Positions 1 to 64,000 of a stretch of 64,000 nt of DNA are shown piece after piece. Origin of the DNA: Fimbriimonadales bacterium. GTDB lineage: Bacteria; Armatimonadota; Fimbriimonadia; Fimbriimonadales; GBS-DC. The position numbers were made by a program, and so were the translations under genes. The stretch is from assembly GCA_025998675.1 (NCBI GenBank), contig AP024673.1, forward strand, positions 2,364,562 through 2,428,561. The letters are read 5' to 3'. How positions within the stretch are numbered: position 1 is the first letter of the stretch; the number at the start of each line of letters is the position of its first letter. The notes beneath the pieces were generated by a model that was not told the DNA's origin, made no database searches, and was given only the letters and a program-made list of their open reading frames with translations.

Positions 1-1080
1 CGCCTGCGTACTGATGTAGCCCGCCGCCCAGTAGCCCAGCGCGATCCCCATCAGCCCGCCCAGCACGCTTACCACGACCGACTCGATGAGAAACTGCAGC
101 AGGATGTTGAATTTTGTTGCGCCGATGGCTTTGCGCAAGCCGATTTCGCGCGTGCGCTCCGTGACGGAGACCAGCATGATGTTCATAATGCCGATGCCGC
201 CAACAATCAGCGACACGAGCGCGACGCCCGCCAGCAGGAAGGTGAAGGTCTGCGCGGTCGCCTCGACGGTCTCCACAAAGTCGCCCTGATTGAACACGCG
301 GAAGTCGGGGTCGCCGTCGGGCGGGATGTTGTGCGCGCGCATCAGGGCTTCCTCGACGCAGGTCTGTGTGTCGCTCATTTTGTCGGAGGCGCGCGCCTGA
401 ATGTTGAGCGCGTCCAGATGGCGTTGCCCTGCCAGGCGTCGCATAGCGGTCGGCAGAGGGATATAGACGCGGTCGTCGAAGCTGCGGAAGCCTGTGTCGC
501 CCTTGTAGGCGAGGCGCCCGATGACTTCGTAGCTCTGCCCGCCGATGCGGATGGTCTTGCCCACGCACGCGCCGCCCTGAAACAGCTCTTGCCACACCGT
601 GTGCCCAATCACCGCCACACGCGCCATCGCCTCCAGATCCTGCTCGGTGACGAACCTGCCCTCTTCCAGCACGAGGTTGCGGATGGGCTGCAGTTCGGGC
701 GTCACGCCTGAGATGCTGGTGCGCATGTTGCGGTTGAGGTACTTGACCTGCTGGGTGGTCCACACTTCGGGGGAGACGCGGGCGACCAGTTCGCCGCACG
801 ATTTCATAATCGCGTCGCCGTCTTCGATTTTGAGGCTCTGCACGCTGCCGAAGCCCAGAAACGCGCCGCCGCGCCGCGCCTGACCGGGGCGCACGGTCAG
901 CACATTCGCGCCGAGCCGCTGCACCTGCTCTAGAGTCGCCTGCCGTGCGCCCTGCGCAATGCCAATCATCGTGATGACCGCCGCCACGCCGATAATCACG
1001 CCCAGCATGGTCAGCAGCGTGCGCATCTTGTTCGCGCGCAGGCTATCGATGGCGGTAAGGAAGTTTTCGAAAACGCTCAT
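1..1080 (-). CDS. MacB/FtsX-type ABC transporter permease (3' end outside window)
   Basis: The reverse strand reads open from an ATG at 1080 to the left edge, giving 360 residues. The N-terminal anchor (MRTLLTMLGVIIGVAAVITM) is followed by a periplasmic MacB_PCD-like region. The C-terminal core has the family signature GIMNIMLVSVTERTREIGLR and further membrane segments. About 40-50 residues should be missing compared with usual permeases of about 400 residues. No ATPase domain is fused, so the ATPase partner must be a separate protein, perhaps beyond the edge. The start overlaps the stop of the adaptor gene by 4 nt (ATGA), so the two are translationally coupled as a MacA-MacB-like tripartite efflux or export system. 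Confidence 0.88.
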   Translation of the reverse strand, partial: MSVFENFLTAIDSLRANKMRTLLTMLGVIIGVAAVITMIGIAQGARQATLEQVQRLGANVLTVRPGQARRGGAFLGFGSVQSLKIEDGDAIMKSCGELVARVSPEVWTTQQVKYLNRNMRTSISGVTPELQPIRNLVLEEGRFVTEQDLEAMARVAVIGHTVWQELFQGGACVGKTIRIGGQSYEVIGRLAYKGDTGFRSFDDRVYIPLPTAMRRLAGQRHLDALNIQARASDKMSDTQTCVEEALMRAHNIPPDGDPDFRVFNQGDFVETVEATAQTFTFLLAGVALVSLIVGGIGIMNIMLVSVTERTREIGLRKAIGATKFNILLQFLIESVVVSVLGGLMGIALGYWAAGYISTQA

Positions 1081-2789
1081 CGTCCACCTCCTCCGCCGCC
1101 GGGCGGTCCGCCCTGTCCGCCGCCGCGCGGCGAGCTACCGCCCATGCGCGGTCCGAACGGGCGACCAAACGGCGAGCCAGGTCCATCTTGCTGCTGGTTG
1201 AAAATGCGTCCTGTGATGACCACTTCGCCGGGCTGGAGACCGTCGACAATCTCGGTCTTCGTATTGCCCTGCAGTCCTGCCTTCACTTCGCGGCGCTGGG
1301 GCTGTCCGTTCACCATTACCTCCACGAACGCGCCCTGCGGCGATTCGTTAACTGCCTCGTTGGGCACGGCGACCACATCGTTTTTACGCGCCACCAGAAA
1401 TTCGCAGGTCGCGTTCATGCCGGGCTTCAGGCGCGAGTCGGGCTTCTCGATCTCCACGCGCACCTTGATGACCGTCACATTCTGCTCCAGCACCGCCTGC
1501 GGGTCGATTCGGCTGACCTTGCCTTTGAATCGCTCGCGTCGGAAGGCGTCTACGCGGATGTCCACGGGTTGCCCGATGCGCACGCTGCCGATGTCCGCCT
1601 CGTCGACGGAGACCTCCACATACATACGGCTGGTGTCGGCAATCTGCAGGAGCGTGTTGCCCTGTGAGAAGAGCGAGGTACCTGGGGGCACGATGGTTCC
1701 CTGCTCCACGAATCGGGCAATCACCACGCCGTTGAGGGGGGCGGTAATCGTTGTGCTGTCGAGTTGCACTTTGGCGTTGTAGAGCTGGGCGTCGGCGCGG
1801 GCGCGTTGCGCTTTCGCGGTCGCGATGTCCGCCTCGCGCAGGCGAATCTGACGCAGGTTGGAGCGGGCTTGTGCGAGGGACGCCTGCGCCTGCTGGTACT
1901 GGGCGCGCGCCTCTCGCAGAGCTTGTTGCGCGACTTCAATCTGCACGCGGTTCGCCTCCGCCGAGCGCAGGTTCGCCTCCGCCTCCTGCACGCGGGCGCG
2001 GGCGGTCTCCAAACGCGTCTGGATGTCCTGCTCCAGCGTCTGCAGGCGTTGCTGGGCGGTGGTCAGCTGCGCGCGGGCGTTCTCCAACTGCGCCGCCGCG
2101 TTGTCCACCTGCTGCTGTGACACATAGCCTTTCTGGAGCAGGCTCTTGAGGCGTTCATGGTTGCGCTGGGCGGTCTCGACGGCTTGGCGCGCCGCCTCGA
2201 AGTTCGCCTGCGCCTGCGCACGCTCCTGCGGGATGGTCACGCGCTCCAGCTGTTCGAGATTCTTGCGGGCGGTTTCCAGCGCGGTGCGTGCGGACTGGAG
2301 TTGCGCCTCGGTCACGGTCGGCTGCAGGTTCGCGCGCGCTTCTGCCTGACGCAGGCGCGCTTCGGCGGCTTGCAGGTTCTGCTCCGCTTGCTGCACGGCG
2401 AGCTGGGTCTGCTCGCGCTGGAGCTGGAGGCTCTCCTGCGCCTGCTCGATGCGCGCGTTCGCCGCCTCCAGGTCCGCCTGCGCCTGATTGTAGACCGAGA
2501 GCGTGTCTGCAGGGTCAATCCGCGCCAGCAGCTGCCCCGCCTGCACCTCGTCGCCCACATCGACCAGGATCTGGCTCACAATCCCGCCCGCTTTGGACTT
2601 CACATCGACGATGTTGTAGGTGCGCAACACGCCCGTTGCGGTAATGGAGCGCACCACATCCTCGCGGGTGACCTCAGCGGTGCGGAGTTCGACTTCGGGT
2701 TCGGTCGTTTCGGCGTTGCGCCCGCGCATCCAGAGCGCAACGGCGGCAATCGCCACGATGCCCACAATCACTACAACGCGTTTGTTCAT
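1077..2789 (-). CDS. HlyD/MacA-family periplasmic adaptor with very long coiled coil
   Basis: This 570-residue protein starts with a short cytoplasmic tail and one membrane anchor (VVVIVGIVAIAAVALWM). A half barrel-sandwich motif (KAGGIVSQILVDVGDEV) follows, then about 240 residues of Ala/Gln/Glu-rich coiled coil (roughly 90-330), the second lipoyl half (TITAPLNGVVIARFVEQG), a beta-barrel and a membrane-proximal domain. The tail is glycine- and proline-rich. It is longer than typical MacA (about 370 residues), mainly because of the coiled coil. It should bridge the inner-membrane permease encoded next to the outer membrane. A possible -10 (TATGCT, 2801-2806 on the reverse strand) lies 11 nt before the ATG. 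The transported substrate cannot be inferred. Confidence 0.9.
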   Translation of the reverse strand: MNKRVVVIVGIVAIAAVALWMRGRNAETTEPEVELRTAEVTREDVVRSITATGVLRTYNIVDVKSKAGGIVSQILVDVGDEVQAGQLLARIDPADTLSVYNQAQADLEAANARIEQAQESLQLQREQTQLAVQQAEQNLQAAEARLRQAEARANLQPTVTEAQLQSARTALETARKNLEQLERVTIPQERAQAQANFEAARQAVETAQRNHERLKSLLQKGYVSQQQVDNAAAQLENARAQLTTAQQRLQTLEQDIQTRLETARARVQEAEANLRSAEANRVQIEVAQQALREARAQYQQAQASLAQARSNLRQIRLREADIATAKAQRARADAQLYNAKVQLDSTTITAPLNGVVIARFVEQGTIVPPGTSLFSQGNTLLQIADTSRMYVEVSVDEADIGSVRIGQPVDIRVDAFRRERFKGKVSRIDPQAVLEQNVTVIKVRVEIEKPDSRLKPGMNATCEFLVARKNDVVAVPNEAVNESPQGAFVEVMVNGQPQRREVKAGLQGNTKTEIVDGLQPGEVVITGRIFNQQQDGPGSPFGRPFGPRMGGSSPRGGGQGGPPGGGGGGR

Positions 2790-2875
2790 AGCCGTCCCTT
2801 AGCATACCCTCTGAGCGGGGAATCCCTGAATGTTAGACGCTGGCGGCGGCGTGTTGTTCGGCGTCTCCGCGCGGC

Positions 2876-4795
2876 TTACGCCCGAAACTCCCATGCGATG
2901 CCCGCCTCCTCGATACTTTCGGGCAGGGGGCTGACTTCAACGACCAGCGTCGTGCAGGGAACTTTGTGCCCGAAGCGCGGCGAGTACCAGCCCAGTCGGG
3001 TCGCTTCGTCGCCCCGATAGAGGCGCGCCGTGTAGCCCGCGAGTGGGCGAACCGTCAGGGTGCAGGCGCGCGTCCCGTCCGTAATGCGCCAGACGCCCTC
3101 GCCGACTGGCTCCACCTGCCAGTCGGGATGGAAGCGCCAGTACCACTGCACCGACTGACCCTTGCTGGGCACGATTCGGTCGGTGATGGTCAGCGCGTCG
3201 CCATTCAGCTGCACGCGGCGGCAGAGTATGTCGGGCAGGTAGGCTTCCGTCATGCCTTCCGCCCAGCCCTGACTCACATCGGACGCCGTGAAGCGCGACC
3301 GCGCCTTTTTGCCCCACAGGAACGGACCCTGGATTTCGGACTGGTTCTCGCCGTTCAGCGCGAGCGTGTTGTGCGCCGCCGTGCCCCGAAAATGGTCGCG
3401 CCATTCGGGGTCTTCGTGGTAGGCGTAAGTGCCCGCGTCGATCAGCAGCGGCTTGCCGTCCAGCGACGCCCACACCGCGAGCGCGTCGGCGTGCCCGTGC
3501 GCGGCGAGGCTCCCCAGCCCCAGCGGTCCGGCGTCGAACAGCGCCTGCCAGCGCGCGCCGTGCAGCACCGCGTACCCCCCGTCGGGATAGAGGCGCGATT
3601 CCACCAGCCGACTGCCCTCAGGGGGCGTTCCGCCGGTGAGCCACTGCGCCAGCGAATCGTCGGCGTCTGTGAGGGCAGGCGGCGGTTCGCAGCGCAGCAT
3701 CTGCGCCAGCGCGCGCCCCACCACCCGATGCCGATCCGCCGCCGCGCTCCACAGCGGTACGACCGTGCCGTCGTCCTCGTCGCCCACCTGCGGCACATAG
3801 CCTGAAGCGTCCATCACACGCCGCACGAACTCGATACTGCGCGTCAGCCGCTCCCGCACCGCGTCGGGCATCGGCTGCAGGCGGTAGGCGTGCAGGTAGA
3901 ACTCCCACACGAACGGCAGGTAGCCGAACGCCTGCTCCGCGTTCACGCCGTCGGGATAGAACTGGCGCAGCGCCTCGCGTTCCAGCGTCGCGTAGCCGAC
4001 CCTGCGCCAGCGGGATGCCAGCGCGCCGTCGGGCAGCAGGCTTCCCAGCACCGCCAGCGCCGCCGCCTCACCAATCAGATGGTTGTTCGCCGACGAGCCG
4101 GGCGACATGTGCCGCTCGATGAATTCGCCGTGCTGAATCAGCGCGCCGCCGAGCGTGGGCATCTGCTCGCGCAACGGCGGAAAGTCGGCGAGCAGGCGCA
4201 GGCTGTAGAGCCACGCCAGCGCGCGAATCGCATGCTCCAGCGCGCTCGTCCAGTGAATGCCCCAGCCGCGCGGGTTGCGTTCCACCCAGTCCAGCAGCCA
4301 TGCAAGGCACTTCTCAGCGTAGCGCGTCTCGCCCGTGAGCGCGTACGCCTGCGCCAGGCGCGCCATCGGCTGCCCGCGCGACAGCTCCCACACATACTTC
4401 ACCCCGCCCGCCACATCGATACGGCGGTAGTCAATCTGCTTCGCGGGGGCGTCCATCCAGTCTTTGCCCAGCAGGTAGTTGCGCCGCCAGCAGGGCGGGT
4501 CGTCCAGCTGCACGGAATAGCCGAACAGCGTCCACTGGCGTTGCAGCAACGCGTCCGTCTCTGCCAGCAACCGCCCGCGCTCGGCGTCGGGCAGCGCGTC
4601 GGGGTACAGGGGCAGCTGCTGCGTCAGAATCTCCAGCCACTGGTGCGCGTCGACGCCGTAGCGCCGCCAGGTCGCTTCGGGCGGCTCTTTGGGCAGCGGC
4701 TTGAACCGTTCCTGCGCCATGCGCCACGCCCGCGTCGCGACCTCCGACGCGCCCATCGCCCGCAACCGGCGCAGTTTCCAGCGTAAACTGCTCAT
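2876..4795 (-). CDS. heparinase II/III-like family protein
   Basis: The 639-residue product has the two-part layout of the heparinase II/III-like family. The N-terminal helical (alpha/alpha toroid) region contains RGWGIHWTSALEHAIRALAW and SSANNHLIGEAAAL. The C-terminal beta-sandwich region contains AHGHADALAVWASLDGKPLL, DAGTYAYHEDPEWRDHFRGT and AAHNTLALNG. Such proteins act as polysaccharide lyases on acidic glycans and often sit in exopolysaccharide clusters, but no glycosyltransferases are near here, so the substrate is open. The ATG at 4795 is preferred over the upstream in-frame start because a TACAAT -10 on the reverse strand ends 10 nt before it. No clear signal peptide is visible. Confidence 0.85.
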   Translation of the reverse strand: MSSLRWKLRRLRAMGASEVATRAWRMAQERFKPLPKEPPEATWRRYGVDAHQWLEILTQQLPLYPDALPDAERGRLLAETDALLQRQWTLFGYSVQLDDPPCWRRNYLLGKDWMDAPAKQIDYRRIDVAGGVKYVWELSRGQPMARLAQAYALTGETRYAEKCLAWLLDWVERNPRGWGIHWTSALEHAIRALAWLYSLRLLADFPPLREQMPTLGGALIQHGEFIERHMSPGSSANNHLIGEAAALAVLGSLLPDGALASRWRRVGYATLEREALRQFYPDGVNAEQAFGYLPFVWEFYLHAYRLQPMPDAVRERLTRSIEFVRRVMDASGYVPQVGDEDDGTVVPLWSAAADRHRVVGRALAQMLRCEPPPALTDADDSLAQWLTGGTPPEGSRLVESRLYPDGGYAVLHGARWQALFDAGPLGLGSLAAHGHADALAVWASLDGKPLLIDAGTYAYHEDPEWRDHFRGTAAHNTLALNGENQSEIQGPFLWGKKARSRFTASDVSQGWAEGMTEAYLPDILCRRVQLNGDALTITDRIVPSKGQSVQWYWRFHPDWQVEPVGEGVWRITDGTRACTLTVRPLAGYTARLYRGDEATRLGWYSPRFGHKVPCTTLVVEVSPLPESIEEAGIAWEFRA

Positions 4796-4805
4796 GAATA
4801 CAGGA

Positions 4806-4813
4806 ATTGTACC
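4806..4813 (-). promoter_or_regulatory. extended -10 promoter of the heparinase-like gene
   Basis: The reverse strand reads GGTACAAT and ends 10 nt before the ATG at 4795. There is no Shine-Dalgarno sequence in the gap, which implies a very short or absent 5' leader. Confidence 0.55.
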
Positions 4814-4966
4814 TTGCTTGGTGAATTGGCACACATAAAGTGCTTGTTCACCTGCACAGCGCTGGCGACGAAGCAAAATCTATGCTGGGCATCGATCATG
4901 CAACCGCTCTGAGAAATCGCACTACGCCAGTACTGATATGCCGACCGCGCACTACGGTATAGCCCA

Positions 4967-6514
4967 CTACGAGTCTGAGCGCCGTGCTTGGGCATCGGGA
5001 CGCCGATGGGGGGCTTCCAGATAGCCTACCCAGCCGAAATGCGGTTCGAAGTCCAGCGTATCGGTCATCGCCTCTGGGCTGCCGTTCCACGCAGGGTGAT
5101 TCGAGACGGCGCGAATCTGGCTGCGCTCCACCAGAGAGATTGGGTAGCCACGAGCGTGTTCAGCCCTGTTGAGAATCTTCAGGCGTGTGGGATCAAACCC
5201 CATTAACGCAGCGCTAACGGTATCCACTGCAAGGGGGTCAAATCCCGCGATACAGACGCCACACGGTTTGGCGGTGGGCGCCAGCGGGCCGTTGCCCTCG
5301 CCGCCAATAATCCCATCCACGATACAGAGAAATTTGCGTTGGGGCGTTTGCTGCAGTTGCCCCTGTTTGTCGGCATAAATCCAGCATTTCAGCACATCGT
5401 ATACCGTGCGCCAGATGGTGTCGTTCCCATGCCAGTTGCCTGAGCGGATGGTGTCGCGATTCGTATCGCCGAAGTAGTGGATGGCGAGTTTGCGCAGTGC
5501 AGAGACGACTCGCTCCCCAATGGGTCCAATGCGCGTGGCAAATCGCTTGGCGGATGCCGTGACGCGCTGTTCCAGTTTGCGCTTGACAGTGTCCTCAGCG
5601 AACTGGTCGCCCCCTTCGGAAGGCAACCCTTCCGTGTGGTGAGGGAGCCAGTTTTTGTCGCCGTTGATACCGATAACGCTTTTAATCCAGACGGTGGTAC
5701 CGCTCTTCTTGTGGGTCTTGAGCTTGGGCACATTAATGACCACATCCGCCCGAAGGAAGGTGTTCGCGATGAAATACTCGTGCTTGCCGGGCTGATGGTG
5801 GCGATTGGTGTCAGAGATGTCGTACTCGGCGCCATAGAGGCGTCCCAGTCGGTCGCGCACCTCCTCGAACTCACTGTGAACGCCCAAATCGATACACGAA
5901 TAGCCGAAGGGGTCGCCAGGGCGCGTATAGCGTTCGATGATCACGCCTTGCTTTTTGCGCACGGCTTCCTTGCGTACCTCGTAGATGCGGAGATCGAACT
6001 CGGGCGCGACCTGCCTGTAGAAGGCAAGCAACTCATCGAAGCCGAACAGACGCCAGAGTTCATCCCAGTCGGCGTCATTCTGGGGCGAGTCGGCGATAAT
6101 CACTGTGCCGCGTCCGCCTTTTGCCAGATAGACATAATCGACCACCGCTCGCACTATAGAACCGTGCGTGATGAGCGCATCCGTGCCCATCTCTGGAAAT
6201 TCGTGAAAATCGCGCACCATATTGGGCTTGATGACCACCAGATCGTCAGGACGAATAATCTCTGCCAGGGGATTCCATTCAGGTGTACCAAAGCGCTCTT
6301 TGTCGAAGCCCAGCAACTGCAGAGCGCCCCGTACTGACTCATACGCGCTGTTAACTTCCTGAGCAAGGTGCTCTTTGAAGGGATATTCAGGATAGGCGGT
6401 GTCGGGATGGTACGGCGCAACAGCAGGATAGCGCAGCGAACGGGTTGTGCGATAGACTGCGACCGTCGCCGCGTCCGTTCGTTCTGAGTGGTGTGGCTCC
6501 GATAGATGACTCAT
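4967..6514 (-). CDS. DUF362 domain-containing protein
   Basis: The 515-residue soluble protein carries DUF362 hallmarks: VVIKPNMV, a segment around VVINVPKLKTHKKSGTT, KSVIGINGDKNWLPHHTEG, VDGIIGGEGNGP, and FDPLAVDTVSAALMGFDP. The family often occurs beside or fused to ferredoxin domains, but none is present here, and no biochemical role is established for this version. The ATG at 6514 (MSHLSEPHH) is preferred to an in-frame start 45 nt upstream because GGTACAAT ends 7 nt before it, suggesting a leaderless transcript. The gene is transcribed away from the MmgE/PrpD gene, with a 122-nt intergenic region between them. Confidence 0.85.
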   Translation of the reverse strand: MSHLSEPHHSERTDAATVAVYRTTRSLRYPAVAPYHPDTAYPEYPFKEHLAQEVNSAYESVRGALQLLGFDKERFGTPEWNPLAEIIRPDDLVVIKPNMVRDFHEFPEMGTDALITHGSIVRAVVDYVYLAKGGRGTVIIADSPQNDADWDELWRLFGFDELLAFYRQVAPEFDLRIYEVRKEAVRKKQGVIIERYTRPGDPFGYSCIDLGVHSEFEEVRDRLGRLYGAEYDISDTNRHHQPGKHEYFIANTFLRADVVINVPKLKTHKKSGTTVWIKSVIGINGDKNWLPHHTEGLPSEGGDQFAEDTVKRKLEQRVTASAKRFATRIGPIGERVVSALRKLAIHYFGDTNRDTIRSGNWHGNDTIWRTVYDVLKCWIYADKQGQLQQTPQRKFLCIVDGIIGGEGNGPLAPTAKPCGVCIAGFDPLAVDTVSAALMGFDPTRLKILNRAEHARGYPISLVERSQIRAVSNHPAWNGSPEAMTDTLDFEPHFGWVGYLEAPHRRPDAQARRSDS

Positions 6515-6521
6515 CGCGTTT

Positions 6522-6529
6522 ATTGTACC
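6522..6529 (-). promoter_or_regulatory. extended -10 promoter of the DUF362 gene (leaderless)
   Basis: GGTACAAT on the reverse strand lies 7 nt before the ATG at 6514, and no ribosome binding site can fit between them. Confidence 0.65.
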
Positions 6530-6540
6530 CGCCTGCATTC

Positions 6541-6573
6541 GGTTGGGAGATGGGAACAAAGGGGGTGAGGGCT
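6541..6573. repeat. fragment of dispersed repeat also found at about 32.2 kb
   Basis: The stretch around ACAAAGGGGGTGAGGGCT matches, in reverse orientation and with few mismatches, the left end of the inverted-repeat unit at 32215-32247. It sits inside the divergent promoter region between the DUF362 and MmgE/PrpD genes. Confidence 0.6.
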
Positions 6574-6592
6574 ATAAAGCATAGCATAAGCA

Positions 6593-6600
6593 GGTACAAT
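6593..6600 (+). promoter_or_regulatory. extended -10 promoter of the MmgE/PrpD gene
   Basis: GGTACAAT lies 36 nt before the ATG at 6637. A GGAGG (6625-6629) precedes the start, so this promoter makes a conventional short leader. Confidence 0.55.
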
Positions 6601-6636
6601 TCACCCCCGAAACAGACCTTTTACGGAGGCATGTCA

Positions 6637-8001
6637 ATGACCTTAGCGGAACGATTCGCACGCTACAGTACGGAACTCAAGTACGAAGCGCTTCCCCAGG
6701 AAGCCATTCACGAAGCGAAGCGACGGATTATCGACTCGATTGCCTGCGCGTTTGGCGCGTGGCGCTCGGAGACGGCGCAGCAGGTGCGCGCGGTCGCCAC
6801 ACAGGTCAGCAGTCCCTACGGCGCGACGATTCTCGGCACGGCGCACAAAGCCTCGCCCGACTGGGCGGCGTTCGCAAACGGACTGCTCATCCGCTACCTG
6901 GACTACAACGACACCTACCTTTCCAAAGAGCCTGCCCATCCCAGCGACAACCTCGCGGCGGTGCTGGCAGTCGCCGAAGCGGAGGGCAGCACGGGCAAGG
7001 AGACTCTGCTTGCGACCGTGCTGGCGTATGAAATCCAGTGCCGCCTGTGCGACTCGGCGAGCCTGCGCGCGCGCGGCTGGGACCATGTGAACTACGGGCT
7101 GTTCTCGGCGTCGGCGGCGGCGAGCCGACTGATGGGGCTGGACGCAACCGCTGCGCGCCACGCGATGAGCATCGCGGGCGTGTCGGGACTGGCGATGCGC
7201 CAGACGCGCGTGGGCGAAATCTCCGCGTGGAAAGGATGCGCTTTTGCCAACTCCAGTCGACACGCCGTGTTCGCCAGCTGGCTCGCCAAGCACGGACTCA
7301 CGGGTCCCTCCGAAATCTTCGAAGGCAGGATGGGCTTTATGAAGCAGGTCTCAGGCGAGTTTACCGTCGGCGCGCTCGGCGGTGAGGATGGACGCGGCTT
7401 CATGATTAACGAGACCTACATCAAGTATTACCCCGTCGAGTACCACGCGCAGAGCGCGGTGTGGGCGGCGCTCGCCCTGCGCGAGCAAATCGGCGGCGAC
7501 ATCCACCAGATAGAGCGCATCGAAATCGACACCTTCGAGGCGTGCTACTCGATTATCGGCAGCGAGCCAGAGAAGTGGCGTCCCCAGAGCCGTGAGACCG
7601 CCGACCACAGCCTGCCCTACATCGTCGGCGCGACGCTGATGGACGGCAAGGTAGACCTGGACACCTTCGACGAGGCGCGCTACACCGACCCCGCGCTACT
7701 GGAGCTGGTGAGCCGAATCGCTGTGCGCCACGATACGGCGATGGATCCCCGCTACCCCGAAGGCATCCCCAACCGAATCACGCTGTATCTCAAGGACGGG
7801 CGCACGCTGACGGAGGAGAACACCTTCCCGCGCGGACACGCACGCAACCCCATGAGCGACGAGGAGGTTGAGGCGAAGTTCTCTGTGCTGACCGAGTGGG
7901 CGCTGCCCCGAGCGCGTCAGGACGAGGTGTTGCAGTTCATCTGGCAGCTGGACACACAACCGACGATTGCGCCGCTGATGGAGATGCTGCGGGTGAAGTA
8001 A
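6637..8001 (+). CDS. MmgE/PrpD family protein (2-methylcitrate dehydratase-like)
   Basis: The 454-residue protein matches the MmgE/PrpD fold along its whole length: an N-terminal helical domain (EAKRRIIDSIACAFGAW, NGLLIRYLDYNDTYL, HPSDNLAAVLAVAE) and a smaller C-terminal domain (IKYYPVEYHAQSAVWAALAL, RETADHSLPYIVGATLMDG). Members include 2-methylcitrate and related dehydratases of propionate or small-acid metabolism. No prpB or prpC is adjacent, so the substrate is uncertain. The start at 6637 fits GGAGG with a 7-nt spacer; an ATG at 6631 would leave only 1 nt. The gene ends just before a strong stem-loop shared with the convergent gene. Confidence 0.9.
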   Translation: MTLAERFARYSTELKYEALPQEAIHEAKRRIIDSIACAFGAWRSETAQQVRAVATQVSSPYGATILGTAHKASPDWAAFANGLLIRYLDYNDTYLSKEPAHPSDNLAAVLAVAEAEGSTGKETLLATVLAYEIQCRLCDSASLRARGWDHVNYGLFSASAAASRLMGLDATAARHAMSIAGVSGLAMRQTRVGEISAWKGCAFANSSRHAVFASWLAKHGLTGPSEIFEGRMGFMKQVSGEFTVGALGGEDGRGFMINETYIKYYPVEYHAQSAVWAALALREQIGGDIHQIERIEIDTFEACYSIIGSEPEKWRPQSRETADHSLPYIVGATLMDGKVDLDTFDEARYTDPALLELVSRIAVRHDTAMDPRYPEGIPNRITLYLKDGRTLTEENTFPRGHARNPMSDEEVEAKFSVLTEWALPRARQDEVLQFIWQLDTQPTIAPLMEMLRVK

Positions 8002-8007
8002 GCACTC

Positions 8008-8032
8008 TGGGGCAGGCGCATCGCCTGCCCCA
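8008..8032. terminator. bidirectional 11-bp stem-loop between convergent genes
   Basis: TGGGGCAGGCG and CGCCTGCCCCA flank a 3-nt loop. No clear U-tract follows on either strand, so termination is an inference from the position between two convergent stop codons. Confidence 0.5.
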
Positions 8033-8036
8033 TGCT

Positions 8037-8237
8037 TCACGGACCGCTTGCGCCTGCGCCTGCTCGCGGTTGCGGCGGCGCCTGATTGCCAAACGGGTTC
8101 GACTCGTCGCCGAAGGTCTTCTCCACCACAGTATCGCTCGAGGATTTACTGGTCGCGGAGTAGAACCATGCGCCAATCAAGCCCAGCAACACCGCAACAA
8201 TCGCCACAACAGCCCATGTCGGAATCTCTTTTTTCAT
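8037..8237 (-). CDS. small single-span membrane protein
   Basis: The 66-residue protein has an N-terminal membrane segment (AVVAIVAVLLGLIGAWFY) followed by a short Ser/Asp-rich and then Pro/Gly/Ala-rich tail. The ATG at 8237 has a well-placed GGAGG upstream on the reverse strand. It lies 49 nt downstream of the DUF1559 pseudopilin gene on the same strand, separated by a G7/C7 stem-loop, so the two are likely co-transcribed. No family could be recognised. A role together with the pseudopilin is a guess from location. Confidence 0.6.
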   Translation of the reverse strand: MKKEIPTWAVVAIVAVLLGLIGAWFYSATSKSSSDTVVEKTFGDESNPFGNQAPPQPRAGAGASGP

Positions 8238-8257
8238 GAAAGCCTCCAGAGTAGAGG

Positions 8258-8276
8258 GGGGGGCAGAGCGCCCCCC
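8258..8276. other. GC stem-loop between DUF1559 gene and small membrane protein gene
   Basis: GGGGGGC and GCCCCCC pair over a 5-nt loop. On the reverse strand it lies between the stop of the pseudopilin gene and the start of the next gene, where it could act as a processing or attenuation site. Confidence 0.4.
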
Positions 8277-8286
8277 TTGCTGTCCG

Positions 8287-9228
8287 CTACATCGTCGATT
8301 GACATTGCTGGTCGATGTTCGGATTTTCACCCGGATGCGCCACCATCGGGTTCCAGTGGACGCCTGCGGGGTTGTAGTTCACGCAGGTGAAGTTCTGCGC
8401 GCCCGAGCTGACGCGCTCCTGCACCATCCCGCGATGCTGAGTGGTGGACATGCGCAGGTTCGGGTCAGTCTGGGTGAGCCACGCCTCGGTGGCGCGGAGC
8501 GGATACCACTTGCTGTGTCCATCCGCGAAGGTGATGTTGTGCCCTTCGTGGCGTCCGGAGATGCCGAAGAGCGAGTTCACGGGTCCCGACACATTAATCC
8601 AGTAGCCGCCGCCGCCGTTGCAGGTGGTCACTCCATCGGTTAGCACTACCAGCTTAGCCGCCTCGCGAATACGCGCGTGATTGATATACTGCCCGGCGCA
8701 CAGCGCATCGCAGTTGTTGGGGTTTGTGGCGCACGGGTCCCAGTACGCCTGGCAGCCAGGGTCTACCCCCTCACGGCACTGCCAGTAAGGCGCGAAGAAC
8801 TTGTTCATGCCGATGGGCATCGCGCGGCGGTCGGTGTGTTCGTTGTTGCAGGGCGGTGGGTTAATCACCGGGTCCTCAGGCACCGCCACATTCGACCAGA
8901 ACCGCATCCCGCCACGAGACACACTGGCAGAAGGGCACTCGAAGACGCCCTTGTTTTTGACATACGGATAGATTTGGCGGCTCCAGAGCGCGTTGGCGAT
9001 GCCGGCGCGTCCCCAGCAGCCGCCGCTTGCCAGCTCGGGGAAATACTCGTCATAATCGTTCGTATACATCGAGATGGCGGTACCGAGCTGGCGCATGTTG
9101 CTCAAGCACTGGGTCTTGCGTGCGCTCTCACGCGCCCGCGCGAACACGGGGAACAAAATCGCCGCCAGAATGGCGATAATCGCGATAACGACCAATAGCT
9201 CAATCAGGGTAAAGCCGCGTCTTCGCAT
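8287..9228 (-). CDS. DUF1559 pseudopilin-like protein with prepilin N-terminus
   Basis: The 313-residue product begins [20 protein letters not shown], a class III prepilin-peptidase/methylation site (G-FTLIE) with its hydrophobic helix. It continues with the H-x-G-D-G-type DUF1559 fold: [20 protein letters not shown] near the N-terminus and GHNITFADGHSKWYPL near the C-terminus. Several cysteines suggest disulfides outside the membrane. Such proteins are abundant in Planctomycetes and Armatimonadota; they are thought to be surface pseudopilins, but few have a known role. The start at 9228 has GGAGGT 7 nt upstream on the reverse strand, better placed than the start 15 nt further up. Confidence 0.9.
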   Translation of the reverse strand: MRRRGFTLIELLVVIAIIAILAAILFPVFARARESARKTQCLSNMRQLGTAISMYTNDYDEYFPELASGGCWGRAGIANALWSRQIYPYVKNKGVFECPSASVSRGGMRFWSNVAVPEDPVINPPPCNNEHTDRRAMPIGMNKFFAPYWQCREGVDPGCQAYWDPCATNPNNCDALCAGQYINHARIREAAKLVVLTDGVTTCNGGGGYWINVSGPVNSLFGISGRHEGHNITFADGHSKWYPLRATEAWLTQTDPNLRMSTTQHRGMVQERVSSGAQNFTCVNYNPAGVHWNPMVAHPGENPNIDQQCQSTM

Positions 9229-9306
9229 AGCAGATACCTCCACTGTTGTAATTACGATGCCTTTTGCCCAATTCCTGCCGTGAATTGAGGTTTTGGCTGC
9301 CGAATT

Positions 9307-10479
9307 TCAGGCGTCCAGAAGCGCGGCGACGCCGGGCAGGGGTTTGCCCTCCAGAAACTCCAGCGACGCGCCGCCGCCGGTGGAGATGTGGGTCATCCTG
9401 TCGGCGAAGCCGAGCTGCTCAGCGGCGGCGGCGGTGTCCCCCCCGCCCAGGATCGAGACCGCGCCCGATTCGGCGAGCGCATGCAGCACGGCGCGCGTGC
9501 CCTGCTCAAACGGTGGGGTCTCGAATGCGCCCAGCGGTCCGTTCCACACGACGGTGCGCGCGCCTCGAACCATCTCGCCGAACGCCTGCGCCGTCTCCGC
9601 GCCGATGTCCAGCCCCATCTGGTCGGGCGGGATCTGGCTCACGGGCACGGCGCGAGTCGGCGCGCCCGCCTCCAGCGCAGGGGCAACCACCACATCGGTC
9701 GGCAGCGCAATCTTCTCGCCCGCCTGCTGCAGCATCTGTGCAGCGAACGCGAGGCTCTCGGCGTCCAGCAGCGATTTGCCAATCTCGTAGCCCTGCGCCT
9801 TGAGGAAGGTGAACGCCATCCCGCCGCCAATCAGCAGTTTGTCTACTTTCGGCAGCAGGTTCTGGATGACGCCGATTTTGTCATGCACCTTCGCGCCGCC
9901 CAGAATCGCGACGAAGGGGCGCTCAGGGTTCGCCAGCGCCTGCCCCAGATAACGCAGCTCCTTTTCCATCAGCAAGCCCGCGACGGCGGGCAGGTAGTGC
10001 GCGACGCCCTCAGTGGAAGCGTGCGCGCGATGCGCCGAGCCGAAGGCGTCGTTCACATACACTTCGCCCAGCCGCGCCAGCGCGCGCGCAAACTCCGGGT
10101 CGTTCGCCTCCTCCTGCGGATAGAAGCGCACATTCTCCAGCAGCGCAACGGCGTTCGCGGGCAGGCTTGCGACGCCCGCTTCCACCGACTCGCCGATGCA
10201 GTCCTCGAAAAACTGCACGGGACGCCCCAGCAGGGCGCTCAGTCGCTCCGCCACGGGGCGCAGGCTGTATCTGGGGTCGCGCTGCCCCTTCGGACGCCCG
10301 AAGTGCGACATCAGAATCACCGTCGCCCCGCGCTCCAGCAGGTACTGAATCGTCGGCAGCGACTCGCGAATACGGCGGTCGTCAGTAATCTGCCCGTCCT
10401 GCATCGGCACATTGAAGTCCACGCGCACCAGCACACGCGTGCCCTGCACCTCGATATCGCGCACCGTCTTTTTCTGCAT
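9307..10479 (-). CDS. pgk: phosphoglycerate kinase
   Basis: This 390-residue enzyme interconverts 1,3-bisphosphoglycerate + ADP and 3-phosphoglycerate + ATP in glycolysis. The N-domain substrate motifs [11 protein letters not shown] and MSHFGRPKG are present. So are the nucleotide-side motif [15 protein letters not shown] and the hinge/C-terminal motif [16 protein letters not shown] followed by [20 protein letters not shown]. Length is normal for bacterial Pgk. The gene starts 2 nt after the stop of the DinB-like gene, with a GGGGGA box inside that junction, so it is expressed from the upstream gene's promoter. No gapA or tpiA is adjacent. Confidence 0.97.
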
Positions 10480-10481
10480 GG

Positions 10482-10979
10482 CTATTTCCCCCGTTGCGCC
10501 GCGAACATGCAGCGGATGTAGATAATCTGTCCTGCATGGTACACATCGTGTTCGGCGAGCATCAGGAACAGGTCGCCCGTACTCATGCGCCCGCCGCCGT
10601 AGTAGGGGCGTTCCACCTCGAGGTCGTCGTCGGTCAGCGGCGCGAGCGCGTCGAGGGTGGTCTCGTAGCCTTCCTGCGCAATCTGGAGCGCGGCGCTCAG
10701 GTTGCCGCCCATCGCGCGGAAGCGTAGCTCCATCGCCCGCCAGTCGACGCCCCCCTCGCCAAACGCGGTGGAGATTTGCACCAGCTTGTCCGCGCCTGTG
10801 TGGAAAATGATTTTCAAGATGCTGCCGTCCGCCCAGTGGTAGCCCTTATAGCCCGTTGGGGGAACCCACAGGGCTTCCTCGTCGGTCAGGTCGCGCACAG
10901 CGGTTCGGAAACTGTGCCAGCGGCTGCCCTCGTAGCTGCGTATTAGCAGGTCTCTCAAAAAGTTCACACGCGCCTTCAT
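10482..10979 (-). CDS. DinB-superfamily protein
   Basis: The roughly 165-residue protein has the four-helix DinB/YfiT layout with candidate metal-ligand histidines: one around [17 protein letters not shown] and the conserved C-terminal [13 protein letters not shown]. The superfamily includes thiol transferases and many proteins of unknown function. The ATG at 10979 has an internal GGAG 6 nt upstream. A second ATG at 10991 lies only 5 nt after a TAGAAT -10 and could serve a leaderless transcript, so the start is not settled. It forms a two-gene operon with pgk and diverges from pyrG. Confidence 0.8.
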
Positions 10980-11029
10980 CGCCAACTCCATCGTATATTC
11001 TACCCTGCGGGGCGCGCCCCCATCGTTCA

Positions 11030-11037
11030 GGTATACT
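11030..11037 (+). promoter_or_regulatory. extended -10 promoter of pyrG
   Basis: GGTATACT lies 26 nt before the GTG start. An AAGGAGG box at 11049-11055 follows, so this is a promoter with a conventional leader. Confidence 0.6.
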
Positions 11038-11063
11038 TCCCGCGCATTAAGGAGGCAGCGCGC

Positions 11064-12734
11064 GTGTCGAACACCAAATACATTTTTGTGACGGGCGGCG
11101 TCGTGAGTTCCATCGGTAAGGGCATCGCCGCCGCCAGTTTAGGCAGGCTCCTGCGCAGCAGGGGCTACACCGTCGCCCCCCTCAAAATGGACCCCTATAT
11201 CAATGTCGACGCGGGCACGATGAACCCCTACCAGCACGGCGAGGTGTTCGTCACCGACGACGGCGCGGAAACCGACCTCGATCTGGGGCACTATGAGCGG
11301 TTCCTCGATGTGAACTGCACGCGCAACTCCAATCTCACCACGGGGCGCGTCTACAAGTCGGTCATCGACAAGGAGCGCCGCGGCGAATACTTAGGCGCGA
11401 CGGTGCAGGTCATTCCGCACATCACCGACGAAATCAAGGAGCATATCCGCCGCGTCGGACGCGAACAGAACGCTGACATCGTGATTGCGGAGGTGGGCGG
11501 CACGGTCGGCGACATCGAGAGCCTGCCCTTCCTGGAAGCCATCCGCCAGTTCCGCAAGGACGCAGGCGCGGAGAATGTGATGTATATCCATGTGACGCTC
11601 ATCCCCACCGTCGGGCGCTGGGACGAAATTAAGACCAAACCCACCCAGCACAGCGTGATTAAGTTGCGCGAAATCGGTATCACGCCCGATGTGCTGATCT
11701 GTCGCACGCGCACCCAGCTGCCCGAAGATGTGCGCGGCAAAATTTCGCTGTTCACCGATGTGGCGCATAACGCGGTCATCGAATCGCTCGATGTGGAGAC
11801 CATTTACGAGATTCCCCTGCTGTTTGAGCAGGCGGGACTGGCGCGGCTCACCCTGCGTCGGCTGGGGCTGCCCGACCTGCCGCCCGATCTGAGCGCATGG
11901 GAAGAGATGGTCGCGCGTCTCAAGCAGCCCCGCGCCCGCTGCCGAATCGCGCTGGTGGGCAAGTATATCGAGAACCGCGATTCGTACATCAGCATCGCCG
12001 AGTCGTTCCACCATGCGGGCGCGGCGAACGACGCGGCGGTCGAGATCGAATGGGTCGATTCATCGGAGCTGGAGTCGGTGGACGCGGCGGAGCGTCTGGC
12101 GCATGTGGACGGCATCCTCGTCGCGCATGGGTTCGGCGCGCGCGGCGTGGAGGGCAAGCTGAACGCCATTCGCTACGCCCGCGAGAACCGCGTGCCCTTC
12201 TACGGAATCTGCTACGGGATGCAGATGGCGGTGATTGAGTTCGCCCGCAATGTGGCGGGCTTGGAAGGCGCGCACACAGAGGAAGTCGACCACGACGCGC
12301 CGCACCCCGTGATTCACCTGTTGCCCGAACAGCGCGGCGTGGACGACAAGGGCGGCACGATGCGATTGGGCGCGTACCCGTGCCGATTGCTGCCCGACTC
12401 GCTGGCGGCGCGGGTGTACGGCGATACCGTGATTTATGAGCGCCACCGCCACCGCTACGAGGTGAACAACGAGTACCGCGCCCTGCTGGAGCGCCACGGG
12501 CTGGTGTTCAGCGGCGTGTCGCCTGACAACCGCCTGGTGGAGATGATTGAGCTGCCCGACCATCCGTTTTTCCTGGCAGGTCAGTTCCATCCAGAGTTCA
12601 AGTCGCGTCCGAACCGCCCGCATCCTGTGTTTGTGGGTTTGGTGCGCGCCGCGCTGGAGCATCGGGCGCGGCGGGAGGCAGGGGGGCGCGCCGCGACCGA
12701 GCTGGGCGTACACCCTGCGCCGCAGCCGCTGTAA
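11064..12734 (+). CDS. pyrG: CTP synthase
   Basis: The 556-residue protein converts UTP to CTP using glutamine and ATP. The synthetase domain shows [20 protein letters not shown] (P-loop), [20 protein letters not shown] and the UTP-site region GHYERFLD. The glutaminase domain has [10 protein letters not shown] with its nucleophilic Cys and [11 protein letters not shown] with the catalytic His/Glu. The start is a GTG with AAGGAGG 8 nt upstream. Length is normal. The stop codon TAA is built from the TA target and the first base of a MITE-like element inserted exactly at the 3' end, so the original C-terminus may have been slightly different. Confidence 0.97.
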
Positions 12735-12909
12735 TACCAACTGCGCCGTCAAAGTTCGTTAATTGCCTCGCACGCGCCCGCAGAGGTGTGCTGTTGCCTG
12801 CGCCCCGCTGCTATGGAGTGCTGAAGCGGTAGCTTCAGCGTCGCGGAAGCTCCGCTTCCGCACTCCATAAACCGCCGCTTTACGAACTATGACCAGCAGA
12901 TTGGTATTA
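12732..12909. mobile_element. MITE-like element, TAATACCAA subfamily (copy A1)
   Basis: About 178 bp are bounded by TAATACCAA and TTGGTATTA, with imperfect terminal repeats extending about 30 bp (GTCAAAGTTCGT against ACGAACTATGAC). The core is a cloverleaf: outer stem TATGGAGTG/CACTCCATA (12812-12869) enclosing two hairpins, CTGAAGC-GGTA-GCTTCAG and GCGGAAGC-TCC-GCTTCCGC. Flanking TA dinucleotides fit IS630/Tc1-type TA duplication. It has no coding capacity. Relatives are at 17097, 23471, 27213 and 32448. Confidence 0.8.
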
Positions 12910-12919
12910 TCTCCTGCGC

Positions 12920-14668
12920 CTACCCAATCGGATAGCCGTCCCGCTGCAGCACATGCGCGGCGAGTCGGTTGGCGAGGTCCACCCCATCAAGGCGCGGCAG
13001 GGGCAGTTGTGGCGTCGCCCCGTGCGCATCCAGCGCGTCCAGCACCAGCGCGAGTCGCTCGCGCACGCCAAACGCGCCCTCGCGGGCGAACAGCAGCGCC
13101 ATCAGCATGCCCGCCTCCGCCGACGCGCCCTGCAACTTGGGCAGCCGCGCGAGGATGCTCTCCAGCCCATAGGCGTAGACCGCCAGCTCGGCAATCGCGG
13201 CGGCGACCTCCTGACGCTGCTCGCGCAGATGGTCGCCATACGCCTCCCACGCCCGCTGGAACGCCACCAGCGTCGCCGCACGGAACTGCGCCGCCAGCGC
13301 GTGCAACAGCCCCTCGGCGTCCGTCGGCAGATCGGCGGTCAGCGCCGACGCCTGCGCCCGCGCCGCCTCCAGCACGGGCAACCCCGCCCGCGTCATCTGC
13401 CGAATCAGGTGCTGCGTGAAGTTCAGGCGGTTAATCTCGTTCGTGCCCTCGTAGATGCGCGGCACGCGCGACTCGCGGAAAATCTTGGCGATAGGGAAGT
13501 CCTCCGTGTAGCCGTAGCCGCCGTGAATCTGCACGCCCTCGTCGGCGCACAGGTACTGCACCTCCGTGCCGTAGAACTTCAGCAGGGCGCACTCGCCCGC
13601 GTACTCCGACGCCGCCTCGCGATAGCGCAGGTGCAGCTCCGAATGGTCGGGCGGCAGGTCGTGAATTGGCTCGAACCACGCCTGCATCAGGTGTCCTGTG
13701 CGGTAGAGCATGCTCTCCAGCGCGAACAGGTGCGTCGCCATCCGCGCGAGTTTGCTGCGAATCAGCCCGAAGTTGGCGATGGGCTGCCCGAACTGCTGGC
13801 GGTCTTTGGCGTAGCGTGCGGCGACCTCCAGCGCGTACTTGCCCGTGCCGAGCGCACTGGCAGCCATCTTGTAGCGCCCCAGGTTCAGCGTGTTGAGCGC
13901 GATGTAGTGCGCCTTGCCGACCTCGCCCAGCAGGTTCTCGGCGGGCACGAACACATTCTCGAACGCCACGCGCCGCGTGCTGGAGCCGTGCAAGCCGATT
14001 TTATGCTCCTCGCGCCCCAGGGATACGCCCTGCGCCGTGCGCTCTACCAGAAACGCCGTGAACTGCTCGCCGTTGAGCTTGGCGAACACGGTGAACAGGT
14101 CGGCGAAGCCCGCGTTGGTGACCCACATCTTCTCGCCTGTGAGCCGATAGCCGCCCTCGACGGGCACGGCGCGGGTACGCATCGCCAGCGCGTCGGAGCC
14201 GCTGCCCGTCTCGCTCAAACAAAATGAGCCGCACCACTCGCCCGACGCAAGTTTGGGCAGGTAGCGCTCCTTTTGTGCGGGCGTGCCCTCCAGCACCAGC
14301 GGCAGAATCGCCAGCCCCGCGTGCGCCTGTAGCGTCAGGCAGGTCGCAGGCTCTGGACCCAGCTTCTCCACAATCAGCGCGACGGTCGTCTTGGGCAAAT
14401 CCAGCCCGCCGTACTGCGCAGGCACTTCGGCGGCGGTGAAGCCCAGTTCGCCCATCTTGCGGTCTAACTCGCGCATCAAGCCCTCTTTCGCCTGCTCGAT
14501 TTCGGGCAGCAGGGGCAGCACCTCGTTGCGCACGAAGTCGTCCGCCGCCTTGCCCATCAGGCGCGTCTCGGAATCGAAGTCTTCGGGGGTAAAAGTGCTG
14601 CCTGCGGGCGCAGGCTCCATCAGAAACGAACAGCTCCGTTGCTTCGTTGTCGATACGGTGGTTGCCAT
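12920..14668 (-). CDS. acyl-CoA dehydrogenase family protein
   Basis: The 582-residue flavoprotein should catalyse alpha,beta-dehydrogenation of an acyl-CoA. The N-terminal helical domain is followed by the FAD-binding motifs CLSETGSGSDALAMRT and GEKMWVTNAGFADLFTVFAK. The C-terminal helical domain has IHGGYGYTEDFPIAKIFRES and RVPRIYEGTNEINRLNF. An extra C-terminal region of about 180 residues makes it longer than short-chain enzymes (about 380) and similar to the larger VLCAD-like group. The ATG at 14668 has AAGGAG upstream and a TATAAT on the reverse strand. The promoter region is shared with the divergent serA. Confidence 0.93.
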   Translation of the reverse strand: MATTVSTTKQRSCSFLMEPAPAGSTFTPEDFDSETRLMGKAADDFVRNEVLPLLPEIEQAKEGLMRELDRKMGELGFTAAEVPAQYGGLDLPKTTVALIVEKLGPEPATCLTLQAHAGLAILPLVLEGTPAQKERYLPKLASGEWCGSFCLSETGSGSDALAMRTRAVPVEGGYRLTGEKMWVTNAGFADLFTVFAKLNGEQFTAFLVERTAQGVSLGREEHKIGLHGSSTRRVAFENVFVPAENLLGEVGKAHYIALNTLNLGRYKMAASALGTGKYALEVAARYAKDRQQFGQPIANFGLIRSKLARMATHLFALESMLYRTGHLMQAWFEPIHDLPPDHSELHLRYREAASEYAGECALLKFYGTEVQYLCADEGVQIHGGYGYTEDFPIAKIFRESRVPRIYEGTNEINRLNFTQHLIRQMTRAGLPVLEAARAQASALTADLPTDAEGLLHALAAQFRAATLVAFQRAWEAYGDHLREQRQEVAAAIAELAVYAYGLESILARLPKLQGASAEAGMLMALLFAREGAFGVRERLALVLDALDAHGATPQLPLPRLDGVDLANRLAAHVLQRDGYPIG

Positions 14669-14692
14669 AGTCGTCGCTCCTTCGTCGGCGCG

Positions 14693-14700
14693 ATTATACC
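14693..14700 (-). promoter_or_regulatory. -10 promoter of the acyl-CoA dehydrogenase gene
   Basis: GGTATAAT on the reverse strand lies 24 nt before the ATG at 14668, with a ribosome binding site in between. It sits 6 nt from the oppositely oriented serA -10. Confidence 0.6.
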
Positions 14701-14706
14701 CGCTGG

Positions 14707-14714
14707 GGTACACT
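14707..14714 (+). promoter_or_regulatory. extended -10 promoter of serA (leaderless)
   Basis: GGTACACT ends 8 nt before the serA ATG at 14723, leaving no room for a ribosome binding site. Confidence 0.65.
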
Positions 14715-14722
14715 TTCGGGCG

Positions 14723-16300
14723 ATGCGCGTGCTGGTGAGCGACCCGATTGCAGAAGAAGGGCTGGCGGTGTTGCGTCAGGCGGCGGAGGTGGACTACGCG
14801 CCGAACCTGTCGCGCGAGGCGTTGCTGGCGCGGATAGGCGACTACGACGCGCTGATGGTGCGCTCGCAGACGCGCGTGGACGCGGAGGTTATCGCCGCGG
14901 GCGCGCGCCTGAAGGTCATCGGGCGGGCGGGCGTCGGCGTGGACAATATCGATGTGGACGCGGCGACCCAGCGCGGGATTGTGGTGGTCAACTCGCCCGA
15001 GGGCAACACCATTGCCGCCGCGGAGCTGACGCTGGCGCACCTGCTTGCGCTCGCCCGCAACATCCCGCAGGCGGACCGCTCGCTGCGCGCGGGCGAATGG
15101 AAACGCACGCAGTTCACGGGCGTGGAACTCTCGCGCAAGACGCTGGGGGTGCTGGGGCTGGGCAAGATCGGGCGCGAGGTGGCGCGACGCGCGCGGGCGT
15201 TCGGCATGCGCATTCTGGCGTATGACCCGTTCGTGCCCGACGCGCACATCCGCCAGCTGGGCGCGGAGCCTGCCTCACTGGAGACGCTGCTGCGCGAGAG
15301 CGATTTTATCACCCTGCACGCGCCGCTGACCCCCGAAACGCGCCATCTGCTCAACCGCCAGACGCTCGCGTTGACCAAGCCGGGCGTGCGCCTCATCAAC
15401 TGCGCGCGAGGCGAGCTGATCGACGCCGACGCGCTGGCGGAGTTTATCGAATCGGGGCATGTGGCGGGCGCGGCGCTCGATGTGTTCCCGACCGAGCCGC
15501 CCCCCGCCGACCTGAAGCTGCTGCACCAGCCGCAGAATGTGCTGACCCCGCATCTGGGCGCGTCGACGGTGGAGGCGCAGGTGAAGGTCGCCGTCGATGT
15601 GGCGGAGCAGATTGTGGCGGTGCTGCAGGGCGGCGCGCCGCGCAGCCCCGTGAACCTGCCGCCCATTCCCGCCGAGCTGATGGCGCGCGTGGCGCCCTAT
15701 CTGGAGCTGGCGAAGCGCATGGGCGTCCTGCACAGCCAGCTCGCCGACGCGCCGATTGAACGCCTGCACGCCCTGTTTTCGGGCGAGTGGGGCGACCTGC
15801 CGCTCGATGTGATTGCCCGCGCCGCGCTCGCAGGGCTGCTCCAGCGCACGACCGACGCGCCTGTGAACCTCGTCAATGCCCCGCTGATTGCCCAGCAGCG
15901 CGGCGTGCATTTGGAGTGGAGCGTGCGCCCCGAAACGGAACTCTACCCTGACACGCTCACTCTCACTGCGCACACCGCCAGCGGCGCGCAGCAACTCACG
16001 GGCACGGTGTTCGGGCGCGCCGATCTGCGAATCACGCACCTGAACGGGCTGTTCGTGGACATCCGCCCCGACGGAATCCTGCTGCTGACCGAGCATCAGG
16101 ACCGTCCGGGCATCATCGGGCGCGTGGGCACGCTACTGGGGAGCCATCAGGTGAACATCGCGGGGATGCATGTGGGGCGCGAATCGCTGGGCGGGCGCGC
16201 CGTGATGATTCTGCAGCTGGACAACCCCATCCCGCCAGAGGCGTTTGAAGGGATTCGCCAGTTAGAGGGCGTTGACAGCGCGCGGGTAGTGCGGTTTTAG
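14723..16300 (+). CDS. serA: D-3-phosphoglycerate dehydrogenase
   Basis: The 525-residue enzyme oxidises 3-phosphoglycerate to phosphohydroxypyruvate, the first step of serine synthesis. The N-terminal segment VIGRAGVGVDNIDVDAA, the NAD-binding GLGKIGREVARR, the substrate-side NCARGELID and the catalytic-His region TPHLGASTVEAQ are clear. The long C-terminus contains an allosteric-substrate-binding region and a final ACT domain (DRPGIIGRVGTLLGSHQVNI), the long SerA form likely subject to serine feedback. The ATG at 14723 is preferred to an in-frame start 84 nt upstream because of the leaderless promoter position. Confidence 0.96.
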   Translation: MRVLVSDPIAEEGLAVLRQAAEVDYAPNLSREALLARIGDYDALMVRSQTRVDAEVIAAGARLKVIGRAGVGVDNIDVDAATQRGIVVVNSPEGNTIAAAELTLAHLLALARNIPQADRSLRAGEWKRTQFTGVELSRKTLGVLGLGKIGREVARRARAFGMRILAYDPFVPDAHIRQLGAEPASLETLLRESDFITLHAPLTPETRHLLNRQTLALTKPGVRLINCARGELIDADALAEFIESGHVAGAALDVFPTEPPPADLKLLHQPQNVLTPHLGASTVEAQVKVAVDVAEQIVAVLQGGAPRSPVNLPPIPAELMARVAPYLELAKRMGVLHSQLADAPIERLHALFSGEWGDLPLDVIARAALAGLLQRTTDAPVNLVNAPLIAQQRGVHLEWSVRPETELYPDTLTLTAHTASGAQQLTGTVFGRADLRITHLNGLFVDIRPDGILLLTEHQDRPGIIGRVGTLLGSHQVNIAGMHVGRESLGGRAVMILQLDNPIPPEAFEGIRQLEGVDSARVVRF

Positions 16301-16303
16301 GGA

Positions 16304-16332
16304 TGCGAGGGGCGCTGGGCGCGCCCCTCGCA
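16304..16332. terminator. bidirectional stem-loop between serA and a DUF1559 gene
   Basis: TGCGAGGGGCG and CGCCCCTCGCA pair over a short loop between two convergent genes. There is no U-tract, so function is inferred from position. Confidence 0.5.
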
Positions 16333-16342
16333 ATCAGTGAGA

Positions 16343-17044
16343 CTACGGACAGCCTGCGAAGGGGATGTAGTTTCTGCCGTCCAGCGCCATGTTCTCGTAC
16401 CACTGCGGGCGCGGGATGCCCATCGTCAGTTTGGCGTGCCCATCCGCGTAGGCTGCCATCTGCCCCTTCGTGCCGCCTGCCCAGCGACAGTCTGGCGCGC
16501 CCAGATAGCCCGTTTTGGACTTGTCCGTGTGGCGACTGTAGTCGGAGTCGGCGTCCCAGAAGAGCCAGATGCCTGCAGGGTTGTCGATAGCGGCTTGCGG
16601 TACAGCGGCAAGGTTCCCGCGACAGTTCGCGGGCGTGTTCGGCGGACAGTCGGTAATCAGGCGCGACTTGTAGGCGTATGAAGTGCCCGCGCCGCGATAG
16701 CTTGGGTCGCCCGTGCTGAACCCGTCCTGCTCCCACACGCTGGGGCGCGGCTCCGAAGGACAGAACCAGATGTTGTCGTTCTTCACATACGGCTGCACAA
16801 TCGTTCGCAACTGGGGCCACTGGGTGTTGAACGCGCGGGAGATGTTCGTCGCGGCGGGGTAGGTCTCATCATAGTCTTGAATATACATCATAATGCCTGT
16901 GGCAATCTGACGCACATTCGAAAGACAGGTCGTGGTGCGCGCGCTCTCACGCGCACGCGCAAACACAGGGAACAATATCGCCGCCAGAATGGCGATTATC
17001 GCAATCACGACCAGCAGCTCAATCAGTGTAAACCCGCGTTTCAT
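16343..17044 (-). CDS. DUF1559 pseudopilin-like protein
   Basis: The 233-residue protein starts [20 protein letters not shown] with the prepilin processing site and shares [12 protein letters not shown] and the C-terminal YADGHAKLT motif with the DUF1559 protein at 8287-9228. It is about 80 residues shorter in the middle. It should be exported and processed by prepilin peptidase. No pilin assembly gene is adjacent; the PilB-like ATPase is 7 kb away. A TACAAT on the reverse strand (17054-17059) ends 9 nt before the ATG and no ribosome binding site is visible. Confidence 0.88.
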
Positions 17045-17053
17045 AGCGCCGCA

Positions 17054-17059
17054 ATTGTA
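17054..17059 (-). promoter_or_regulatory. -10 box of the DUF1559 gene (leaderless)
   Basis: TACAAT on the reverse strand lies 9 nt before the ATG at 17044. It lacks the GG extension of most other sites in the window. Confidence 0.5.
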
Positions 17060-17096
17060 CGAGGGACAATGTTATGATGGGGTTAAGCAGCCACTC

Positions 17097-17270
17097 ATAC
17101 CAACTGCGCAGTCAAAGTTTGTTAATTGTCTCGCACGCGCCTGCAGAGGCGTGCTGTTGCCCGCGCTACGCTACTATGGAGTGCTGAAGCGGTAGCTTCA
17201 GCATGCGCGGAAGCGGCGCTTCCGCACTCCATAAACCGCCGCTTTGCGAACTCTGACCGCGCGTCAGATT
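17097..17270. mobile_element. MITE-like element, TAATACCAA subfamily (copy A2, degraded right end)
   Basis: The left end ATACCAACTGCGCAGTCAAA and the cloverleaf core (TATGGAGTGC at 17175 to CACTCCATAAA at about 17236) match copy A1 closely. The right end follows A1 through GAACTCTGACC and then diverges, so the boundary is approximate. With the hairpin and promoter downstream it accounts for the 334-bp gene-free stretch 17045-17378. Confidence 0.7.
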
Positions 17271-17310
17271 TCGTAAATACCGGGCTGCACTGCGGAAACG
17301 ATCTGTACCC

Positions 17311-17340
17311 CAGGTTCCTCTCGCTTGCGGGGAGAACCTG
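17311..17340. repeat. imperfect inverted repeat upstream of the methyltransferase fusion
   Basis: CAGGTTCCTC and GGAGAACCTG are separated by 10 nt and form an imperfect stem 39 nt before the start codon. A leftover of a small repeat or a terminator for upstream read-through are both possible. Confidence 0.4.
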
Positions 17341-17363
17341 AAGGAGGGAGGCAGAACGCTTCA

Positions 17364-17371
17364 GGTACCAT
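17364..17371 (+). promoter_or_regulatory. extended -10-like box of the methyltransferase fusion (leaderless)
   Basis: GGTACCAT ends 7 nt before the ATG at 17379. It deviates from consensus at one central base but keeps the spacing seen at other leaderless genes. Confidence 0.45.
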
Positions 17372-17378
17372 TTTCACC

Positions 17379-18932
17379 ATGAAGGACAACACGCTCTACT
17401 ACGGCGACAACCTGAAGGTGATGCGCCAGCACATCGGCGACGCAAGCGTCGACCTCGTATACCTCGACCCGCCGTTCAACAGCCAGCGCGACTACAATGT
17501 GCTGTTCCGCGAGCAGTCGGGCGAACCCGCACAGGGACAAATCAAAGCCTTCACCGACACCTGGCAGTGGAGCGAACGCGCCTACATCGAGTTCTGCGAG
17601 ACCTGCCCGCTGCCCGCGCTGGCGGAGCTGATGCAGGGCTTCGTGCGCACCCTGGGGCGCAACGACCTCACGGCGTACCTCGTGATGATGGCGCCGCGAT
17701 TGGTGGAACTGCATCGCGTGCTGAAGCCGACAGGCAGTTTGTATCTGCACTGCGACCCCACGGCCAGCCACTACCTGAAGGTGATGCTGGATGTGATTTT
17801 CGGGGCGCGCAACTTTCGAAACGAGATTGTGTGGGTGCGCGACCCTGCGGGCAAGGGCGGCAAGCGCGTCAGCCGTCAGTGGCCGCGCAATATCGATGTT
17901 ATCCTCTTCTACACGAAATCGGATACCTACGCCTTCCATCAGCAGTACCTGCCGCTTACGGAAGAGCAGAAGCGCGCCTACCGCTACGAGGACGCGCGCG
18001 GGCGCTACAAGGCGGTGCAGCGCGGCAACTATAGCGACGCCATGTGGGAGCGGTTCCGCGCCGAAGGGCGAATCCATGTCTCGGAGTCTGGTAAGGAGTA
18101 CCTGAAGTATTATCTGGACGAGGCGCGGGCGACCATCGGTTGCGTGTGGAGCGATATTCTGGGGTTCGGCACGCGCACCGCCGCATCTGAGCTGCTGGGC
18201 TACCCAACGCAGAAGCCCCTCGCCCTGCTGGAGCGCATTATCCAAGCCTCCAGCAACGAGAACAATACGGTGCTGGACCCCTTCTGCGGCTGCGGCACTG
18301 CCGTCGTCGCCGCGCAGAAGCTCAACCGCCGCTGGATCGGCATCGACATCACCCATCTGGCGATTGCGCTCATCAAGTACCGCCTCAGCGATATGTTCGA
18401 CCTCAAGGAGGGCGTGGACTATCGCGTTATCGGCGAGCCGACCAGCGTGGAGGACGCCCGCGCGCTCGCTCTGCAGGACCGCGACGAGTTCCAGCGATGG
18501 GCGATTGGGCTGATTCCGCGCGCCTTCCCCTACCAGCAGAAAAAGGGCGCGGACACGGGCATCGACGGGATGCTCCATTTCACCGACAACCCGCGCGAGC
18601 ATCCCAAGAAGGTGGTGATCCAGGTCAAGAGCGGCAGGGTCGGGGTGAAGGACATTCGCGATTTTCGGGGCGTGCTGGAGCGCGAGGGGGCGACGCTGGG
18701 GCTGTTTGTGTCGCTGGAGCCGCCGACGGAGCCGATGCTTCGGGAGGCGGAGCAGGCGGGCTATTACAAGACGCCGCTGGGGGACATCGCGCTGCCCCGC
18801 CTGCAGATACGCACGGTGGAGCAGTTGCTGCGCGGCGAGGGGTTTGCGATTCCCAGCGCGGCGTTGCTGATGGGCGTGGCGCAGGCGACGCGGGCGCAGC
18901 CTGCGGACAAGCAGAACGCGCTGGATCTGTAG
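17379..18932 (+). CDS. DNA methyltransferase fused to Mrr-like endonuclease domain
   Basis: The 517-residue protein opens with an amino-methyltransferase of beta order. Motif IV DPPF is at residues 30-33, and the SAM-binding motif DPFCGCGTAVVAA comes later, from residue 300. From about residue 385 a second domain shows GADTGID (Asp396) and VVIQVKSG (Gln415-x-Lys417), the D-QxK signature of Mrr-like PD-(D/E)xK nucleases. It is followed by GLFVSLEPPT and a C-terminal cap. The fusion suggests a single-chain restriction-modification enzyme, but specificity cannot be read from sequence. An in-frame start 54 nt upstream was rejected in favour of the ATG next to the -10 box. No separate endonuclease or specificity gene is adjacent. 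Confidence 0.85.
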   Translation: MKDNTLYYGDNLKVMRQHIGDASVDLVYLDPPFNSQRDYNVLFREQSGEPAQGQIKAFTDTWQWSERAYIEFCETCPLPALAELMQGFVRTLGRNDLTAYLVMMAPRLVELHRVLKPTGSLYLHCDPTASHYLKVMLDVIFGARNFRNEIVWVRDPAGKGGKRVSRQWPRNIDVILFYTKSDTYAFHQQYLPLTEEQKRAYRYEDARGRYKAVQRGNYSDAMWERFRAEGRIHVSESGKEYLKYYLDEARATIGCVWSDILGFGTRTAASELLGYPTQKPLALLERIIQASSNENNTVLDPFCGCGTAVVAAQKLNRRWIGIDITHLAIALIKYRLSDMFDLKEGVDYRVIGEPTSVEDARALALQDRDEFQRWAIGLIPRAFPYQQKKGADTGIDGMLHFTDNPREHPKKVVIQVKSGRVGVKDIRDFRGVLEREGATLGLFVSLEPPTEPMLREAEQAGYYKTPLGDIALPRLQIRTVEQLLRGEGFAIPSAALLMGVAQATRAQPADKQNALDL

Positions 18933-18948
18933 GCGGTTGGGCGGACTA

Positions 18949-18980
18949 CTTGACAATACCCCACTCAAGTCAGGTATAAT
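18949..18980 (+). promoter_or_regulatory. dnaK promoter with overlapping HAIR (HspR) operator
   Basis: TTGACA (18950-18955) and TATAAT (18975-18980) form the promoter with a 19-nt spacer. CTTGACA-N7-ACTCAAG (18949-18969) matches the HspR inverted repeat CTTGAGT-N7-ACTCAAG, with a perfect right arm and a left arm that doubles as the -35 box. HspR is encoded in the same operon, so autoregulated heat-shock repression is likely. A leader of about 95 nt follows. Confidence 0.8.
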
Positions 18981-19080
18981 CACGCTACTCAAAAAACGGG
19001 AACTTTCCGTCCGAAATGCAGGTATCTATGGCTGTGGAACTTTTCCGCAGCGCACGAAAATAACGATAGGAGGCTGATGT

Positions 19081-20991
19081 ATGGGTAAGGTTGTGGGTAT
19101 TGACCTGGGAACGACGAACTCGGTGATTGCCGTGATGGAGGGCGGCGAGCCGGTGGTGATTCCGACGGCGGAGGGCGGTCGGCTGTGTCCGTCGGTGGTC
19201 GGCTTCACCAAAACGGGCGAGCGGCTGATTGGCGCGCCCGCCAAGCGTCAGGCGGTCGTGAACCCCGAAAACACGATTTTCTCCATCAAGCGGTTCATCG
19301 GGCGACGCTACGATGAGGTCGCCGAAGAGCGCACGCGCGTGCCCTACAAGGTGGTCGCCGACAGCAAGGGCGACGCGGCGGTGCAAATCCCCGCGCTCGA
19401 CAAAACCCTGCGCCCCGAAGAGATTTCGGCGATGGTGCTGCAGAAGCTCAAGGCGGACGCCGAAGCCTATCTGGGCGAGACGGTCGACGCGGCGGTGATT
19501 ACCGTGCCCGCCTACTTCAACGACGCGCAGCGCACCGCCACCAAAAACGCGGGCGAAATCGCGGGGCTGAAAGTGTTGCGAATCATCAACGAGCCGACCG
19601 CCGCCGCGCTCGCCTACGGACTCGACAAAAAGAGCAACGAGACCATCCTCGTGTTCGACCTGGGCGGCGGTACTTTCGATGTGTCGATTCTGGAGGTCGG
19701 CGACGGCGTGTTCGAAGTCAAGTCCACCTCGGGCGACACGCACCTGGGCGGCGACGACTTCGACCAGCGCATCGTGGACTACCTCGCCGACGAGTTCAGA
19801 AAAGAGCATGGCATCGACCTGCGCCAGGATCGGCAGGCGCTGCAACGGCTCAAGGAAGCCGCCGAACGCGCCAAAATCGAACTCTCGACCGTGACCACCA
19901 CCACGATTAACCTGCCCTTCATCACGGCGGACGCGAGCGGTCCCAAGCACCTCGATATGACGCTCACCCGCGCGAAGTTCGAAGACCTGTGCGCGGACCT
20001 GTTCGAGCGGCTCAAGGGACCCATCTTCCGCGCGCTGGAGGACGCGGGGCTCAAACCCAGCGACATCGACGAGGTGGTGCTGGTGGGCGGCTCGACGCGC
20101 ATCCCGAAGGTGCAGGAGATGGTGCGCCAGATTACGGGCAAGGAGCCGCACAAGGGCGTGAACCCCGACGAGGTGGTCGCCATCGGCGCGGCGATTCAGG
20201 CGGGCGTGCTGTCGGGCGAGGTCAAAGACATCGTGCTGCTCGATGTGACGCCCCTCTCGCTGGGCATCGAGACCAAGGGCGGCATCTTCACCGTGCTGAT
20301 TCCACGCAACACGACCATTCCGACGCGCAAGAGCGAAATCTTCACCACCGCCGCCGACGGGCAGACGAGCGTCGAGGTGCGCGTCTATCAGGGCGAGCGT
20401 CCGATGGCGCGCGACAACAAGCTGCTCGGCGTGTTCCATCTGGACGGCATTCCTCCCGCGCCCGCGGGCGTGCCCCAGATCGAGGTGACCTTCGACATCG
20501 ACGCGAACGGCATCCTGCAGGTCGCGGCGAAAGACCTCGGCACGGGACGCCAGCAGAGCATCCGCATCACGGGCTCGACCAACCTCAGCCGTGAAGAGGT
20601 GGAGCGCATGGTGCGCGAGGCGGAGGCGAACGCCGAGCGCGACCGCCAGCAGCGCGAGCAAGCCGAGCAACTCAACCGCGCCGAGCGGCTCGCCCTCGAT
20701 ACCGAACGCCTGCTCAAGGAGCAGGGCGAATCGATCAGCGCGGGCGACCGCGAACGCGCCGAAGCGCTGGTGCGCGACATCCGCGAGGCGATTCAGCAGC
20801 AGAACGCCGAACGCGCGATTAGCCTGATGAGCGAGCTGGAGAGCCTCACCTACCGCATCACCGAGCAGCTCTACCAGCAGCGCACCGCAGGCTATACCGG
20901 CGACACGGGCGCGGCGACGGCAGGCGCGACCAGCGGGACAACAACAGGCGGCGACGATGTGATCGACGCCGAATACCGCGAGGAGAAGTAA
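19081..20991 (+). CDS. dnaK: molecular chaperone DnaK (Hsp70)
   Basis: The 636-residue ATP-driven chaperone begins [20 protein letters not shown] and has the canonical signatures [14 protein letters not shown] and [17 protein letters not shown], the linker [19 protein letters not shown] and a substrate-binding domain. The last 40 residues are Gly/Thr/Ala-rich, ending near [18 protein letters not shown] sits upstream of the ATG. It heads the operon dnaK-dnaJ-hspR-tsaE-membrane protein; grpE is not here. A stem-loop separates it from dnaJ and could adjust the DnaK/DnaJ ratio. Confidence 0.98.
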
Positions 20992-20998
20992 ACCATTC

Positions 20999-21025
20999 GG
21001 GCGCGGCGGCGCGCCCGCCGCGCCC
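20999..21025 (+). other. 11-bp stem-loop between dnaK and dnaJ
   Basis: GGGCGCGGCGG and CCGCCGCGCCC pair over a 5-nt loop, with no U-tract behind. It is placed to act as an mRNA stabiliser or partial terminator for dnaK. Confidence 0.5.
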
Positions 21026-21041
21026 ATAGGGGGTGGACGCT

Positions 21042-22127
21042 ATGCGCGAGTTCAAGGACTACTATCAGATTCTGGGCGTATCGCGGGACGCTACCGAGAA
21101 AGAAATCAAGGCGGCGTACCGCAAACTCGCGCGCCAGTATCACCCCGATGTTAACCCCGGCGACAAGACCGCCGAAGAGAAGTTCAAAGAGATAAACGAA
21201 GCCTATCAGGTGCTTTCGGACCCTGAAAAGCGCGCCGCGTATGACCGCTACGGCGAGCAGTGGCAAGCCTATCAGCGCATGCGCGAGCAGTACGGCGACA
21301 ACTTCCCGCCGGGAGGCTTCGAATCGCCGTTCGGGTTCGGCGATTTCGGCGAGTTTATCGAGAACCTGTTGCGCGGCGGCGGGTTCGGCGGCGGCGGACT
21401 GCGCGTGCAGCGCGCCCCGCGCGACATCGAGCAGACGCTCGAGATTAGCCTGCAGGAGGCGATTCGCGGCGCGACGCGCACCCTCCAGCTGAGTCAGGAC
21501 GAGCCGTGCAATACCTGCGGCGGGACGGGCATCGCGCCCAACCGACGGCAGACCTGTCGCGCCTGCGGCGGCGCGGGGCGGCGACGGTTCGGCATGTTCG
21601 GGCTGGAGATGCACTGCGACGAATGCGACGGCGCGGGCGTCACGGGCGCGCCGTGCCCCACCTGTCGCGGGTCAGGCGTCGTGCCGCGCGTGCGCACCCT
21701 CACGGTCAATATCCCCGCGGGCGTTGCGGAAGGACAGCGATTGCGGCTCGCGGGCGAGGGCGCCGCGGGCGCGAACGGGCAGCGCGGCGACCTGTTCCTG
21801 CGTCTTAAAATCGCGCCCGACCCGCGCTTCGAACGCAAGGGCGACGACCTCTACACCGAAGTGGATGTCGATTACCTCACGGCAATCTTAGGCGGCGAGG
21901 TGGAAGTGCAGACGCCGCACGGCGCGGTCAGGATGCGCATCCCCGCGGGCACTCAGAGCGGCACGCGCTTCCGCCTCGCGGGCAAAGGGCTGCCGCTGGG
22001 CAAGGGCAAAATCGGCGACCTGTACGCCCGCGCGCGAATCACCGTGCCCAAACAGCTCACCCCGCGCGAGCGCGAGCTGCTCGAAGAGCTGCGCCGCCTG
22101 CGAGCCACACAGGAGGTGAAGGTATGA
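21042..22127 (+). CDS. dnaJ: molecular chaperone DnaJ (Hsp40)
   Basis: The 361-residue co-chaperone has the J domain ([20 protein letters not shown], with HPD in [10 protein letters not shown]), a short Gly/Phe region and the four CxxCxGxG-type zinc motifs ([32 protein letters not shown]). Two beta-domains follow. It stimulates DnaK ATPase and delivers clients. The ATG at 21042 is preferred over a GTG 9 nt upstream because the AGGGGGTGG box precedes it. The stop overlaps the hspR start by 4 nt (ATGA), coupling the chaperone to its regulator. Confidence 0.96.
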
Positions 22128-22519
22128 AGGACAAAAAAACGCCTTCGGAGGAGCCTGTCTACCTGATTGGCGTTGCGGCGCGCATGTGCGGGCTGCATCC
22201 CCAGACCCTGCGCCTCTACGAGCGACTGGGGCTGGTGCAACCCCATCGCGTGGGCAACAGCAAGCGCCTCTACTCGGAAGCAGACATCGCCCGCCTGCGC
22301 CGCATCCAGCGACTGACCCAGCAGCTCGGCGTGAACCTCGCGGGCGTGGAGATTATCCTGCGCCTGCTGGAACGCATCGAACAGATGAACCGCGAAATGT
22401 CCGAAGTCGTGTCGCAAACCAACATGCGCATCCTGCAACTGATTCACGAACATAACCTGCCCGTCGACCCCCAGATGCTGCTGATTCGCTTCGAGCGCTA
22501 TGACGACGACCTCGACTGA
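22124..22519 (+). CDS. hspR: HspR, MerR-family heat-shock repressor
   Basis: The 131-residue protein has a MerR-type winged helix ([40 protein letters not shown]) and a short coiled coil ([18 protein letters not shown]), typical of HspR. In other bacteria HspR binds HAIR operators with DnaK as co-repressor. Location at the end of a dnaK-dnaJ operon and the HAIR-like site at the dnaK promoter support that role here. No CIRCE element for HrcA was seen at dnaK. The last 20 nt overlap tsaE. Confidence 0.92.
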
Positions 22520-22994
22520 GTTTGTCGCGGACAGCCCTGCGGCGACCGAAGCGTTTGCGGCGCGCTGGGCGCAGACGCTCGCGCCCGATACCGTCATCCT
22601 GTTGCATGGCGGTCTGGGCGCGGGCAAAACCACCTTCGTGCGCGGGCTGGCGCGCGGACTGGGCATCGCCGGACCCGTCCGCAGCCCGACCTTCACGCTG
22701 ATTCACGAATACACCATCCAGCAGCCGCCGCGCCTGCAGGGGCTGCCGTTTTTTCATGTCGACCTCTATCGCCTTGAGACCGCCGCCCAGTTGCACACGC
22801 TGGGGCTAGAGGAGGCGCTGGAGCGCGGCGGGATTATCGCCATTGAGTGGGCGGAGCGGTTGGAGCAGGGCGGCGTGCGCCTGCCGGTAAGCCATCTCTA
22901 CGAAGTTCGCCTCACAGCCGCGGGCGACTCTCTGCGGCGGATACGCATCGCCCCCCTGCAAAAATCGCCTGCCGCCGCCGATAGTACCCCCTGA
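22500..22994 (+). CDS. tsaE: tRNA threonylcarbamoyladenosine biosynthesis ATPase TsaE
   Basis: The 164-residue protein has the P-loop LLHGGLGAGKTTFVRGLARG, the switch-like SPTFTLIHEY and the downstream motifs FHVDLYRL and IIAIEWAERL characteristic of TsaE/YjeE. With TsaB, TsaC and TsaD it makes the t6A modification of ANN-decoding tRNAs. It overlaps hspR by 20 nt and the next gene by 1 nt, so it is part of the dnaK operon. The partner tsa genes are not in the window. Confidence 0.93.
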   Translation: MTTTSTEFVADSPAATEAFAARWAQTLAPDTVILLHGGLGAGKTTFVRGLARGLGIAGPVRSPTFTLIHEYTIQQPPRLQGLPFFHVDLYRLETAAQLHTLGLEEALERGGIIAIEWAERLEQGGVRLPVSHLYEVRLTAAGDSLRRIRIAPLQKSPAAADSTP

Positions 22995-23473
22995 TGGCGC
23001 AGGTACGCAACTGCTGGGATGCAGGCAAGGCTCTGGAAGACGCCTTCACGGGCGCGGCGACTCCCGACCCCGAACGCGATGTGCTGACGCAGCACCTCTG
23101 GGAAGCGATTCCGCCAGAGACTCTGCGCAGCCTCACGCCAGAGCAGTACCATTCGCTCAAACAGGCGTTCCAGACCGCGCCCCGCAAGCACACGCTCGAC
23201 CTGCGCGGCGTCATTCCGCTTTACTTCACGCAGTTTTACTTTGTGTTCCTATTTGGCGTCGACCGTCGGCGCGAGACGCGCGAGGTGGTGTACGACCGCC
23301 GTCAAGCCGTGCGCGAGGGCACAGCCAGACTTATCGGCGGCGTCGCGCTTGGGGTGTTTCTGACGGTGCTGGGGCTGAGCGCGTTTGCGCTCTGGTATCT
23401 GCTGAAGTGTCTCGTGGGGACGGACATTCTGCCGGGAGTCAGCCTGAGCCGATATTTGCGCCAGATACTTTAG
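22994..23473 (+). CDS. hypothetical membrane protein
   Basis: This 159-residue protein was not recognised. A soluble N-terminal half (to about residue 65) contains TPEQYHSLKQAF. One hydrophobic patch (IPLYFTQFYFVFLFGVD) is followed by a charged loop rich in Arg/Glu. A long C-terminal membrane region (IGGVALGVFLTVLGLSAFAL) comes next and ends in a short basic tail. It is coupled to tsaE by TGATG overlap and ends at a MITE-like element whose insertion TA plus first base form its TAG stop. Confidence 0.7.
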   Translation: MAQVRNCWDAGKALEDAFTGAATPDPERDVLTQHLWEAIPPETLRSLTPEQYHSLKQAFQTAPRKHTLDLRGVIPLYFTQFYFVFLFGVDRRRETREVVYDRRQAVREGTARLIGGVALGVFLTVLGLSAFALWYLLKCLVGTDILPGVSLSRYLRQIL

Positions 23474-23624
23474 TGCTGTTGCAGGAACTTTTCGGCAGCC
23501 CCTCCGCCCAAGCAGGCGCGTAATTTGGAGTGCTGAAGCGCAGCTTCAGTATGCGCGGAAGCTCCGCCTCCGCACTCCATAAAGACGGCGCCTCCCACAC
23601 AAGTCGCGATTCTCAATTCTAAGG
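23471..23624. mobile_element. MITE-like element, TAAGTGTC subfamily (copy B1, degraded)
   Basis: The left end TAGTGCTGTTGCAGGAACTT resembles copies B2 and B3. The core TGGAGTGC...GCACTCCATAAA with two inner hairpins (GCTGAAGC/GCTTCAG and GCGGAAGC/GCTCCGCCTCCGC-like) is present. The right end (AGTCGCGATTCTCAATTCTA) is diverged, so the boundary is approximate. Confidence 0.65.
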
Positions 23625-23711
23625 CAAATATATTTGAGACTTTAGAAGCCCCTAATACCCCGTAAAATTACTGGAATTTCACAGAATTCGCCTTAATCGC
23701 CCCTTAACCTC

Positions 23712-23741
23712 TTGACAAATTGGACGGCGATGTGCTATAAT
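23712..23741 (+). promoter_or_regulatory. strong promoter of the structured RNA
   Basis: TTGACA (23712-23717) and TATAAT (23736-23741) are consensus boxes with an 18-nt spacer. The 85 bp upstream (23625-23711) are unusually A/T-rich for this genome and could act as an UP element. This is the best consensus promoter in the window. Confidence 0.8.
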
Positions 23742-23747
23742 ATCCAT

Positions 23748-24067
23748 GCTGTTGGGGAGACCCAACGGTGTAGCCCGAGTGCAGAGGGAATGCCCCTGCC
23801 GCTGGGAACCTCGCGCAGTCTGAATGCGTTGTTTGCGCAAGCAGCGGCGAGAGACGTGCGAGGAGTTATGCGAGAGCCTGCGCCCCAGCAAAGGCAATCG
23901 CAAGCAGCGGATAGGAACGCTCGGAACCAGAGCGCTCACTCGAGGAGTGATAGGGCGCCTTCGGATCGGCGGCAACGTCGGTTAAGGCTCCGAAGCTTCG
24001 AAGCGACGCTCTGTGGGAAGGCGGCTCCGAAACGGACTTTCCCCGAGCGCTCGGGCGTTTTGTTTTT
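23748..24067 (+). ncRNA. highly folded non-coding RNA of about 320 nt, family not identified
   Basis: Between a consensus promoter and an intrinsic terminator there is no plausible reading frame but many helices. They include GTTGGG-GAGA-CCCAAC with a GNRA loop (23751-23766), a GCTGGG...CCCAGC closing helix around CCTCGC...GCGAGG, CGCTC...GAGCG, CACTC-GAG-GAGTG, and CCCGA-GCGC-TCGGG as terminator. I looked for hallmark motifs of RNase P, tmRNA, SRP RNA, 6S RNA and cobalamin, c-di-GMP, SAM, TPP and lysine riboswitches and found no convincing match. It could be a stand-alone regulatory RNA or a long leader of the PilB-like gene that starts 44 nt after the terminator. Confidence 0.65.
24042..24067 (+). 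terminator. intrinsic terminator of the structured RNA
   Basis: CCCGA-GCGC-TCGGG is followed by CGTTTTGTTTTT, the only classic U-tract terminator recognised in the window. Confidence 0.85.
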
Positions 24068-24110
24068 CCTCGCCCTGCGAAAATCCCTCCCCGATATGGA
24101 ATAACCCCCC

Positions 24111-25850
24111 TTGACGATGGGGTACGGAGGCGCAACGGGCTTCGTGGGAATCGCCGACCTGTTCCTGCAGATGGGGCTTATCACCGAGCAGCAGCTCCAT
24201 GACGCGCTCCAGAAACAGCAGGAAGGCGTGCCGCTGCCGCTGGAACACTTGCTGGTGCAGCTCGGACACATCACCGAGAAAGATCGCGTGCGCGTGATGG
24301 GGCAGCACTGGGGCGTGCCGTTCGTGGACCTGGTGGACACGCCGCCCGACCCGCAACTGGCGTCGATGCTCACCCCCGAAATGGCGAAACGCCATCGCGC
24401 CGTGCCCGTCGCCAGAGAGAATGGACGCCTGCTGGTGGCGATGGCAGACCCGCTGGACATCTTCGCCATCGACGAAATCCGCCAGCACACCAAACACGAA
24501 ATCGAAGCCGCCATCGCCACCGAAGAGGACATTCAAAACGCCCTCAAACGCCTGTACCGTACCGACAGCGCCGTCTCAGATACCGTCAAGGAGCTGATGC
24601 GCGATCTCGGCGAGAGCGAGATGCTCCTGCACGAGAACGCGGAGGAGGAGCTTTCGGCGGAGGAGCTGCGTGAAATCGCCGACGACGCGCCCGTGGTGCG
24701 CCTGGCGAACATGATTATCACGCAGGCGATTACCGACGGCGCGAGCGACATCCATATCGAGCCGACGCGCGAGTGCGTCAAGGTGCGCTACCGAATCGAT
24801 GGCGTGATGATCGATTCGATGGTGCTGCCCAAGCGGGTGCAGGCGTCGCTCACCTCGCGCTTCAAAATCCTCGCCGATATGGACATCGCCGAGAAGCGCA
24901 TCCCGCAGGACAACCGCATCAGCGCGACCATCGACGGGCGCGAGTACGACTTCCGCGTCTCCACCCTGCCGTGCATCTATGGCGAGAAGATTGTGATGCG
25001 CGTGCTGGACAAATCCAGCGTGCGGGTCGGTCTCGATAAGCTTGGCTTCCTGCCCGATACGCTCGCCCTGCTGGAGGAGGTCATCAGCCGCTCGTATGGG
25101 ATTATCCTCGTGACGGGACCCACAGGGTCGGGCAAGTCCACCACCCTCTACTCCATCCTCTCGAAGCTGAACACGGGCTTGGTCAACATCATCACGGCGG
25201 AAGACCCTGTGGAATACGAACTGCCGGGCATCAATCAGGTGCAGGTGAACCCGAAGGCGGGGCTGACCTTCGCCAGCGCGTTGCGGTCGATGCTGCGTCA
25301 GGACCCCGATATTATCATGGTGGGCGAGATGCGCGACCGTGAGACGGCGACAATCGCGATTGAAGCCGCGCTCACGGGGCACCTGGTGCTGTCGACTCTG
25401 CACACGAACGATTCCTCGAGTGCGCCGCCCCGCTTGACCGAGATGGGCGTCGAGCCGTTTATGATTGCCTCGTCGCTGATTGCGGTGCTGGCGCAGCGAC
25501 TCGTGCGCACGCTCTGCCCCCGTTGCAAGGAGCCGTACCAGCCCACCGAGTCGGAGTTCAGTCGCTACGGGTTCACGCCGCCGCCCAACCTGCACGAGAG
25601 TACCATTTACCGCGCAAAAGGCTGTGAAAACTGCAAAAACACAGGCTACAAAGGGCGCACGGGCATCCACGAGCTGCTGGTGATGTCGGACCCCGTGCGC
25701 GATTTAATCCTCAAGCATGCGGCGGCGTATGCCATCCAGAAGGTCGCCGTCGAGCATGGCTTGCGCCTGCTCAAAGAGGACGCCCTGCAGAAAGTGCTGC
25801 TGGGACGCACGAGCCTCGAAGAGATTGTGCGCGTCATCTACAGCGGATAG
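24111..25850 (+). CDS. PilB/GspE-family secretion or pilus assembly ATPase
   Basis: The 579-residue protein has an N-terminal MshEN-like domain (FLQMGLITEQQLHDALQKQQ; AMADPLDIFAIDEIRQHT), a linker, and a GspE motor. The motor shows GASDIHIEPT, Walker A GPTGSGKSTTLYSIL, Asp box EDPVEYELPG, Walker B DIIMVGEMRDRETA and the His box LVLSTLHTNDSSSAPPRL. A tetracysteine zinc site (CPRC...CENC) follows. It powers type IV pilus extension or type II secretion at the inner membrane. The start may be the TTG at 24111 or the ATG at 24117; neither has a Shine-Dalgarno. It lies directly behind the structured RNA and ahead of an HDOD gene; no pilT, pilC or pilin operon is adjacent. Confidence 0.93.
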   Translation: MTMGYGGATGFVGIADLFLQMGLITEQQLHDALQKQQEGVPLPLEHLLVQLGHITEKDRVRVMGQHWGVPFVDLVDTPPDPQLASMLTPEMAKRHRAVPVARENGRLLVAMADPLDIFAIDEIRQHTKHEIEAAIATEEDIQNALKRLYRTDSAVSDTVKELMRDLGESEMLLHENAEEELSAEELREIADDAPVVRLANMIITQAITDGASDIHIEPTRECVKVRYRIDGVMIDSMVLPKRVQASLTSRFKILADMDIAEKRIPQDNRISATIDGREYDFRVSTLPCIYGEKIVMRVLDKSSVRVGLDKLGFLPDTLALLEEVISRSYGIILVTGPTGSGKSTTLYSILSKLNTGLVNIITAEDPVEYELPGINQVQVNPKAGLTFASALRSMLRQDPDIIMVGEMRDRETATIAIEAALTGHLVLSTLHTNDSSSAPPRLTEMGVEPFMIASSLIAVLAQRLVRTLCPRCKEPYQPTESEFSRYGFTPPPNLHESTIYRAKGCENCKNTGYKGRTGIHELLVMSDPVRDLILKHAAAYAIQKVAVEHGLRLLKEDALQKVLLGRTSLEEIVRVIYSG

Positions 25851-25859
25851 GAGGCTACT

Positions 25860-26720
25860 ATGATCACGCAAACGCAATCAGCGAGTCAAATTGTTCAGAA
25901 GGTAAAAGACCTCGCCGTATTGCCGCAGGTGGTGCATCAGATTATCCACCTGACCAGCAACCCGAACGCGAATGTCCGAGACCTGGAGCGGCTGATCAGC
26001 ATCGATCAGGGCATGTCCACGCGCGTCCTGAACACGGTCAACTCGGCGTACTACGGCTTCTCGCGCAAGATTGCCTCCATCAAAGACGCGGTGGTGCTGC
26101 TGGGGTTCAAGGCGGTGCGCAATCTGGCGATGACGGTGAGCGTGTTCGACCTGTTCGTGGGCAAGACCGACCGGCAGAATCTGCGTCGGGGCAAGTGGTG
26201 GCGCCACTCGATAGACACGGCGCTCTGTGCGCGATTGATTGCCTCACAGGTGTCGGGCGTCTCGCCGGACGAGGCGTACACGGCGGGGCTGCTGCACGAC
26301 ATCGGCAAGCCGCTGCTCGATCGCTACGGCGACGCGCCCTATGAACAGGTGGAGGAGTCTCTCGCGCAGGGCATGCCCGAACTGGCGGCGGAGCGGCAGG
26401 TGTACGGGTGCGACCACGCGGAAGTGGGGCGCGCCGTGAGCCAGCACTGGGGCTTCCCCGAAAAGCTTGTGGAAGCCATTAGCTGCCATCACGCCGAGTC
26501 GCCCGTCGGGCTGCAGGATACGCCGCTCACCGCAGTCGTTGTGCTGGCGAACCATGTCGCGCACCTGCTGCGCCAGTCCGACACGCCCGACGACTGGTGG
26601 TTCGAACTGCCTGCGTGGATTGTAGAGACGCTTCACCTCACGCCGCAGCAGTTGCAATCGCTCTACCTGGGGTGCGAGGTGGAGATTCAGTCCTCGCCGA
26701 TGGCGGCGCTGGGGCGGTAG
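25860..26720 (+). CDS. HDOD domain protein
   Basis: The 286-residue protein has an HDOD domain through most of its length: LAVLPQVVHQIIHLTSNPNA, LERLISIDQGMSTRVLNTVN, SAYYGFSRKIASIKDAVVLL, and an HD-like segment AYTAGLLHDIGKPLLDRYG. The HD residues in LLHDIG are present although many HDOD proteins lack catalysis. HDOD proteins act in signalling, often with motility or c-di-GMP circuits. It begins 9 nt after the PilB-like gene with AGGAGG at the junction, so the two form an operon and a pilus-related signalling role is plausible. Confidence 0.88.
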   Translation: MITQTQSASQIVQKVKDLAVLPQVVHQIIHLTSNPNANVRDLERLISIDQGMSTRVLNTVNSAYYGFSRKIASIKDAVVLLGFKAVRNLAMTVSVFDLFVGKTDRQNLRRGKWWRHSIDTALCARLIASQVSGVSPDEAYTAGLLHDIGKPLLDRYGDAPYEQVEESLAQGMPELAAERQVYGCDHAEVGRAVSQHWGFPEKLVEAISCHHAESPVGLQDTPLTAVVVLANHVAHLLRQSDTPDDWWFELPAWIVETLHLTPQQLQSLYLGCEVEIQSSPMAALGR

Positions 26721-26737
26721 CGTGTATGCGGGAAGCA

Positions 26738-26745
26738 GGTATACT
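26738..26745 (+). promoter_or_regulatory. extended -10 promoter of the DUF4258/DUF2283-like gene (leaderless)
   Basis: GGTATACT ends 8 nt before a GTG at 26754. This spacing selects that GTG over a TTG at 26748. Confidence 0.6.
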
Positions 26746-26753
26746 CTTTGTGG

Positions 26754-27215
26754 GTGAAAACCACGCGCTACTTCGTGGAACAGGTGCTTCGCAAGCGCCC
26801 TTATATCCTGCCTGAGTGGTGCGAGCAAATCATTCAGCAACCGCTCAAAAAAGAGGCGCAGCCCGATGGAAGGATACGCTACTGGGGGTATGTACCTGAA
26901 CTGGGGCGATACCTGCGCGTGGCCTCTTTAGAAGATGGGGAAACCGTACATAATGCGTTTCCCGATCGTAAATTTCAAGCTGGAGGCAAGCTGATGCGAC
27001 TCTCTTACTACCCAGAGACAGACAGCCTGTATATTGAATTGCGGGAGGCGGCGAGCGTCGATTCGATAGAGATTGCGCCTGGCGTCGTGGTCGATCTTGG
27101 CGCCGACGGGGGCATGGTCGGTATCGATATCGACCACGCAGGGGAACGCCTCTCGCTGGAGCGACTGGAGATACACAATCTGCCCCTCCGCGCGCTGGCA
27201 GCGCAATCGGGGTAA
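26754..27215 (+). CDS. fused DUF4258-like and DUF2283 protein (toxin-antitoxin-like)
   Basis: The 153-residue protein joins two modules that usually occur as adjacent small genes. The first (about residues 1-78: TRYFVEQVLRKRPYILPEWC, RIRYWGYVPELGRYLRVASL) looks like a DUF4258/RelE-like module. The second (LSYYPETDSLYIELRE, EIAPGVVVDLGADGGMVGID) is DUF2283. In between, a GGAGG box 8 nt ahead of an in-frame ATG at about 26994 looks like the old ribosome binding site of the second gene. A CAA codon just before it would be a TAA stop after one base change. The TAA stop is formed at a MITE insertion. Toxicity or antitoxin activity is not shown by the sequence. Confidence 0.7.
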   Translation: MKTTRYFVEQVLRKRPYILPEWCEQIIQQPLKKEAQPDGRIRYWGYVPELGRYLRVASLEDGETVHNAFPDRKFQAGGKLMRLSYYPETDSLYIELREAASVDSIEIAPGVVVDLGADGGMVGIDIDHAGERLSLERLEIHNLPLRALAAQSG

Positions 27216-27362
27216 GTGTCGTTGCAGGAAGTTTTCAGCAATCGCTCTATCCGCGCTTGCGCGTTGCGGAAGCGTGAGCTTCAGCATGCGCGGAAGCTCC
27301 GCTTCCGCACTCCATAAAACGGCGATTTATGCGCATGACGCAAGTGTAGCGCAAGACACTTA
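27213..27362. mobile_element. MITE-like element, TAAGTGTC subfamily (copy B2)
   Basis: The 150-bp element is bounded by TAAGTGTCGTTGC and GCGCAAGACACTTA with flanking TA on both sides. The core keeps GCGGAAGC-TCC-GCTTCCGC and CACTCCATAAA. The left outer arm is changed to GTTGCGGAAGCGTGAGCTTC. It fills the gap between the DUF2283 gene and the convergent dprA-like gene. Confidence 0.75.
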
Positions 27363-27365
27363 ATC

Positions 27366-28346
27366 TTAAAACAGCGAGGGATTTTCGGGCTTGCTGGGCT
27401 TCTTGCGCCCAGCCGCGCGCTTCTGGGGCGTCTGCTGTTTCTGGGGAGCTGCCGCGCCGTCGAGGGAATCGGATGCGGGCGACGCTTCGGACGCAGGCGC
27501 AGCCGCCGCGCCGTCCCCCCATACTTGCGCTATCCCTTCGCGAATGAGTTGCTGATTCCCTTCGGCGGGCAGGTCGAGCGCATATACAGGGCGTCCCATC
27601 TTGCGGGCAGTGCGGGCGCACTCATAGGTGCCGCTGAAGGCGCGTTTGCCGTTCTCCTCGCGTGAGACGCCCGACTCGACCACAATCAGCAAATCACCCA
27701 GCGCCGCCACGATGCGGTTGCGCATCATCGCAAACTTGCCCGTCCAGGGCGCGTTCAGGTGCAGCTCGCTCAGAAACAGTAGCTGGTCGTCATTCAGCGC
27801 GTGCATAAACGCGCGGATGGTTGGCTGCGCGGTTTTGTGCATCAGTCCCTGCGCCAGTACGCCGATGGTCTTTCCGCCGCGCGCCAGCGTGGTTTCAGCG
27901 ACCGTAAGGTCCACCCCGCGTGCGAAGCCCGTGACGGTGTGATAGCCTTCGTCGACCAGCTCGCGAGCAAGCCGCTGCGCCTCTTCCAGCGCGCGCTCTG
28001 AGGCGTTGCGCGAGCCTGCGAACGCGACGATAGGCGGCTCCTGCAGGATGCTCACATCGCCCAGCGCGTAGAGGGCGAGCGGGGGATACTGCGCCTCGCG
28101 CAGGGCGGCTGGATACGCCGCGTCGTGCCAGGTGATGAGACAGCCGCCCGCCTCCCAGAGTTGCTGCAGCAACAGCGTCTCGGCGACGACGCGCGCCTCC
28201 AGCACTGCCCACTCATCCTGTTCGCGCAGGAAGTCCGCCACCTCTGCAGGACGCCCCTCGGCCACGAATCGGCGACGGATGTTCCCATCGGCGTAGTGTT
28301 GCAGCAGCACCCAGTAGACCCAGTCCTCGCGCGGCTCCAGTCTCAT
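27366..28346 (-). CDS. DprA/Smf-like Rossmann-fold protein
   Basis: The 326-residue protein has an N-terminal helical part and a Rossmann core like DprA: YPPLALYALGDVSIL, IVAFAGSRNASERALEEAQR, HTVTGFARGVDLTVAETTLA, FLSELHLNAPWTGKFAMMRN, and RIVAALGDLLIVVESG. Instead of a winged helix it ends in a low-complexity, lysine/proline-rich tail of about 50 residues. Canonical DprA loads RecA on incoming single-stranded DNA; this divergent type may instead serve a defence or DNA-sensing role. It overlaps the RecQ-PRTase gene by 4 nt (ATGA) and is transcribed after it, so the pair is a coupled unit. Confidence 0.85.
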   Translation of the reverse strand: MRLEPREDWVYWVLLQHYADGNIRRRFVAEGRPAEVADFLREQDEWAVLEARVVAETLLLQQLWEAGGCLITWHDAAYPAALREAQYPPLALYALGDVSILQEPPIVAFAGSRNASERALEEAQRLARELVDEGYHTVTGFARGVDLTVAETTLARGGKTIGVLAQGLMHKTAQPTIRAFMHALNDDQLLFLSELHLNAPWTGKFAMMRNRIVAALGDLLIVVESGVSREENGKRAFSGTYECARTARKMGRPVYALDLPAEGNQQLIREGIAQVWGDGAAAAPASEASPASDSLDGAAAPQKQQTPQKRAAGRKKPSKPENPSLF

Positions 28347-30331
28347 AAATCACCTCGATGGCGTGTACGGGCGATGCAGTAGGCGTAGAGCGCCTGCGCG
28401 TTCGCCTGCTTGAGAATTTTACCTGCCTCTTTGAGCGTCGCGCCCGAATCGTACACATCGTCGACCACCAGCAGCGTCTTGCCGCGCACGGATTCGACGC
28501 ATGCGAACGCGCCCTCGATGTTTTTGGACTTCTGCGCGGCGTTGGTGAACTGTTTCTGGGGGTCGGTGGCGCGCGCTTTGCTCAGGGCGCGCAACAGCGG
28601 CAGTCCCAACCGCGCCGCCAGCCGATGGGCGAACTCCTCGACCAGCGAGCCGCTGGTGGTGGAGGGGACGGGCACAATCCCGTCCAGCGCGACTCCTGCG
28701 AACCGCTGTCGGATGAGCGCGGCGCTCTGCTCGACCAGCCAGTCGGGGAACGGCTGGCGCGTCGCGCCGTACTTGCACGCATGAATCGCTTCGCCAACAG
28801 GCGTGCCCCCATAAAAACTCAGCGCAATCCCGCCGAGGTAGACAGGCTCCCGAAGCCACTTCGCCTCGATGTTCAGCGGCGGATGGAACTGAAACGCTGC
28901 CGCTGCCTGCATCAGGTCGGGGGGCGGCGGCTCGAAGCGCGCGCCCGTGCAGACATCGCACTGCTCACACGCCTGCGCCGTGTCGTCGCCCAGAAAGCGG
29001 CACAGGTAGCGCATCCGACATTCGCGCAGCTGCGCATAGTCCACAATCGCCTGCAACTCGGCGAGTTTTGCCTGCAGCAGCGCGTCGTACAGGTCGAACT
29101 GGATGGTTTCGCGGCGCACGGCGCGGTAGTAGCGTTGCACATCGCGGGTAATCAGCCCCTGATCCTGCAGGTCGTACAGAATCGCGCGCGCGGTATGCTG
29201 CGCCAAGCCCGTTTCGAGCAGAATCTCGCGTTCACGCATCGGCTGCTGCTGGAGCAGGCTGTAGATGCGCAGGTACGCGCTCTGGTCGGGGCGGCTGCTG
29301 CGTATCATCCCGCGCTGGGTCTCGATATCGTCGGGGTGCGCGAGCAGCACGCAATAGGACGGCTCGCCGTCGCGTCCCGCGCGCCCGATTTCCTGATAGT
29401 AGTGGATGGGCGAGGCGGGCGTCTCGTAGTGGATGACGAAGCGCAGGTCGGGCTTGTCCAGCCCCATGCCGAGCGCGTTGGTGCAGGCAATCGCCTTGAG
29501 CGCGTTGCCCATCAGCTGCGCCTCCAGCGTCAGGCGTTGCTCGTCCAGCCCCGCGTGGTAGTAGTCCACGGGGTAGCCCTGCCGCTGGAGGAACTGCGCG
29601 ACCAGCTCGCTGGAGTGGCGCGTCGCGGTGTAAATCAGCCCGCTGCCGGGCAACAGGCGCAGCAACTGCGCCAGCCAGGCGAGTTTTTCCGCCTCGTTGC
29701 GGGTGGGAATCACGCTCAGGCGCAGGTTCGGGCGCGTCAAGCCGCCGCGCAACACATGGAACGGCTCGCCAATCTGCTCGCGCACATCCTGCTCCACACG
29801 GCGCGTGGCGGTCGCCGTCACGGCAACGACGGGCACTTCCCGCGGCAGCAAGCGCACCAGATTCACGATGCGCCGATACTCTGGTCGGAAATCGTGCCCC
29901 CAGAGCGAAACGCAGTGCGCCTCATCGATGACGACGGCGCGGATGGGCAGCTGCGTCTGATACTCCTGCCAGAGCAGGTTTTGCAGGCGTTCGGGGGCGA
30001 TGTAGAGCAGGTCTATCTCGTTGCGTTGGGCGCGTTCCAGCGCTTCAATCTGGGCGTCTTCGTCCATGTCGGAGTTGACCATCGCGGCGCGCAGCCCGTA
30101 CCGCTCGACTGCCTGGCGCGTCTGGTCGCGCATCAGGGCGCGCAACGGCGAAAAGACCAGCGTCAACCCCCGCGTGGCGGCAATCATCTGATAGACCAGG
30201 CTTTTGCCCCAGCCCGTGGGCTGAATCAGCAGCACGCGCTTGCCCTCCAGCGCCGCGCGAATCGCCGCCTCCTGTCCCTCGCGGAACGCGGTGAACCCGA
30301 ACCGTTCCCGCAATATGGCTTGCAAGTCCAT
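28343..30331 (-). CDS. RecQ-family helicase fused to a ComF-like phosphoribosyltransferase domain
   Basis: Residues 1 to about 470 are a RecQ-type 3'-5' helicase: Walker A PTGWGKS at 38-44, DEAH at 136-139 with HCVSLWGHDFRPEY, motif VI region YYQEIGRAGRDGEPS, and a zinc-binding Cys cluster (CRMRYLC...CEQCDVC). The C-terminal 180 residues carry GGTPVGEAIHACKYG and the PRPP loop VVDDVYDSGAT (about 622-632), as in ComF-like PRTases. The 662-residue fusion followed by an overlapping DprA-like gene suggests one DNA-processing or anti-foreign-DNA module. No HRDC domain is seen. The substrate of the PRTase domain is unknown. Confidence 0.88.
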   Translation of the reverse strand: MDLQAILRERFGFTAFREGQEAAIRAALEGKRVLLIQPTGWGKSLVYQMIAATRGLTLVFSPLRALMRDQTRQAVERYGLRAAMVNSDMDEDAQIEALERAQRNEIDLLYIAPERLQNLLWQEYQTQLPIRAVVIDEAHCVSLWGHDFRPEYRRIVNLVRLLPREVPVVAVTATATRRVEQDVREQIGEPFHVLRGGLTRPNLRLSVIPTRNEAEKLAWLAQLLRLLPGSGLIYTATRHSSELVAQFLQRQGYPVDYYHAGLDEQRLTLEAQLMGNALKAIACTNALGMGLDKPDLRFVIHYETPASPIHYYQEIGRAGRDGEPSYCVLLAHPDDIETQRGMIRSSRPDQSAYLRIYSLLQQQPMREREILLETGLAQHTARAILYDLQDQGLITRDVQRYYRAVRRETIQFDLYDALLQAKLAELQAIVDYAQLRECRMRYLCRFLGDDTAQACEQCDVCTGARFEPPPPDLMQAAAAFQFHPPLNIEAKWLREPVYLGGIALSFYGGTPVGEAIHACKYGATRQPFPDWLVEQSAALIRQRFAGVALDGIVPVPSTTSGSLVEEFAHRLAARLGLPLLRALSKARATDPQKQFTNAAQKSKNIEGAFACVESVRGKTLLVVDDVYDSGATLKEAGKILKQANAQALYAYCIARTRHRGDL

Positions 30332-30408
30332 ACTGTTTAAATATCCTGCCCTATCGAAGATTCCTGCCCCTTTGTGGAATAACGCTCTGTGGAGGCGATT
30401 CGGGCGGC

Positions 30409-31284
30409 ATGACCACGATTATCGGGTTTGTGATTGTTTTTGGCGCGGTGTTTGGTGGGTTCATCATGCACGGCGGCAAAATCGCCGCGCTCATCCAGAT
30501 TTCGGAGTTTATCATCATCGGCGGCGCAGGGCTGGGCGCGCTGGTGGCGTCCAATCCGCCCAGCGTCATCTCCGCCATCATCAAGAGCGTGATGGGGCTG
30601 ATGAAGGGCAGCCCCTACAGCAAAAAGGAGACCTTTCTGGAGTTATTGCAGGCGCTGTTCGCGCTGTTCACGCTCGCCCGCAAGGAAGGCTTGCTCGCGC
30701 TGGAGCAGCATGTTGAAAAGCCGCAGGAAAGCTCCCTGTTCCAGCAGTACCCGTTCCTGTTGAGCAATCATCATGCGCTGGACTTTCTGTGCGACACGAT
30801 GAAGGTGGTGCTGACAGGCGCGGTGGGCGCGTTCGAGCTGGCGGAGCTGACCGAGACCGACCTGGAGAAGCATCACGAAGAGGTCATGCGCCCCTCGCAC
30901 GCGATGAGCAAAATCGGCGATGCGATGCCCGGCTTCGGAATCGTCGCGGCGGTACTGGGCGTGGTGATTACGATGGGCTATCTGGATCAGGGGCCGGAGA
31001 CTATCGGGCACAAGGTCGCCGCCGCGCTGGTGGGCACTTTCCTGGGCGTGCTACTGGCGTATGGCGTGTTCCAGCCGCTGGCAGCCGCGCTGGAGCATAA
31101 CGCGCACGCCGAAGCGCAGTATTACCAGTGCATTCGGCAGGCGCTGATTGCCTTCGCGCGGGGCGACGCGCCGTTGACCTGCATCGAGTTCGCACGGCGC
31201 AGTATCGAGCCGCATGTGCGCCCCGGCTTCCAGGAGATGGAAGAGGCGGTTAAGGGCGGCGGCGGCGCGGCGCAGGCGGCGTAA
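30409..31284 (+). CDS. motA: flagellar motor stator protein MotA
   Basis: The 291-residue inner-membrane protein has the MotA layout: two N-terminal membrane segments (IIGFVIVFGAVFGGFIM; SEFIIIGGAGLGALVASNP), a cytoplasmic loop (LFTLARKEGLLALEQHVEKP) and two C-terminal segments with PGFGIVAAVLGVVITMG and VAAALVGTFLGVLLAYG. The conserved Pro and Gly of the proton channel are visible. Together with MotB it forms the torque-generating ion channel. A TGGAGG lies upstream with a long spacer of about 14 nt. motB follows after 12 nt. No other flagellar genes are in the window. Confidence 0.95.
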   Translation: MTTIIGFVIVFGAVFGGFIMHGGKIAALIQISEFIIIGGAGLGALVASNPPSVISAIIKSVMGLMKGSPYSKKETFLELLQALFALFTLARKEGLLALEQHVEKPQESSLFQQYPFLLSNHHALDFLCDTMKVVLTGAVGAFELAELTETDLEKHHEEVMRPSHAMSKIGDAMPGFGIVAAVLGVVITMGYLDQGPETIGHKVAAALVGTFLGVLLAYGVFQPLAAALEHNAHAEAQYYQCIRQALIAFARGDAPLTCIEFARRSIEPHVRPGFQEMEEAVKGGGGAAQAA

Positions 31285-31296
31285 GGAGGCGACCCG

Positions 31297-32127
31297 ATGG
31301 CGAAAGAGGGCGGCGGCGAGATTCGAATCGTCAAAAAGAAGAACGCTGGACACGGGCATCACGGCGGCGCGTGGAAAGTCGCCTACGCCGACTTCGTGAC
31401 GGCAATGATGGCGTTTTTCATGGTCATGTGGCTCATCGGGATGGACGCCAAGACCCGCGCAGCCATCGCCGCCTACTTCCGCGACCCCGTGGGGTTTATG
31501 GAAGCCGTGCGCAAAAACGAAGCCATCTTCACCATCAACGACGCGGTACCCCCCGGCGGCAAAAACACCGCGCAGGCGCCCCGCGCCGCCCGAGACGGCA
31601 AAACCGCCCTCAAAAAAGACCGCAAAACCGAACAGAAGGAGCTGGAAGAGTTCAAGCAGTATGTCGAGCGCGCCCTGTCCAACATTCCCGAACTGTCGCG
31701 CCTGAAGGAGTATGTGAAAATCGAGTTTGTTAAGGAGGGGCTGCGCATCGAGCTGCTGGAGGGCAAGGAACCCGTGTTTTTCAAGACGGGCAGCGCGGAG
31801 ATTACGCCCGCCGCGCGGCGACTGCTAAGGCTAATCGCACAGAAGGTGGGTCAGTTGGACAACCGCGTGGTGGTGGAGGGGCACACGGACGCGCAGCCCT
31901 ATCGGATGGGCGGCTTCTACACCAACTGGGAGCTGTCGACCGACCGCGCGAACGCGGCGCGGCGCGTGCTGGAAGGCGCGGGCTTGTGGAAGGGGCAAAT
32001 CGCCGAAGTGCGCGGCTACGCCGACACGCGCCTGCGCACCCCGCACGACCCGTTCCACTTCTCCAATCGGCGCGTGTCGCTGCTGGTACCCTACCTGTCG
32101 GAAGAGAAAACCGAGTCGATGCCGTGA
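31297..32127 (+). CDS. motB: flagellar motor stator protein MotB
   Basis: The 276-residue protein has a basic N-terminus, one membrane helix with the proton-channel Asp (VAYADFVTAMMAFFMVMWLI), a charged linker rich in Lys/Glu and an OmpA-like peptidoglycan-binding domain (VFFKTGSAEITPAARRLLRL; VVEGHTDAQPY; NWELSTDRANAARRVL). It anchors the stator to the cell wall. It is 12 nt behind motA with an AAGGAGG box at the junction. The C-terminal end borders a repeat-rich gene-free stretch. Confidence 0.95.
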   Translation: MAKEGGGEIRIVKKKNAGHGHHGGAWKVAYADFVTAMMAFFMVMWLIGMDAKTRAAIAAYFRDPVGFMEAVRKNEAIFTINDAVPPGGKNTAQAPRAARDGKTALKKDRKTEQKELEEFKQYVERALSNIPELSRLKEYVKIEFVKEGLRIELLEGKEPVFFKTGSAEITPAARRLLRLIAQKVGQLDNRVVVEGHTDAQPYRMGGFYTNWELSTDRANAARRVLEGAGLWKGQIAEVRGYADTRLRTPHDPFHFSNRRVSLLVPYLSEEKTESMP

Positions 32128-32214
32128 TGCCAATCGACGCGGCAGCGTTCGCCAGCAGAAGCTCCATCGCGTAGAGAACCTGAAGCCCCTCCCATATGCC
32201 ATCGCCGACGCCTG

Positions 32215-32384
32215 TAGCCCTCACCCCCTTTGTCCCCCTCTCCAAACGGGTTGGGAGAGGGAGATGGCGCGTCGCGCACTGCTTGCACGGCTCCCGAAGG
32301 TTCAGGCGAGGGGATGGCGCGTCGCGCACTGCTTGCACGGCTCCCCTCTCCCGCCGCGCGGGAGAGGGGCTGGGGGTGAGGGCA
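32215..32384. repeat. inverted-repeat unit with internal 33-bp direct repeat
   Basis: AGCCCTCACCCCC at the left pairs with GGGGGTGAGGGC at 32372-32383. Inner arms GGGAGAGGG and CCCCTCTCCC also pair. Two 33-bp direct repeats beginning GATGGCGCGTCGCGCACTGC lie at 32263-32295 and 32313-32345, period 50. A fragment of the outer arm recurs at 6541-6573. No reading frame is supported; the unit looks like a small non-autonomous repeat. Confidence 0.65.
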
Positions 32385-32412
32385 AAACGCGCGTGGCTCT
32401 GGCTATAAACAC

Positions 32413-32449
32413 ACGGCAATTACGAACTCTGACGGCGCAATTGGTATTA
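32413..32449. mobile_element. solo right end of a TAATACCAA-subfamily MITE
   Basis: ATTACGAACTCTGACGGCGC followed by AATTGGTATTA matches the right terminus of copy A1 (12885-12909). The rest of the element is absent. Its final TA is shared with the first TA of the adjacent B3 element. Confidence 0.6.
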
Positions 32450-32608
32450 AGTGTCTTTGCAGTGAATTTTCAGCGACCCCCCTGTCTGCGCACGCGCGTA
32501 ATTTGGAGTGCTGAAGCGGGAGCTTCAGCCTGCGCGGAAGCTCCGCTTCCGCACTCCATAAAGACGGCGCTGCGCGCTTATGTCGCAATTCTCGCGCAAG
32601 GGCACTTA
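32448..32608. mobile_element. MITE-like element, TAAGTGTC subfamily (copy B3) at the CRISPR boundary
   Basis: The 161-bp element begins TAAGTGTCTTTGCAGTGAAT and ends CGCAAGGGCACTTA, with the cloverleaf core TTGGAGTGC...GCACTCCATAAA and two hairpins between. Its right TA coincides with the TA of the first CRISPR repeat, whose 5' part GTTTCAAT is missing. Confidence 0.75.
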
Positions 32609-34204
32609 GCACCCACCCTTGGGGGTGAATGCTACAGGTTCAGGACCAGCCGAACCAGGATCAGCCAGAGACTCGGCGTTTCAATTAGCACCCACCCTTG
32701 GGGGTGAATGCTACGGAGCTTCTTTACGAGTACGACGACATTTACGACGGGCGATGGTTTCAATTAGCACCCACCCTTGGGGGTGAATGCTACTCTGCAC
32801 AAAGGCGCGACGGTGTTGTTCGATGAGCGCGTCGTTTCAATTAGCACCCACCCTTGGGGGTGAATGCTACGCGACTCACGGCGCAGGAGCTCGGCATACC
32901 GCTGGAAATTGAGTTTCAATTAGCACCCACCCTTGGGGGTGAATGCTACCTATTACGGGCACTGCCTGCGATAGGCTGAACGTTATGGGTTTCAATTAGC
33001 ACCCACCCTTGGGGGTGAATGCTACATGTTACATTCATCCAGAGGTTGTGCGAGTCTTTTGGTTCTGGTTTCAATTAGCACCCACCCTTGGGGGTGAATG
33101 CTACCTCCTAGTTATCCAGCTATCGGTCGCTCAGACCAAGACAGTTTCAATTAGCACCCACCCTTGGGGGTGAATGCTACGCCCCTGTGGTTGGGGTGTA
33201 ATGGGTCCTGGCATAGATTCTAGGTTTCAATTAGCACCCACCCTTGGGGGTGAATGCTACTATTTGGGTTAACAGCCTGCAATTCAAATTCGTATAGTTC
33301 AAAGTTTCAATTAGCACCCACCCTTGGGGGTGAATGCTACCAGGGAGTGGCTTTGCTGGCACTGGCTGGCATCTGGCCCGCGCGTTTCAATTAGCACCCA
33401 CCCTTGGGGGTGAATGCTACGGGGCAGGGAACGAAAATACACGCCAAGAATCGGCATTCGTTTCAATTAGCACCCACCCTTGGGGGTGAATGCTACCTGG
33501 CAAGTATACTCTGATCCTTGGAAAGCCCAACATAGATAGGTTTCAATTAGCACCCACCCTTGGGGGTGAATGCTACGTCCTTGTTCTTGCTGGAAGAGAC
33601 AGACTTCAATAAAGAGCAGAGTTTCAATTAGCACCCACCCTTGGGGGTGAATGCTACAAGTAAAATGAAAGATTGACATGGCTATAATCAAAAATCTTGT
33701 TTCAATTAGCACCCACCCTTGGGGGTGAATGCTACCTCAGCCATAGAGTCTTCATACCAGTCCTTGGCAACAGAGGCTGGTTTCAATTAGCACCCACCCT
33801 TGGGGGTGAATGCTACCGCCTCCTCCAAGTCGGACGCCTGAGCTTCGGACAGACGAATGTTTCAATTAGCACCCACCCTTGGGGGTGAATGCTACCGAGG
33901 ATGTTGCTCAGAAGTTACAGGCCAAGCACCCAATGGAGTTTCAATTAGCACCCACCCTTGGGGGTGAATGCTACCGTCACGGAGCGCAACGTGCCCATCC
34001 AGGCGGTCGGAGCCTAGTTTCAATTAGCACCCACCCTTGGGGGTGAATGCTACAATCACCAAATGTAGTGCCCTGCGAATCGCGCCCGCCCGGTTTCAAT
34101 TAGCACCCACCCTTGGGGGTGAATGCTACAAACGGATGAGTTACAGTTACAGCCCCTTAAGAATTAAGTTTCAATTAGCACCCACCCTTGGGGGTGAATG
34201 CTAC
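32606..34204 (-). CRISPR. CRISPR array, 21 repeats and 20 spacers, no cas genes nearby
   Basis: Twenty complete 37-nt repeats begin GTTTCAATTA and end TGAATGCTAC on the + strand, preceded by one 30-nt truncated copy (32606-32635). Spacers are 38-44 nt. On the reverse strand the repeat ends in ATTGAAAC, the usual 8-nt 5' handle of crRNAs from type I-A/I-B/III systems. A promoter at 34210-34240 also points leftward, so I assign transcription to the - strand with the leader at the right and the oldest, damaged repeat at the left. Repeats are otherwise identical. No Cas protein is encoded in the window, so the array depends on cas genes elsewhere or is an orphan. Confidence 0.97.
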
Positions 34205-34209
34205 GGTAT

Positions 34210-34240
34210 AGTCTACCTCATCACACCCCCCCTTTGTCAA
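34210..34240 (-). promoter_or_regulatory. CRISPR leader promoter
   Basis: On the reverse strand TTGACA (34235-34240) and GGTAGACT (34210-34217) are separated by a 19-nt spacer. The -10 ends 5 nt before the first repeat, so the primary transcript would begin at or inside that repeat. Confidence 0.6.
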
Positions 34241-34264
34241 GTCCTGCGGGCGCTTCTTAACAAT

Positions 34265-34680
34265 TGACCCCCCGATTTGAACTCAACGCTTTGCGCGAAC
34301 CTCGACCCGATTTGAACTCAACTGCGAATTTCGGGGAGGTTCGCGCAAAATGTATCGCTCGGCGTCGGTTGGTGTGGGGGTGTGTTTTTGGGGTGTTTTT
34401 GAGTTCAGATTTAAGGGGTTGGTGTGGTGTTATGTGGGGGGTGAATTGGGTTCAGGTTCAACTATTTAGCGTGGCTAAGTGTTGCGCGAAGGTCAGTAGA
34501 CGTTTGATTCAAGTTCAAGTGGTGTGGAGGTTCGCGCAGAGTTTAGCGTAGCTAAGGAGTTGAGGTGGATTGAGTTCAGGGTTTTGGGGTATGAAGTTGA
34601 AGTGTTGCTTGAGGTTTGGGTTTGTGGGGTGTGGATTGGCGGGAGGTTCGCGCAAAGTTTAGCGTAGCTAAGGATTTTTG
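34265..34680. repeat. G/T-skewed non-coding block with iterated motifs
   Basis: No coding sequence is supported. CCCGATTTGAACTCAAC occurs twice (34271-34287, 34306-34322). GGAGGTTCGCGCA followed by (A/G)AGTTTAGCGTAGCTAAGGA occurs at 34526-34559 and 34642-34674. A variant TTTAGCGTGGCTAAG is at 34465-34479, and a further half-unit GGGGAGGTTCGCGCAAAA is at 34333-34350. The palindrome TTAGC-GTR-GCTAA is common to three copies and recurs in the actA leader. The + strand is very poor in C and rich in G and T between about 34360 and 34660. It adjoins the CRISPR leader; function is unknown. Confidence 0.6.
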
Positions 34681-34700
34681 GCGTGCGTAGGGGCGCAGGG

Positions 34701-34708
34701 GGTATCCT
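34701..34708 (+). promoter_or_regulatory. extended -10 promoter of the lpxL-like gene (leaderless)
   Basis: GGTATCCT ends 7 nt before the ATG at 34716, with no ribosome binding site in between. Confidence 0.5.
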
Positions 34709-34715
34709 ATCGGCG

Positions 34716-35633
34716 ATGGCGGACAAGTCGGCGGCGCGCAAGCGCGTGGAGGGGCTGCTCGGACGCTGGGCGTTGCGCGGGGCGTGGGCGCTGTTTCGCG
34801 CGCTGCCTTTTCGCGCGGCGCAGCGACTGGGCGCGGGGCTGGGGCTGCTGGCGTACACCCTGTCGGGACGCTATCGGCGCGTGGCGATAGAGAACCTGCA
34901 GCGCGCGTTCCCCGACTGGACGCCCCAGCAGGCGACGAGTACCGCGCGGCGTGTGTTCCGCAACTTCGGCGTGAGCCTCGCGGAGTTTTTCAAGGCGCCC
35001 TCGATGACGCAGACACAGATTGAGCAGCGCCTCACGGTGGTCGGGCTGGAGCATCTGGACGCGGCGTTTGTGGAGGGCAGGGGCGTGCTGCTGATTACGG
35101 GGCACTTTGGCAACTGGGAGCTGATGGCGCGCTATCTGTGCATGCGGGGCTACCCGATTGCCGTGATTGCCCGCGACGCCGACGATCGGGGCACGACCGA
35201 ACTGATTACCATGCTGCGGGAGCGCAGCGGCTATCGGGTCTTTCCGCGGGGGAACGCGGCGCGGCTGGTGCTGCGCGCGCTCCGCGCCAACGAAGCGGTC
35301 GGCATCCTGCCCGACCAGAACGCGGGCGATGTGTTCGTGGAGTTTTTCGGGCAGAAGGCGGGCAGCGTCGCGGGACCAGCGGTGTTCCATCTGCGCACGG
35401 GCGCGCCGCTCGTGCCCTTGTTTAATGTTCGCCTGCCCAACGACCGCCATCGAGTGGAGATTCTGCCGCCGATGCGCTTCGAGCCGTCGGGCGACGCGCA
35501 GGCGGACTACCAGCGGATTATGCAGGCGCTGCACGATGTGCTGGAGGGCTATGTGCGCCGCTATCCTGACCAGTGGCTGTGGCTGCACGACCGCTGGAAG
35601 TCGGCGCGGAAGCGGTTTGCGCCGACTCTGTGA
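34716..35633 (+). CDS. lysophospholipid/lipid A acyltransferase (LpxL/HtrB family)
   Basis: The 305-residue membrane-associated protein shows LpxL/HtrB motifs: VAIENLQRAFPDWT near the N-terminus, the HX4(D/E)-type catalytic motif in LLITGHFGNWELMARYL (His and Glu), VGILPDQNAG and FFGQKAG. The C-terminus has WLWLHDRWKSARKRF. The family adds a secondary acyl chain to lipid A, which supports an outer membrane with LPS in this organism. The start at 34716 is set by the leaderless promoter; an in-frame start 33 nt upstream lacks support. It stands alone between the repeat block and the respiratory cluster. Confidence 0.9.
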   Translation: MADKSAARKRVEGLLGRWALRGAWALFRALPFRAAQRLGAGLGLLAYTLSGRYRRVAIENLQRAFPDWTPQQATSTARRVFRNFGVSLAEFFKAPSMTQTQIEQRLTVVGLEHLDAAFVEGRGVLLITGHFGNWELMARYLCMRGYPIAVIARDADDRGTTELITMLRERSGYRVFPRGNAARLVLRALRANEAVGILPDQNAGDVFVEFFGQKAGSVAGPAVFHLRTGAPLVPLFNVRLPNDRHRVEILPPMRFEPSGDAQADYQRIMQALHDVLEGYVRRYPDQWLWLHDRWKSARKRFAPTL

Positions 35634-35659
35634 AAAACGCCACAAACTCGCCCCTTCCC

Positions 35660-35692
35660 TTGACAATCCGCGTCTCAATCGGGTAATATACT
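35660..35692 (+). promoter_or_regulatory. promoter of the respiratory supercluster
   Basis: TTGACA (35660-35665) is followed by TAATAT (35684-35689, 18-nt spacer) or TATACT (35687-35692, 21-nt spacer). It precedes actA by about 190 nt and is the only good promoter ahead of the act-cox genes. Confidence 0.6.
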
Positions 35693-35704
35693 CATGCGGA
35701 GGAT

Positions 35705-35808
35705 TTGCGCAGGCGATACAGGCGACGCGGCGGTTCGCCTGCGCAAGCCCTTCCCCCAGCGGATTTGCTATGGAGAAAATGCTTAGCGTGGCTAAGTTTG
35801 TGCATTTT
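35705..35808 (+). promoter_or_regulatory. structured leader of the act operon
   Basis: A perfect 12-bp stem TTGCGCAGGCGA/TCGCCTGCGCAA (35705-35746) is followed by CTTAGC-GTG-GCTAAG (35782-35796) nested in AAAATGC/GCATTTT (35776-35808). The second palindrome is the same motif that is iterated at 34.4-34.7 kb. The leader may be a protein operator region or an RNA control element. Confidence 0.5.
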
Positions 35809-35881
35809 ATCACAAGCGCGATTCGGCAGGAGTCGCCGACAGGCGCGTCGAATCGGCGCTACACAGGACGAGGTGACCATT

Positions 35882-36604
35882 ATGCAGGTCTTCAGGCGTC
35901 ATCATAACACCTTAGCGCGTGTTTTTGTGGTCGGCGGGTTGCTGGCGATTGTCGGGCTGGCGGTTGGCGGCTCGGCGATTACCCGTTCCCCCTGGTGGAC
36001 CAAAGTGGGCGAGCCGCCCGATCAGCCCGTGCCGTTCAGCCATAAGCACCACTACGAGGAGCTGGGCATCGACTGCCGCTACTGCCACTGGTCGGTCACG
36101 CAATCGGCGCATGCGGGCGTGCCCTCCAGCGAGGTGTGCATGACCTGCCACTCGCAAATCTGGACGAACAGCCCGCTGCTGGAGCCTGTGCGCGACAGCT
36201 ACAACAACAACAAGCCCCTCGTCTGGAACAAGGTGAACAACCTGCCCGAATTCGTCTACTTTGACCACAGCGCGCATGTGAACAAGGGCATCAGCTGCGC
36301 CTCGTGTCACGGGGGCATCGAAAAGATGCACCTGACGCACAAGTCGCAATACTTCTCGATGCAGTGGTGTCTGGATTGCCATCGCAACCCCGAACAGCAC
36401 ATCCGCCCCAAAGAGGAAGTGTTTAACATGTATTACAAAACCCCGCGCACCGAGGAGGAGATGAAGGCGCTGCTGGAGCGCTACAACATTCCCTACGACC
36501 CGAACAGCATCCCGCGCAATCAGCTGGAGCTGGGCAAGCTGCTGGTGAAGCACTACAACATTCACAAGGAGCAGCTGAGCGATTGTTCGATTTGCCATCG
36601 ATAA
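35882..36604 (+). CDS. actA: alternative complex III subunit ActA, pentaheme cytochrome c
   Basis: The 240-residue protein has one N-terminal membrane helix (VFVVGGLLAIVGLAVGGSAI) and five CxxCH haem sites (CRYCH, CMTCH, CASCH, CLDCH, CSICH) on the periplasmic side. In alternative complex III, ActA passes electrons from the iron-sulfur subunit ActB towards the monohaem cytochromes. The ATG at 35882 with GAGGTGA upstream was chosen over a much longer in-frame extension that lacks homology features. It leads the supercluster, 9 nt before actB, and its long leader is structured. Confidence 0.93.
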   Translation: MQVFRRHHNTLARVFVVGGLLAIVGLAVGGSAITRSPWWTKVGEPPDQPVPFSHKHHYEELGIDCRYCHWSVTQSAHAGVPSSEVCMTCHSQIWTNSPLLEPVRDSYNNNKPLVWNKVNNLPEFVYFDHSAHVNKGISCASCHGGIEKMHLTHKSQYFSMQWCLDCHRNPEQHIRPKEEVFNMYYKTPRTEEEMKALLERYNIPYDPNSIPRNQLELGKLLVKHYNIHKEQLSDCSICHR

Positions 36605-36613
36605 GGAGGCGCG

Positions 36614-39600
36614 ATGGAAGAGAAACGCAACGGAACGCAGGGCGCAGGCGAGCAGTTCTGGCGCAGTCTGGACGAGCTGGAGCAGTCGCCCGAGTTTGAG
36701 GCGTTGTTGCAGCAGGAGTTTCCGCGTCAGGCGGCGCCGCTGGGCAATTTTGTGAGTCGTCGGCAGTTTTTGCGCTTGATGGGCGCGTCGATGGCGCTGG
36801 CAGGGCTGTCGGCGTGCGGCTACAAGCCGCAGGGTCCGGTCATCTCGCGTCCCAAGACCCCCGAAGACCGCCTGCCCGGTATCTCGCACTACTACGCGAC
36901 GGCGGCGCTGACCAACGGCTACGGGTTCGGCGTGCTGGGGCGCGTGTACGAGGGGCGACCCGTGAAGCTGGAGGGCAACCCCGACCATCCCGCCAGCCTC
37001 GGCGCAACGGACGCGATTGTCCAGGCGCAGCTGCTGGATCTCTACGACCCTGACCGCTCGCAGAATGTGCTGCGCTTCGGGCGTATCGAGACATGGCGCG
37101 CGTTCGACGCCGACCTGCAGAACGCGCTGGCGCAGCAGGCTGCCAAAGGCGGCGCGGGCATTCGAATCCTGACGGGGCGCGTCGTTTCGCCTTCGCTGGC
37201 GGCGCAAATCCGCAAGTTTCTGCAGACCTATCCGCAGGCGAAGTGGTATCAGTACGAGCCAATCAACCGCGACAATGTGTACGAGGGGGCGCGGCTGGCG
37301 TTCGGCGAGTGGCTGAACCCGATTTACCGCCTGCGCAACGCGAAGGTCATCGTCGCGCTGGATAGCGATTTCCTGTATACTGAGCCGGGCGCAGTGCGCT
37401 ACGCCCGCGAGTTCGCCGACGGCAGGCGCGTCCGCGCAGGGCAGACCGAAATGAACCGCCTCTATGTGGCGGAGCCGATGTTCACCGTCACGGGCATGAC
37501 CGCCGACGAGCATCTGCCCATCCGCTCCAGCAAGATGGCGCGCCTGCTGTACGAGATTGCGACGCTGGTCGGCGCGCCCGTGCAGGCGACGGTGGAAGGC
37601 GAGCTGACCGAGACTGAGCAAAAGTGGGCGCAGGTCGCCGCGGGCGATCTGGTCGAGCATCGCGGGCAGAGCCTCGTGGTTGTGGGCGAGGCGCAGCCGC
37701 CTGCGGTACACGCGATGGCGCACGCAATCAACGCGCATCTGGGCAATCTGGGCAAGACGGTGGTCTTCACCGCGCCGCCTGAAGAGCAGCCCGTGCTGCA
37801 TCAGGAGCAGATTCGCCAGCTGGCGGCGGACATCAGCAACAACGCCGTGGAGGTGCTGCTGATGCTGGGCGGCGTGAACCCTGCCTACAACGCGCCCGCC
37901 GACCTGAAGTTCGGCGAACTCATCCCGAAAGTGCCTTTCACGGTGCATCACGGGATGTATGTGGACGAGACCGCCGCGCTGGTGGTGTGGCACCTGCCCG
38001 AAAGCCATCCGTTCGAGACATGGGGCGATGTGCGGGCGTTCGACGGCACGGTCTCGATTCAGCAGCCGCTGATTTTCCCGCTGTACCCCAACACGCGCAG
38101 CGCGCTGGAGCTGATGGCGCAACTGAACGGCGCGCCCGCCGAGAGCTTCAAGCTGGTGCAGGAACACTGGAAGGCGGCGAAGCTCGCGCCCGAAGCGCAG
38201 TTCGACGCCGTGTGGCGCAAGGGCGTGCATGACGGCGTGCTGCCGCGTACCGCCAAGCCTGTCAAGCAGGTCGCCTTCGAGGCGCCGCTGGTGGTGCAGA
38301 CGCCGATCTACGACCTCGCGCCCGTGCAGGCGGGCGTCAAGACCTACGAGGTGCGCTTCGCGCCCGACCCGACCGTGTACGACGGGCGATTTGCCAACAA
38401 CGCATGGCTGCAGGAGCTGCCCAAGCCCGTCACGCGCGTGTGCTGGGACAACCTGGCGTACATGAGCCTGAAGACCTTCGAGGAGCTGGGGCTGCGACGC
38501 AAGGGCACATGGGCGTTTTTTGAGGACGCCTCGTATGTCAAAGGCGACGCGCCGATTATCACGCTGAGCGTGAACGGGCAGGCGATGCGCGTCGCGGCGT
38601 ACCCCATCCCCGGACACGCCGACGACTGCATCACGCTCCATCTGGGCTACGGGCGCACCCGTGCAGGCGAGAAGGGTTCGGGTACGGGCTTCAACGCCTA
38701 CCTGCTGCGCACGAGCGACGCGCCCTGGATCCGCACAGGCGTGGAAGCTGTGCCGCAGCCCGAACGCTATCCCGTCGCCCGCACCGAAGAGCATCACCTC
38801 ATCGACACGCGCCAGAAGGACGGCGTGAAGCTCGACAGCACCGACCATCGCCCCGTGATTCTGACGGGCTTGCTGGACGAGTTCAAGAAAGACCCCGAAC
38901 TGAAAGACAAGCCGCACCGCAAGGGCTACAAGTGGGAGCATCCGACGATGTACCCCGAGCGGTGGCAATATGACCGCTACGAGAACCCCGACAACTACCG
39001 CAACGCATGGGCGATGGTGATTGACCCGACCGTCTGCACGGGTTGTAGCGCGTGCGTGACGGCGTGTCAGGCGGAGAACAACATCCCTGTGGTGGGCAAG
39101 CAGGAGGTGATGCGCGGGCGCGAGATGCTGTGGCTGCGCGTCGACCGCTACTTCAAGGGCAAGGCGGAGAACCCGCGCGTGTACCAGGTGCCTGTGCCGT
39201 GTATGCACTGCGAGAACGCGCCCTGCGAGCTGGTCTGTCCCGTCGCGGCGACGGTGCATGACCATGAGGGCTTGAACGCGATGGTCTACAACCGCTGCGT
39301 GGGCACGCGCTACTGCTCGAACAACTGCCCCTACAAGGTGCGCCGCTTCAACTTCTACCGCTACAGCTACATGAAGTCGCCCGTGCTGCACCTGTTGCAG
39401 AACCCCGATGTGACGGTGCGCGGGCGCGGCGTGATGGAGAAATGCACCTACTGCGTGCAGCGAATCAGCAAGGCGCGTATCCTTGCCAAGCGCGAGAACC
39501 GACCCATCCGCGACGGCGAGGTCGTCACCGCGTGTCAGCAGGCGTGCCCGACGCAGGCGATTACCTTCGGCAACCTGAACGACCCCGAGGCGCGCGTGAC

Positions 39601-39739
39601 CCAGCTGCGCAACCAGCCGCACAACTTCTCCATCCTGGGCGAGCTGAACGCGCGTCCGCGCACGACCTACCTTGCGAAAATCGACAACCCGCACCCTGAG
39701 CTGAGCGGGACGGAGGCACACCATGCAGCAGACCATTAA
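36614..39739 (+). CDS. actB: alternative complex III subunit ActB (Fe-S and molybdopterin-fold)
   Basis: The 1041-residue protein starts with a twin-arginine-like signal (FVSRRQFLRLMGASMALAGL, then a Cys). The first two thirds resemble a molybdopterin oxidoreductase fold that in this complex lacks the cofactor. The C-terminal third is a ferredoxin-like unit with four Cys clusters: CTGCSACVTACQ, CMHCENAPCELVCPVAA, CVGTRYCSNNCPYKVRR, and CTYC...CQQACPTQAI. It should take electrons from quinol via ActC and pass them to ActA. AAGGAGG precedes the start. It overlaps actC by 17 nt. Confidence 0.95.
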   Translation: MEEKRNGTQGAGEQFWRSLDELEQSPEFEALLQQEFPRQAAPLGNFVSRRQFLRLMGASMALAGLSACGYKPQGPVISRPKTPEDRLPGISHYYATAALTNGYGFGVLGRVYEGRPVKLEGNPDHPASLGATDAIVQAQLLDLYDPDRSQNVLRFGRIETWRAFDADLQNALAQQAAKGGAGIRILTGRVVSPSLAAQIRKFLQTYPQAKWYQYEPINRDNVYEGARLAFGEWLNPIYRLRNAKVIVALDSDFLYTEPGAVRYAREFADGRRVRAGQTEMNRLYVAEPMFTVTGMTADEHLPIRSSKMARLLYEIATLVGAPVQATVEGELTETEQKWAQVAAGDLVEHRGQSLVVVGEAQPPAVHAMAHAINAHLGNLGKTVVFTAPPEEQPVLHQEQIRQLAADISNNAVEVLLMLGGVNPAYNAPADLKFGELIPKVPFTVHHGMYVDETAALVVWHLPESHPFETWGDVRAFDGTVSIQQPLIFPLYPNTRSALELMAQLNGAPAESFKLVQEHWKAAKLAPEAQFDAVWRKGVHDGVLPRTAKPVKQVAFEAPLVVQTPIYDLAPVQAGVKTYEVRFAPDPTVYDGRFANNAWLQELPKPVTRVCWDNLAYMSLKTFEELGLRRKGTWAFFEDASYVKGDAPIITLSVNGQAMRVAAYPIPGHADDCITLHLGYGRTRAGEKGSGTGFNAYLLRTSDAPWIRTGVEAVPQPERYPVARTEEHHLIDTRQKDGVKLDSTDHRPVILTGLLDEFKKDPELKDKPHRKGYKWEHPTMYPERWQYDRYENPDNYRNAWAMVIDPTVCTGCSACVTACQAENNIPVVGKQEVMRGREMLWLRVDRYFKGKAENPRVYQVPVPCMHCENAPCELVCPVAATVHDHEGLNAMVYNRCVGTRYCSNNCPYKVRRFNFYRYSYMKSPVLHLLQNPDVTVRGRGVMEKCTYCVQRISKARILAKRENRPIRDGEVVTACQQACPTQAITFGNLNDPEARVTQLRNQPHNFSILGELNARPRTTYLAKIDNPHPELSGTEAHHAADH

Positions 39740-41162
39740 GGCGCCGGAAATTAAGGAGTTCCCCCTCTTTGAGGGGCAGCAGACCTACGAGCGCATCACG
39801 GATCAGATTACCAGCATCCCGATGGAGCGCCACCCGATGGCGTGGACCATCATGTTCGGGCTGGGGCTGATTGGCGCGTTTGCGTTGCTGATGGCGCTCG
39901 TGTACCTCGTGGCGGTGGGCACAGGCATCTGGGGCATCAACCAGCCCGTCGCGTGGGGGTTCGCGATTATCAACTTCGTCTGGTGGATCGGTATCGGGCA
40001 CGCGGGCACGCTCATTTCGGCGATTCTGCTGCTGTTGCGTCAGGCGTGGCGCATGTCCATCAACCGCTTCGCAGAAGCGATGACCATCTTCGCCGTGATG
40101 TGCGCGGGCATCTTCCCGCTGTTCCACACGGGACGCCCGTGGGTCGCCTACTGGCTGTTCCCCATCCCCAACTGGCTGGCGATGTGGCCGCAGTTCCGCA
40201 GCCCGCTGGAGTGGGATGTGTGGGCGGTGTCGACCTACTTCACGGTCTCCGTGCTGTTCTGGTACATGGGGCTGATTCCCGACCTGGCGAAGATGCGCGA
40301 CCGCGCGAAGACGCAGCTCGCGCGCGTGCTGAACGGCATCTTCTCGCTCGGCTGGCGCAACTCGGCGATTCACTGGATGCGCTGGGAGCAGGCGTACCTG
40401 CTGCTGGCAGGGCTCTCCACCCCGCTGGTGCTCTCGGTCCACTCCATCGTGTCGCTTGACTTCGCGATTTCCATCGTGCCCGGCTGGCATGTCACCATCT
40501 TCCCGCCGTACTTCGTCGCAGGCGCGATTTTCTCCGGCTTCGCGATGGTGCTGACGCTGGTCATCCCGTTCCGAATCCTCTACCCCAAGCTCAAGGACTA
40601 CATCACCATGAATCACATCGACATGATGGCGAAGGTGATGCTGGCGACGGGCTGGATTGTGTTCTACGGCTACCTGTGCGAGATGTTTTTTGGATGGTAC
40701 AGCGGCAACCAGTTCGAGCAGTTCCTGGTGGTGAACCGCTTCTTCGGTCCCTACTGGCTGGCGTACTGGGCGCTGATTTTCTGCAACGGGATCGTGCCGC
40801 AGCTGCTCTGGTCGCCCAAGATTCGGCATAACCTGCTCGTGCTGTTCATCATCTCGATTATCGTGAACATCGGGATGTGGTTCGAGCGGTTCGTGATTGT
40901 GGTGATGAGCCTCCATCGCGACTTTCTGCCGTCAGCGTGGGGCATGTACGCTCCGACGGGCAGCGACTGGTGGCTCTATTTGGGCACGATTGGCTTCTTC
41001 ATTATGATGATGTTCGTGTTCGCGCGATTTATCCCGATGCTGGCGGTCGCGGAGCTGAAGGAACTCTGGTACAAGCTCTATCACGGGCATAACGGGCACG
41101 GCGGAACGCACGCGCCCGAGCCGAAGCCGACCGCGCCCGCCCCGCAAGGAGGTGGTCAGTAA
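39723..41162 (+). CDS. actC: alternative complex III subunit ActC (NrfD/PsrC-like quinol-binding)
   Basis: The 479-residue integral membrane protein has about ten membrane helices and NrfD family traits: MAWTIMFGLGLIGAFALLMA, GIGHAGTLISAILLLLRQAW, FPLFHTGRPWVAYWLFPIPN, and VHSIVSLDFAISIVPGWHVT. It should oxidise menaquinol and may couple this to proton movement together with ActF. The C-terminal tail is His/Pro-rich and cytoplasmic. The start lies inside actB (17-nt overlap). An AAGGAGGT near its own 3' end serves the next gene, actD, whose ATG overlaps its stop by 1 nt. Confidence 0.95.
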   Translation: MQQTIKAPEIKEFPLFEGQQTYERITDQITSIPMERHPMAWTIMFGLGLIGAFALLMALVYLVAVGTGIWGINQPVAWGFAIINFVWWIGIGHAGTLISAILLLLRQAWRMSINRFAEAMTIFAVMCAGIFPLFHTGRPWVAYWLFPIPNWLAMWPQFRSPLEWDVWAVSTYFTVSVLFWYMGLIPDLAKMRDRAKTQLARVLNGIFSLGWRNSAIHWMRWEQAYLLLAGLSTPLVLSVHSIVSLDFAISIVPGWHVTIFPPYFVAGAIFSGFAMVLTLVIPFRILYPKLKDYITMNHIDMMAKVMLATGWIVFYGYLCEMFFGWYSGNQFEQFLVVNRFFGPYWLAYWALIFCNGIVPQLLWSPKIRHNLLVLFIISIIVNIGMWFERFVIVVMSLHRDFLPSAWGMYAPTGSDWWLYLGTIGFFIMMMFVFARFIPMLAVAELKELWYKLYHGHNGHGGTHAPEPKPTAPAPQGGGQ

Positions 41163-41710
41163 TGGCGCATGTGGAGACGACGCCCAAACTGTATGGGTTG
41201 ATGGCGGAGTTTGAGACGCCCGACCAGCTGCTGGAGGCGGCGCGGCGCACGCGCGATGCGGGCTACAAGAAGTTCGACTGCTACACGCCGTTCCCGATTC
41301 ACGGGCTGACCGCCGCGATGGGCGTCAAAGAGGCGAAAGTGCCCTGGACCGTGTTCACGATGGGACTGCTGGGCGCGATTGGCGCGTTCAGCCTGCAGGT
41401 GTGGACGAACCTGGTGGACTACCCGCTCAATGTGGCGGGGCGCGACCTGCTCAGCTGGCCCTACTTTATCCCCATCACCTTCGAGGGGATGGTGCTGGCG
41501 GCGGCGTTTGGCGCGTTCTTCGGCACGCACATCTACAACCGCATGCTGACCTACTATCACCCCGTATTCAATGTGCCGCAGTTCGCTCGCGCCAGCTCCG
41601 ATCGCTTTTTCGTGTGTATCGAGAGCAAGGACCCGAAGTTCAATCGCGACGAGGCGTATCGGTTCCTCCAGTCGCTGAACCCGATTAGCATCAGCGAGGT
41701 GCCCGAATGA
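41162..41710 (+). CDS. actD: alternative complex III subunit ActD (DUF3341)
   Basis: The 182-residue DUF3341 protein begins with a soluble region (YGLMAEFETPDQLLEAARRT, YKKFDCYTPFPIHGL) and has two membrane helices (TVFTMGLLGAIGAFSLQVWT; GMVLAAAFGAFFGTHIY). A short C-terminal domain follows (SDRFFVCIESKDPKF). ActD stabilises the membrane part of alternative complex III. It is coupled to actC (TAATG overlap) and to actE (ATGA overlap). Length is normal for the family. Confidence 0.93.
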   Translation: MAHVETTPKLYGLMAEFETPDQLLEAARRTRDAGYKKFDCYTPFPIHGLTAAMGVKEAKVPWTVFTMGLLGAIGAFSLQVWTNLVDYPLNVAGRDLLSWPYFIPITFEGMVLAAAFGAFFGTHIYNRMLTYYHPVFNVPQFARASSDRFFVCIESKDPKFNRDEAYRFLQSLNPISISEVPE

Positions 41711-42387
41711 GAGCGCGTGCATTCTGGATGACTGGCGTGGCGAGTCTGGCGGTGTTGACGCTTACGGGCTGCCGCACGGATATGTGGGTGCAGCAGAAGG
41801 TACAGGCGCAGGACAGCAGCGAGTTCTACGCGCTGGCAGACCCAGTACAGGGCTTCGACGGTAAGATTTACGGCGACGGCTCGCGCCCCATGCCGCCCAA
41901 CACTATCGCGCGCGGCAGGCTGCAGGACCCCAACGACCCGTTCGTGACGGGCAAGGACGCCAGCGGCGACCTGCTGACCAAGCTGCCGCCGCAGGTCAAA
42001 CTCACCCGCGAGTTTTTGAATCTGGGGCAGGAAAAATACAACATCTTCTGTGCGCAGTGCCATGGGCGCGCGGGCGACGGGATGGGCATGATTGCCCTGC
42101 GCGGGCAGTGGCCGCGCCCCGTGCCGTCGCTGGTGCGCGAGCAACTGCTCACCCAGCCGATTGGCTACTTCTTCAGCTCAGGCAAATACGGCTTCGGCAT
42201 CATGTACGGCTACGGCGCGCGCATGACGGACGAGGAGCTGTGGGCGGTCGCCGCCTATGTGCGCGTGCTGCAACTCAGTCAGAACGCGAACCTGAAAGAC
42301 CTGTCGCCGGAAGACATTGAGAAGCTGGCGCAGGCGCAGCAGGCGAAACGTTCCAATCAGGCGACCGCACCCATGCAGGAGAATTGA
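41707..42387 (+). CDS. actE: alternative complex III subunit ActE, monohaem cytochrome c
   Basis: The 226-residue protein has a lipoprotein-type signal (SLAVLTLTGC, lipobox ending in Cys) and one haem site, CAQCHG at residues 115-119, with an axial Met candidate near KYGFGIMYGYGARMTDEEL. It should sit on the periplasmic side of the complex and hand electrons to the caa3 oxidase or a soluble carrier. The start overlaps actD by 4 nt. The Gln/Ala-rich C-terminal tail (KLAQAQQAKRSNQATAP) is low-complexity. Confidence 0.92.
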   Translation: MRARAFWMTGVASLAVLTLTGCRTDMWVQQKVQAQDSSEFYALADPVQGFDGKIYGDGSRPMPPNTIARGRLQDPNDPFVTGKDASGDLLTKLPPQVKLTREFLNLGQEKYNIFCAQCHGRAGDGMGMIALRGQWPRPVPSLVREQLLTQPIGYFFSSGKYGFGIMYGYGARMTDEELWAVAAYVRVLQLSQNANLKDLSPEDIEKLAQAQQAKRSNQATAPMQEN

Positions 42388-42388
42388 G

Positions 42389-43606
42389 ATGGCAGCGACG
42401 ACAACGACACTTTCGGAACAGGAGGTACGCGCCCGCATTCAGCGCGGACGCCCGATTGCGCTGGGGCTGGGCGTGCTGGGGCTGGCGCTGTGGGCGTCGG
42501 GGCTGGCGACGAACCCCAAGCTCGCCCTGCAGGGCTATCATCTGGCGTTTTTCTACTGGATGGGGCTGTCGCTGGGCTGTCTGGGCTTCGCGCTGCTGCT
42601 GCACACCGTGCGCGGGCGCTGGGGCTTGCCTTTGATTCGCATCTTCGAATCGGGCGCGACGCTCATCTTCCCGCTGATGGCGATTGCGTTCCTGCCGATT
42701 CTGTACGATGTGTTCGTGGCGCACACTATATTTGAGTGGACGCACAAGGAGGTGGTCGCCGCCGACCCCGTGCTGCAGGCGAAGCGCCCATGGCTGAACG
42801 AGACGCGCTTCGCGATTGGCGCGCTCGTCTACTTTGCCGTGTTCGCCTTCTTCGCCTATCGGCTGTGGAACGGCTCGAAGCAGGAGGACGAGTCGGGCGA
42901 CCCCGTTAAAGCGGAGTTCCTGTCGCGCCAGCGCTCCGGGCACGCCGCGTTCGGGATTGTGGTGTTCATGATTCTGTTCACGCTGGCGATGGTGGACTGG
43001 GGTCAGTCGCTGATGCCGCACTGGTTCTCGACGATGTACGCGGTGATTATGATTGCGGGCTTCGGGCTGAACGCGCTCGCGCTCGCGCTCTACATGGTGC
43101 TTGCGTGGCGCGATACGCCGCTCTATAAGCCGATTGTGTATCACGAGGGCTACGAGGGCTACCGCCGCGACTGGGGCAACTTCATGTTCACCCTGTGCGT
43201 GTTCTGGTCGTATGTGTCGCTCTCGCAGCTGCTGATTACCTATTCGGGCAACCTGTACGAGTTCACACAGTTCTACCTGCGGCGCAATCTGGGCGGCTGG
43301 CAATACATCGCCTACATCATCCCCGTGTTCCATTTCTTTATCCCCTTCTTCTGGTTTATGGCGCCGCGCACGAAGTGGATTCCCAAACAGTTGCTGGCGG
43401 GCGTGATGCTTGTGCTGGCGATTCGCGTGGTGGAGATTTTCTGGCAAATTAAGCCGATGTGGGCGGAGACGCTGAGCATCAGCCTGTACGATGTGGCGGC
43501 GTTCGTGGGGCTGGGCGGAATCTGGATCTACATGTTGCTGGGCAACATGCTGAAGCGTCCGCTCGTGCCCAAACACGAACCGCGCCTGCTGGAAACGGCG
43601 CACTGA
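42389..43606 (+). CDS. actF: alternative complex III subunit ActF (second NrfD-like membrane subunit)
   Basis: The 405-residue membrane protein has about ten hydrophobic helices and ActF-type segments (LALQGYHLAFFYWMGLSLGC, VDWGQSLMPHWFSTMYAVIM, FWSYVSLSQLLITYSGN, FFIPFFWFMAPRTKW). It is homologous to ActC and is the other candidate for a proton path. The ATG at 42389 with AGGAG upstream replaces a longer in-frame start inside actE. It is followed 13 nt later by a small membrane protein gene with GAGGAGG at the junction. Confidence 0.93.
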   Translation: MAATTTTLSEQEVRARIQRGRPIALGLGVLGLALWASGLATNPKLALQGYHLAFFYWMGLSLGCLGFALLLHTVRGRWGLPLIRIFESGATLIFPLMAIAFLPILYDVFVAHTIFEWTHKEVVAADPVLQAKRPWLNETRFAIGALVYFAVFAFFAYRLWNGSKQEDESGDPVKAEFLSRQRSGHAAFGIVVFMILFTLAMVDWGQSLMPHWFSTMYAVIMIAGFGLNALALALYMVLAWRDTPLYKPIVYHEGYEGYRRDWGNFMFTLCVFWSYVSLSQLLITYSGNLYEFTQFYLRRNLGGWQYIAYIIPVFHFFIPFFWFMAPRTKWIPKQLLAGVMLVLAIRVVEIFWQIKPMWAETLSISLYDVAAFVGLGGIWIYMLLGNMLKRPLVPKHEPRLLETAH

Positions 43607-43619
43607 GGAGGCAATCAGA

Positions 43620-44012
43620 ATGGCAGATATTCTCAAGCCCGTAGACGCCGAAGAGCTAAAGCAGATCGAGCAGGAGCCGTATGAGCAGCGCGACCTGTCG
43701 GTCGGGCGCGCGGTGCAGTTCCTGGTGATTATCTTTTTCACCATCATCGGTTCGCTGATTATCTCGTATTTTGTGTACCAGTGGGTGTTGCCCAACCAGC
43801 GCGCCGATATGCCTTCCGTGCGTTCCGAGGCGCTCCAGCGCCAGCTGCCGCCGGAGCCGCGCGTGCAGGGCTTCCCCATGCGCGACTGGGAGAAGTTCGC
43901 CGCCGAAGAGACGCGCAAAACCACCACCTATGAACTGGTCGATGAGACCACAGGCAAGGCGCGCATCCCCGTCGAACGCGCGAAGGAACTAATTCTGCAG
44001 CGAGGGTTGTAA
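43620..44012 (+). CDS. single-span membrane protein of the act-cox cluster
   Basis: The 130-residue protein has a charged N-terminus, one membrane helix (AVQFLVIIFFTIIGSLIISY) and a periplasmic tail with PRVQGFPMRDWEKFAAEE. Small one-helix proteins occur at this place in several act clusters, in some cases as a further subunit. I do not recognise the family firmly and assign no symbol. The GAGGAGG upstream and the tight spacing indicate co-expression with actF and the SCO gene. Confidence 0.75.
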   Translation: MADILKPVDAEELKQIEQEPYEQRDLSVGRAVQFLVIIFFTIIGSLIISYFVYQWVLPNQRADMPSVRSEALQRQLPPEPRVQGFPMRDWEKFAAEETRKTTTYELVDETTGKARIPVERAKELILQRGL

Positions 44013-44033
44013 ATAGCTATCGAGGGTATCGCT

Positions 44034-44936
44034 ATGCGCTATGAATACGGACTATGGAACCTGACAGGAGGCTGGCGGTTCGGCGCGCTGACGGCGCTGA
44101 CGCTGGCGAGCCTCGCGCCGCTAACGGCGCAGCTCTATCGCGGACCGGGCGGCGAAATCGGCGAGACCGCCGCGCGCCAGGAGTACGAAGCCATCACCAG
44201 CCAGGTGGGGATCGAGCAGAATCTGGGTAAGCAACTCCCGCTGGAGCTGACCTTCACCGACGAGACGGGCAAGACGGCGCGGCTGGGCGACTACTTCGGC
44301 AAGCGCCCCGTGATTCTCGTGATGGCGTACTACGAGTGCCCCATGCTCTGCACGGTCGTGCTGAACGAGCTGACCCGCGCGATGAACGGGCTCGATTTGC
44401 GCATCGGCAAGGATTTCGAGGTCATCACGGTCAGCATCTCGCCGACGGAGACGCCAGAGCTGGCGGCGAAGAAGAAGGCGAACTATGTGAAGGCGTACAA
44501 CTACGACGGCGCGGACAAGGGCTGGCACTTCCTCGTGGGCGAGGAGAAAAACATCAAGCAGCTCGCGGACGCCGTCGGCTTCAAATATGTGTACGACCCG
44601 AAGACGAAGCAGTATGCGCACAGTGCAGGCATCATGATTGCCACGCCCGACGGCAAACTCTCACGCTATCTGATTGGCGTCGATTTCGCCCCGCGCGATT
44701 TGAAGTTCGCGCTCGCCGAATCGTCGCAGGGCAAGATTGGCAACCCCGTGCTGAGCGCGGTGCTGTACTGCTTCCAGTACGACCCCTCCACAGGACGCTA
44801 CGGAGTGGTCATCCTGCGCGTGATTCAGCTGGCGGGTATCATAACGGTACTCAGTCTGGCGACGCTAATCGGCGGCGCGCTGTTGCTGGAGCGTCGCCGC
44901 AAGCCGAAAATCGATTCAAGTGAGGTGAACGAGTAA
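44034..44936 (+). CDS. SCO1/SenC-family copper chaperone
   Basis: The 300-residue protein has an N-terminal signal or anchor, a thioredoxin-like SCO domain with the copper-binding motif CPMLC (Cys102 and Cys106), and the distal His in KQYAHSAGIM. A C-terminal membrane helix follows (IQLAGIITVLSLATLIGGAL). SCO proteins metallate the CuA centre of cytochrome oxidase subunit II, which is encoded immediately downstream with a 1-nt overlap (TAATG). The extra C-terminal anchor is a departure from simple SCO1 and keeps the domain near the oxidase. Confidence 0.93.
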   Translation: MRYEYGLWNLTGGWRFGALTALTLASLAPLTAQLYRGPGGEIGETAARQEYEAITSQVGIEQNLGKQLPLELTFTDETGKTARLGDYFGKRPVILVMAYYECPMLCTVVLNELTRAMNGLDLRIGKDFEVITVSISPTETPELAAKKKANYVKAYNYDGADKGWHFLVGEEKNIKQLADAVGFKYVYDPKTKQYAHSAGIMIATPDGKLSRYLIGVDFAPRDLKFALAESSQGKIGNPVLSAVLYCFQYDPSTGRYGVVILRVIQLAGIITVLSLATLIGGALLLERRRKPKIDSSEVNE

Positions 44937-45937
44937 TGTGGAACATCCCATTCGTACCGCCGACCGCATCGGAGGAGGGCGTGAGCATCTCCATCCTCTA
45001 CTGGGCGATCACAGCTCTGGCGGTGGTCTTCGGCGCGATTGTGCTGTTTGGGGTCATCTACCTCGCTGTTCGTTACCGAGCGGACAACAACGCGGTAGAT
45101 CGCTCCAACGCCGTCGATAGCGACCTGCGCGTGGAGCTGGCGTGGACTCTGGTGCCGCTGGTGCTGGCGCTGATTATCTTCGGCTGGGCGGCGAAGCTCT
45201 ACGCCGACATCTACGCGCCGCGTGAGGGCTACTACGAGGTGTTCGTGATTGGCAAGCAGTGGATGTGGCACTGCCAGCATCCGAATGGCGTGCGCGAAAA
45301 CAATGTGCTGACCCTGCCCGCAGGGCGGCTGGTGAAAGCGAGCATCATCTCGCAGGATGTGATCCACGCCTTCTCCATCCCGGCGTTTCGGGTCAAGCGC
45401 GACGCCGTGCCCGGACGCTACAACGCGATGTATTTCACGCCCACCAAGCCCGGCGAATACCACCTGTTCTGCACGGAATACTGCGGCACGAAGCACTCGG
45501 AGATGATTGGCAAGGTCATCGTGCTGCCTGAGGAGGAGTTCCAGGCGTGGCTGGAGAAGGGCGGTCAGGGGCTGGCGACGGCGACCACTTCAACAGGCGG
45601 CGGCGCGGCGGCGGGCGGGACGCTCACCCTCGCGCAACAGGGCGAGCAGACCTTCAAGGCGCTCGGCTGCAACGCCTGCCATATGAACCCCAACTCCGCC
45701 GTCAAAGTGCCCGACATCACCCAGACCTGGGGCAACGACATCCCCCTCGCCGATGGGCGCACGGTCAAGGGCGATGAGGCGTATATCCGCGAATCGATTC
45801 TCAATCCCGGTGCGAAGATTCACAAGGGCTTCCAGAACCTCATGCCCCCCTATCAGGGACAGGTGTCTGAGGAGCAACTGGTGCAACTGATTGCATATAT
45901 CAAATCGCTGGCAGACTCCGGTACAGGAGGGAACTGA
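44936..45937 (+). CDS. coxB: caa3-type cytochrome c oxidase subunit II with fused cytochrome c
   Basis: The 333-residue protein has two membrane helices ([40 protein letters not shown]) and a CuA cupredoxin domain ([28 protein letters not shown] with both Cys, His and Met). The C-terminal cytochrome c domain has CNACHM. The haem domain marks a caa3 oxidase that can accept electrons directly from a cytochrome or from alternative complex III. A Gly/Ala/Thr linker joins the two soluble domains. It is 2 nt from coxA. Confidence 0.96.
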
Positions 45938-45939
45938 TT

Positions 45940-47613
45940 ATGGCAACCGCAACTTATACAGGCACTGAGAAGCCGAACTATCTGAACTGGAAGACGAGCG
46001 TCGCTTCGTGGTTGCTCACCTACGACCACAAGCGAATCGCGATTCTCTATCTCGTCTCGATTAGCGTGTTCTTTCTGATGGGCGGGCTGGCAGCCGCGCT
46101 CATCCGCATGGAGCTGGCGACGCCGCGGGGCGACCTGCTCACCTCCGACATCTACAACAAGATGTTCACCACGCACGGGGTGATTATGATTTTCCTGTTC
46201 CTCATCCCGTCGATTCCTGCGGTGTTCGGCAACTTCCTGCTGCCGCTGATGATTGGCGCGCGCGATGTGGCGTTCCCGCGCCTGAACCTGCTGAGCTGGT
46301 ACTTCTTTATGGCGGGCGCGCTCATGGTGCTGATTGCGCTCTTCCGCGGGGGCATCGACACGGGCTGGACCTTCTACACGCCCTACAGCAGCTCGTTCGC
46401 GAAGGGCGAGGTGAGCCTGGCGATTGTCGGCGTGTTCCTGGCGGGGTTCGCCTCCATCTTCACGGGTATCAACTTCCTCGTGACGATTCACAAGATGCGC
46501 GCGCCGGGCATGACATGGTTCCGCCTGCCGCTGTTTGTGTGGGCGATGTACGCCACCAGCCTGATTCAGGTGCTGGGCACGCCTGTGGTGGCGATTACGC
46601 TGCTGCTGGTCGCTGTCGAGCGCACCTTCCGTATCGGCATCTTTGACCCCAATCTGGGCGGCGACCCGATTCTGTACCAGCACCTGTTCTGGTTCTACTC
46701 GCACCCGGCGGTCTACATCATGATTCTGCCCGCGATGGGCGTCATCAGCGAAGTGATTTCGGCGTTCAGCAAGCGGCGCGTGTTCGGCTACCACTTCGTC
46801 GCCTTCTCCAGCCTCGCCATCGCCATCATCGGCTTCCTTGTGTGGGGACACCACATGTTCAGCACGGGGCAGTCGATGTATGCGGGGATTGTCTTCTCGT
46901 TCCTGACCTGGATTGTGGCAATCCCGTCGGCGATTAAGACCTTCAACTGGATGGCGACCATCTGGAAGGGGCGCGTTCACTGGGATACGCCGATGCTCTA
47001 CGCGCTCGGTTTCATGGGGCTGTTCGTGATTGGCGGGCTGACGGGCTTGCACCTGGCGGCGATGGCGACCAATGTGCATCTGACCGACACTTACTTTATC
47101 GTGGCGCACTTCCACTATGTGATGGTGGGCGGCGCGATTATGGGCTATCTGGCGGCGCTGCACTTCTGGTGGCCAAAGATGACGGGGCGCATGTACCCCG
47201 AGGGCTGGGGCAAGCTTGCGGCCATGCTCGTGTTCGTCGGGTTCAACCTGACCTTCTTCCCGCAGTTCATTCTGGGCTACATGGGCATGCCGCGCCGCTA
47301 CCACAGCTACCCCGAAGAGTGGGCGGTGCTGAATGTGCTCTCCACCGCAGGGTCGTCCGTGCTGGGGCTGGGCTACCTGCTGCCCGTGATTTACCTCACC
47401 TGGTCGCTCAAGTACGGCAAGGTCGTCACGGAGCGCAACCCGTGGGGCGCGCGCGGGCTGGAGTGGGAGCTGGTGGACCCCGTGCCCGATCCCCACAATT
47501 TCGAGCGCACACCGATTGTCACGCGCCCTGCCTACGACTACGGGCATCCTGAGGAGCCGACAGGCTTCGTGCCCAAGCCGCGCCCGGTGGTCGTCGGCGG
47601 CAAGGACGGATAA
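45940..47613 (+). CDS. coxA: cytochrome c oxidase subunit I
   Basis: The 557-residue protein has about twelve helices and carries the haem-copper core. It shows [20 protein letters not shown] (low-spin haem His), [20 protein letters not shown] (CuB His and adjacent residues), [13 protein letters not shown] (two CuB His) and [12 protein letters not shown] (haem a3 and a His ligands). This fits an A-type O2-reducing proton pump. GGAGGGAACTGATT precedes the ATG. A 12-bp stem-loop lies 11 nt behind the stop and a further promoter-like box precedes coxC, so the subunit ratio may be adjusted there. Confidence 0.97.
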
Positions 47614-47624
47614 CGCAACGCTTG

Positions 47625-47651
47625 GGGGCGCGCGAGCCGCTCGCGCGCCCC
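47625..47651 (+). other. 12-bp stem-loop between coxA and coxC
   Basis: GGGGCGCGCGAG and CTCGCGCGCCCC enclose CCG. There is no U-tract, so it may act as an mRNA 3' stabiliser or partial terminator rather than a full terminator. Confidence 0.5.
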
Positions 47652-47655
47652 ATCA

Positions 47656-47663
47656 GGTACACT
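47656..47663 (+). promoter_or_regulatory. internal extended -10 box ahead of coxC
   Basis: GGTACACT lies 27 nt before the coxC start. GGAGGAGG follows, so a secondary promoter with a short leader is likely. Confidence 0.5.
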
Positions 47664-47690
47664 TACAAAGGCGGAGGAGGCTAACCAACT

Positions 47691-48518
47691 GTGAGCGTGA
47701 AGGAACTGGAGAAGACCGCTACGCTGGAACACGCAACGGACGGGCATCATCACGGCGACGGCATTCTGGGCGAGCAGTTCGAGACGATGGAGCAGCAGAA
47801 CACATCCTACCTGATCGGGATGTGGGCGTTCATCGTGCAGGAAGTGCTCTTTTTCGGCGCGATTTTCGCCGCCTACGCCATCTATCGCTTCAAGTATGTG
47901 ATGGAGTTCACCCTCGCCCACCACGAGCTGAGCGTCCCCATCGGCACGCTGAACACCTTCGTGCTGCTTTTCAGTAGCTACACGATGGCGCGCGCCGTCC
48001 GCGCCGCGATGCAAAACCGCCACAAAAGACAGGCGTTTTATCTGTTTTTGACTTTTATTTTCGCAGGCGTGTTTATGGTAAATAAGTATTTCGAATACAG
48101 CGCGAAGTTCGAGCATCATCTTTTCCCCGGCGGCGACTACGACGCGCATTCAGTGGTGCATCACGCCCAGGAAAAAGGCGAGTTGCGCGTGGTGGAGGAG
48201 AACGGGCGCGAATTCTACGAGCTTGGCAAAACGCGCGACGGGCAGTTCACCGCCTTCACGAAGGTTACCCCCGAAGAGTTCGAACAGCGCACACGCCTGT
48301 TCTTCGGCTTCTACTTCGTGATGACGGGACTGCACGGCTTGCATGTGTTAATCGGGATGATTATCATCGGCGTTCTGATTGGGCGCGCGTGGATCGACCA
48401 TCTCAAAAACAAACCGATTGCTGACTTTATGCCTGTGGAGATGACCGGGCTCTATTGGCACCTGGTGGACATTGTGTGGATTTTCCTGTTCCCGCTGCTG
48501 TATCTCATCGGGAGGTAA
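47691..48518 (+). CDS. coxC: cytochrome c oxidase subunit III
   Basis: The 275-residue protein has seven predicted helices with subunit III traits: LIGMWAFIVQEVLFFGAIFA, LNTFVLLFSSYTMARAVRAA, FFGFYFVMTGLHGLHVLIGM and GLYWHLVDIVWIFLFPLLYL. A hydrophilic insert of about 60 residues (from EHHLFPGGDYD to EEFEQRT) between helices is larger than in textbook subunit III. The N-terminus is His-rich. The start is a GTG with GGAGGAGG upstream. It is followed by the subunit IV gene after 3 nt. Confidence 0.95.
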   Translation: MSVKELEKTATLEHATDGHHHGDGILGEQFETMEQQNTSYLIGMWAFIVQEVLFFGAIFAAYAIYRFKYVMEFTLAHHELSVPIGTLNTFVLLFSSYTMARAVRAAMQNRHKRQAFYLFLTFIFAGVFMVNKYFEYSAKFEHHLFPGGDYDAHSVVHHAQEKGELRVVEENGREFYELGKTRDGQFTAFTKVTPEEFEQRTRLFFGFYFVMTGLHGLHVLIGMIIIGVLIGRAWIDHLKNKPIADFMPVEMTGLYWHLVDIVWIFLFPLLYLIGR

Positions 48519-48521
48519 GTT

Positions 48522-48845
48522 ATGGCAGGACATAGCGATTCGCATGTGCATCCCGTGTCGCTGTATACGCGCACGCTGTGGTGGCTGATGGCGCTGCTGG
48601 TGCTGACGGTCGTCGCGGGCTACATTCCGAATGTGCCGAACTGGCTGGGCGTGGTGATTGCGCTCACGATTGCCGTGTGGAAGGCGACGATTGTGATTAT
48701 GAACTTTATGCATGTGCGCTTCAGCGGCAAGCTGGCGTGGCTCTTTGCGGGCGCGGGCTTCTTCTGGCTGATTATCATGCTCGCATTTGCCTTTGCGGAC
48801 TATGTGAGCCGTCCATGGGAGCCTTTCCACGGCTGGCCGGAGTGA
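48522..48845 (+). CDS. cytochrome c oxidase subunit IV-like protein
   Basis: The 107-residue protein has three membrane helices (TLWWLMALLVLTVVAGYIP; WLGVVIALTIAVWKATIVIM; LAWLFAGAGFFWLIIMLAFA) and the motif IVIMNFMHVRFS typical of bacterial subunit IV (CtaF/CoxD-like). It helps assemble the oxidase. GGGAGG precedes the ATG at a 3-nt junction with coxC. The 3' 46 nt overlap an antitoxin-like frame on the opposite strand. Confidence 0.88.
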   Translation: MAGHSDSHVHPVSLYTRTLWWLMALLVLTVVAGYIPNVPNWLGVVIALTIAVWKATIVIMNFMHVRFSGKLAWLFAGAGFFWLIIMLAFAFADYVSRPWEPFHGWPE

Positions 48846-49069
48846 TACCTGTCGCGCCTGTGGGATGCCTGACGCCTGGTGTGTGAGACCCACTCCTGAG
48901 CGTCTTCGCCAGCCAGCGGATAGGGGGCTTTGCCAGCAATCTCTGCCCACTTACGGCGCGGGCGCGCCCCACTAATCTGGCGCTTCAGGTGCGCCATAAG
49001 CTCCTGCTGCTCTTCTGGGCTGAGATGCTCTATCGCTTCCTTCAGGCGTTCCAGAGCGGATGTTGCCAT
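48800..49069 (-). CDS. antitoxin-like protein without a partner (probable remnant)
   Basis: The 89-residue frame begins with a short helical region (LERLKEAIEHLSPEEQQELM) and contains GEDAQEWVSHTRRQA, like the ends of small antitoxins paired with PIN or MazF-type toxins. It then runs on through low-quality sequence antisense to the subunit IV gene. GGAGG and GGTACAAT (49089-49096) lie upstream on the reverse strand, so it is probably transcribed. No toxin gene follows, which suggests that the 3' part of a toxin-antitoxin pair was lost. The family is uncertain. Confidence 0.5.
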   Translation of the reverse strand: MATSALERLKEAIEHLSPEEQQELMAHLKRQISGARPRRKWAEIAGKAPYPLAGEDAQEWVSHTRRQASHRRDRYHSGQPWKGSHGRLT

Positions 49070-49145
49070 AACAGCACCTCCACAGGGAATTGTACCCTTT
49101 GCAGCACTCATTTCTCTGTCTGAGAGCAGAGGTGCGTTGCGAGCA

Positions 49146-49153
49146 GGTACAAT
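49146..49153 (+). promoter_or_regulatory. extended -10 promoter of pntB (leaderless)
   Basis: GGTACAAT ends 8 nt before the ATG at 49162. It lies close to the divergent GGTACAAT (49089-49096) of the antitoxin-like gene. Confidence 0.65.
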
Positions 49154-49161
49154 TCGCGCCG

Positions 49162-50559
49162 ATGAGCGCGGCGATAGTTAATCTGGCGTACCTGCTGGCG
49201 GTTGTGTTGTTTGTGCTGGGGCTAAAGGGGCTGTCGCATCCGCGCACGGCGGTGCGAGGGAACCGGCTGGGCGCAACGGGCATGCTGATTGCAATCCTCG
49301 CCACGCTGTTTGACCGCCAGATTCTGAGTTTCGAGTGGATTGTGCTGGGGGCGGCAGTGGGCGCGCTGGTAGGCGCGGTGATGGCGCTGCGCGTGCCGAT
49401 GACCGCCATGCCGCAGATGGTGGCGGTGCTGAACGGCTTCGGCGGGGCGGCGTCCGCGCTGGTGGCGGGCGCGAGCGTGGTGGAGAGCGCGCTCCCAGAG
49501 GCGCAACCCGGCGTGCCGCTTGCGCAACTGACCGCTGCCGCCGCCGCGTCGGGCGTCATCGGCGCAGTGACCTTCTGGGGGAGCCTGATTGCCTTCGCGA
49601 AGCTGCAGGGCATCGTCGGCGACAACCCCCTGCAGATACCCTTTCTGCACTACATCAACGGCGCGCTGCTGCTGGTAGCAATCGGGCTGGGCGTGATGCT
49701 CACGCTGAACCCAACGGCGATTGGCTACTACTGGGCGTTGCTGGCGGTCGCGTCAATCGTGGGGCTGCTGCTGGTAATTCCGATTGGCGGCGCGGATATG
49801 CCCGTGGTGATTGCGCTGCTGAACTCCTATTCGGGGCTGGCGGCGACGGCGACGGGCTTCGTGCTGAACAACAACGCGCTCATCATCACGGGGTCGCTGG
49901 TCGGCGCGTCGGGCATCATTCTGACGATGATTATGTGCCGCGCGATGAACCGCTCCCTGCGCAATGTGCTGTTCGGGGTATGGGTTCCGTCGGAGGCGGG
50001 TCCGAAGGCGGAGGATGTGTACGGCGGGCGCGTGAAGGCGGCGTCGGCGGACGAGGTAGCGATGCTGCTGGAGGGCGCGCGCACGGTCGTGATTGTGCCC
50101 GGCTACGGCATGGCGGTCTCGCAGGCGCAGCACGCAGTGCGCGACCTGATGCAACTGCTGGAACGAAACGGTACGCAGGTGCTGTTCGCCATCCATCCCG
50201 TCGCGGGGCGCATGCCCGGACACATGAATGTGCTGCTGGCGGAAGCCGATGTGCCCTACGACCGCCTCAAGGAGATGGACGAAATCAACCCGATGTTCGA
50301 GCAGGTGGACGCGGCGATAGTGATTGGCGCGAACGATGTGGTGAACCCTTTGGCGCGCACCGACCCCAACAGCCCGATTGCGGGGATGCCGATTCTGGAT
50401 GTGGACAAAGCGCGCAGCGTGGTGGTCATCAAGCGCAGCCTCAGTCCGGGCTTTGCGGGCATTCCGAACCCGCTGTTTGCGGCGGACAACACGCTGATGC
50501 TGTTCGCCGACGCGCGGGAGGGCGTGCAGCAGATTATCGGCGCGCTCAAGGGCAAGTAG
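49162..50559 (+). CDS. pntB: NAD(P) transhydrogenase beta subunit
   Basis: The 465-residue protein has an N-terminal half of about nine membrane helices (domain II). Its C-terminal NADP-binding domain III includes VVIVPGYGMAVSQAQHAVRD, AIHPVAGRMPGHMNVLLAEA, VVIGANDVVNPLARTDPNSP and VVVIKRSLSPGFAGIPNPLF. It forms the proton-translocating transhydrogenase with the alpha subunit, exchanging reducing equivalents between NADH and NADP+. No pntA is adjacent, which is unusual. The ATG at 49162 is set by the leaderless promoter. Its stop is 1 nt from the stop of the convergent lacI-type gene. Confidence 0.95.
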   Translation: MSAAIVNLAYLLAVVLFVLGLKGLSHPRTAVRGNRLGATGMLIAILATLFDRQILSFEWIVLGAAVGALVGAVMALRVPMTAMPQMVAVLNGFGGAASALVAGASVVESALPEAQPGVPLAQLTAAAAASGVIGAVTFWGSLIAFAKLQGIVGDNPLQIPFLHYINGALLLVAIGLGVMLTLNPTAIGYYWALLAVASIVGLLLVIPIGGADMPVVIALLNSYSGLAATATGFVLNNNALIITGSLVGASGIILTMIMCRAMNRSLRNVLFGVWVPSEAGPKAEDVYGGRVKAASADEVAMLLEGARTVVIVPGYGMAVSQAQHAVRDLMQLLERNGTQVLFAIHPVAGRMPGHMNVLLAEADVPYDRLKEMDEINPMFEQVDAAIVIGANDVVNPLARTDPNSPIAGMPILDVDKARSVVVIKRSLSPGFAGIPNPLFAADNTLMLFADAREGVQQIIGALKGK

Positions 50560-50560
50560 C

Positions 50561-51571
50561 CTACGCCGAGTCGCGCTTGACCAGTCGCGCGGGCACAATC
50601 TGGCGTCGGAGGCTCGGCTCGCGCCCCTCGACCAGTTCAATCAGCAACTCTGTCGCCTTGCGCGCCAGTGTGGGGATTTCGACGGCGACAGAGGTCAGGC
50701 GTGGCTCGACATACTCGCACAGGGGACTGTCGTTGAAGCCAATCAGCGCGAGGTCTTCGGGAACCCGACACCCGTGCTGTTTCGCCGTGCGCATCGCAGC
50801 GATTGCCAGCATATCGTCCAGCGCGACGATGGCGTCGGGGGGCGGATTCTGGCGCAGCAGCTCGGTCGTTGCGCTCGCCGCGCTGCGCGGGTTGAAGTCT
50901 GCGAACACGACGCGGCTGGGGTCATAGCCGACGCCATGCGACTCCAGCGCGGTTTTGTACCCCTGCAGGCGGTCGCGCGTGACGGTCAGCCCCGCCGGAC
51001 CGCCCAGATAGGCGATTCGCCGACGCCCTGTGCGCAGCAGGTAGTCGGTCGCCAGAAACGCCGCGCCGATGTTGTCGTTGTCGACCGAGCAGACGGCGTC
51101 TTCCGGGTCGTAGCGTCCAATCAGCACGAAGGGGAAGCCCTCGCGACTGAGCCGCTCGATACGGCGATCGTGCGTCTCCGACTCGACCAGAATCAACCCA
51201 TCGACGCGGCGGGTGCGCAGCAGCTCTTCGTAAATTGCGCGCTGGGAGCGAGCCGTGCGCGCCGTATCCACACACAAGTGATAATCGTATCTGCCTGCCT
51301 GCTCAACAATCATTGCAATCAGCGCGCTAAAGAACGGATCGCCCGCCAGCGCGTCGGGGGCGCGATGGATGACCAGTCCCAGCAGGCGGGTGCGCTGCGA
51401 GCGCAGCGACTGCGCCCGCGCGTCGGGCACATAGCCCAGCTGCTGCACAACCGCCAGCACGCGCTCGCGCATCTCCATGTTCACCTGCGGGTCGCCCTTC
51501 AGCACACGCGACACTGTCGCCTGCGAGACGCCCGCCAGCTTCGCTATCTCCGCCTGTTTTAGCTCTGCCAT
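50561..51571 (-). CDS. LacI-family transcriptional regulator
   Basis: The 336-residue protein has a LacI-type helix-turn-helix (IAKLAGVSQATVSRVLKGDP) with a hinge (RAQSLRSQRTRLLGLVI) and a periplasmic-binding-like effector domain (DGLILVESETHDRRIERLSR; VCSVDNDNIGAAFLATDYLL; DAIVALDDMLAIAAMRTAKQ; LIGFNDSPLCEYVEPRLTSV). LacI regulators mostly sense sugars or nucleosides. No transport or sugar operon is next to it, so its target is unknown. The ATG at 51571 is preferred because GAGGGAG precedes it and a TATAAT is present at 51596-51601. Confidence 0.92.
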   Translation of the reverse strand: MAELKQAEIAKLAGVSQATVSRVLKGDPQVNMEMRERVLAVVQQLGYVPDARAQSLRSQRTRLLGLVIHRAPDALAGDPFFSALIAMIVEQAGRYDYHLCVDTARTARSQRAIYEELLRTRRVDGLILVESETHDRRIERLSREGFPFVLIGRYDPEDAVCSVDNDNIGAAFLATDYLLRTGRRRIAYLGGPAGLTVTRDRLQGYKTALESHGVGYDPSRVVFADFNPRSAASATTELLRQNPPPDAIVALDDMLAIAAMRTAKQHGCRVPEDLALIGFNDSPLCEYVEPRLTSVAVEIPTLARKATELLIELVEGREPSLRRQIVPARLVKRDSA

Positions 51572-51595
51572 GCGCTCCCTCAGAATACGATTTCT

Positions 51596-51601
51596 ATTAT
51601 A
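51596..51601 (-). promoter_or_regulatory. -10 box of the lacI-type regulator gene
   Basis: TATAAT on the reverse strand lies 24 nt before the ATG at 51571. A leader with a ribosome binding site follows. Confidence 0.5.
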
Positions 51602-51666
51602 GCACATTCGGACGCAGAATCATCGCTTGGCAGGAGGTCGCCTCCAACTTCGCGAATCGATGCGGC

Positions 51667-53376
51667 GTGCGCATCGGGATGGTGTTTGGCGTGTGGGCGC
51701 TCGTCAGTTCGGCTGGGCTGGCGCAAACGCTGCTCAAGGCGCGCCCGCTGCTGGACGACGAGGCGATGGCGCATCTTGCGGTCTACAGAGTGGACATCGA
51801 GCGCAAAGGGAGCGACACGCGCGGCGCGCTGACGCTGGAGTTGGGCGGCGGCAGGATTGTCGAGCCGCTGGATCTGGCGACGGGGGCGCGCAAGCGTCTC
51901 TACTTCGCCGCGCCAGCGCAAACCCCCTTCGGCGGATATGCGTTTTGGCGTCTGGTGTGGGCGGGTGAAGACGGCGAGCGCATTGTGCAGGAGCTGCCGA
52001 CGCCGCTGCACACGCGCCTGCCTGTGGTGTTCGTGGGCGACAGTATCGGCGGCTGGGAGGGGCTGCAGCAGATTCGCCTGCCGTTTGGCTCCGCCCTGGC
52101 AACAGACCATGAGGCGTTCAGCCCGCCGTTGCACGCCTACTACATGCGTCCTGTGGAGTTGCCCGACGACTGGCGCGCGTTGCTGGGGCTGCCGCTGATG
52201 GTGCTGACTGACGGCGCGGAGCGGCTCTCAGACGCGCAGTGGGGAGCGATTCGGGTGTGGCTGGCGCTGGGCGGGACGCTGGTGGTCTCGGCGGGTTCGT
52301 TTGGCGCGGGAGCGAACCTGCTGCCGCTTGCCGACCTGACGCCGCGCCTGTCGCTGCGAGACGCGCCCGTGCGCCCGAATCTGGGTTCGTACGCGCCGCC
52401 GCGCGAGCCAGTGCGACTGCTGCGCCCAGAGTCGCTCAATGGCTATCGCGTGGTTCTGGGCGACGCGCGCACGCCTGTGTTGCTCTATCGCGCGTTCGGC
52501 GGGGGCAACCTGTACCTCTTTCTGGGCGATTTGAACGCCCCTGCGTGGCGCGGCTGGCAACACCTGCCCGCGATGCTCCAGACAATCGTTTCCAGCAGCG
52601 CGTTCCCGACGGAGCGCATCGAGGGGACTTTCACACGCGCGAAGTCTACCCCGCCCGAGTCCCGCGTGGCGCGTGTGTGGTGGGGCGTCGGCGTGCTGGG
52701 CGTCTACTGTGTGGGGGTGTGGCAGCTCGCGGCGTGGCTGCGCCGTCGGCGGCGGCTGGCGTCGGTCTTCGCGCCCCTTGCGGGGATAACGGTCGCCGCA
52801 TGCGCCTGTGTTCTGCTCGCCGCGCCGCGTGCGCAGAGCCAGCCGCTCACGGCGTACCGCACACTCGCCATCGCCAGCGACGCGCTCGCCGTCGAGGCGG
52901 GGAGCGTGCAGGGCACTCTGCAGGCAGGCGCGCACACAATCCGCCTGCCAGAGGGCGCGCTGCTACTGCGTGTGGAGCCGTCGCCGCAGGCGCGTGGGCT
53001 GACCGAGTCGAGCGCAACGATTCGAACCGCTGGCTGGACCGTGATGGAGCTGACTTATTTGTGTCCTGCGACGCGGTTCCCGCGCGTGCGCGCGCGTCGT
53101 GTGGGGCAGACGGTGGTCGTGTCGAATCGCTCGGCGCATCCGCTGTTGAATCTGCGCCTGCTGGTGCGCGAGGCGCGCGATCAGGAGCCGCGCACGCTCT
53201 GGCAGCTCGGCAGGCTTTCGGGCGGGCAGACGGCGCGCGCGCCCCTGAAGGCGCCCATCCCCGAAGGCGCGTATCTCTACCTCACAGCGACAAGCGACCC
53301 GAATGCATGCGAACCTATCCAGATTCGAGGGGCGGATGTGAAGGAGGTGGTTCAGGTATTCGTTTCAGTGGATTGA
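51667..53376 (+). CDS. exported or membrane-anchored protein of unknown function
   Basis: The 569-residue protein has a signal-like N-terminus (FGVWALVSSAGLAQ), a long extracytoplasmic part with Rossmann-like character (LPVVFVGDSIGGWEGLQQIR; LMVLTDGAERLSDAQWGAIR; VWLALGGTLVVSAGS), a two-helix membrane region (about residues 340-385), and a second soluble domain. The segment around WLALGGTLVV is reminiscent of GATase-like or DUF4350 accessory proteins of ABC-2-type transporters. The GTG start is uncertain because the AGGAGGT upstream is about 30 nt away. It is coupled to the two downstream membrane genes. Confidence 0.7.
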   Translation: MRIGMVFGVWALVSSAGLAQTLLKARPLLDDEAMAHLAVYRVDIERKGSDTRGALTLELGGGRIVEPLDLATGARKRLYFAAPAQTPFGGYAFWRLVWAGEDGERIVQELPTPLHTRLPVVFVGDSIGGWEGLQQIRLPFGSALATDHEAFSPPLHAYYMRPVELPDDWRALLGLPLMVLTDGAERLSDAQWGAIRVWLALGGTLVVSAGSFGAGANLLPLADLTPRLSLRDAPVRPNLGSYAPPREPVRLLRPESLNGYRVVLGDARTPVLLYRAFGGGNLYLFLGDLNAPAWRGWQHLPAMLQTIVSSSAFPTERIEGTFTRAKSTPPESRVARVWWGVGVLGVYCVGVWQLAAWLRRRRRLASVFAPLAGITVAACACVLLAAPRAQSQPLTAYRTLAIASDALAVEAGSVQGTLQAGAHTIRLPEGALLLRVEPSPQARGLTESSATIRTAGWTVMELTYLCPATRFPRVRARRVGQTVVVSNRSAHPLLNLRLLVREARDQEPRTLWQLGRLSGGQTARAPLKAPIPEGAYLYLTATSDPNACEPIQIRGADVKEVVQVFVSVD

Positions 53377-54401
53377 CAGGGTGGTGGCGGCGGTACTTTT
53401 CGGACAACGCGGCGGTGTGGCTGCTGCGACGCTGGAATCGGATTGAGTTGCAGCGCGCGCTCGACTCGCGCACGCAACTGCTGGGGCGCGAGCTGGATCG
53501 GGCGGTTCGGCAAGGCGACCGTGAGCGCGTGCAGGCGATTCTGGCGGAGATGGCGTCTAGGGCGCGCGTGCCGCCGACCGAGCCGCGCTTCTGGCAGGCG
53601 GGCGACGGCAGACGCGCCCTGATCCTGTACGGGCTGGCGACGCTCGCGCTGCTCACCTACGCGCTCACGCCGGGCGGGATTTTGAGCCTGCTTCACGGAA
53701 GACGCCTCTTGCTACTGGTGGTGTGGTTGGGGCTTTCGTTTGCGCCGCTGGTGTACAACGCGCTGCTGGCGATGCTGCAGCGTGAGCATGCGCAGGGCAC
53801 TTCGGCGTTTCTGCGCCTGACGCGGCTGGGTGGGGACGACCTGCTACACGGCGCATACACGACCTACGCGATTGCGGGCGCGATGCGCATTTTCCTGTTG
53901 TGGGGCGCGCCGTTGCTGATTGCGGGCGCGACGCTGGTGTATGGTTCGCTGCTGACGGCAATGGTGTATTGCGTGCGGGTCGGGCTGTGCTATCTGGGCT
54001 GGGCGCTGCTATGGCAAACGCTGACGGCGTTGCTGGTCAGCCCGCGCGCGACGCTAATCTGGCAGGTGGCGAGCGGGCTGATGCAACTGCTGGTCGGGGT
54101 GGGCGGCACGTTGGGCGGGGTGTATGTGACTCTGTTGTGGCAATCGTCGGGCGCGTTGCAGGCGATGGCGCAGTCGCCGTGGGCGTGGGCGACGCGCGGG
54201 GAGTTCTGGCTGTCGCTGGTGTTCCCGCCGCTGGGCGCGGCGGCGTGCGCGTGGGTGCTGCACCCGCTGTGGGGCGCGCTGCACGGGGCAGTGGCGCTGG
54301 GGATGGTTCGGTTGCTGGCGCCGCTGGCGGCGCAACGGCTCCAGCGCGCCCTCGACGCGCCTGAACCCGAACCCGTCTCGCAGGAGGGCGCATGGTGGTG
54401 A
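53373..54401 (+). CDS. multi-span membrane protein, ABC-2 permease-like
   Basis: The roughly 342-residue protein starts with an amphipathic, Arg-rich region (RRWNRIELQRALDSRTQLLG, RELDRAVRQGDRERVQAILA) and continues with about six membrane helices (ALILYGLATLALLTYALTP; LLLLVVWLGLSFAPLVYNAL; IWQVASGLMQLLVGVGGTLG). I chose the TTG at 53373, which overlaps the upstream stop as TTGA; an ATT 15 nt earlier sits better behind an AAGGAGG box but would be a rare start. A longer frame reaching back to 52239 is only the antiparallel/alternate-frame shadow of the upstream gene. It overlaps the next gene by 10 nt. Confidence 0.68.
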   Translation: MTGWWRRYFSDNAAVWLLRRWNRIELQRALDSRTQLLGRELDRAVRQGDRERVQAILAEMASRARVPPTEPRFWQAGDGRRALILYGLATLALLTYALTPGGILSLLHGRRLLLLVVWLGLSFAPLVYNALLAMLQREHAQGTSAFLRLTRLGGDDLLHGAYTTYAIAGAMRIFLLWGAPLLIAGATLVYGSLLTAMVYCVRVGLCYLGWALLWQTLTALLVSPRATLIWQVASGLMQLLVGVGGTLGGVYVTLLWQSSGALQAMAQSPWAWATRGEFWLSLVFPPLGAAACAWVLHPLWGALHGAVALGMVRLLAPLAAQRLQRALDAPEPEPVSQEGAWW

Positions 54402-56062
54402 TTCTGCGCGATGCGGCGGCGGTTTTCTGGGTGGAGTATCGGCGCTATGTGCGCACGCGGCGATACTGGGCGCTTGCGCTCACCGCGCTGGCGCTGGGCG
54501 CGCTGATGTGCGTCGCCGTTGCGGCGCTGGCGGCGACTGCCCCGCGCGTGGTCCTGGCAAGCGTTCGCGCCATGCCGTTCCTGCCTGCATATCTGCTGGG
54601 ATGGCTCGCGGCGTTTTCACTGACGGTGCAGGCGCCGCTGGCGTTTCGGATGGTTCAGGATGTGTACAAGACGCGCCCGCTGAGCGATTTGTATCTGACG
54701 GAGCTGCACCCGCTGGGGGTGGTATTGGGGCGCGCAGCGGCGACGACCGCGCTCACAGGGCTTGTGCTGATGCTGCTGACCCCCGCCGCGCTATGGCTGC
54801 TGTCTGTGCTGGGCGCGCCTCTCTGGGGCTGGGCGGCGATTGCCTGCATGACGCTGGGCGCGCACTGTTTCGGCGCGTGTCTGGAAGCTTTCAGCATGCG
54901 CGAGTATTATTCCGACCAGGCGCAGCCGCCTGCCGCGAACACGCGCCGAACGAACTGGTACACGACGCTCGTGACGCTCACCGCGCTGGCGGGGCTTGCT
55001 CTGACGGCGCTTCCCGCTGTCTTCGCGCAACTGTTCCCGCTGACGGGACTGCCCCTCTGGGCGTTCTCGCCGATTACCGCGCCCGTGCTGCTTTACAGGG
55101 GCTTGCTGGGCGAGGGCTGGCGCCCGATGCTGTGGGGATTGCTCTTCACGCTGGGGTTCGGTCTCTGGGCGGCGGTCGCCGCGGCGCAGTGGCGCGACTG
55201 GTGGTCGGATACCGCCTATCGCGCGCTGCGCTGGGGCGGAACGGCGTTCTGGACAGTGTTCGTGGGGGTGCATGCGGCGGTTCTGGCGGAGGCGTATGTT
55301 GATGATGTCGCCCGCGCGGAGCGGTGGCTATTCGGACTGTTGACGCTCACGACGCTGCTGAACCTGACGCTCGCGCCGCTGCTGGGCTATTACGGAATTG
55401 CGCGTCGTCCCCGACCGCTGCGCAGGGCGCTGTCCTATCCGTGGGGCGGGATTGTGTGGCAGTGGGCGTTGCATGGGCTGACGGCGGGCGCGCTGTACCT
55501 GTCCATCGGGCTGGCGTCGGGCGTGTGGGTCGCGCCTGCGAAACTGCTCTTCTGGACGGTGTATCTGTGGATCGCCTTCGTGCTGCTGGGGCAGGCAATT
55601 CTCATCTGGACGCTCGCTTATTACCGCGCTCACCCGACTCATCTGCAGGGCGACTATGTGCATGGCTACTTCATCAATACGCGCGCCCATCGCGTCGCAC
55701 TCGATAACATGGCGCAGCTCGCCTCCTACGGGGTGATGATTGTTCTGGCGGGGCTGGGACTGCTGATTGGCGTCGGGTGGGTCTTTCGTCTGAGCGCGCG
55801 GCTGCTGGCGATGCCTGCGCTGGGCGCGCTGGGCGACTGGGCGCTGCGCATCCATCCCTGGTGGGGCGTCTATGGGGGATGGACAGGCGTCGACAGCCTG
55901 TGGTACCTGCCCTACGCCGCGCTGTGGGCAATCGGCTTATGGGTCTGGGGCTGGCGAGTGGGCGTGCGGCGCGGGTTCGAAGCAACACAGTCGCTCGCCC
56001 AGTGGCGCGAGCGCGTGGATGGGGAACCTACTCAGGCAGAAACGCGCCAAACTGTGGCATAA
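54392..56062 (+). CDS. multi-span membrane protein, ABC-2 permease-like
   Basis: The 556-residue protein has an N-terminal cytoplasmic helix (AAVFWVEYRRYVRTRRYWAL) and about twelve hydrophobic segments. The layout (soluble start, first helix, loop with FRMVQDVYKTRPLSDLYLTE) resembles ABC-2 transport permeases, but similarity is weak. GGAGG precedes the ATG inside the upstream gene. With the two preceding genes it forms a membrane cluster that lacks an ATP-binding partner in the window, so either a distant ATPase is used or the proteins are not ABC permeases. Confidence 0.7.
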   Translation: MVVILRDAAAVFWVEYRRYVRTRRYWALALTALALGALMCVAVAALAATAPRVVLASVRAMPFLPAYLLGWLAAFSLTVQAPLAFRMVQDVYKTRPLSDLYLTELHPLGVVLGRAAATTALTGLVLMLLTPAALWLLSVLGAPLWGWAAIACMTLGAHCFGACLEAFSMREYYSDQAQPPAANTRRTNWYTTLVTLTALAGLALTALPAVFAQLFPLTGLPLWAFSPITAPVLLYRGLLGEGWRPMLWGLLFTLGFGLWAAVAAAQWRDWWSDTAYRALRWGGTAFWTVFVGVHAAVLAEAYVDDVARAERWLFGLLTLTTLLNLTLAPLLGYYGIARRPRPLRRALSYPWGGIVWQWALHGLTAGALYLSIGLASGVWVAPAKLLFWTVYLWIAFVLLGQAILIWTLAYYRAHPTHLQGDYVHGYFINTRAHRVALDNMAQLASYGVMIVLAGLGLLIGVGWVFRLSARLLAMPALGALGDWALRIHPWWGVYGGWTGVDSLWYLPYAALWAIGLWVWGWRVGVRRGFEATQSLAQWRERVDGEPTQAETRQTVA

Positions 56063-56141
56063 TTGCCGTGCAGGGGAAACTTGCCTGCGCCTGCGTGCGT
56101 AGAATACGATACCTGCGACGCACAACCGTCGAAGCAATTGG

Positions 56142-56171
56142 AGACGCCGATGCAGACGACGCCGATGCAGA
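56142..56171 (+). repeat. 15-bp tandem duplication containing the start codon
   Basis: GACGCCGATGCAGAC is present twice in a row (56143-56157 and 56158-56172), which gives two in-frame ATGs 15 nt apart for the DDAH-like gene. Confidence 0.8.
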
Positions 56172-56995
56172 CAACGAGTGAACGCGCGACCCGTGTGGCT
56201 GAGCTGTTGATGTGCGCGCCCAGCGCATACGACCTGCTCTACGAAATCAACGCCTGGATGCACCTGAGCGACAAGCCCGACCGACAACTCGCATGGAAGC
56301 AGTGGGAGCAGCTCTACCAGACGCTCACCGAGCGGGTGGGCGTGCCCGTGCGCCTGATTGAGCAGGCGTCCGAAGCGCCCGATATGGTGTTCACCGCCAA
56401 CGCGGGGCTGCCCCTGCCGGGCAAACAGCTTGTACTGTCGCGATTCCGACACCCCGAACGGCAGGTGGAGGAGCCGTATTTTGAACACTGGTTCCGCGAG
56501 CAGGGCTACACGATTCACTACATGCCCCCCAACTGCGCGTTCGAGGGCGAGGGGGACGCCTTTCTGATTGATGATATTATTGTGGCGGGGTATCTGAAGC
56601 GCACGGACATCTGCGCGCACCGCTACCTGAGCCAGCTCACGGGCAAGCAGGTGCTGAGCCTCGAGCTGGTGGACGACCGCTGGTATCATCTGGACACCTG
56701 CTTTCTACCGCTGGGCGGGCGATTGGTCGCCTACTACCCGGAGGCGTTCGACTGGTACGCGCGGCGCGTGATTGAGCAACACTTCGAGACGATTCCTGTC
56801 AGCCCCGAAGAGGCGCTCAAGTTCGCCTGCAACTCGGTGGTGATTGGAAAGCAGGTGGTGATGCCTGCGGGCTGCCCGATTCTGCGCTTCTATCTGGAGG
56901 AGCGCGGCTACACGGTACACGAGGTTCCGATGACCGAGTTCATCAAGTCGGGCGGCGCGTGCAAGTGCCTCGTGCTGTACCTGCTGGAGGATTAG
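56150..56995 (+). CDS. dimethylarginine dimethylaminohydrolase/arginine deiminase-like protein
   Basis: The 281-residue protein belongs to the guanidino-group modifying superfamily. Typical segments are LMCAPSAYDL, APDMVFTANAG (Asn), the FEGEGDAFLID loop, the catalytic-His region WYHLDTCFLPLGG and the C-terminal nucleophile GGACKCLVLYL. The family hydrolyses arginine, methylarginines or related guanidino compounds; the exact substrate is not decidable here. The start is the first ATG of the duplicated 15-bp unit, with GGAG 7 nt before it; the second ATG (56165) is nearly equivalent. Its end overlaps the convergent permease gene by 4 nt. Confidence 0.88.
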   Translation: MQTTPMQTTSERATRVAELLMCAPSAYDLLYEINAWMHLSDKPDRQLAWKQWEQLYQTLTERVGVPVRLIEQASEAPDMVFTANAGLPLPGKQLVLSRFRHPERQVEEPYFEHWFREQGYTIHYMPPNCAFEGEGDAFLIDDIIVAGYLKRTDICAHRYLSQLTGKQVLSLELVDDRWYHLDTCFLPLGGRLVAYYPEAFDWYARRVIEQHFETIPVSPEEALKFACNSVVIGKQVVMPAGCPILRFYLEERGYTVHEVPMTEFIKSGGACKCLVLYLLED

Positions 56996-57918
56996 TTGCC
57001 CAGATCCGAAGGCGGCTTCATCCTGCCGAGTAGCCCCATCAGCGCAATCACCGTGAGCAGGTAGGGCAGCATCAAGAGCAGGTCGGTCGGCAGCTGCACG
57101 CCGAACAGCGGTTGCCCCTGCAGGCGCATCTGGAGCGCCTCGAAAAAGCCGAACCCCAGCGCCGCGCCTGCCGCGCCGAGCGGGTGCCATCTGCCGAAGA
57201 TTAGCGCGGCGAGCGCGATGAAGCCGCGTCCCGCGCTCATGTTCTCGCGGAACTGCCCCGTCGCCGCCAGCACCAGAAACGCGCCCGCCATGCCCGCCAG
57301 CGCGCCCGACCACAGCACGCCCAGATAGCGCAGCCGCTTCACAGGCACGCCCATCATCCGCGCCTTGACCGAATCGTTGCCCACTGCGTACACGCGCAGC
57401 CCCCAGCGCGTGCGCGTGAGCATAATCAGCAACACGAACGGCAGTACGAGCGCGAACAGCGTCAACCAGCTCTGGTCTTTCAGCAGGGCGTTCAGCACGG
57501 GCAGGTTCTCCAGCCCGCCCAGCCGCGCCGCGCCGAACATCGCCACCACCGACGACTCGCCCGCTTCCTCGCGCGGCACGATGATTTGCCGAAACAGGTA
57601 GGTACTCAGCCCCAGCGCGAGCAGGTTAATCGCTACCCCGCTGACGATGTGGTCCGTGCGCAGCTCCTGCGTGGCGACAGCGTGCAGCAGCGCGAGGGTC
57701 AACCCGACCAGCACGGCGCACGCCAGCCCCACCAGCGGCGAGCCAGAGAGCAGCGCGCCCAGCGCGGCGGCGAACGCGCCCATCAGAATCTTGCCCTCCA
57801 GCCCAATGTTAATCACGCCCACCCGCTCGCTCATCAGCCCACCCAGCGCCGCCAGAATCAGCGGCGTCGCCTGACGAATCGCCGTGCCGAACAGTTGCGC
57901 GTCGAAAATCTCGCCCAT
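56992..57918 (-). CDS. nucleoside-type ABC transporter permease (second subunit)
   Basis: The 308-residue membrane protein has the BPD_transp_2 pattern of BMP/nucleoside importers: LILAALGGLMSERVGVINIG, LEGKILMGAFAAALGAL, GVAINLLALGLSTYLFR, and AAALIFGRWHPLGAAGAA-like helices. The GVINIGLEGK box near the N-terminus is characteristic. It works with the permease encoded 2 nt upstream and with an ATPase and a lipoprotein binding protein that are not in the window. The ATG at 57918 is chosen over a longer frame; a GGAGG-like GAGGGC precedes it on the reverse strand. Confidence 0.9.
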   Translation of the reverse strand: MGEIFDAQLFGTAIRQATPLILAALGGLMSERVGVINIGLEGKILMGAFAAALGALLSGSPLVGLACAVLVGLTLALLHAVATQELRTDHIVSGVAINLLALGLSTYLFRQIIVPREEAGESSVVAMFGAARLGGLENLPVLNALLKDQSWLTLFALVLPFVLLIMLTRTRWGLRVYAVGNDSVKARMMGVPVKRLRYLGVLWSGALAGMAGAFLVLAATGQFRENMSAGRGFIALAALIFGRWHPLGAAGAALGFGFFEALQMRLQGQPLFGVQLPTDLLLMLPYLLTVIALMGLLGRMKPPSDLGN

Positions 57919-57920
57919 CG

Positions 57921-58958
57921 TTAGCCCTCCACGCGCCGCCGACGCAGGTAGACCGCCGCGACATAGAGAATCAGCGCCGCCTGCACCACGACGGCAATCT
58001 CTTTGGGCGCGCCCGTCTCGGCGTGCAGGTGGTACGCCCCGCTGCGCAGCGCGCTCATCAGGTACGCCGAGAGCATCGCCAGCGCAGGATGATTGCCCGC
58101 CAGCAACGCGACCGCAATCCCATCGAAGCCGTACTCGGCGGGGAAGCCTTCGAAGAATCGATACTGCGCGCCGCACACTTCAATCGCGCCTGCCAGCCCC
58201 GCCAGCGCGCCCGACAGGAGCATCGCCTGCGTCATGCGCCGTGCGGTGGGCGCGCCTGCCGCCTCCGCCGCGTCGCGGTTCGCTCCCGTCGCGCGCGTCT
58301 CGTAGCCCCACACCGTGCGGTACAGCGCCAGCCACAGCCCCAGCGCGACCAGCACGGCAATCCCCAGCCCCCAGTTCGCCTGCAGGAACTCCTCGCGCAG
58401 TAGGGGCAGCTGCGCCGCCTGTGCAATCGGCGCGGTCTGCGGCGCGTCGCCCGCAGGGTCTTTAAGCCGTTCGGTCACCAGCCAGTGCGTGAAATAGAGC
58501 GCGATGTAGTTGAACATGATGGTGGAGATGACCTCGTGTGCGCCGCGGCGCACGCGCAGCCACGCGGGTGGGAACGCCCAGAGCGCGCCCGCCGCCGCGC
58601 CCGCAAGCAGCGTCAGCAGCAGGTGCAACGGCGCAGGCGCGCCCGTCAGCCCGCCGACCCACGCCGCCACAAGCGCGCCCACCAGCAGCTGCCCCGCCGC
58701 GCCAATATTAAATAACCCCGCCTGCAACGCGACCGCCACCGCCAGCCCCGTCAGCAGCAGCAGCGTCATATCGTGCAGCACGGCGTCCCACGCATCCAGC
58801 GGACCGAACGCCTCGCCGCGCGGGTAGCCTGTCGCGCCCTGCAGGATAATCTGAAAGCTTTCGCCCAGCGGCTTGCCCGCCGCCAGCACCAGCGCGCCCA
58901 GCACCGCCAGCACAATCCCTGCGCCCAGCAGCGGGGGCGCGATGCGCGTCCGAAACAT
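57921..58958 (-). CDS. nucleoside-type ABC transporter permease (first subunit)
   Basis: The 345-residue protein has about nine helices and matches the first permease of BMP-type nucleoside importers: DMTLLLLTGLAVAVALQAGL, FNIGAAGQLLVGALVAAW, RRGAHEVISTIMFNYIALYF, and EYGFDGIAVALLAGNHPALA. FNIGAAGQ is the family box equivalent to NIGLEGK in its partner. The ATG at 58958 lies behind a GGGGTG box on the reverse strand; a longer frame overlapping the Uma2 gene is not supported. The neighbouring DDAH-like gene is not an obvious functional partner. Confidence 0.9.
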   Translation of the reverse strand: MFRTRIAPPLLGAGIVLAVLGALVLAAGKPLGESFQIILQGATGYPRGEAFGPLDAWDAVLHDMTLLLLTGLAVAVALQAGLFNIGAAGQLLVGALVAAWVGGLTGAPAPLHLLLTLLAGAAAGALWAFPPAWLRVRRGAHEVISTIMFNYIALYFTHWLVTERLKDPAGDAPQTAPIAQAAQLPLLREEFLQANWGLGIAVLVALGLWLALYRTVWGYETRATGANRDAAEAAGAPTARRMTQAMLLSGALAGLAGAIEVCGAQYRFFEGFPAEYGFDGIAVALLAGNHPALAMLSAYLMSALRSGAYHLHAETGAPKEIAVVVQAALILYVAAVYLRRRRVEG

Positions 58959-59003
58959 CACACCCCAAATTCGCCCACCCGCCGCCGATTCCTGTTTCGG
59001 CGG

Positions 59004-59011
59004 GGTATACT
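59004..59011 (+). promoter_or_regulatory. extended -10 promoter of the Uma2 gene (leaderless)
   Basis: GGTATACT ends 7 nt before the ATG at 59019. Confidence 0.65.
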
Positions 59012-59018
59012 GAACCCG

Positions 59019-59618
59019 ATGGCGAGTCGGCTGGAACTGCACCCACTTGAAGGGGCAGAGAGCCTCTCTGCAGGGCGGCTGCGCTTCACGCCAGAGATGT
59101 TTTATCGTCTCGGTGAGGCGGGCGTCCTCGACGACTCCACACGCTACGAACTCATCGAAGGAGACATCTACGCCATGCCCCCTGAAGGACCCGAACACGC
59201 GACCGTCTGTACGCGCCTGATGTATCGCATGTTCACACTGCCTGCAGGCGACTGGCACCTGCGCGCGGAGAAGCCTCTCCGATTGGGCGCGAGTGAACTG
59301 ATTCCCGACCTTGCCGTTGTGCCTGGGGGTGTGGATGACTACGCTGCGCAGCACCCGACAACCGCTCTGCTGGTGATTGAGGTGGCGGCAACCTCCCTCG
59401 CGCGCGACCGTGAACTGAAACTGGGCGTCTACGCGCGGGCGGGCATCCCCGAATGCTGGCTGGTGAACCTGTCAGAGGCGTGCGTGGAGGTCTATCGCGA
59501 ACCTGCCGGCGATTCGTACCGATCAGTGCGCCGCTATACGCTCGGTGAACACCTCACGCCGCTGTTCGCGCCCGAATGGGCAGTGCCTGTGGACGAGCTG
59601 GTGCGCGTTCGCGACTGA
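59019..59618 (+). CDS. Uma2-family (DUF820) PD-(D/E)xK-like protein
   Basis: The 199-residue protein has the Uma2 pattern: TPEMFYRLGEAGVLDDSTRY, ELIEGDIYAM, HATVCTRLMYRMF, ELIPDLAVVPGG, and LLVIEVAATSLARDRELKLG followed by YARAGIPECWLVNL. The E-G, PD and EV-x(n)-K residues correspond to a restriction-endonuclease-like fold. Physiological function of Uma2 proteins is not established; they are abundant in Cyanobacteria, Chloroflexi and Armatimonadota. The start is fixed by the leaderless promoter. It diverges from the permease pair and converges with a methyltransferase gene. Confidence 0.88.
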   Translation: MASRLELHPLEGAESLSAGRLRFTPEMFYRLGEAGVLDDSTRYELIEGDIYAMPPEGPEHATVCTRLMYRMFTLPAGDWHLRAEKPLRLGASELIPDLAVVPGGVDDYAAQHPTTALLVIEVAATSLARDRELKLGVYARAGIPECWLVNLSEACVEVYREPAGDSYRSVRRYTLGEHLTPLFAPEWAVPVDELVRVRD

Positions 59619-59683
59619 TGGGGGATGTTCATAGCGCGCCATGCGGCATGAGGGACGCTCTCTGAAGCGAAGCAGCGACGCCC

Positions 59684-60631
59684 TCAGGCGAAATTATCAG
59701 CGCAATAGCTGGCTTGACAACCGAACTCACCCTCCGCTTTCTGAAAGATGAGAATGTACTCATGCACCTTGTTTATGCGAAATACGGCAGGATAACCAAG
59801 CGGTCGAAGGTTGCTATACTCATGACGCCTGTCCCAGATGATCAGGTCGTCGTACACAAAGCCTATCTCCTCGAGGCTGCTTGCCAGATCGCTGTGGAAG
59901 GGATAGAACCGATTCTTTTTGCGGATGTCCATCACCACGACACAGCAGTAGGCGTCTGGTCGCATCACGGCGTGAATTTTGCGAAAAATCTGCTGCAGTG
60001 CGTGCAGGAACTGGCGATAGTCGCGGATTTTGCCCAGGTCTTTCGCCGCATCGCCGTAGTGTCGGATGGGCTTGTAGTCCGCCGTGCGCTTCTCCAGCAG
60101 GATGTCCCAGTAGGGCGGCGAGGTGACGACCAGATCCACGCTTTCAGGCGGTATCAACTGGTCTACATCGTTCGCGTCGGCGACATGAATCTGGCTCGTG
60201 ACGGACAGCGGTTGGTCGTCCCATTCCTGTTCGAGCGTGAGCGTATTGACGCGCTGTTCGGCAATGCGGGCGTATTCGGGGTTGAGTTCAATCCCGATTC
60301 CGTGTCTGCCCAGCCGTTTCGCTGCCAGCAGGGTGCTGCCCACGCCCAGAAACGGGTCCAGCACGGTCATGCCCTGTCGTGTGAAGCACTCGATCAGGCG
60401 GGCGGGCAGCGCCATCGGGAACATCGCGGGGTGTTTCAGCGACGCCTCTTCGGGTGTTTTGCGCAGGTCGCTCCAGATGGAGATGGAGTAGCGCGTCCAA
60501 GTCGCGCCGTCGAGGTCGTTCGCGCGTCGGGCGGTGTAGAGCGCGGACGCCTCCGCCGCCTGCTCCGCGTACACCCGCTCGAGGTCGTCAGGCGCGAGCG
60601 CTTCCTCCGCAGGATACAGCGAGTCGTGCAT
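59684..60631 (-). CDS. site-specific DNA methyltransferase (SPPY type)
   Basis: The 315-residue protein has a SAM-binding motif DPFLGVGSTLLAAKRLGRHG followed later by the catalytic motif VVTSPPYWDILLE. SPPY usually indicates N4-cytosine methylation although N6-adenine cannot be excluded. Further segments are HAVMRPDAYCCVVVMDIRKK and HEYILIFQKAEG. No restriction endonuclease gene is adjacent, so it may be an orphan methylase, but Uma2 next door has a nuclease-like fold. The ATG at 60631 lies 6 nt behind GGTACAAT, which rules out the longer in-frame extension that overlaps the next promoter. Confidence 0.9.
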   Translation of the reverse strand: MHDSLYPAEEALAPDDLERVYAEQAAEASALYTARRANDLDGATWTRYSISIWSDLRKTPEEASLKHPAMFPMALPARLIECFTRQGMTVLDPFLGVGSTLLAAKRLGRHGIGIELNPEYARIAEQRVNTLTLEQEWDDQPLSVTSQIHVADANDVDQLIPPESVDLVVTSPPYWDILLEKRTADYKPIRHYGDAAKDLGKIRDYRQFLHALQQIFRKIHAVMRPDAYCCVVVMDIRKKNRFYPFHSDLASSLEEIGFVYDDLIIWDRRHEYSNLRPLGYPAVFRINKVHEYILIFQKAEGEFGCQASYCADNFA

Positions 60632-60637
60632 ACGGGA

Positions 60638-60645
60638 ATTGTACC
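60638..60645 (-). promoter_or_regulatory. extended -10 promoter of the SPPY methyltransferase gene (leaderless)
   Basis: GGTACAAT on the reverse strand ends 6 nt before the ATG at 60631. Confidence 0.65.
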
Positions 60646-60691
60646 TGCTGAACGGTTTGGGAGAGAGGTCTCGCACGGCAACGGCTGAGAA

Positions 60692-60699
60692 GGTATAAT
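60692..60699 (+). promoter_or_regulatory. extended -10 promoter of the MacB-like permease gene (leaderless)
   Basis: GGTATAAT ends 7 nt before a GTG start at 60707. It is 46 nt from the divergent GGTACAAT of the methyltransferase gene. Confidence 0.7.
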
Positions 60700-60706
60700 C
60701 CCGCCT

Positions 60707-61936
60707 GTGGGGACGCTGGAATCGCTCTGGGTGGCGCTGGACACCCTGCGCACGCACAAGCTCCGCTCGTTTTTGACGATGCTGGGCGTGATTTTCGGCG
60801 TGATGGCAGTGGTGGTGATGGTCGCGCTGATTGAGGGCGCGCGCGCCAGTGTGGTGCAGGAGTTCGAAAAGCTTGGCTCCGATGTGATTATCGTGGCGTT
60901 CGACCCGTCGGAGCGCATCCGCCGCGAATCGCGCGGGGGCACAGTGGAGGGGCTGACCGTCGCCGATCTGGAAGCAATTCGCCAGCTGCCGGAGCTGCGC
61001 GTCGTCGCCGCCGAGCGCGGGCTGGGCGAGAAGGAGCTGGTCTACCGCGCCGAGAAGGTGCGCGCGCCGCTGACGGGCGTGAACGAGTCGTACCTGACGG
61101 CGCGCGCGCTGGAAATCGAGCAGGGACGCTTCTTCGAGCCTGCCGAGCTGGCGCAGGGCGAGAAGCTGCTGGTGCTGGGGTACGACACCGCGCAGAAACT
61201 GTTCGGCAAGGAGAACCCCATCGGGCAGTCAGTGCTGGTGGACGGCACGCAGGCGCAGGTGATTGGCGTGCTGAAAAAGCGCGGGCGGGGCTTCGGCGAG
61301 AACCTCGACGAGGGGGTCTACATCCCGTTGAACGCCGCGCTGCGCCGCTGGGCGGGCGACGAAACGCTGAGCATCATCATGGCGATGCCGCACTCGCGCG
61401 AGCAGACCCCCGCCGCGATGGACGCCATCTGGGAGACGCTGATGCGCCTGCACAACAACCAGCCCGACTTCCGCGTCGACACGCTGGAGAGCATCCTGTC
61501 GGCGATTACGCGCGTGATTTCGCTGTTTGGCGTGCTGCTGGGCGGCATCGCAGGGCTGGCGCTGCTGGTGGGCGGGATTGGCATTATGAACATTATGCTG
61601 GTGTCGGTCACCGAGCGCACGCGCGAGATTGGTCTGCGCAAGGCGGTCGGCGCACAGCGCTGGCACATCCTGACGCAGTTTCTGATCGAGTCGGCGACGC
61701 TGGCGACGATAGGCGGGCTGATTGGCATGGCGCTGGGCTGGGGCATGGGCGAGCTGATTGAGTGGGCGACGAAGCAATCGGACGCCTTCGGCGACAACGG
61801 CTTGACCTTCTACTTCCCGCTGTGGGCGGGGATTGGCGCGTTCCTGTTCTCGGCGTCGGTGGGCGTGGTGTTCGGGCTGTACCCCGCGTGGCGGGCGGCG
61901 AATCTGGATCCCATCGTCGCGCTGCGCTACGAGTAG
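60707..61936 (+). CDS. MacB/FtsX-type ABC transporter permease
   Basis: The 409-residue protein is a full-length paralogue of the truncated permease at the left edge: HKLRSFLTMLGVIFGVMAVV at the first membrane helix, a MacB_PCD periplasmic domain with RGRGFGENLDEGVYIPLNAA, and the C-terminal helices with GIMNIMLVSVTERTREIGLR, QFLIESATLATIGGLIGMAL and GLYPAWRAANLDPIVALRYE. No ATPase or adaptor gene is adjacent, unlike the copy at 1-2789. The GTG start is leaderless. Export substrate is unknown. Confidence 0.92.
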   Translation: MGTLESLWVALDTLRTHKLRSFLTMLGVIFGVMAVVVMVALIEGARASVVQEFEKLGSDVIIVAFDPSERIRRESRGGTVEGLTVADLEAIRQLPELRVVAAERGLGEKELVYRAEKVRAPLTGVNESYLTARALEIEQGRFFEPAELAQGEKLLVLGYDTAQKLFGKENPIGQSVLVDGTQAQVIGVLKKRGRGFGENLDEGVYIPLNAALRRWAGDETLSIIMAMPHSREQTPAAMDAIWETLMRLHNNQPDFRVDTLESILSAITRVISLFGVLLGGIAGLALLVGGIGIMNIMLVSVTERTREIGLRKAVGAQRWHILTQFLIESATLATIGGLIGMALGWGMGELIEWATKQSDAFGDNGLTFYFPLWAGIGAFLFSASVGVVFGLYPAWRAANLDPIVALRYE

Positions 61937-61944
61937 CCTGCTGG

Positions 61945-61952
61945 GGTACACT
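61945..61952 (+). promoter_or_regulatory. extended -10 promoter of the aspartate kinase gene (leaderless)
   Basis: GGTACACT ends 8 nt before the ATG at 61961. Confidence 0.65.
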
Positions 61953-61960
61953 GATTCGCG

Positions 61961-63313
61961 ATGCGCATACGGGTGCTGAAGTTCGGCGGGACGAGCGTGG
62001 ACACGCCGGAGCATCGGCTGATGGCGGCGCGCAAGGTGATTCAGTGCATCGAATCGGGCGCGAAGCCTGTGGTGGTGGTGTCGGCGATTGGCAGGCGCGG
62101 CGCGCCCTACGCGACCGATACGCTGGTAGATTTGCTCACGGGGATTGACCCGACCATCCCGCCCGCGCCGCGCGAACGCGATTTGATGATGGCGTGCGGC
62201 GAGATTATCTCGACGGTGGTGATGGCGCAGACGCTGCGCACGCTGGGCTACGCGACCGTCGCGCTGACGGGCAACCAGGCGGGCATCATCACCGACGACG
62301 AGTTCGGCAACGCGCGCATTCTGGAGATTAACCCCGAACCCGTGCTGCGCTGTCTGGAGCAGGGCTGGATTCCCGTAGTGGCGGGTTTTCAGGGCGTCAC
62401 GCGCCCCGACGCGATTTTCGCGCGCGGCTCGATTACAACGCTGGGGCGCGGCGGGAGCGACACAACCGCCGCCGCGCTGGGCGCCGCCCTGCGCGCCGAA
62501 GCGGTGGAGATTTACACCGATGTGAACGGCGTCAAAACCGCCGACCCCGACTTCGTGCCCGACGCGATTACCCTGCCCGAAGTGAGCTACGAAGAGGTCG
62601 CCGAGATTGCCCATCAGGGCGCGCGCGTGCTGCACCCCCGCGCCGCCGAAATCGCGATGGACTACGGCATCCCCCTGTGGGTCAAATGCACCTTCACCGA
62701 CGAGGCGGGCACGCGCGTGGTGGCGCACGCCAACGGGCAACGGCGGCTGACGGGCGTCACGCACACGGGCAAACTGGCGTACCTGAGCTTCTATATCCCC
62801 TATCCTGAACACAAGGCGTCGCTGGAGCTGGAGATTTATCGGCTGATGGCGCGGGTAGGCGTGAACCTGCAGGGCGTGGGCGTCGACGAGGAGGGGCTGG
62901 GCTTCGCCTTCCCGCGCGAACACTGGCACACCGTGCGCACGACGCTCGACGGACTGATTGTGCCGATGGGCGAGCCGAGCGTGTTCTACCTGTTCCAGTT
63001 CGGCGAGCAGCCCAGCCAGCTGTGCCAGATTCAGCAGGATATGCTGCACAAGGCGGGGCTGGCAGAGCGCGTGCGACTGATTCCAATTGCCATCGCCGAG
63101 GGCTGCACGATGGTCTCGCTGATTGCCGACGGCTACAGTCGCCAGCCTGGCGTGTTCGCCGAGCTGCACCAGACGCTGCTGGAGGCGGGCATCCCCATCT
63201 GGCAGACGGCGGACTCGGAGCTGTCGCTGTCGTGCATCATCCCCGAGAGCGAGGTGGAGAAGGCGGTGAGGCTGATCCATGACCGATTCGCACTGGACGC
63301 CGTCGCCCGATGA
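61961..63313 (+). CDS. aspartate kinase
   Basis: The 450-residue enzyme phosphorylates L-aspartate, the first step to lysine, threonine and methionine. The kinase domain has VLKFGGTSVDTPEHRLMAAR, SAIGRRG, TLGRGGSDTTAAALGAALRA and VEIYTDVNGVKTADP. The C-terminal half has regulatory ACT-type repeats (LELEIYRLMARVGVNLQGVG; GVFAELHQTLLEAGIPIWQT). Feedback control by an end product is expected from the ACT domains. The start follows a leaderless promoter. Its last 35 nt overlap the start of the atpZ-like gene, which ties expression of the ATP synthase genes to it at least in part. Confidence 0.95.
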   Translation: MRIRVLKFGGTSVDTPEHRLMAARKVIQCIESGAKPVVVVSAIGRRGAPYATDTLVDLLTGIDPTIPPAPRERDLMMACGEIISTVVMAQTLRTLGYATVALTGNQAGIITDDEFGNARILEINPEPVLRCLEQGWIPVVAGFQGVTRPDAIFARGSITTLGRGGSDTTAAALGAALRAEAVEIYTDVNGVKTADPDFVPDAITLPEVSYEEVAEIAHQGARVLHPRAAEIAMDYGIPLWVKCTFTDEAGTRVVAHANGQRRLTGVTHTGKLAYLSFYIPYPEHKASLELEIYRLMARVGVNLQGVGVDEEGLGFAFPREHWHTVRTTLDGLIVPMGEPSVFYLFQFGEQPSQLCQIQQDMLHKAGLAERVRLIPIAIAEGCTMVSLIADGYSRQPGVFAELHQTLLEAGIPIWQTADSELSLSCIIPESEVEKAVRLIHDRFALDAVAR

Positions 63314-63635
63314 CGCGGGACGCACGCCTGAGCTGCCCCCGACGCCCGAACTGCCCGAACCGCCGCAGGCACACTTCGAGCGTCCCAAACTACCCGGCGC
63401 GGAGCCGTCGCCGACCTTCCAGCGCAACACGCGAGCTATCAGTCTGGCGTTCTCCATCGGCTTTTCGCTGGCGGGACCCGTGATTCTGGGCGCGCTGGCG
63501 GGCTACTGGCTCGATGGGCGGCTGGGCGCTTCGCCGACCTGGACGATGATTCTCACGATTCTGGGCATGGGCGCGGGGCTGGCGCAGATGATTCGCGTGG
63601 TGAACAAGCTGAATCGGATGGAGGACGGGCGGTGA
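63279..63635 (+). CDS. AtpZ/AtpI-family ATP synthase accessory protein
   Basis: The 118-residue protein has a Pro-rich, hydrophilic N-terminus of about 55 residues and two membrane helices (LAFSIGFSLAGPVILGALAG; WTMILTILGMGAGLAQMIRV) with the family signature GYWLDGRLG between them. AtpZ-like proteins are encoded at the head of F-type ATP synthase operons and help c-ring assembly or Mg/Ca handling. It overlaps aspartate kinase by 35 nt and the next gene by a GTGA overlap. Confidence 0.85.
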   Translation: MTDSHWTPSPDDAGRTPELPPTPELPEPPQAHFERPKLPGAEPSPTFQRNTRAISLAFSIGFSLAGPVILGALAGYWLDGRLGASPTWTMILTILGMGAGLAQMIRVVNKLNRMEDGR

Positions 63636-64000
63636 GCGTGATGGACGACCCGGCGCGCCTCGCGCGACAGGTGGCGCGGTGGACGGCGATTCTGGGCGGG
63701 CTGGCGATTGTCGCAAGCGTCGCTGGAGGCGTGTGGCAGGTGGGCGTCGGGATGGCGCTGGGACTGCTCGCGCTGGGCTGGGCGGTCGGGCACTTCGTGC
63801 TGATTGTGCGCTTTTTCAAGCCGCATCAGAACGCGCTGTTCCCGCGCCTGTTTATGCTGAGCAATCCGCTGAAGTACCCGCTGCTGCTGATCCTTGCCTA
63901 CCTTGCAGTGCAGGGCGGCGCGACGATGGCGCTGGGGTTCGTGCTGGGCGTCGCGCTGCCGCTGGCGGTGCTAACGGGGCTGGCAGTGCGGGAAGCTATC
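63632..64000 (+). CDS. AtpI-like ATP synthase subunit I (3' end outside window)
   Basis: From the GTG at 63632 (or ATG at 63641) the frame stays open to the right edge (123 codons). It encodes four hydrophobic helices, including AILGGLAIVASVAGGVWQVG, VGMALGLLALGWAVGHFVLI, KYPLLLILAYLAVQGGATMA and GFVLGVALPLAVLTGLAV. This fits the ATP synthase I / AtpI-like family placed between atpZ and atpB. The a, c, b, delta, alpha, gamma, beta and epsilon genes should follow beyond the window. Confidence 0.75.
   Translation, partial: MSVMDDPARLARQVARWTAILGGLAIVASVAGGVWQVGVGMALGLLALGWAVGHFVLIVRFFKPHQNALFPRLFMLSNPLKYPLLLILAYLAVQGGATMALGFVLGVALPLAVLTGLAVREAI

What the first reader, a model, noticed from the sequence alone, without database searches (positions are those of the whole stretch)
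23712..24110. Unassigned 320-nt structured RNA with its own strong promoter and terminator
A consensus TTGACA-N18-TATAAT promoter behind an A/T-rich stretch drives a region without any plausible reading frame but with many GC helices, a GNRA-capped first hairpin and a classic U-tract terminator. The next gene (PilB/GspE ATPase) starts 44 nt later. I could not match it to RNase P, tmRNA, SRP, 6S or the common riboswitches by core motifs. It could be an abundant new ncRNA or a terminating leader controlling pilus genes.
Basis: seen in the sequence. Interest (0 to 1): 0.72.

Follow-up and report, generated by a model that had tools for sequence, protein, structure and literature searches.

The report
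New family of bacterial structured RNA
A stretch in front of a pilus gene is a gene for an unrecognised RNA about 315 letters long whose folded shape has been kept, by matching changes on both sides of its stems, across several genera of Armatimonadota bacteria; what it does in the cell is still unknown.

Summary
Window 23748-24062 is a conserved RNA gene: a perfect TTGACA-N18-TGCTATAAT promoter, a GNRA-capped 5' hairpin, about a dozen helices and a U-tract. Full-length homologs with promoter occur in 10 further genomes of the genus and in three other genera of the family (G013, G014, G016). More divergent members are in G015 and G020 (another family), with a possible one in G018. A hand-built 86-pair structure shows 31 pairs with two-sided changes on an alignment not fitted to it (shuffled 10.3; tree-aware null 7.8; 0 of 500 reach it). 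A covariance model found G014, left out of training, at E=1e-43. Nothing in Rfam 15 matches. RNase P, tmRNA and SRP RNA lie elsewhere in the genome; relatives carry 6S separately. The next gene differs between lineages (pilB, Uma2, ABC exporter, glycosyltransferase, baeRF, metallo-beta-lactamase, pstB, oxidoreductase), so a pilus-specific leader is unlikely. All ten downstream genes examined are co-oriented, so read-through is not excluded. Best reading: a free-standing trans-acting RNA of the OLE/raiA kind, function unknown. A Pho-box-like repeat before the promoter, and pstB next door in G014, hint at phosphate.

The parts
23692..23710 (+). two direct repeats, CTTAATCG-ccc-CTTAACCT (11-bp period), just upstream of the -35; resembles the cyanobacterial PhoB/SphR Pho box (CTTAACCT repeats, 3-bp linkers)
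   Evidence: sequence; CTTAA-N6-CTTAA at the same distance in 8 of 11 genus members and in G016; absent from the RNase P, tmRNA, 6S and SRP loci; Pho-box definition PMC1906773. Regulatory role inferred
23712..23741 (+). sigma-70 promoter: TTGACA, 18-nt spacer, TGCTATAAT
   Evidence: conserved in all 13 aligned homologs, with one -10 variant TATATT
23748..24062 (+). structured noncoding RNA gene (about 315 nt); ends approximate
   Evidence: model hits
23748..23769 (+). P0: 5' hairpin with GNRA tetraloop (GAGA here)
   Evidence: 99% of cells paired, two-sided changes
23773..23782 (+). P1 5' strand (GCCCGAGUGC)
   Evidence: 100% of cells paired; A-U/G-C, G-C/A-U and U-G/U-A changes
24047..24056 (+). 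P1 3' strand (GCGCUCGGGC), followed directly by the U-tract
23799..23804 (+). P3 5' strand (CCGCUG), pairs with 23905-23910 (CAGCGG); CUGUCG/CGGCAG in most relatives
   Evidence: compensatory changes at three pairs
23809..23863 (+). P4 (23809-23814 with 23858-23863) around a variable domain with a tetraloop hairpin P4b (23833-23845; GNRA in most, UUCG in G013)
23870..23901 (+). P5/P6 hairpin with apical loop GCCCCA; the motif GCCCCAG (23882-23888) is present in all 13 aligned members and in G014 and G015
23929..24012 (+). P7 domain (23929-23934 with 24007-24012) enclosing P8, P9, P10 and P11
23963..23984 (+). P10: most conserved element, GAUCGGCG-GCAA-CGUCGGUU hairpin, keeps U-G and G-U pairs that would be mismatches on the other strand
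   Evidence: 100% paired; the pattern finds 14 Fimbriimonadales genomes out of 291 in the phylum
24053..24067 (+). 3' end: GGGC plus U-tract (GUUUUGUUUUU)
   Evidence: a U-rich tract follows P1 in homologs whose sequence continues

Best explanation
The stretch is a free-standing, single-copy gene for a structured noncoding RNA of about 315 nt, transcribed from its own strong promoter and ended by its closing helix P1 plus a U-tract. The RNA consists of a 5' GNRA hairpin followed by a closed multi-helix domain whose most conserved parts are the GNAA-capped P10 hairpin and the GCCCCA loop. It most likely acts in trans as the RNA part of a ribonucleoprotein, or as a compact RNA whose GNRA loops dock in tertiary contacts, by analogy with OLE and raiA RNAs. 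Shown: conserved promoter, covarying structure, one match per genome, changing gene context, no match to known families. Inferred: expression, trans action, protein partner, and possible control by a PhoB-type regulator in the window's genus.
For: Homologs with promoter in 10 other genomes of the genus plus G016 and G013. On a MAFFT alignment not fitted to the structure, 94.7% of cells pair; 31 of 86 pairs have two-sided changes against 10.3 shuffled and 6-15 when partners are slid. A tree-aware null that keeps the substitutions per branch and column rates gives 7.8 (max 17 in 500), and 20 against 6.3 within the genus alone. The model found G014 at E=1.3e-43 without having seen it, and G020 of another family full-length at 4e-4. 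G014, G015 and G020 show the same order: promoter or -10, GNRA hairpin, P1, P10, P1', U-tract. One match per genome. Gene context differs in at least eight lineages. RNase P, tmRNA and SRP RNA lie at other loci; 6S is separate in G001, G007, G013 and G015, which also carry this RNA. Rfam negative for the window, L012, L013, L065-L067 and L078.
Against: No expression data. All ten downstream genes examined are co-oriented, nine of them starting within about 150 nt, which a pure trans-acting gene does not require. Tested one by one with a tree-aware null, only 2-3 pairs reach E<0.05, because 13-14 sequences give little power per pair. Covariation shows that structure is selected, not what it does. 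Large families of the same order (f3, f5) have no detectable copy, so the function is not universal even within the order.
Confidence: 0.72

Rival explanations
1. A 5' leader (riboswitch or attenuator): P1 plus the U-tract acts as a ligand- or protein-controlled terminator, and the downstream gene is expressed by read-through.
For: pilB follows in eight g1 loci including the window's (in G008 with one inserted Uma2 gene). All ten independent contexts have a co-oriented downstream gene, nine within about 150 nt. P1 sits directly before the U-tract, so folding and termination are coupled.
Against: The downstream genes are unrelated in function (pilB, Uma2, ABC exporter, GT2, baeRF, metallo-beta-lactamase, pstB, GFO/IDH oxidoreductase), yet there is one copy per genome; riboswitch classes usually recur before the same kinds of genes. 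No conserved alternative pairing that would free P1 was found: the local hairpin CCCGA-GCGC-TCGGG exists only in G000.
Confidence: 0.17
2. A phosphate-starvation RNA: a PhoB-type regulator controls transcription through the CTTAA-N6-CTTAACC repeats and the RNA acts in trans in phosphate metabolism. This is a refinement of the best explanation rather than an exclusive rival.
For: Two 8-bp repeats with a 3-bp linker resembling the SphR Pho-box consensus CTTAACCT lie just before the -35 in 8 of 11 genus members and G016. In G014 the RNA stands directly before pstB (TIGR00972, 412 bits), with CTTAACCT-ctt-CTTAACAC between the two.
Against: The repeats are degenerate or absent in G013, G014, G015 and G020. 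The -35 is consensus, which PhoB-activated promoters usually lack. Whether this genus uses CTTAACCT boxes at its own pho genes was not tested. Proximity to pstB is one case.
Confidence: 0.2
3. A diverged member of a known housekeeping RNA (RNase P, tmRNA, SRP, 6S).
For: Right size range, single copy, strong promoter.
Against: RNase P, tmRNA and SRP RNA are each found elsewhere in this genome above their cut-offs; 6S was not found in this genome but coexists with this RNA in four relatives; no Rfam similarity in any member tested.
Confidence: 0.02
4. A small-protein gene or a chance fold in GC-rich spacer.
For: Mechanical ORFs exist.
Against: Frames are broken by one-base indels between close relatives; fold z = -5.1; two-sided changes far above shuffled, slid and tree-aware controls.
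Confidence: 0.02

Closest known systems
OLE RNA (ornate, large, extremophilic; RF01071)
   Same: stand-alone, structured, lineage-restricted bacterial RNA with conserved loops; function not fully known
   Different: about half the length of OLE (about 600 nt), other phylum, no Rfam similarity; protein partners and membrane location unknown here
raiA motif / ModT RNA
   Same: stand-alone structured RNA gene whose function was long unknown
   Different: described in Bacillota and other phyla (PMC11706538 abstract); no Rfam match here; helices not compared beyond that
6S RNA (RF00013)
   Same: 5' and 3' ends closed by a long-range helix
   Different: multi-branched core instead of one long hairpin with a bubble; separate 6S genes coexist in relatives
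Terminating riboswitch leaders
   Same: structured RNA ending in a terminator before a co-oriented gene
   Different: downstream genes unrelated between lineages; one copy per genome; no switch pairing found

Membership tests
Any Rfam 15 family | match to a covariance model at gathering score | tested here: not met
   window; L012, L013, L065-L067; L078
Bacterial RNase P RNA | genome's RNase P RNA is this locus | tested here: not met
   RF00010 at G000:C1:1115047-1115385, E=6.6e-83
tmRNA | genome's tmRNA is this locus | tested here: not met
   RF00023 at G000:C1:2715499-2715847, E=4e-71
SRP RNA | genome's SRP RNA is this locus | tested here: not met
   RF00169 at G000:C1:1159884-1159982, 72 bits
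6S RNA | model match, or complementary distribution with this RNA | tested here: not met
   no match here; both RNAs in G001, G007, G013, G015; three of those four 6S hits are below the family's cut-off
OLE / raiA type stand-alone RNA | stand-alone structured RNA gene with covarying helices | tested here: met
OLE / raiA type stand-alone RNA | sequence and structure homology to the named family | tested here: not met
   no Rfam match
OLE / raiA type stand-alone RNA | abundant discrete transcript, protein partner | not testable with these tools
   needs RNA-seq and pull-down
Riboswitch leader | consistent class of downstream genes | tested here: not met
Riboswitch leader | co-oriented downstream gene close by | tested here: met
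   ten of ten contexts co-oriented; G018's is about 490 nt away
Pho regulon promoter | tandem CTTAACCT-type boxes with 3-bp linker | tested here: inconclusive
   present in most of the genus and G016, not in G013, G014, G015, G020

The most novel reading that the evidence does not exclude
A previously undescribed class of large catalytic or RNP-forming RNA, possibly phosphate-responsive, specific to a branch of Fimbriimonadales (Armatimonadota).
Probability: 0.35. Interest if true: 0.85.

Novelty: new member of a known kind. Interest (0 to 1): 0.68.

Why it matters
Large structured RNA classes in bacteria are few and often carry unexpected functions. This one is absent from Rfam, sits in a poorly studied phylum, and has a structure supported well enough by covariation (86 pairs) to design probing, deletion and pull-down experiments directly. 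Its modules (GNRA 5' hairpin, P10, GCCCCA loop) give concrete sites to mutate.

Tried and rejected
Window DNA against plasmids (no match) and a two-motif pattern against viral contigs (none). The same pattern in genome contigs returned 12 contigs, apparently the same Fimbriimonadales/Armatimonadetes genomes. Short BLAST or model hits in G018:C41, G038, G037, G058, G031, G028, G119 and G281 look like chance, mostly in coding sequence. Three P10-pattern hits in other families (G114, G140, G264) lie inside long ORFs, and the reversed control pattern gave four. A per-pair R-scape-like test had little power (2-3 pairs at E<0.05), so a whole-structure tree-aware null was used. The pairing first suggested by RNAalifold for P3 was replaced, and a GGAG/CUCC helix dropped, because relatives break them. 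A small-ORF reading from AGGAGUNAUG was rejected: no AUG in G013 or G014, early stop in G016. The promoter pattern search used a spacing one base too long and says nothing about this promoter. The literature searches surfaced no description of this RNA in the papers listed, and the one paper checked by term search, PMC11109978, mentions no Armatimonadota.

Full report
What is in the sequence. The promoter is exact: TTGACA at 23712, an 18-nt spacer, and TATAAT ending at 23741 with an extended -10. The RNA that would start near 23748 folds with z = -5.1. No frame is kept among homologs, which differ by single-base indels. Rfam 15 has no match in the whole window, nor in the region with permissive filters (best E 0.94).

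Relatives. A DNA search of 61 genomes gave full-length homologs, promoter included, in ten other genomes of the genus, and homologs in G016 and G013 of two other genera. A pattern made of two conserved motifs, scanned over the GTDB contig set, returned 12 contigs titled Fimbriimonadales or Armatimonadetes/Armatimonadota MAGs, which by length and position look like the same genomes, and nothing outside the phylum.

Structure. I built an 86-pair structure by hand from one relative (G007) and counted it on the plain MAFFT alignment A3: 94.7% of cells pair, 31 pairs have changes on both sides (shuffled 10.3 +/- 2.3; slid 6-15), and 0 of 500 shuffles reach any measure. After alignment to the model with G014 added, the numbers are 96.0% and 46 pairs (shuffled 14.0); that alignment is fitted to the structure and leans towards it. 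Because shuffles ignore relatedness, I wrote a tree-aware null that keeps the substitutions of each branch and the rates of each column: 31 observed against 7.8 (max 17), and within the genus alone 20 against 6.3, 0 of 500 in each case. Single pairs are mostly not significant on their own. P10 keeps U-G and G-U pairs in every aligned member, which fixes the strand as +.

Anatomy. P0 is a 5' hairpin with a GNRA loop. P1 (23773-23782 with 24047-24056) closes the rest and is followed at once by the U-tract; it changes from GCCCGAGUGC/GCGCUCGGGC to GCCCAAGUGC/GCACUUGGGC in G013. Inside P1 are P2/P2b, a branch with P3-P6, and the P7 domain with P8-P11. The apical loop GCCCCA, the segment GGAGUNAU, the segment GAUAGGAAC and P10 are the most constant parts.

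Distribution. The covariance model R1, searched over 113 genomes of the order, found the training members, G014 at E = 1.3e-43 (new), G020 of another family at 4e-4 over the full length, and P10 of G015; the phylum (291 genomes) added nothing convincing. In G014, G015 and G020 the surroundings show the same order of elements, and G015 and G020 fold better than shuffles. G018 of a third family has the promoter, a GNRA-type 5' hairpin and P10, but no clear P1; I count it as possible only. The exact P10 pattern occurs in 14 Fimbriimonadales genomes and in three others inside long ORFs; the reversed control gives four. G002 and G011 (69% and 85% complete), G017 and families f3 and f5 gave none.

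Not a known housekeeping RNA. RNase P, tmRNA and SRP RNA are elsewhere in the genome. 6S was not found in this genome, but G001, G007, G013 and G015 carry both RNAs.

Leader or gene? pilB follows in the window's genome and seven other genus members, in G008 after an inserted Uma2 gene. Elsewhere the next gene is an ABC exporter (G012), a glycosyltransferase (G001), baeRF (G016), a metallo-beta-lactamase (G013), pstB (G014), an unassigned 330-aa protein (G015) and a GFO/IDH oxidoreductase (G020). This argues against a pilus-specific leader. It must be set against the fact that all ten downstream genes, including G018's at about 490 nt, are co-oriented.

A regulatory lead. Just upstream of the -35 lie CTTAATCG-ccc-CTTAACCT repeats, conserved in 8 of 11 genus members and in G016, while sequence further upstream is less conserved; they are absent from the RNase P, tmRNA, 6S and SRP loci fetched. 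Cyanobacterial SphR binds tandem CTTAACCT boxes with 3-bp linkers (PMC1906773). In G014, CTTAACCT-ctt-CTTAACAC lies between the RNA and pstB. This is a lead, not a result: the boxes are missing in the more distant members and the -35 is already consensus.

Verdict. A real new RNA family, of the kind of OLE or raiA RNA in being a stand-alone structured gene, but related to none of the families tested. Expression and function remain to be shown.

Noticed in passing
L065 (G014), about 1880-1910: CTTAACCTCTTCTTAACAC, a Pho-box-like pair, stands before pstB, directly downstream of this RNA.
   Followed up: partly
L028 (G014:C1) 1484-1560: A second promoter with nearly the same spacer (TTGACAAATGCCCTCTCGATGTGCTATAAT), followed by a P0-like GTGTTGGGGAGAAAC: possibly a truncated copy of this RNA's 5' end before another gene.
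   Followed up: no
24093-24108 and 30375-30386: The motif TGGAATAAC precedes pilB and the MotA-like gene in the window, and the MotA-like gene in L015 (G002, about 868-885); 3 window matches with up to 1 mismatch against 0.45 expected.
   Followed up: partly
24111-25850: The PilB/GspE-type ATPase carries an N-terminal MshEN (c-di-GMP-binding) domain.
   Followed up: no
L078 (G018) 1470-1858, minus strand: Possible distant member with three small GNRA-type hairpins (GGGAGUAAUCUCG and similar) in its core; fold z = -5.3.
   Followed up: partly
22994-23473: The 159-aa protein upstream of the RNA has no Pfam match.
   Followed up: no
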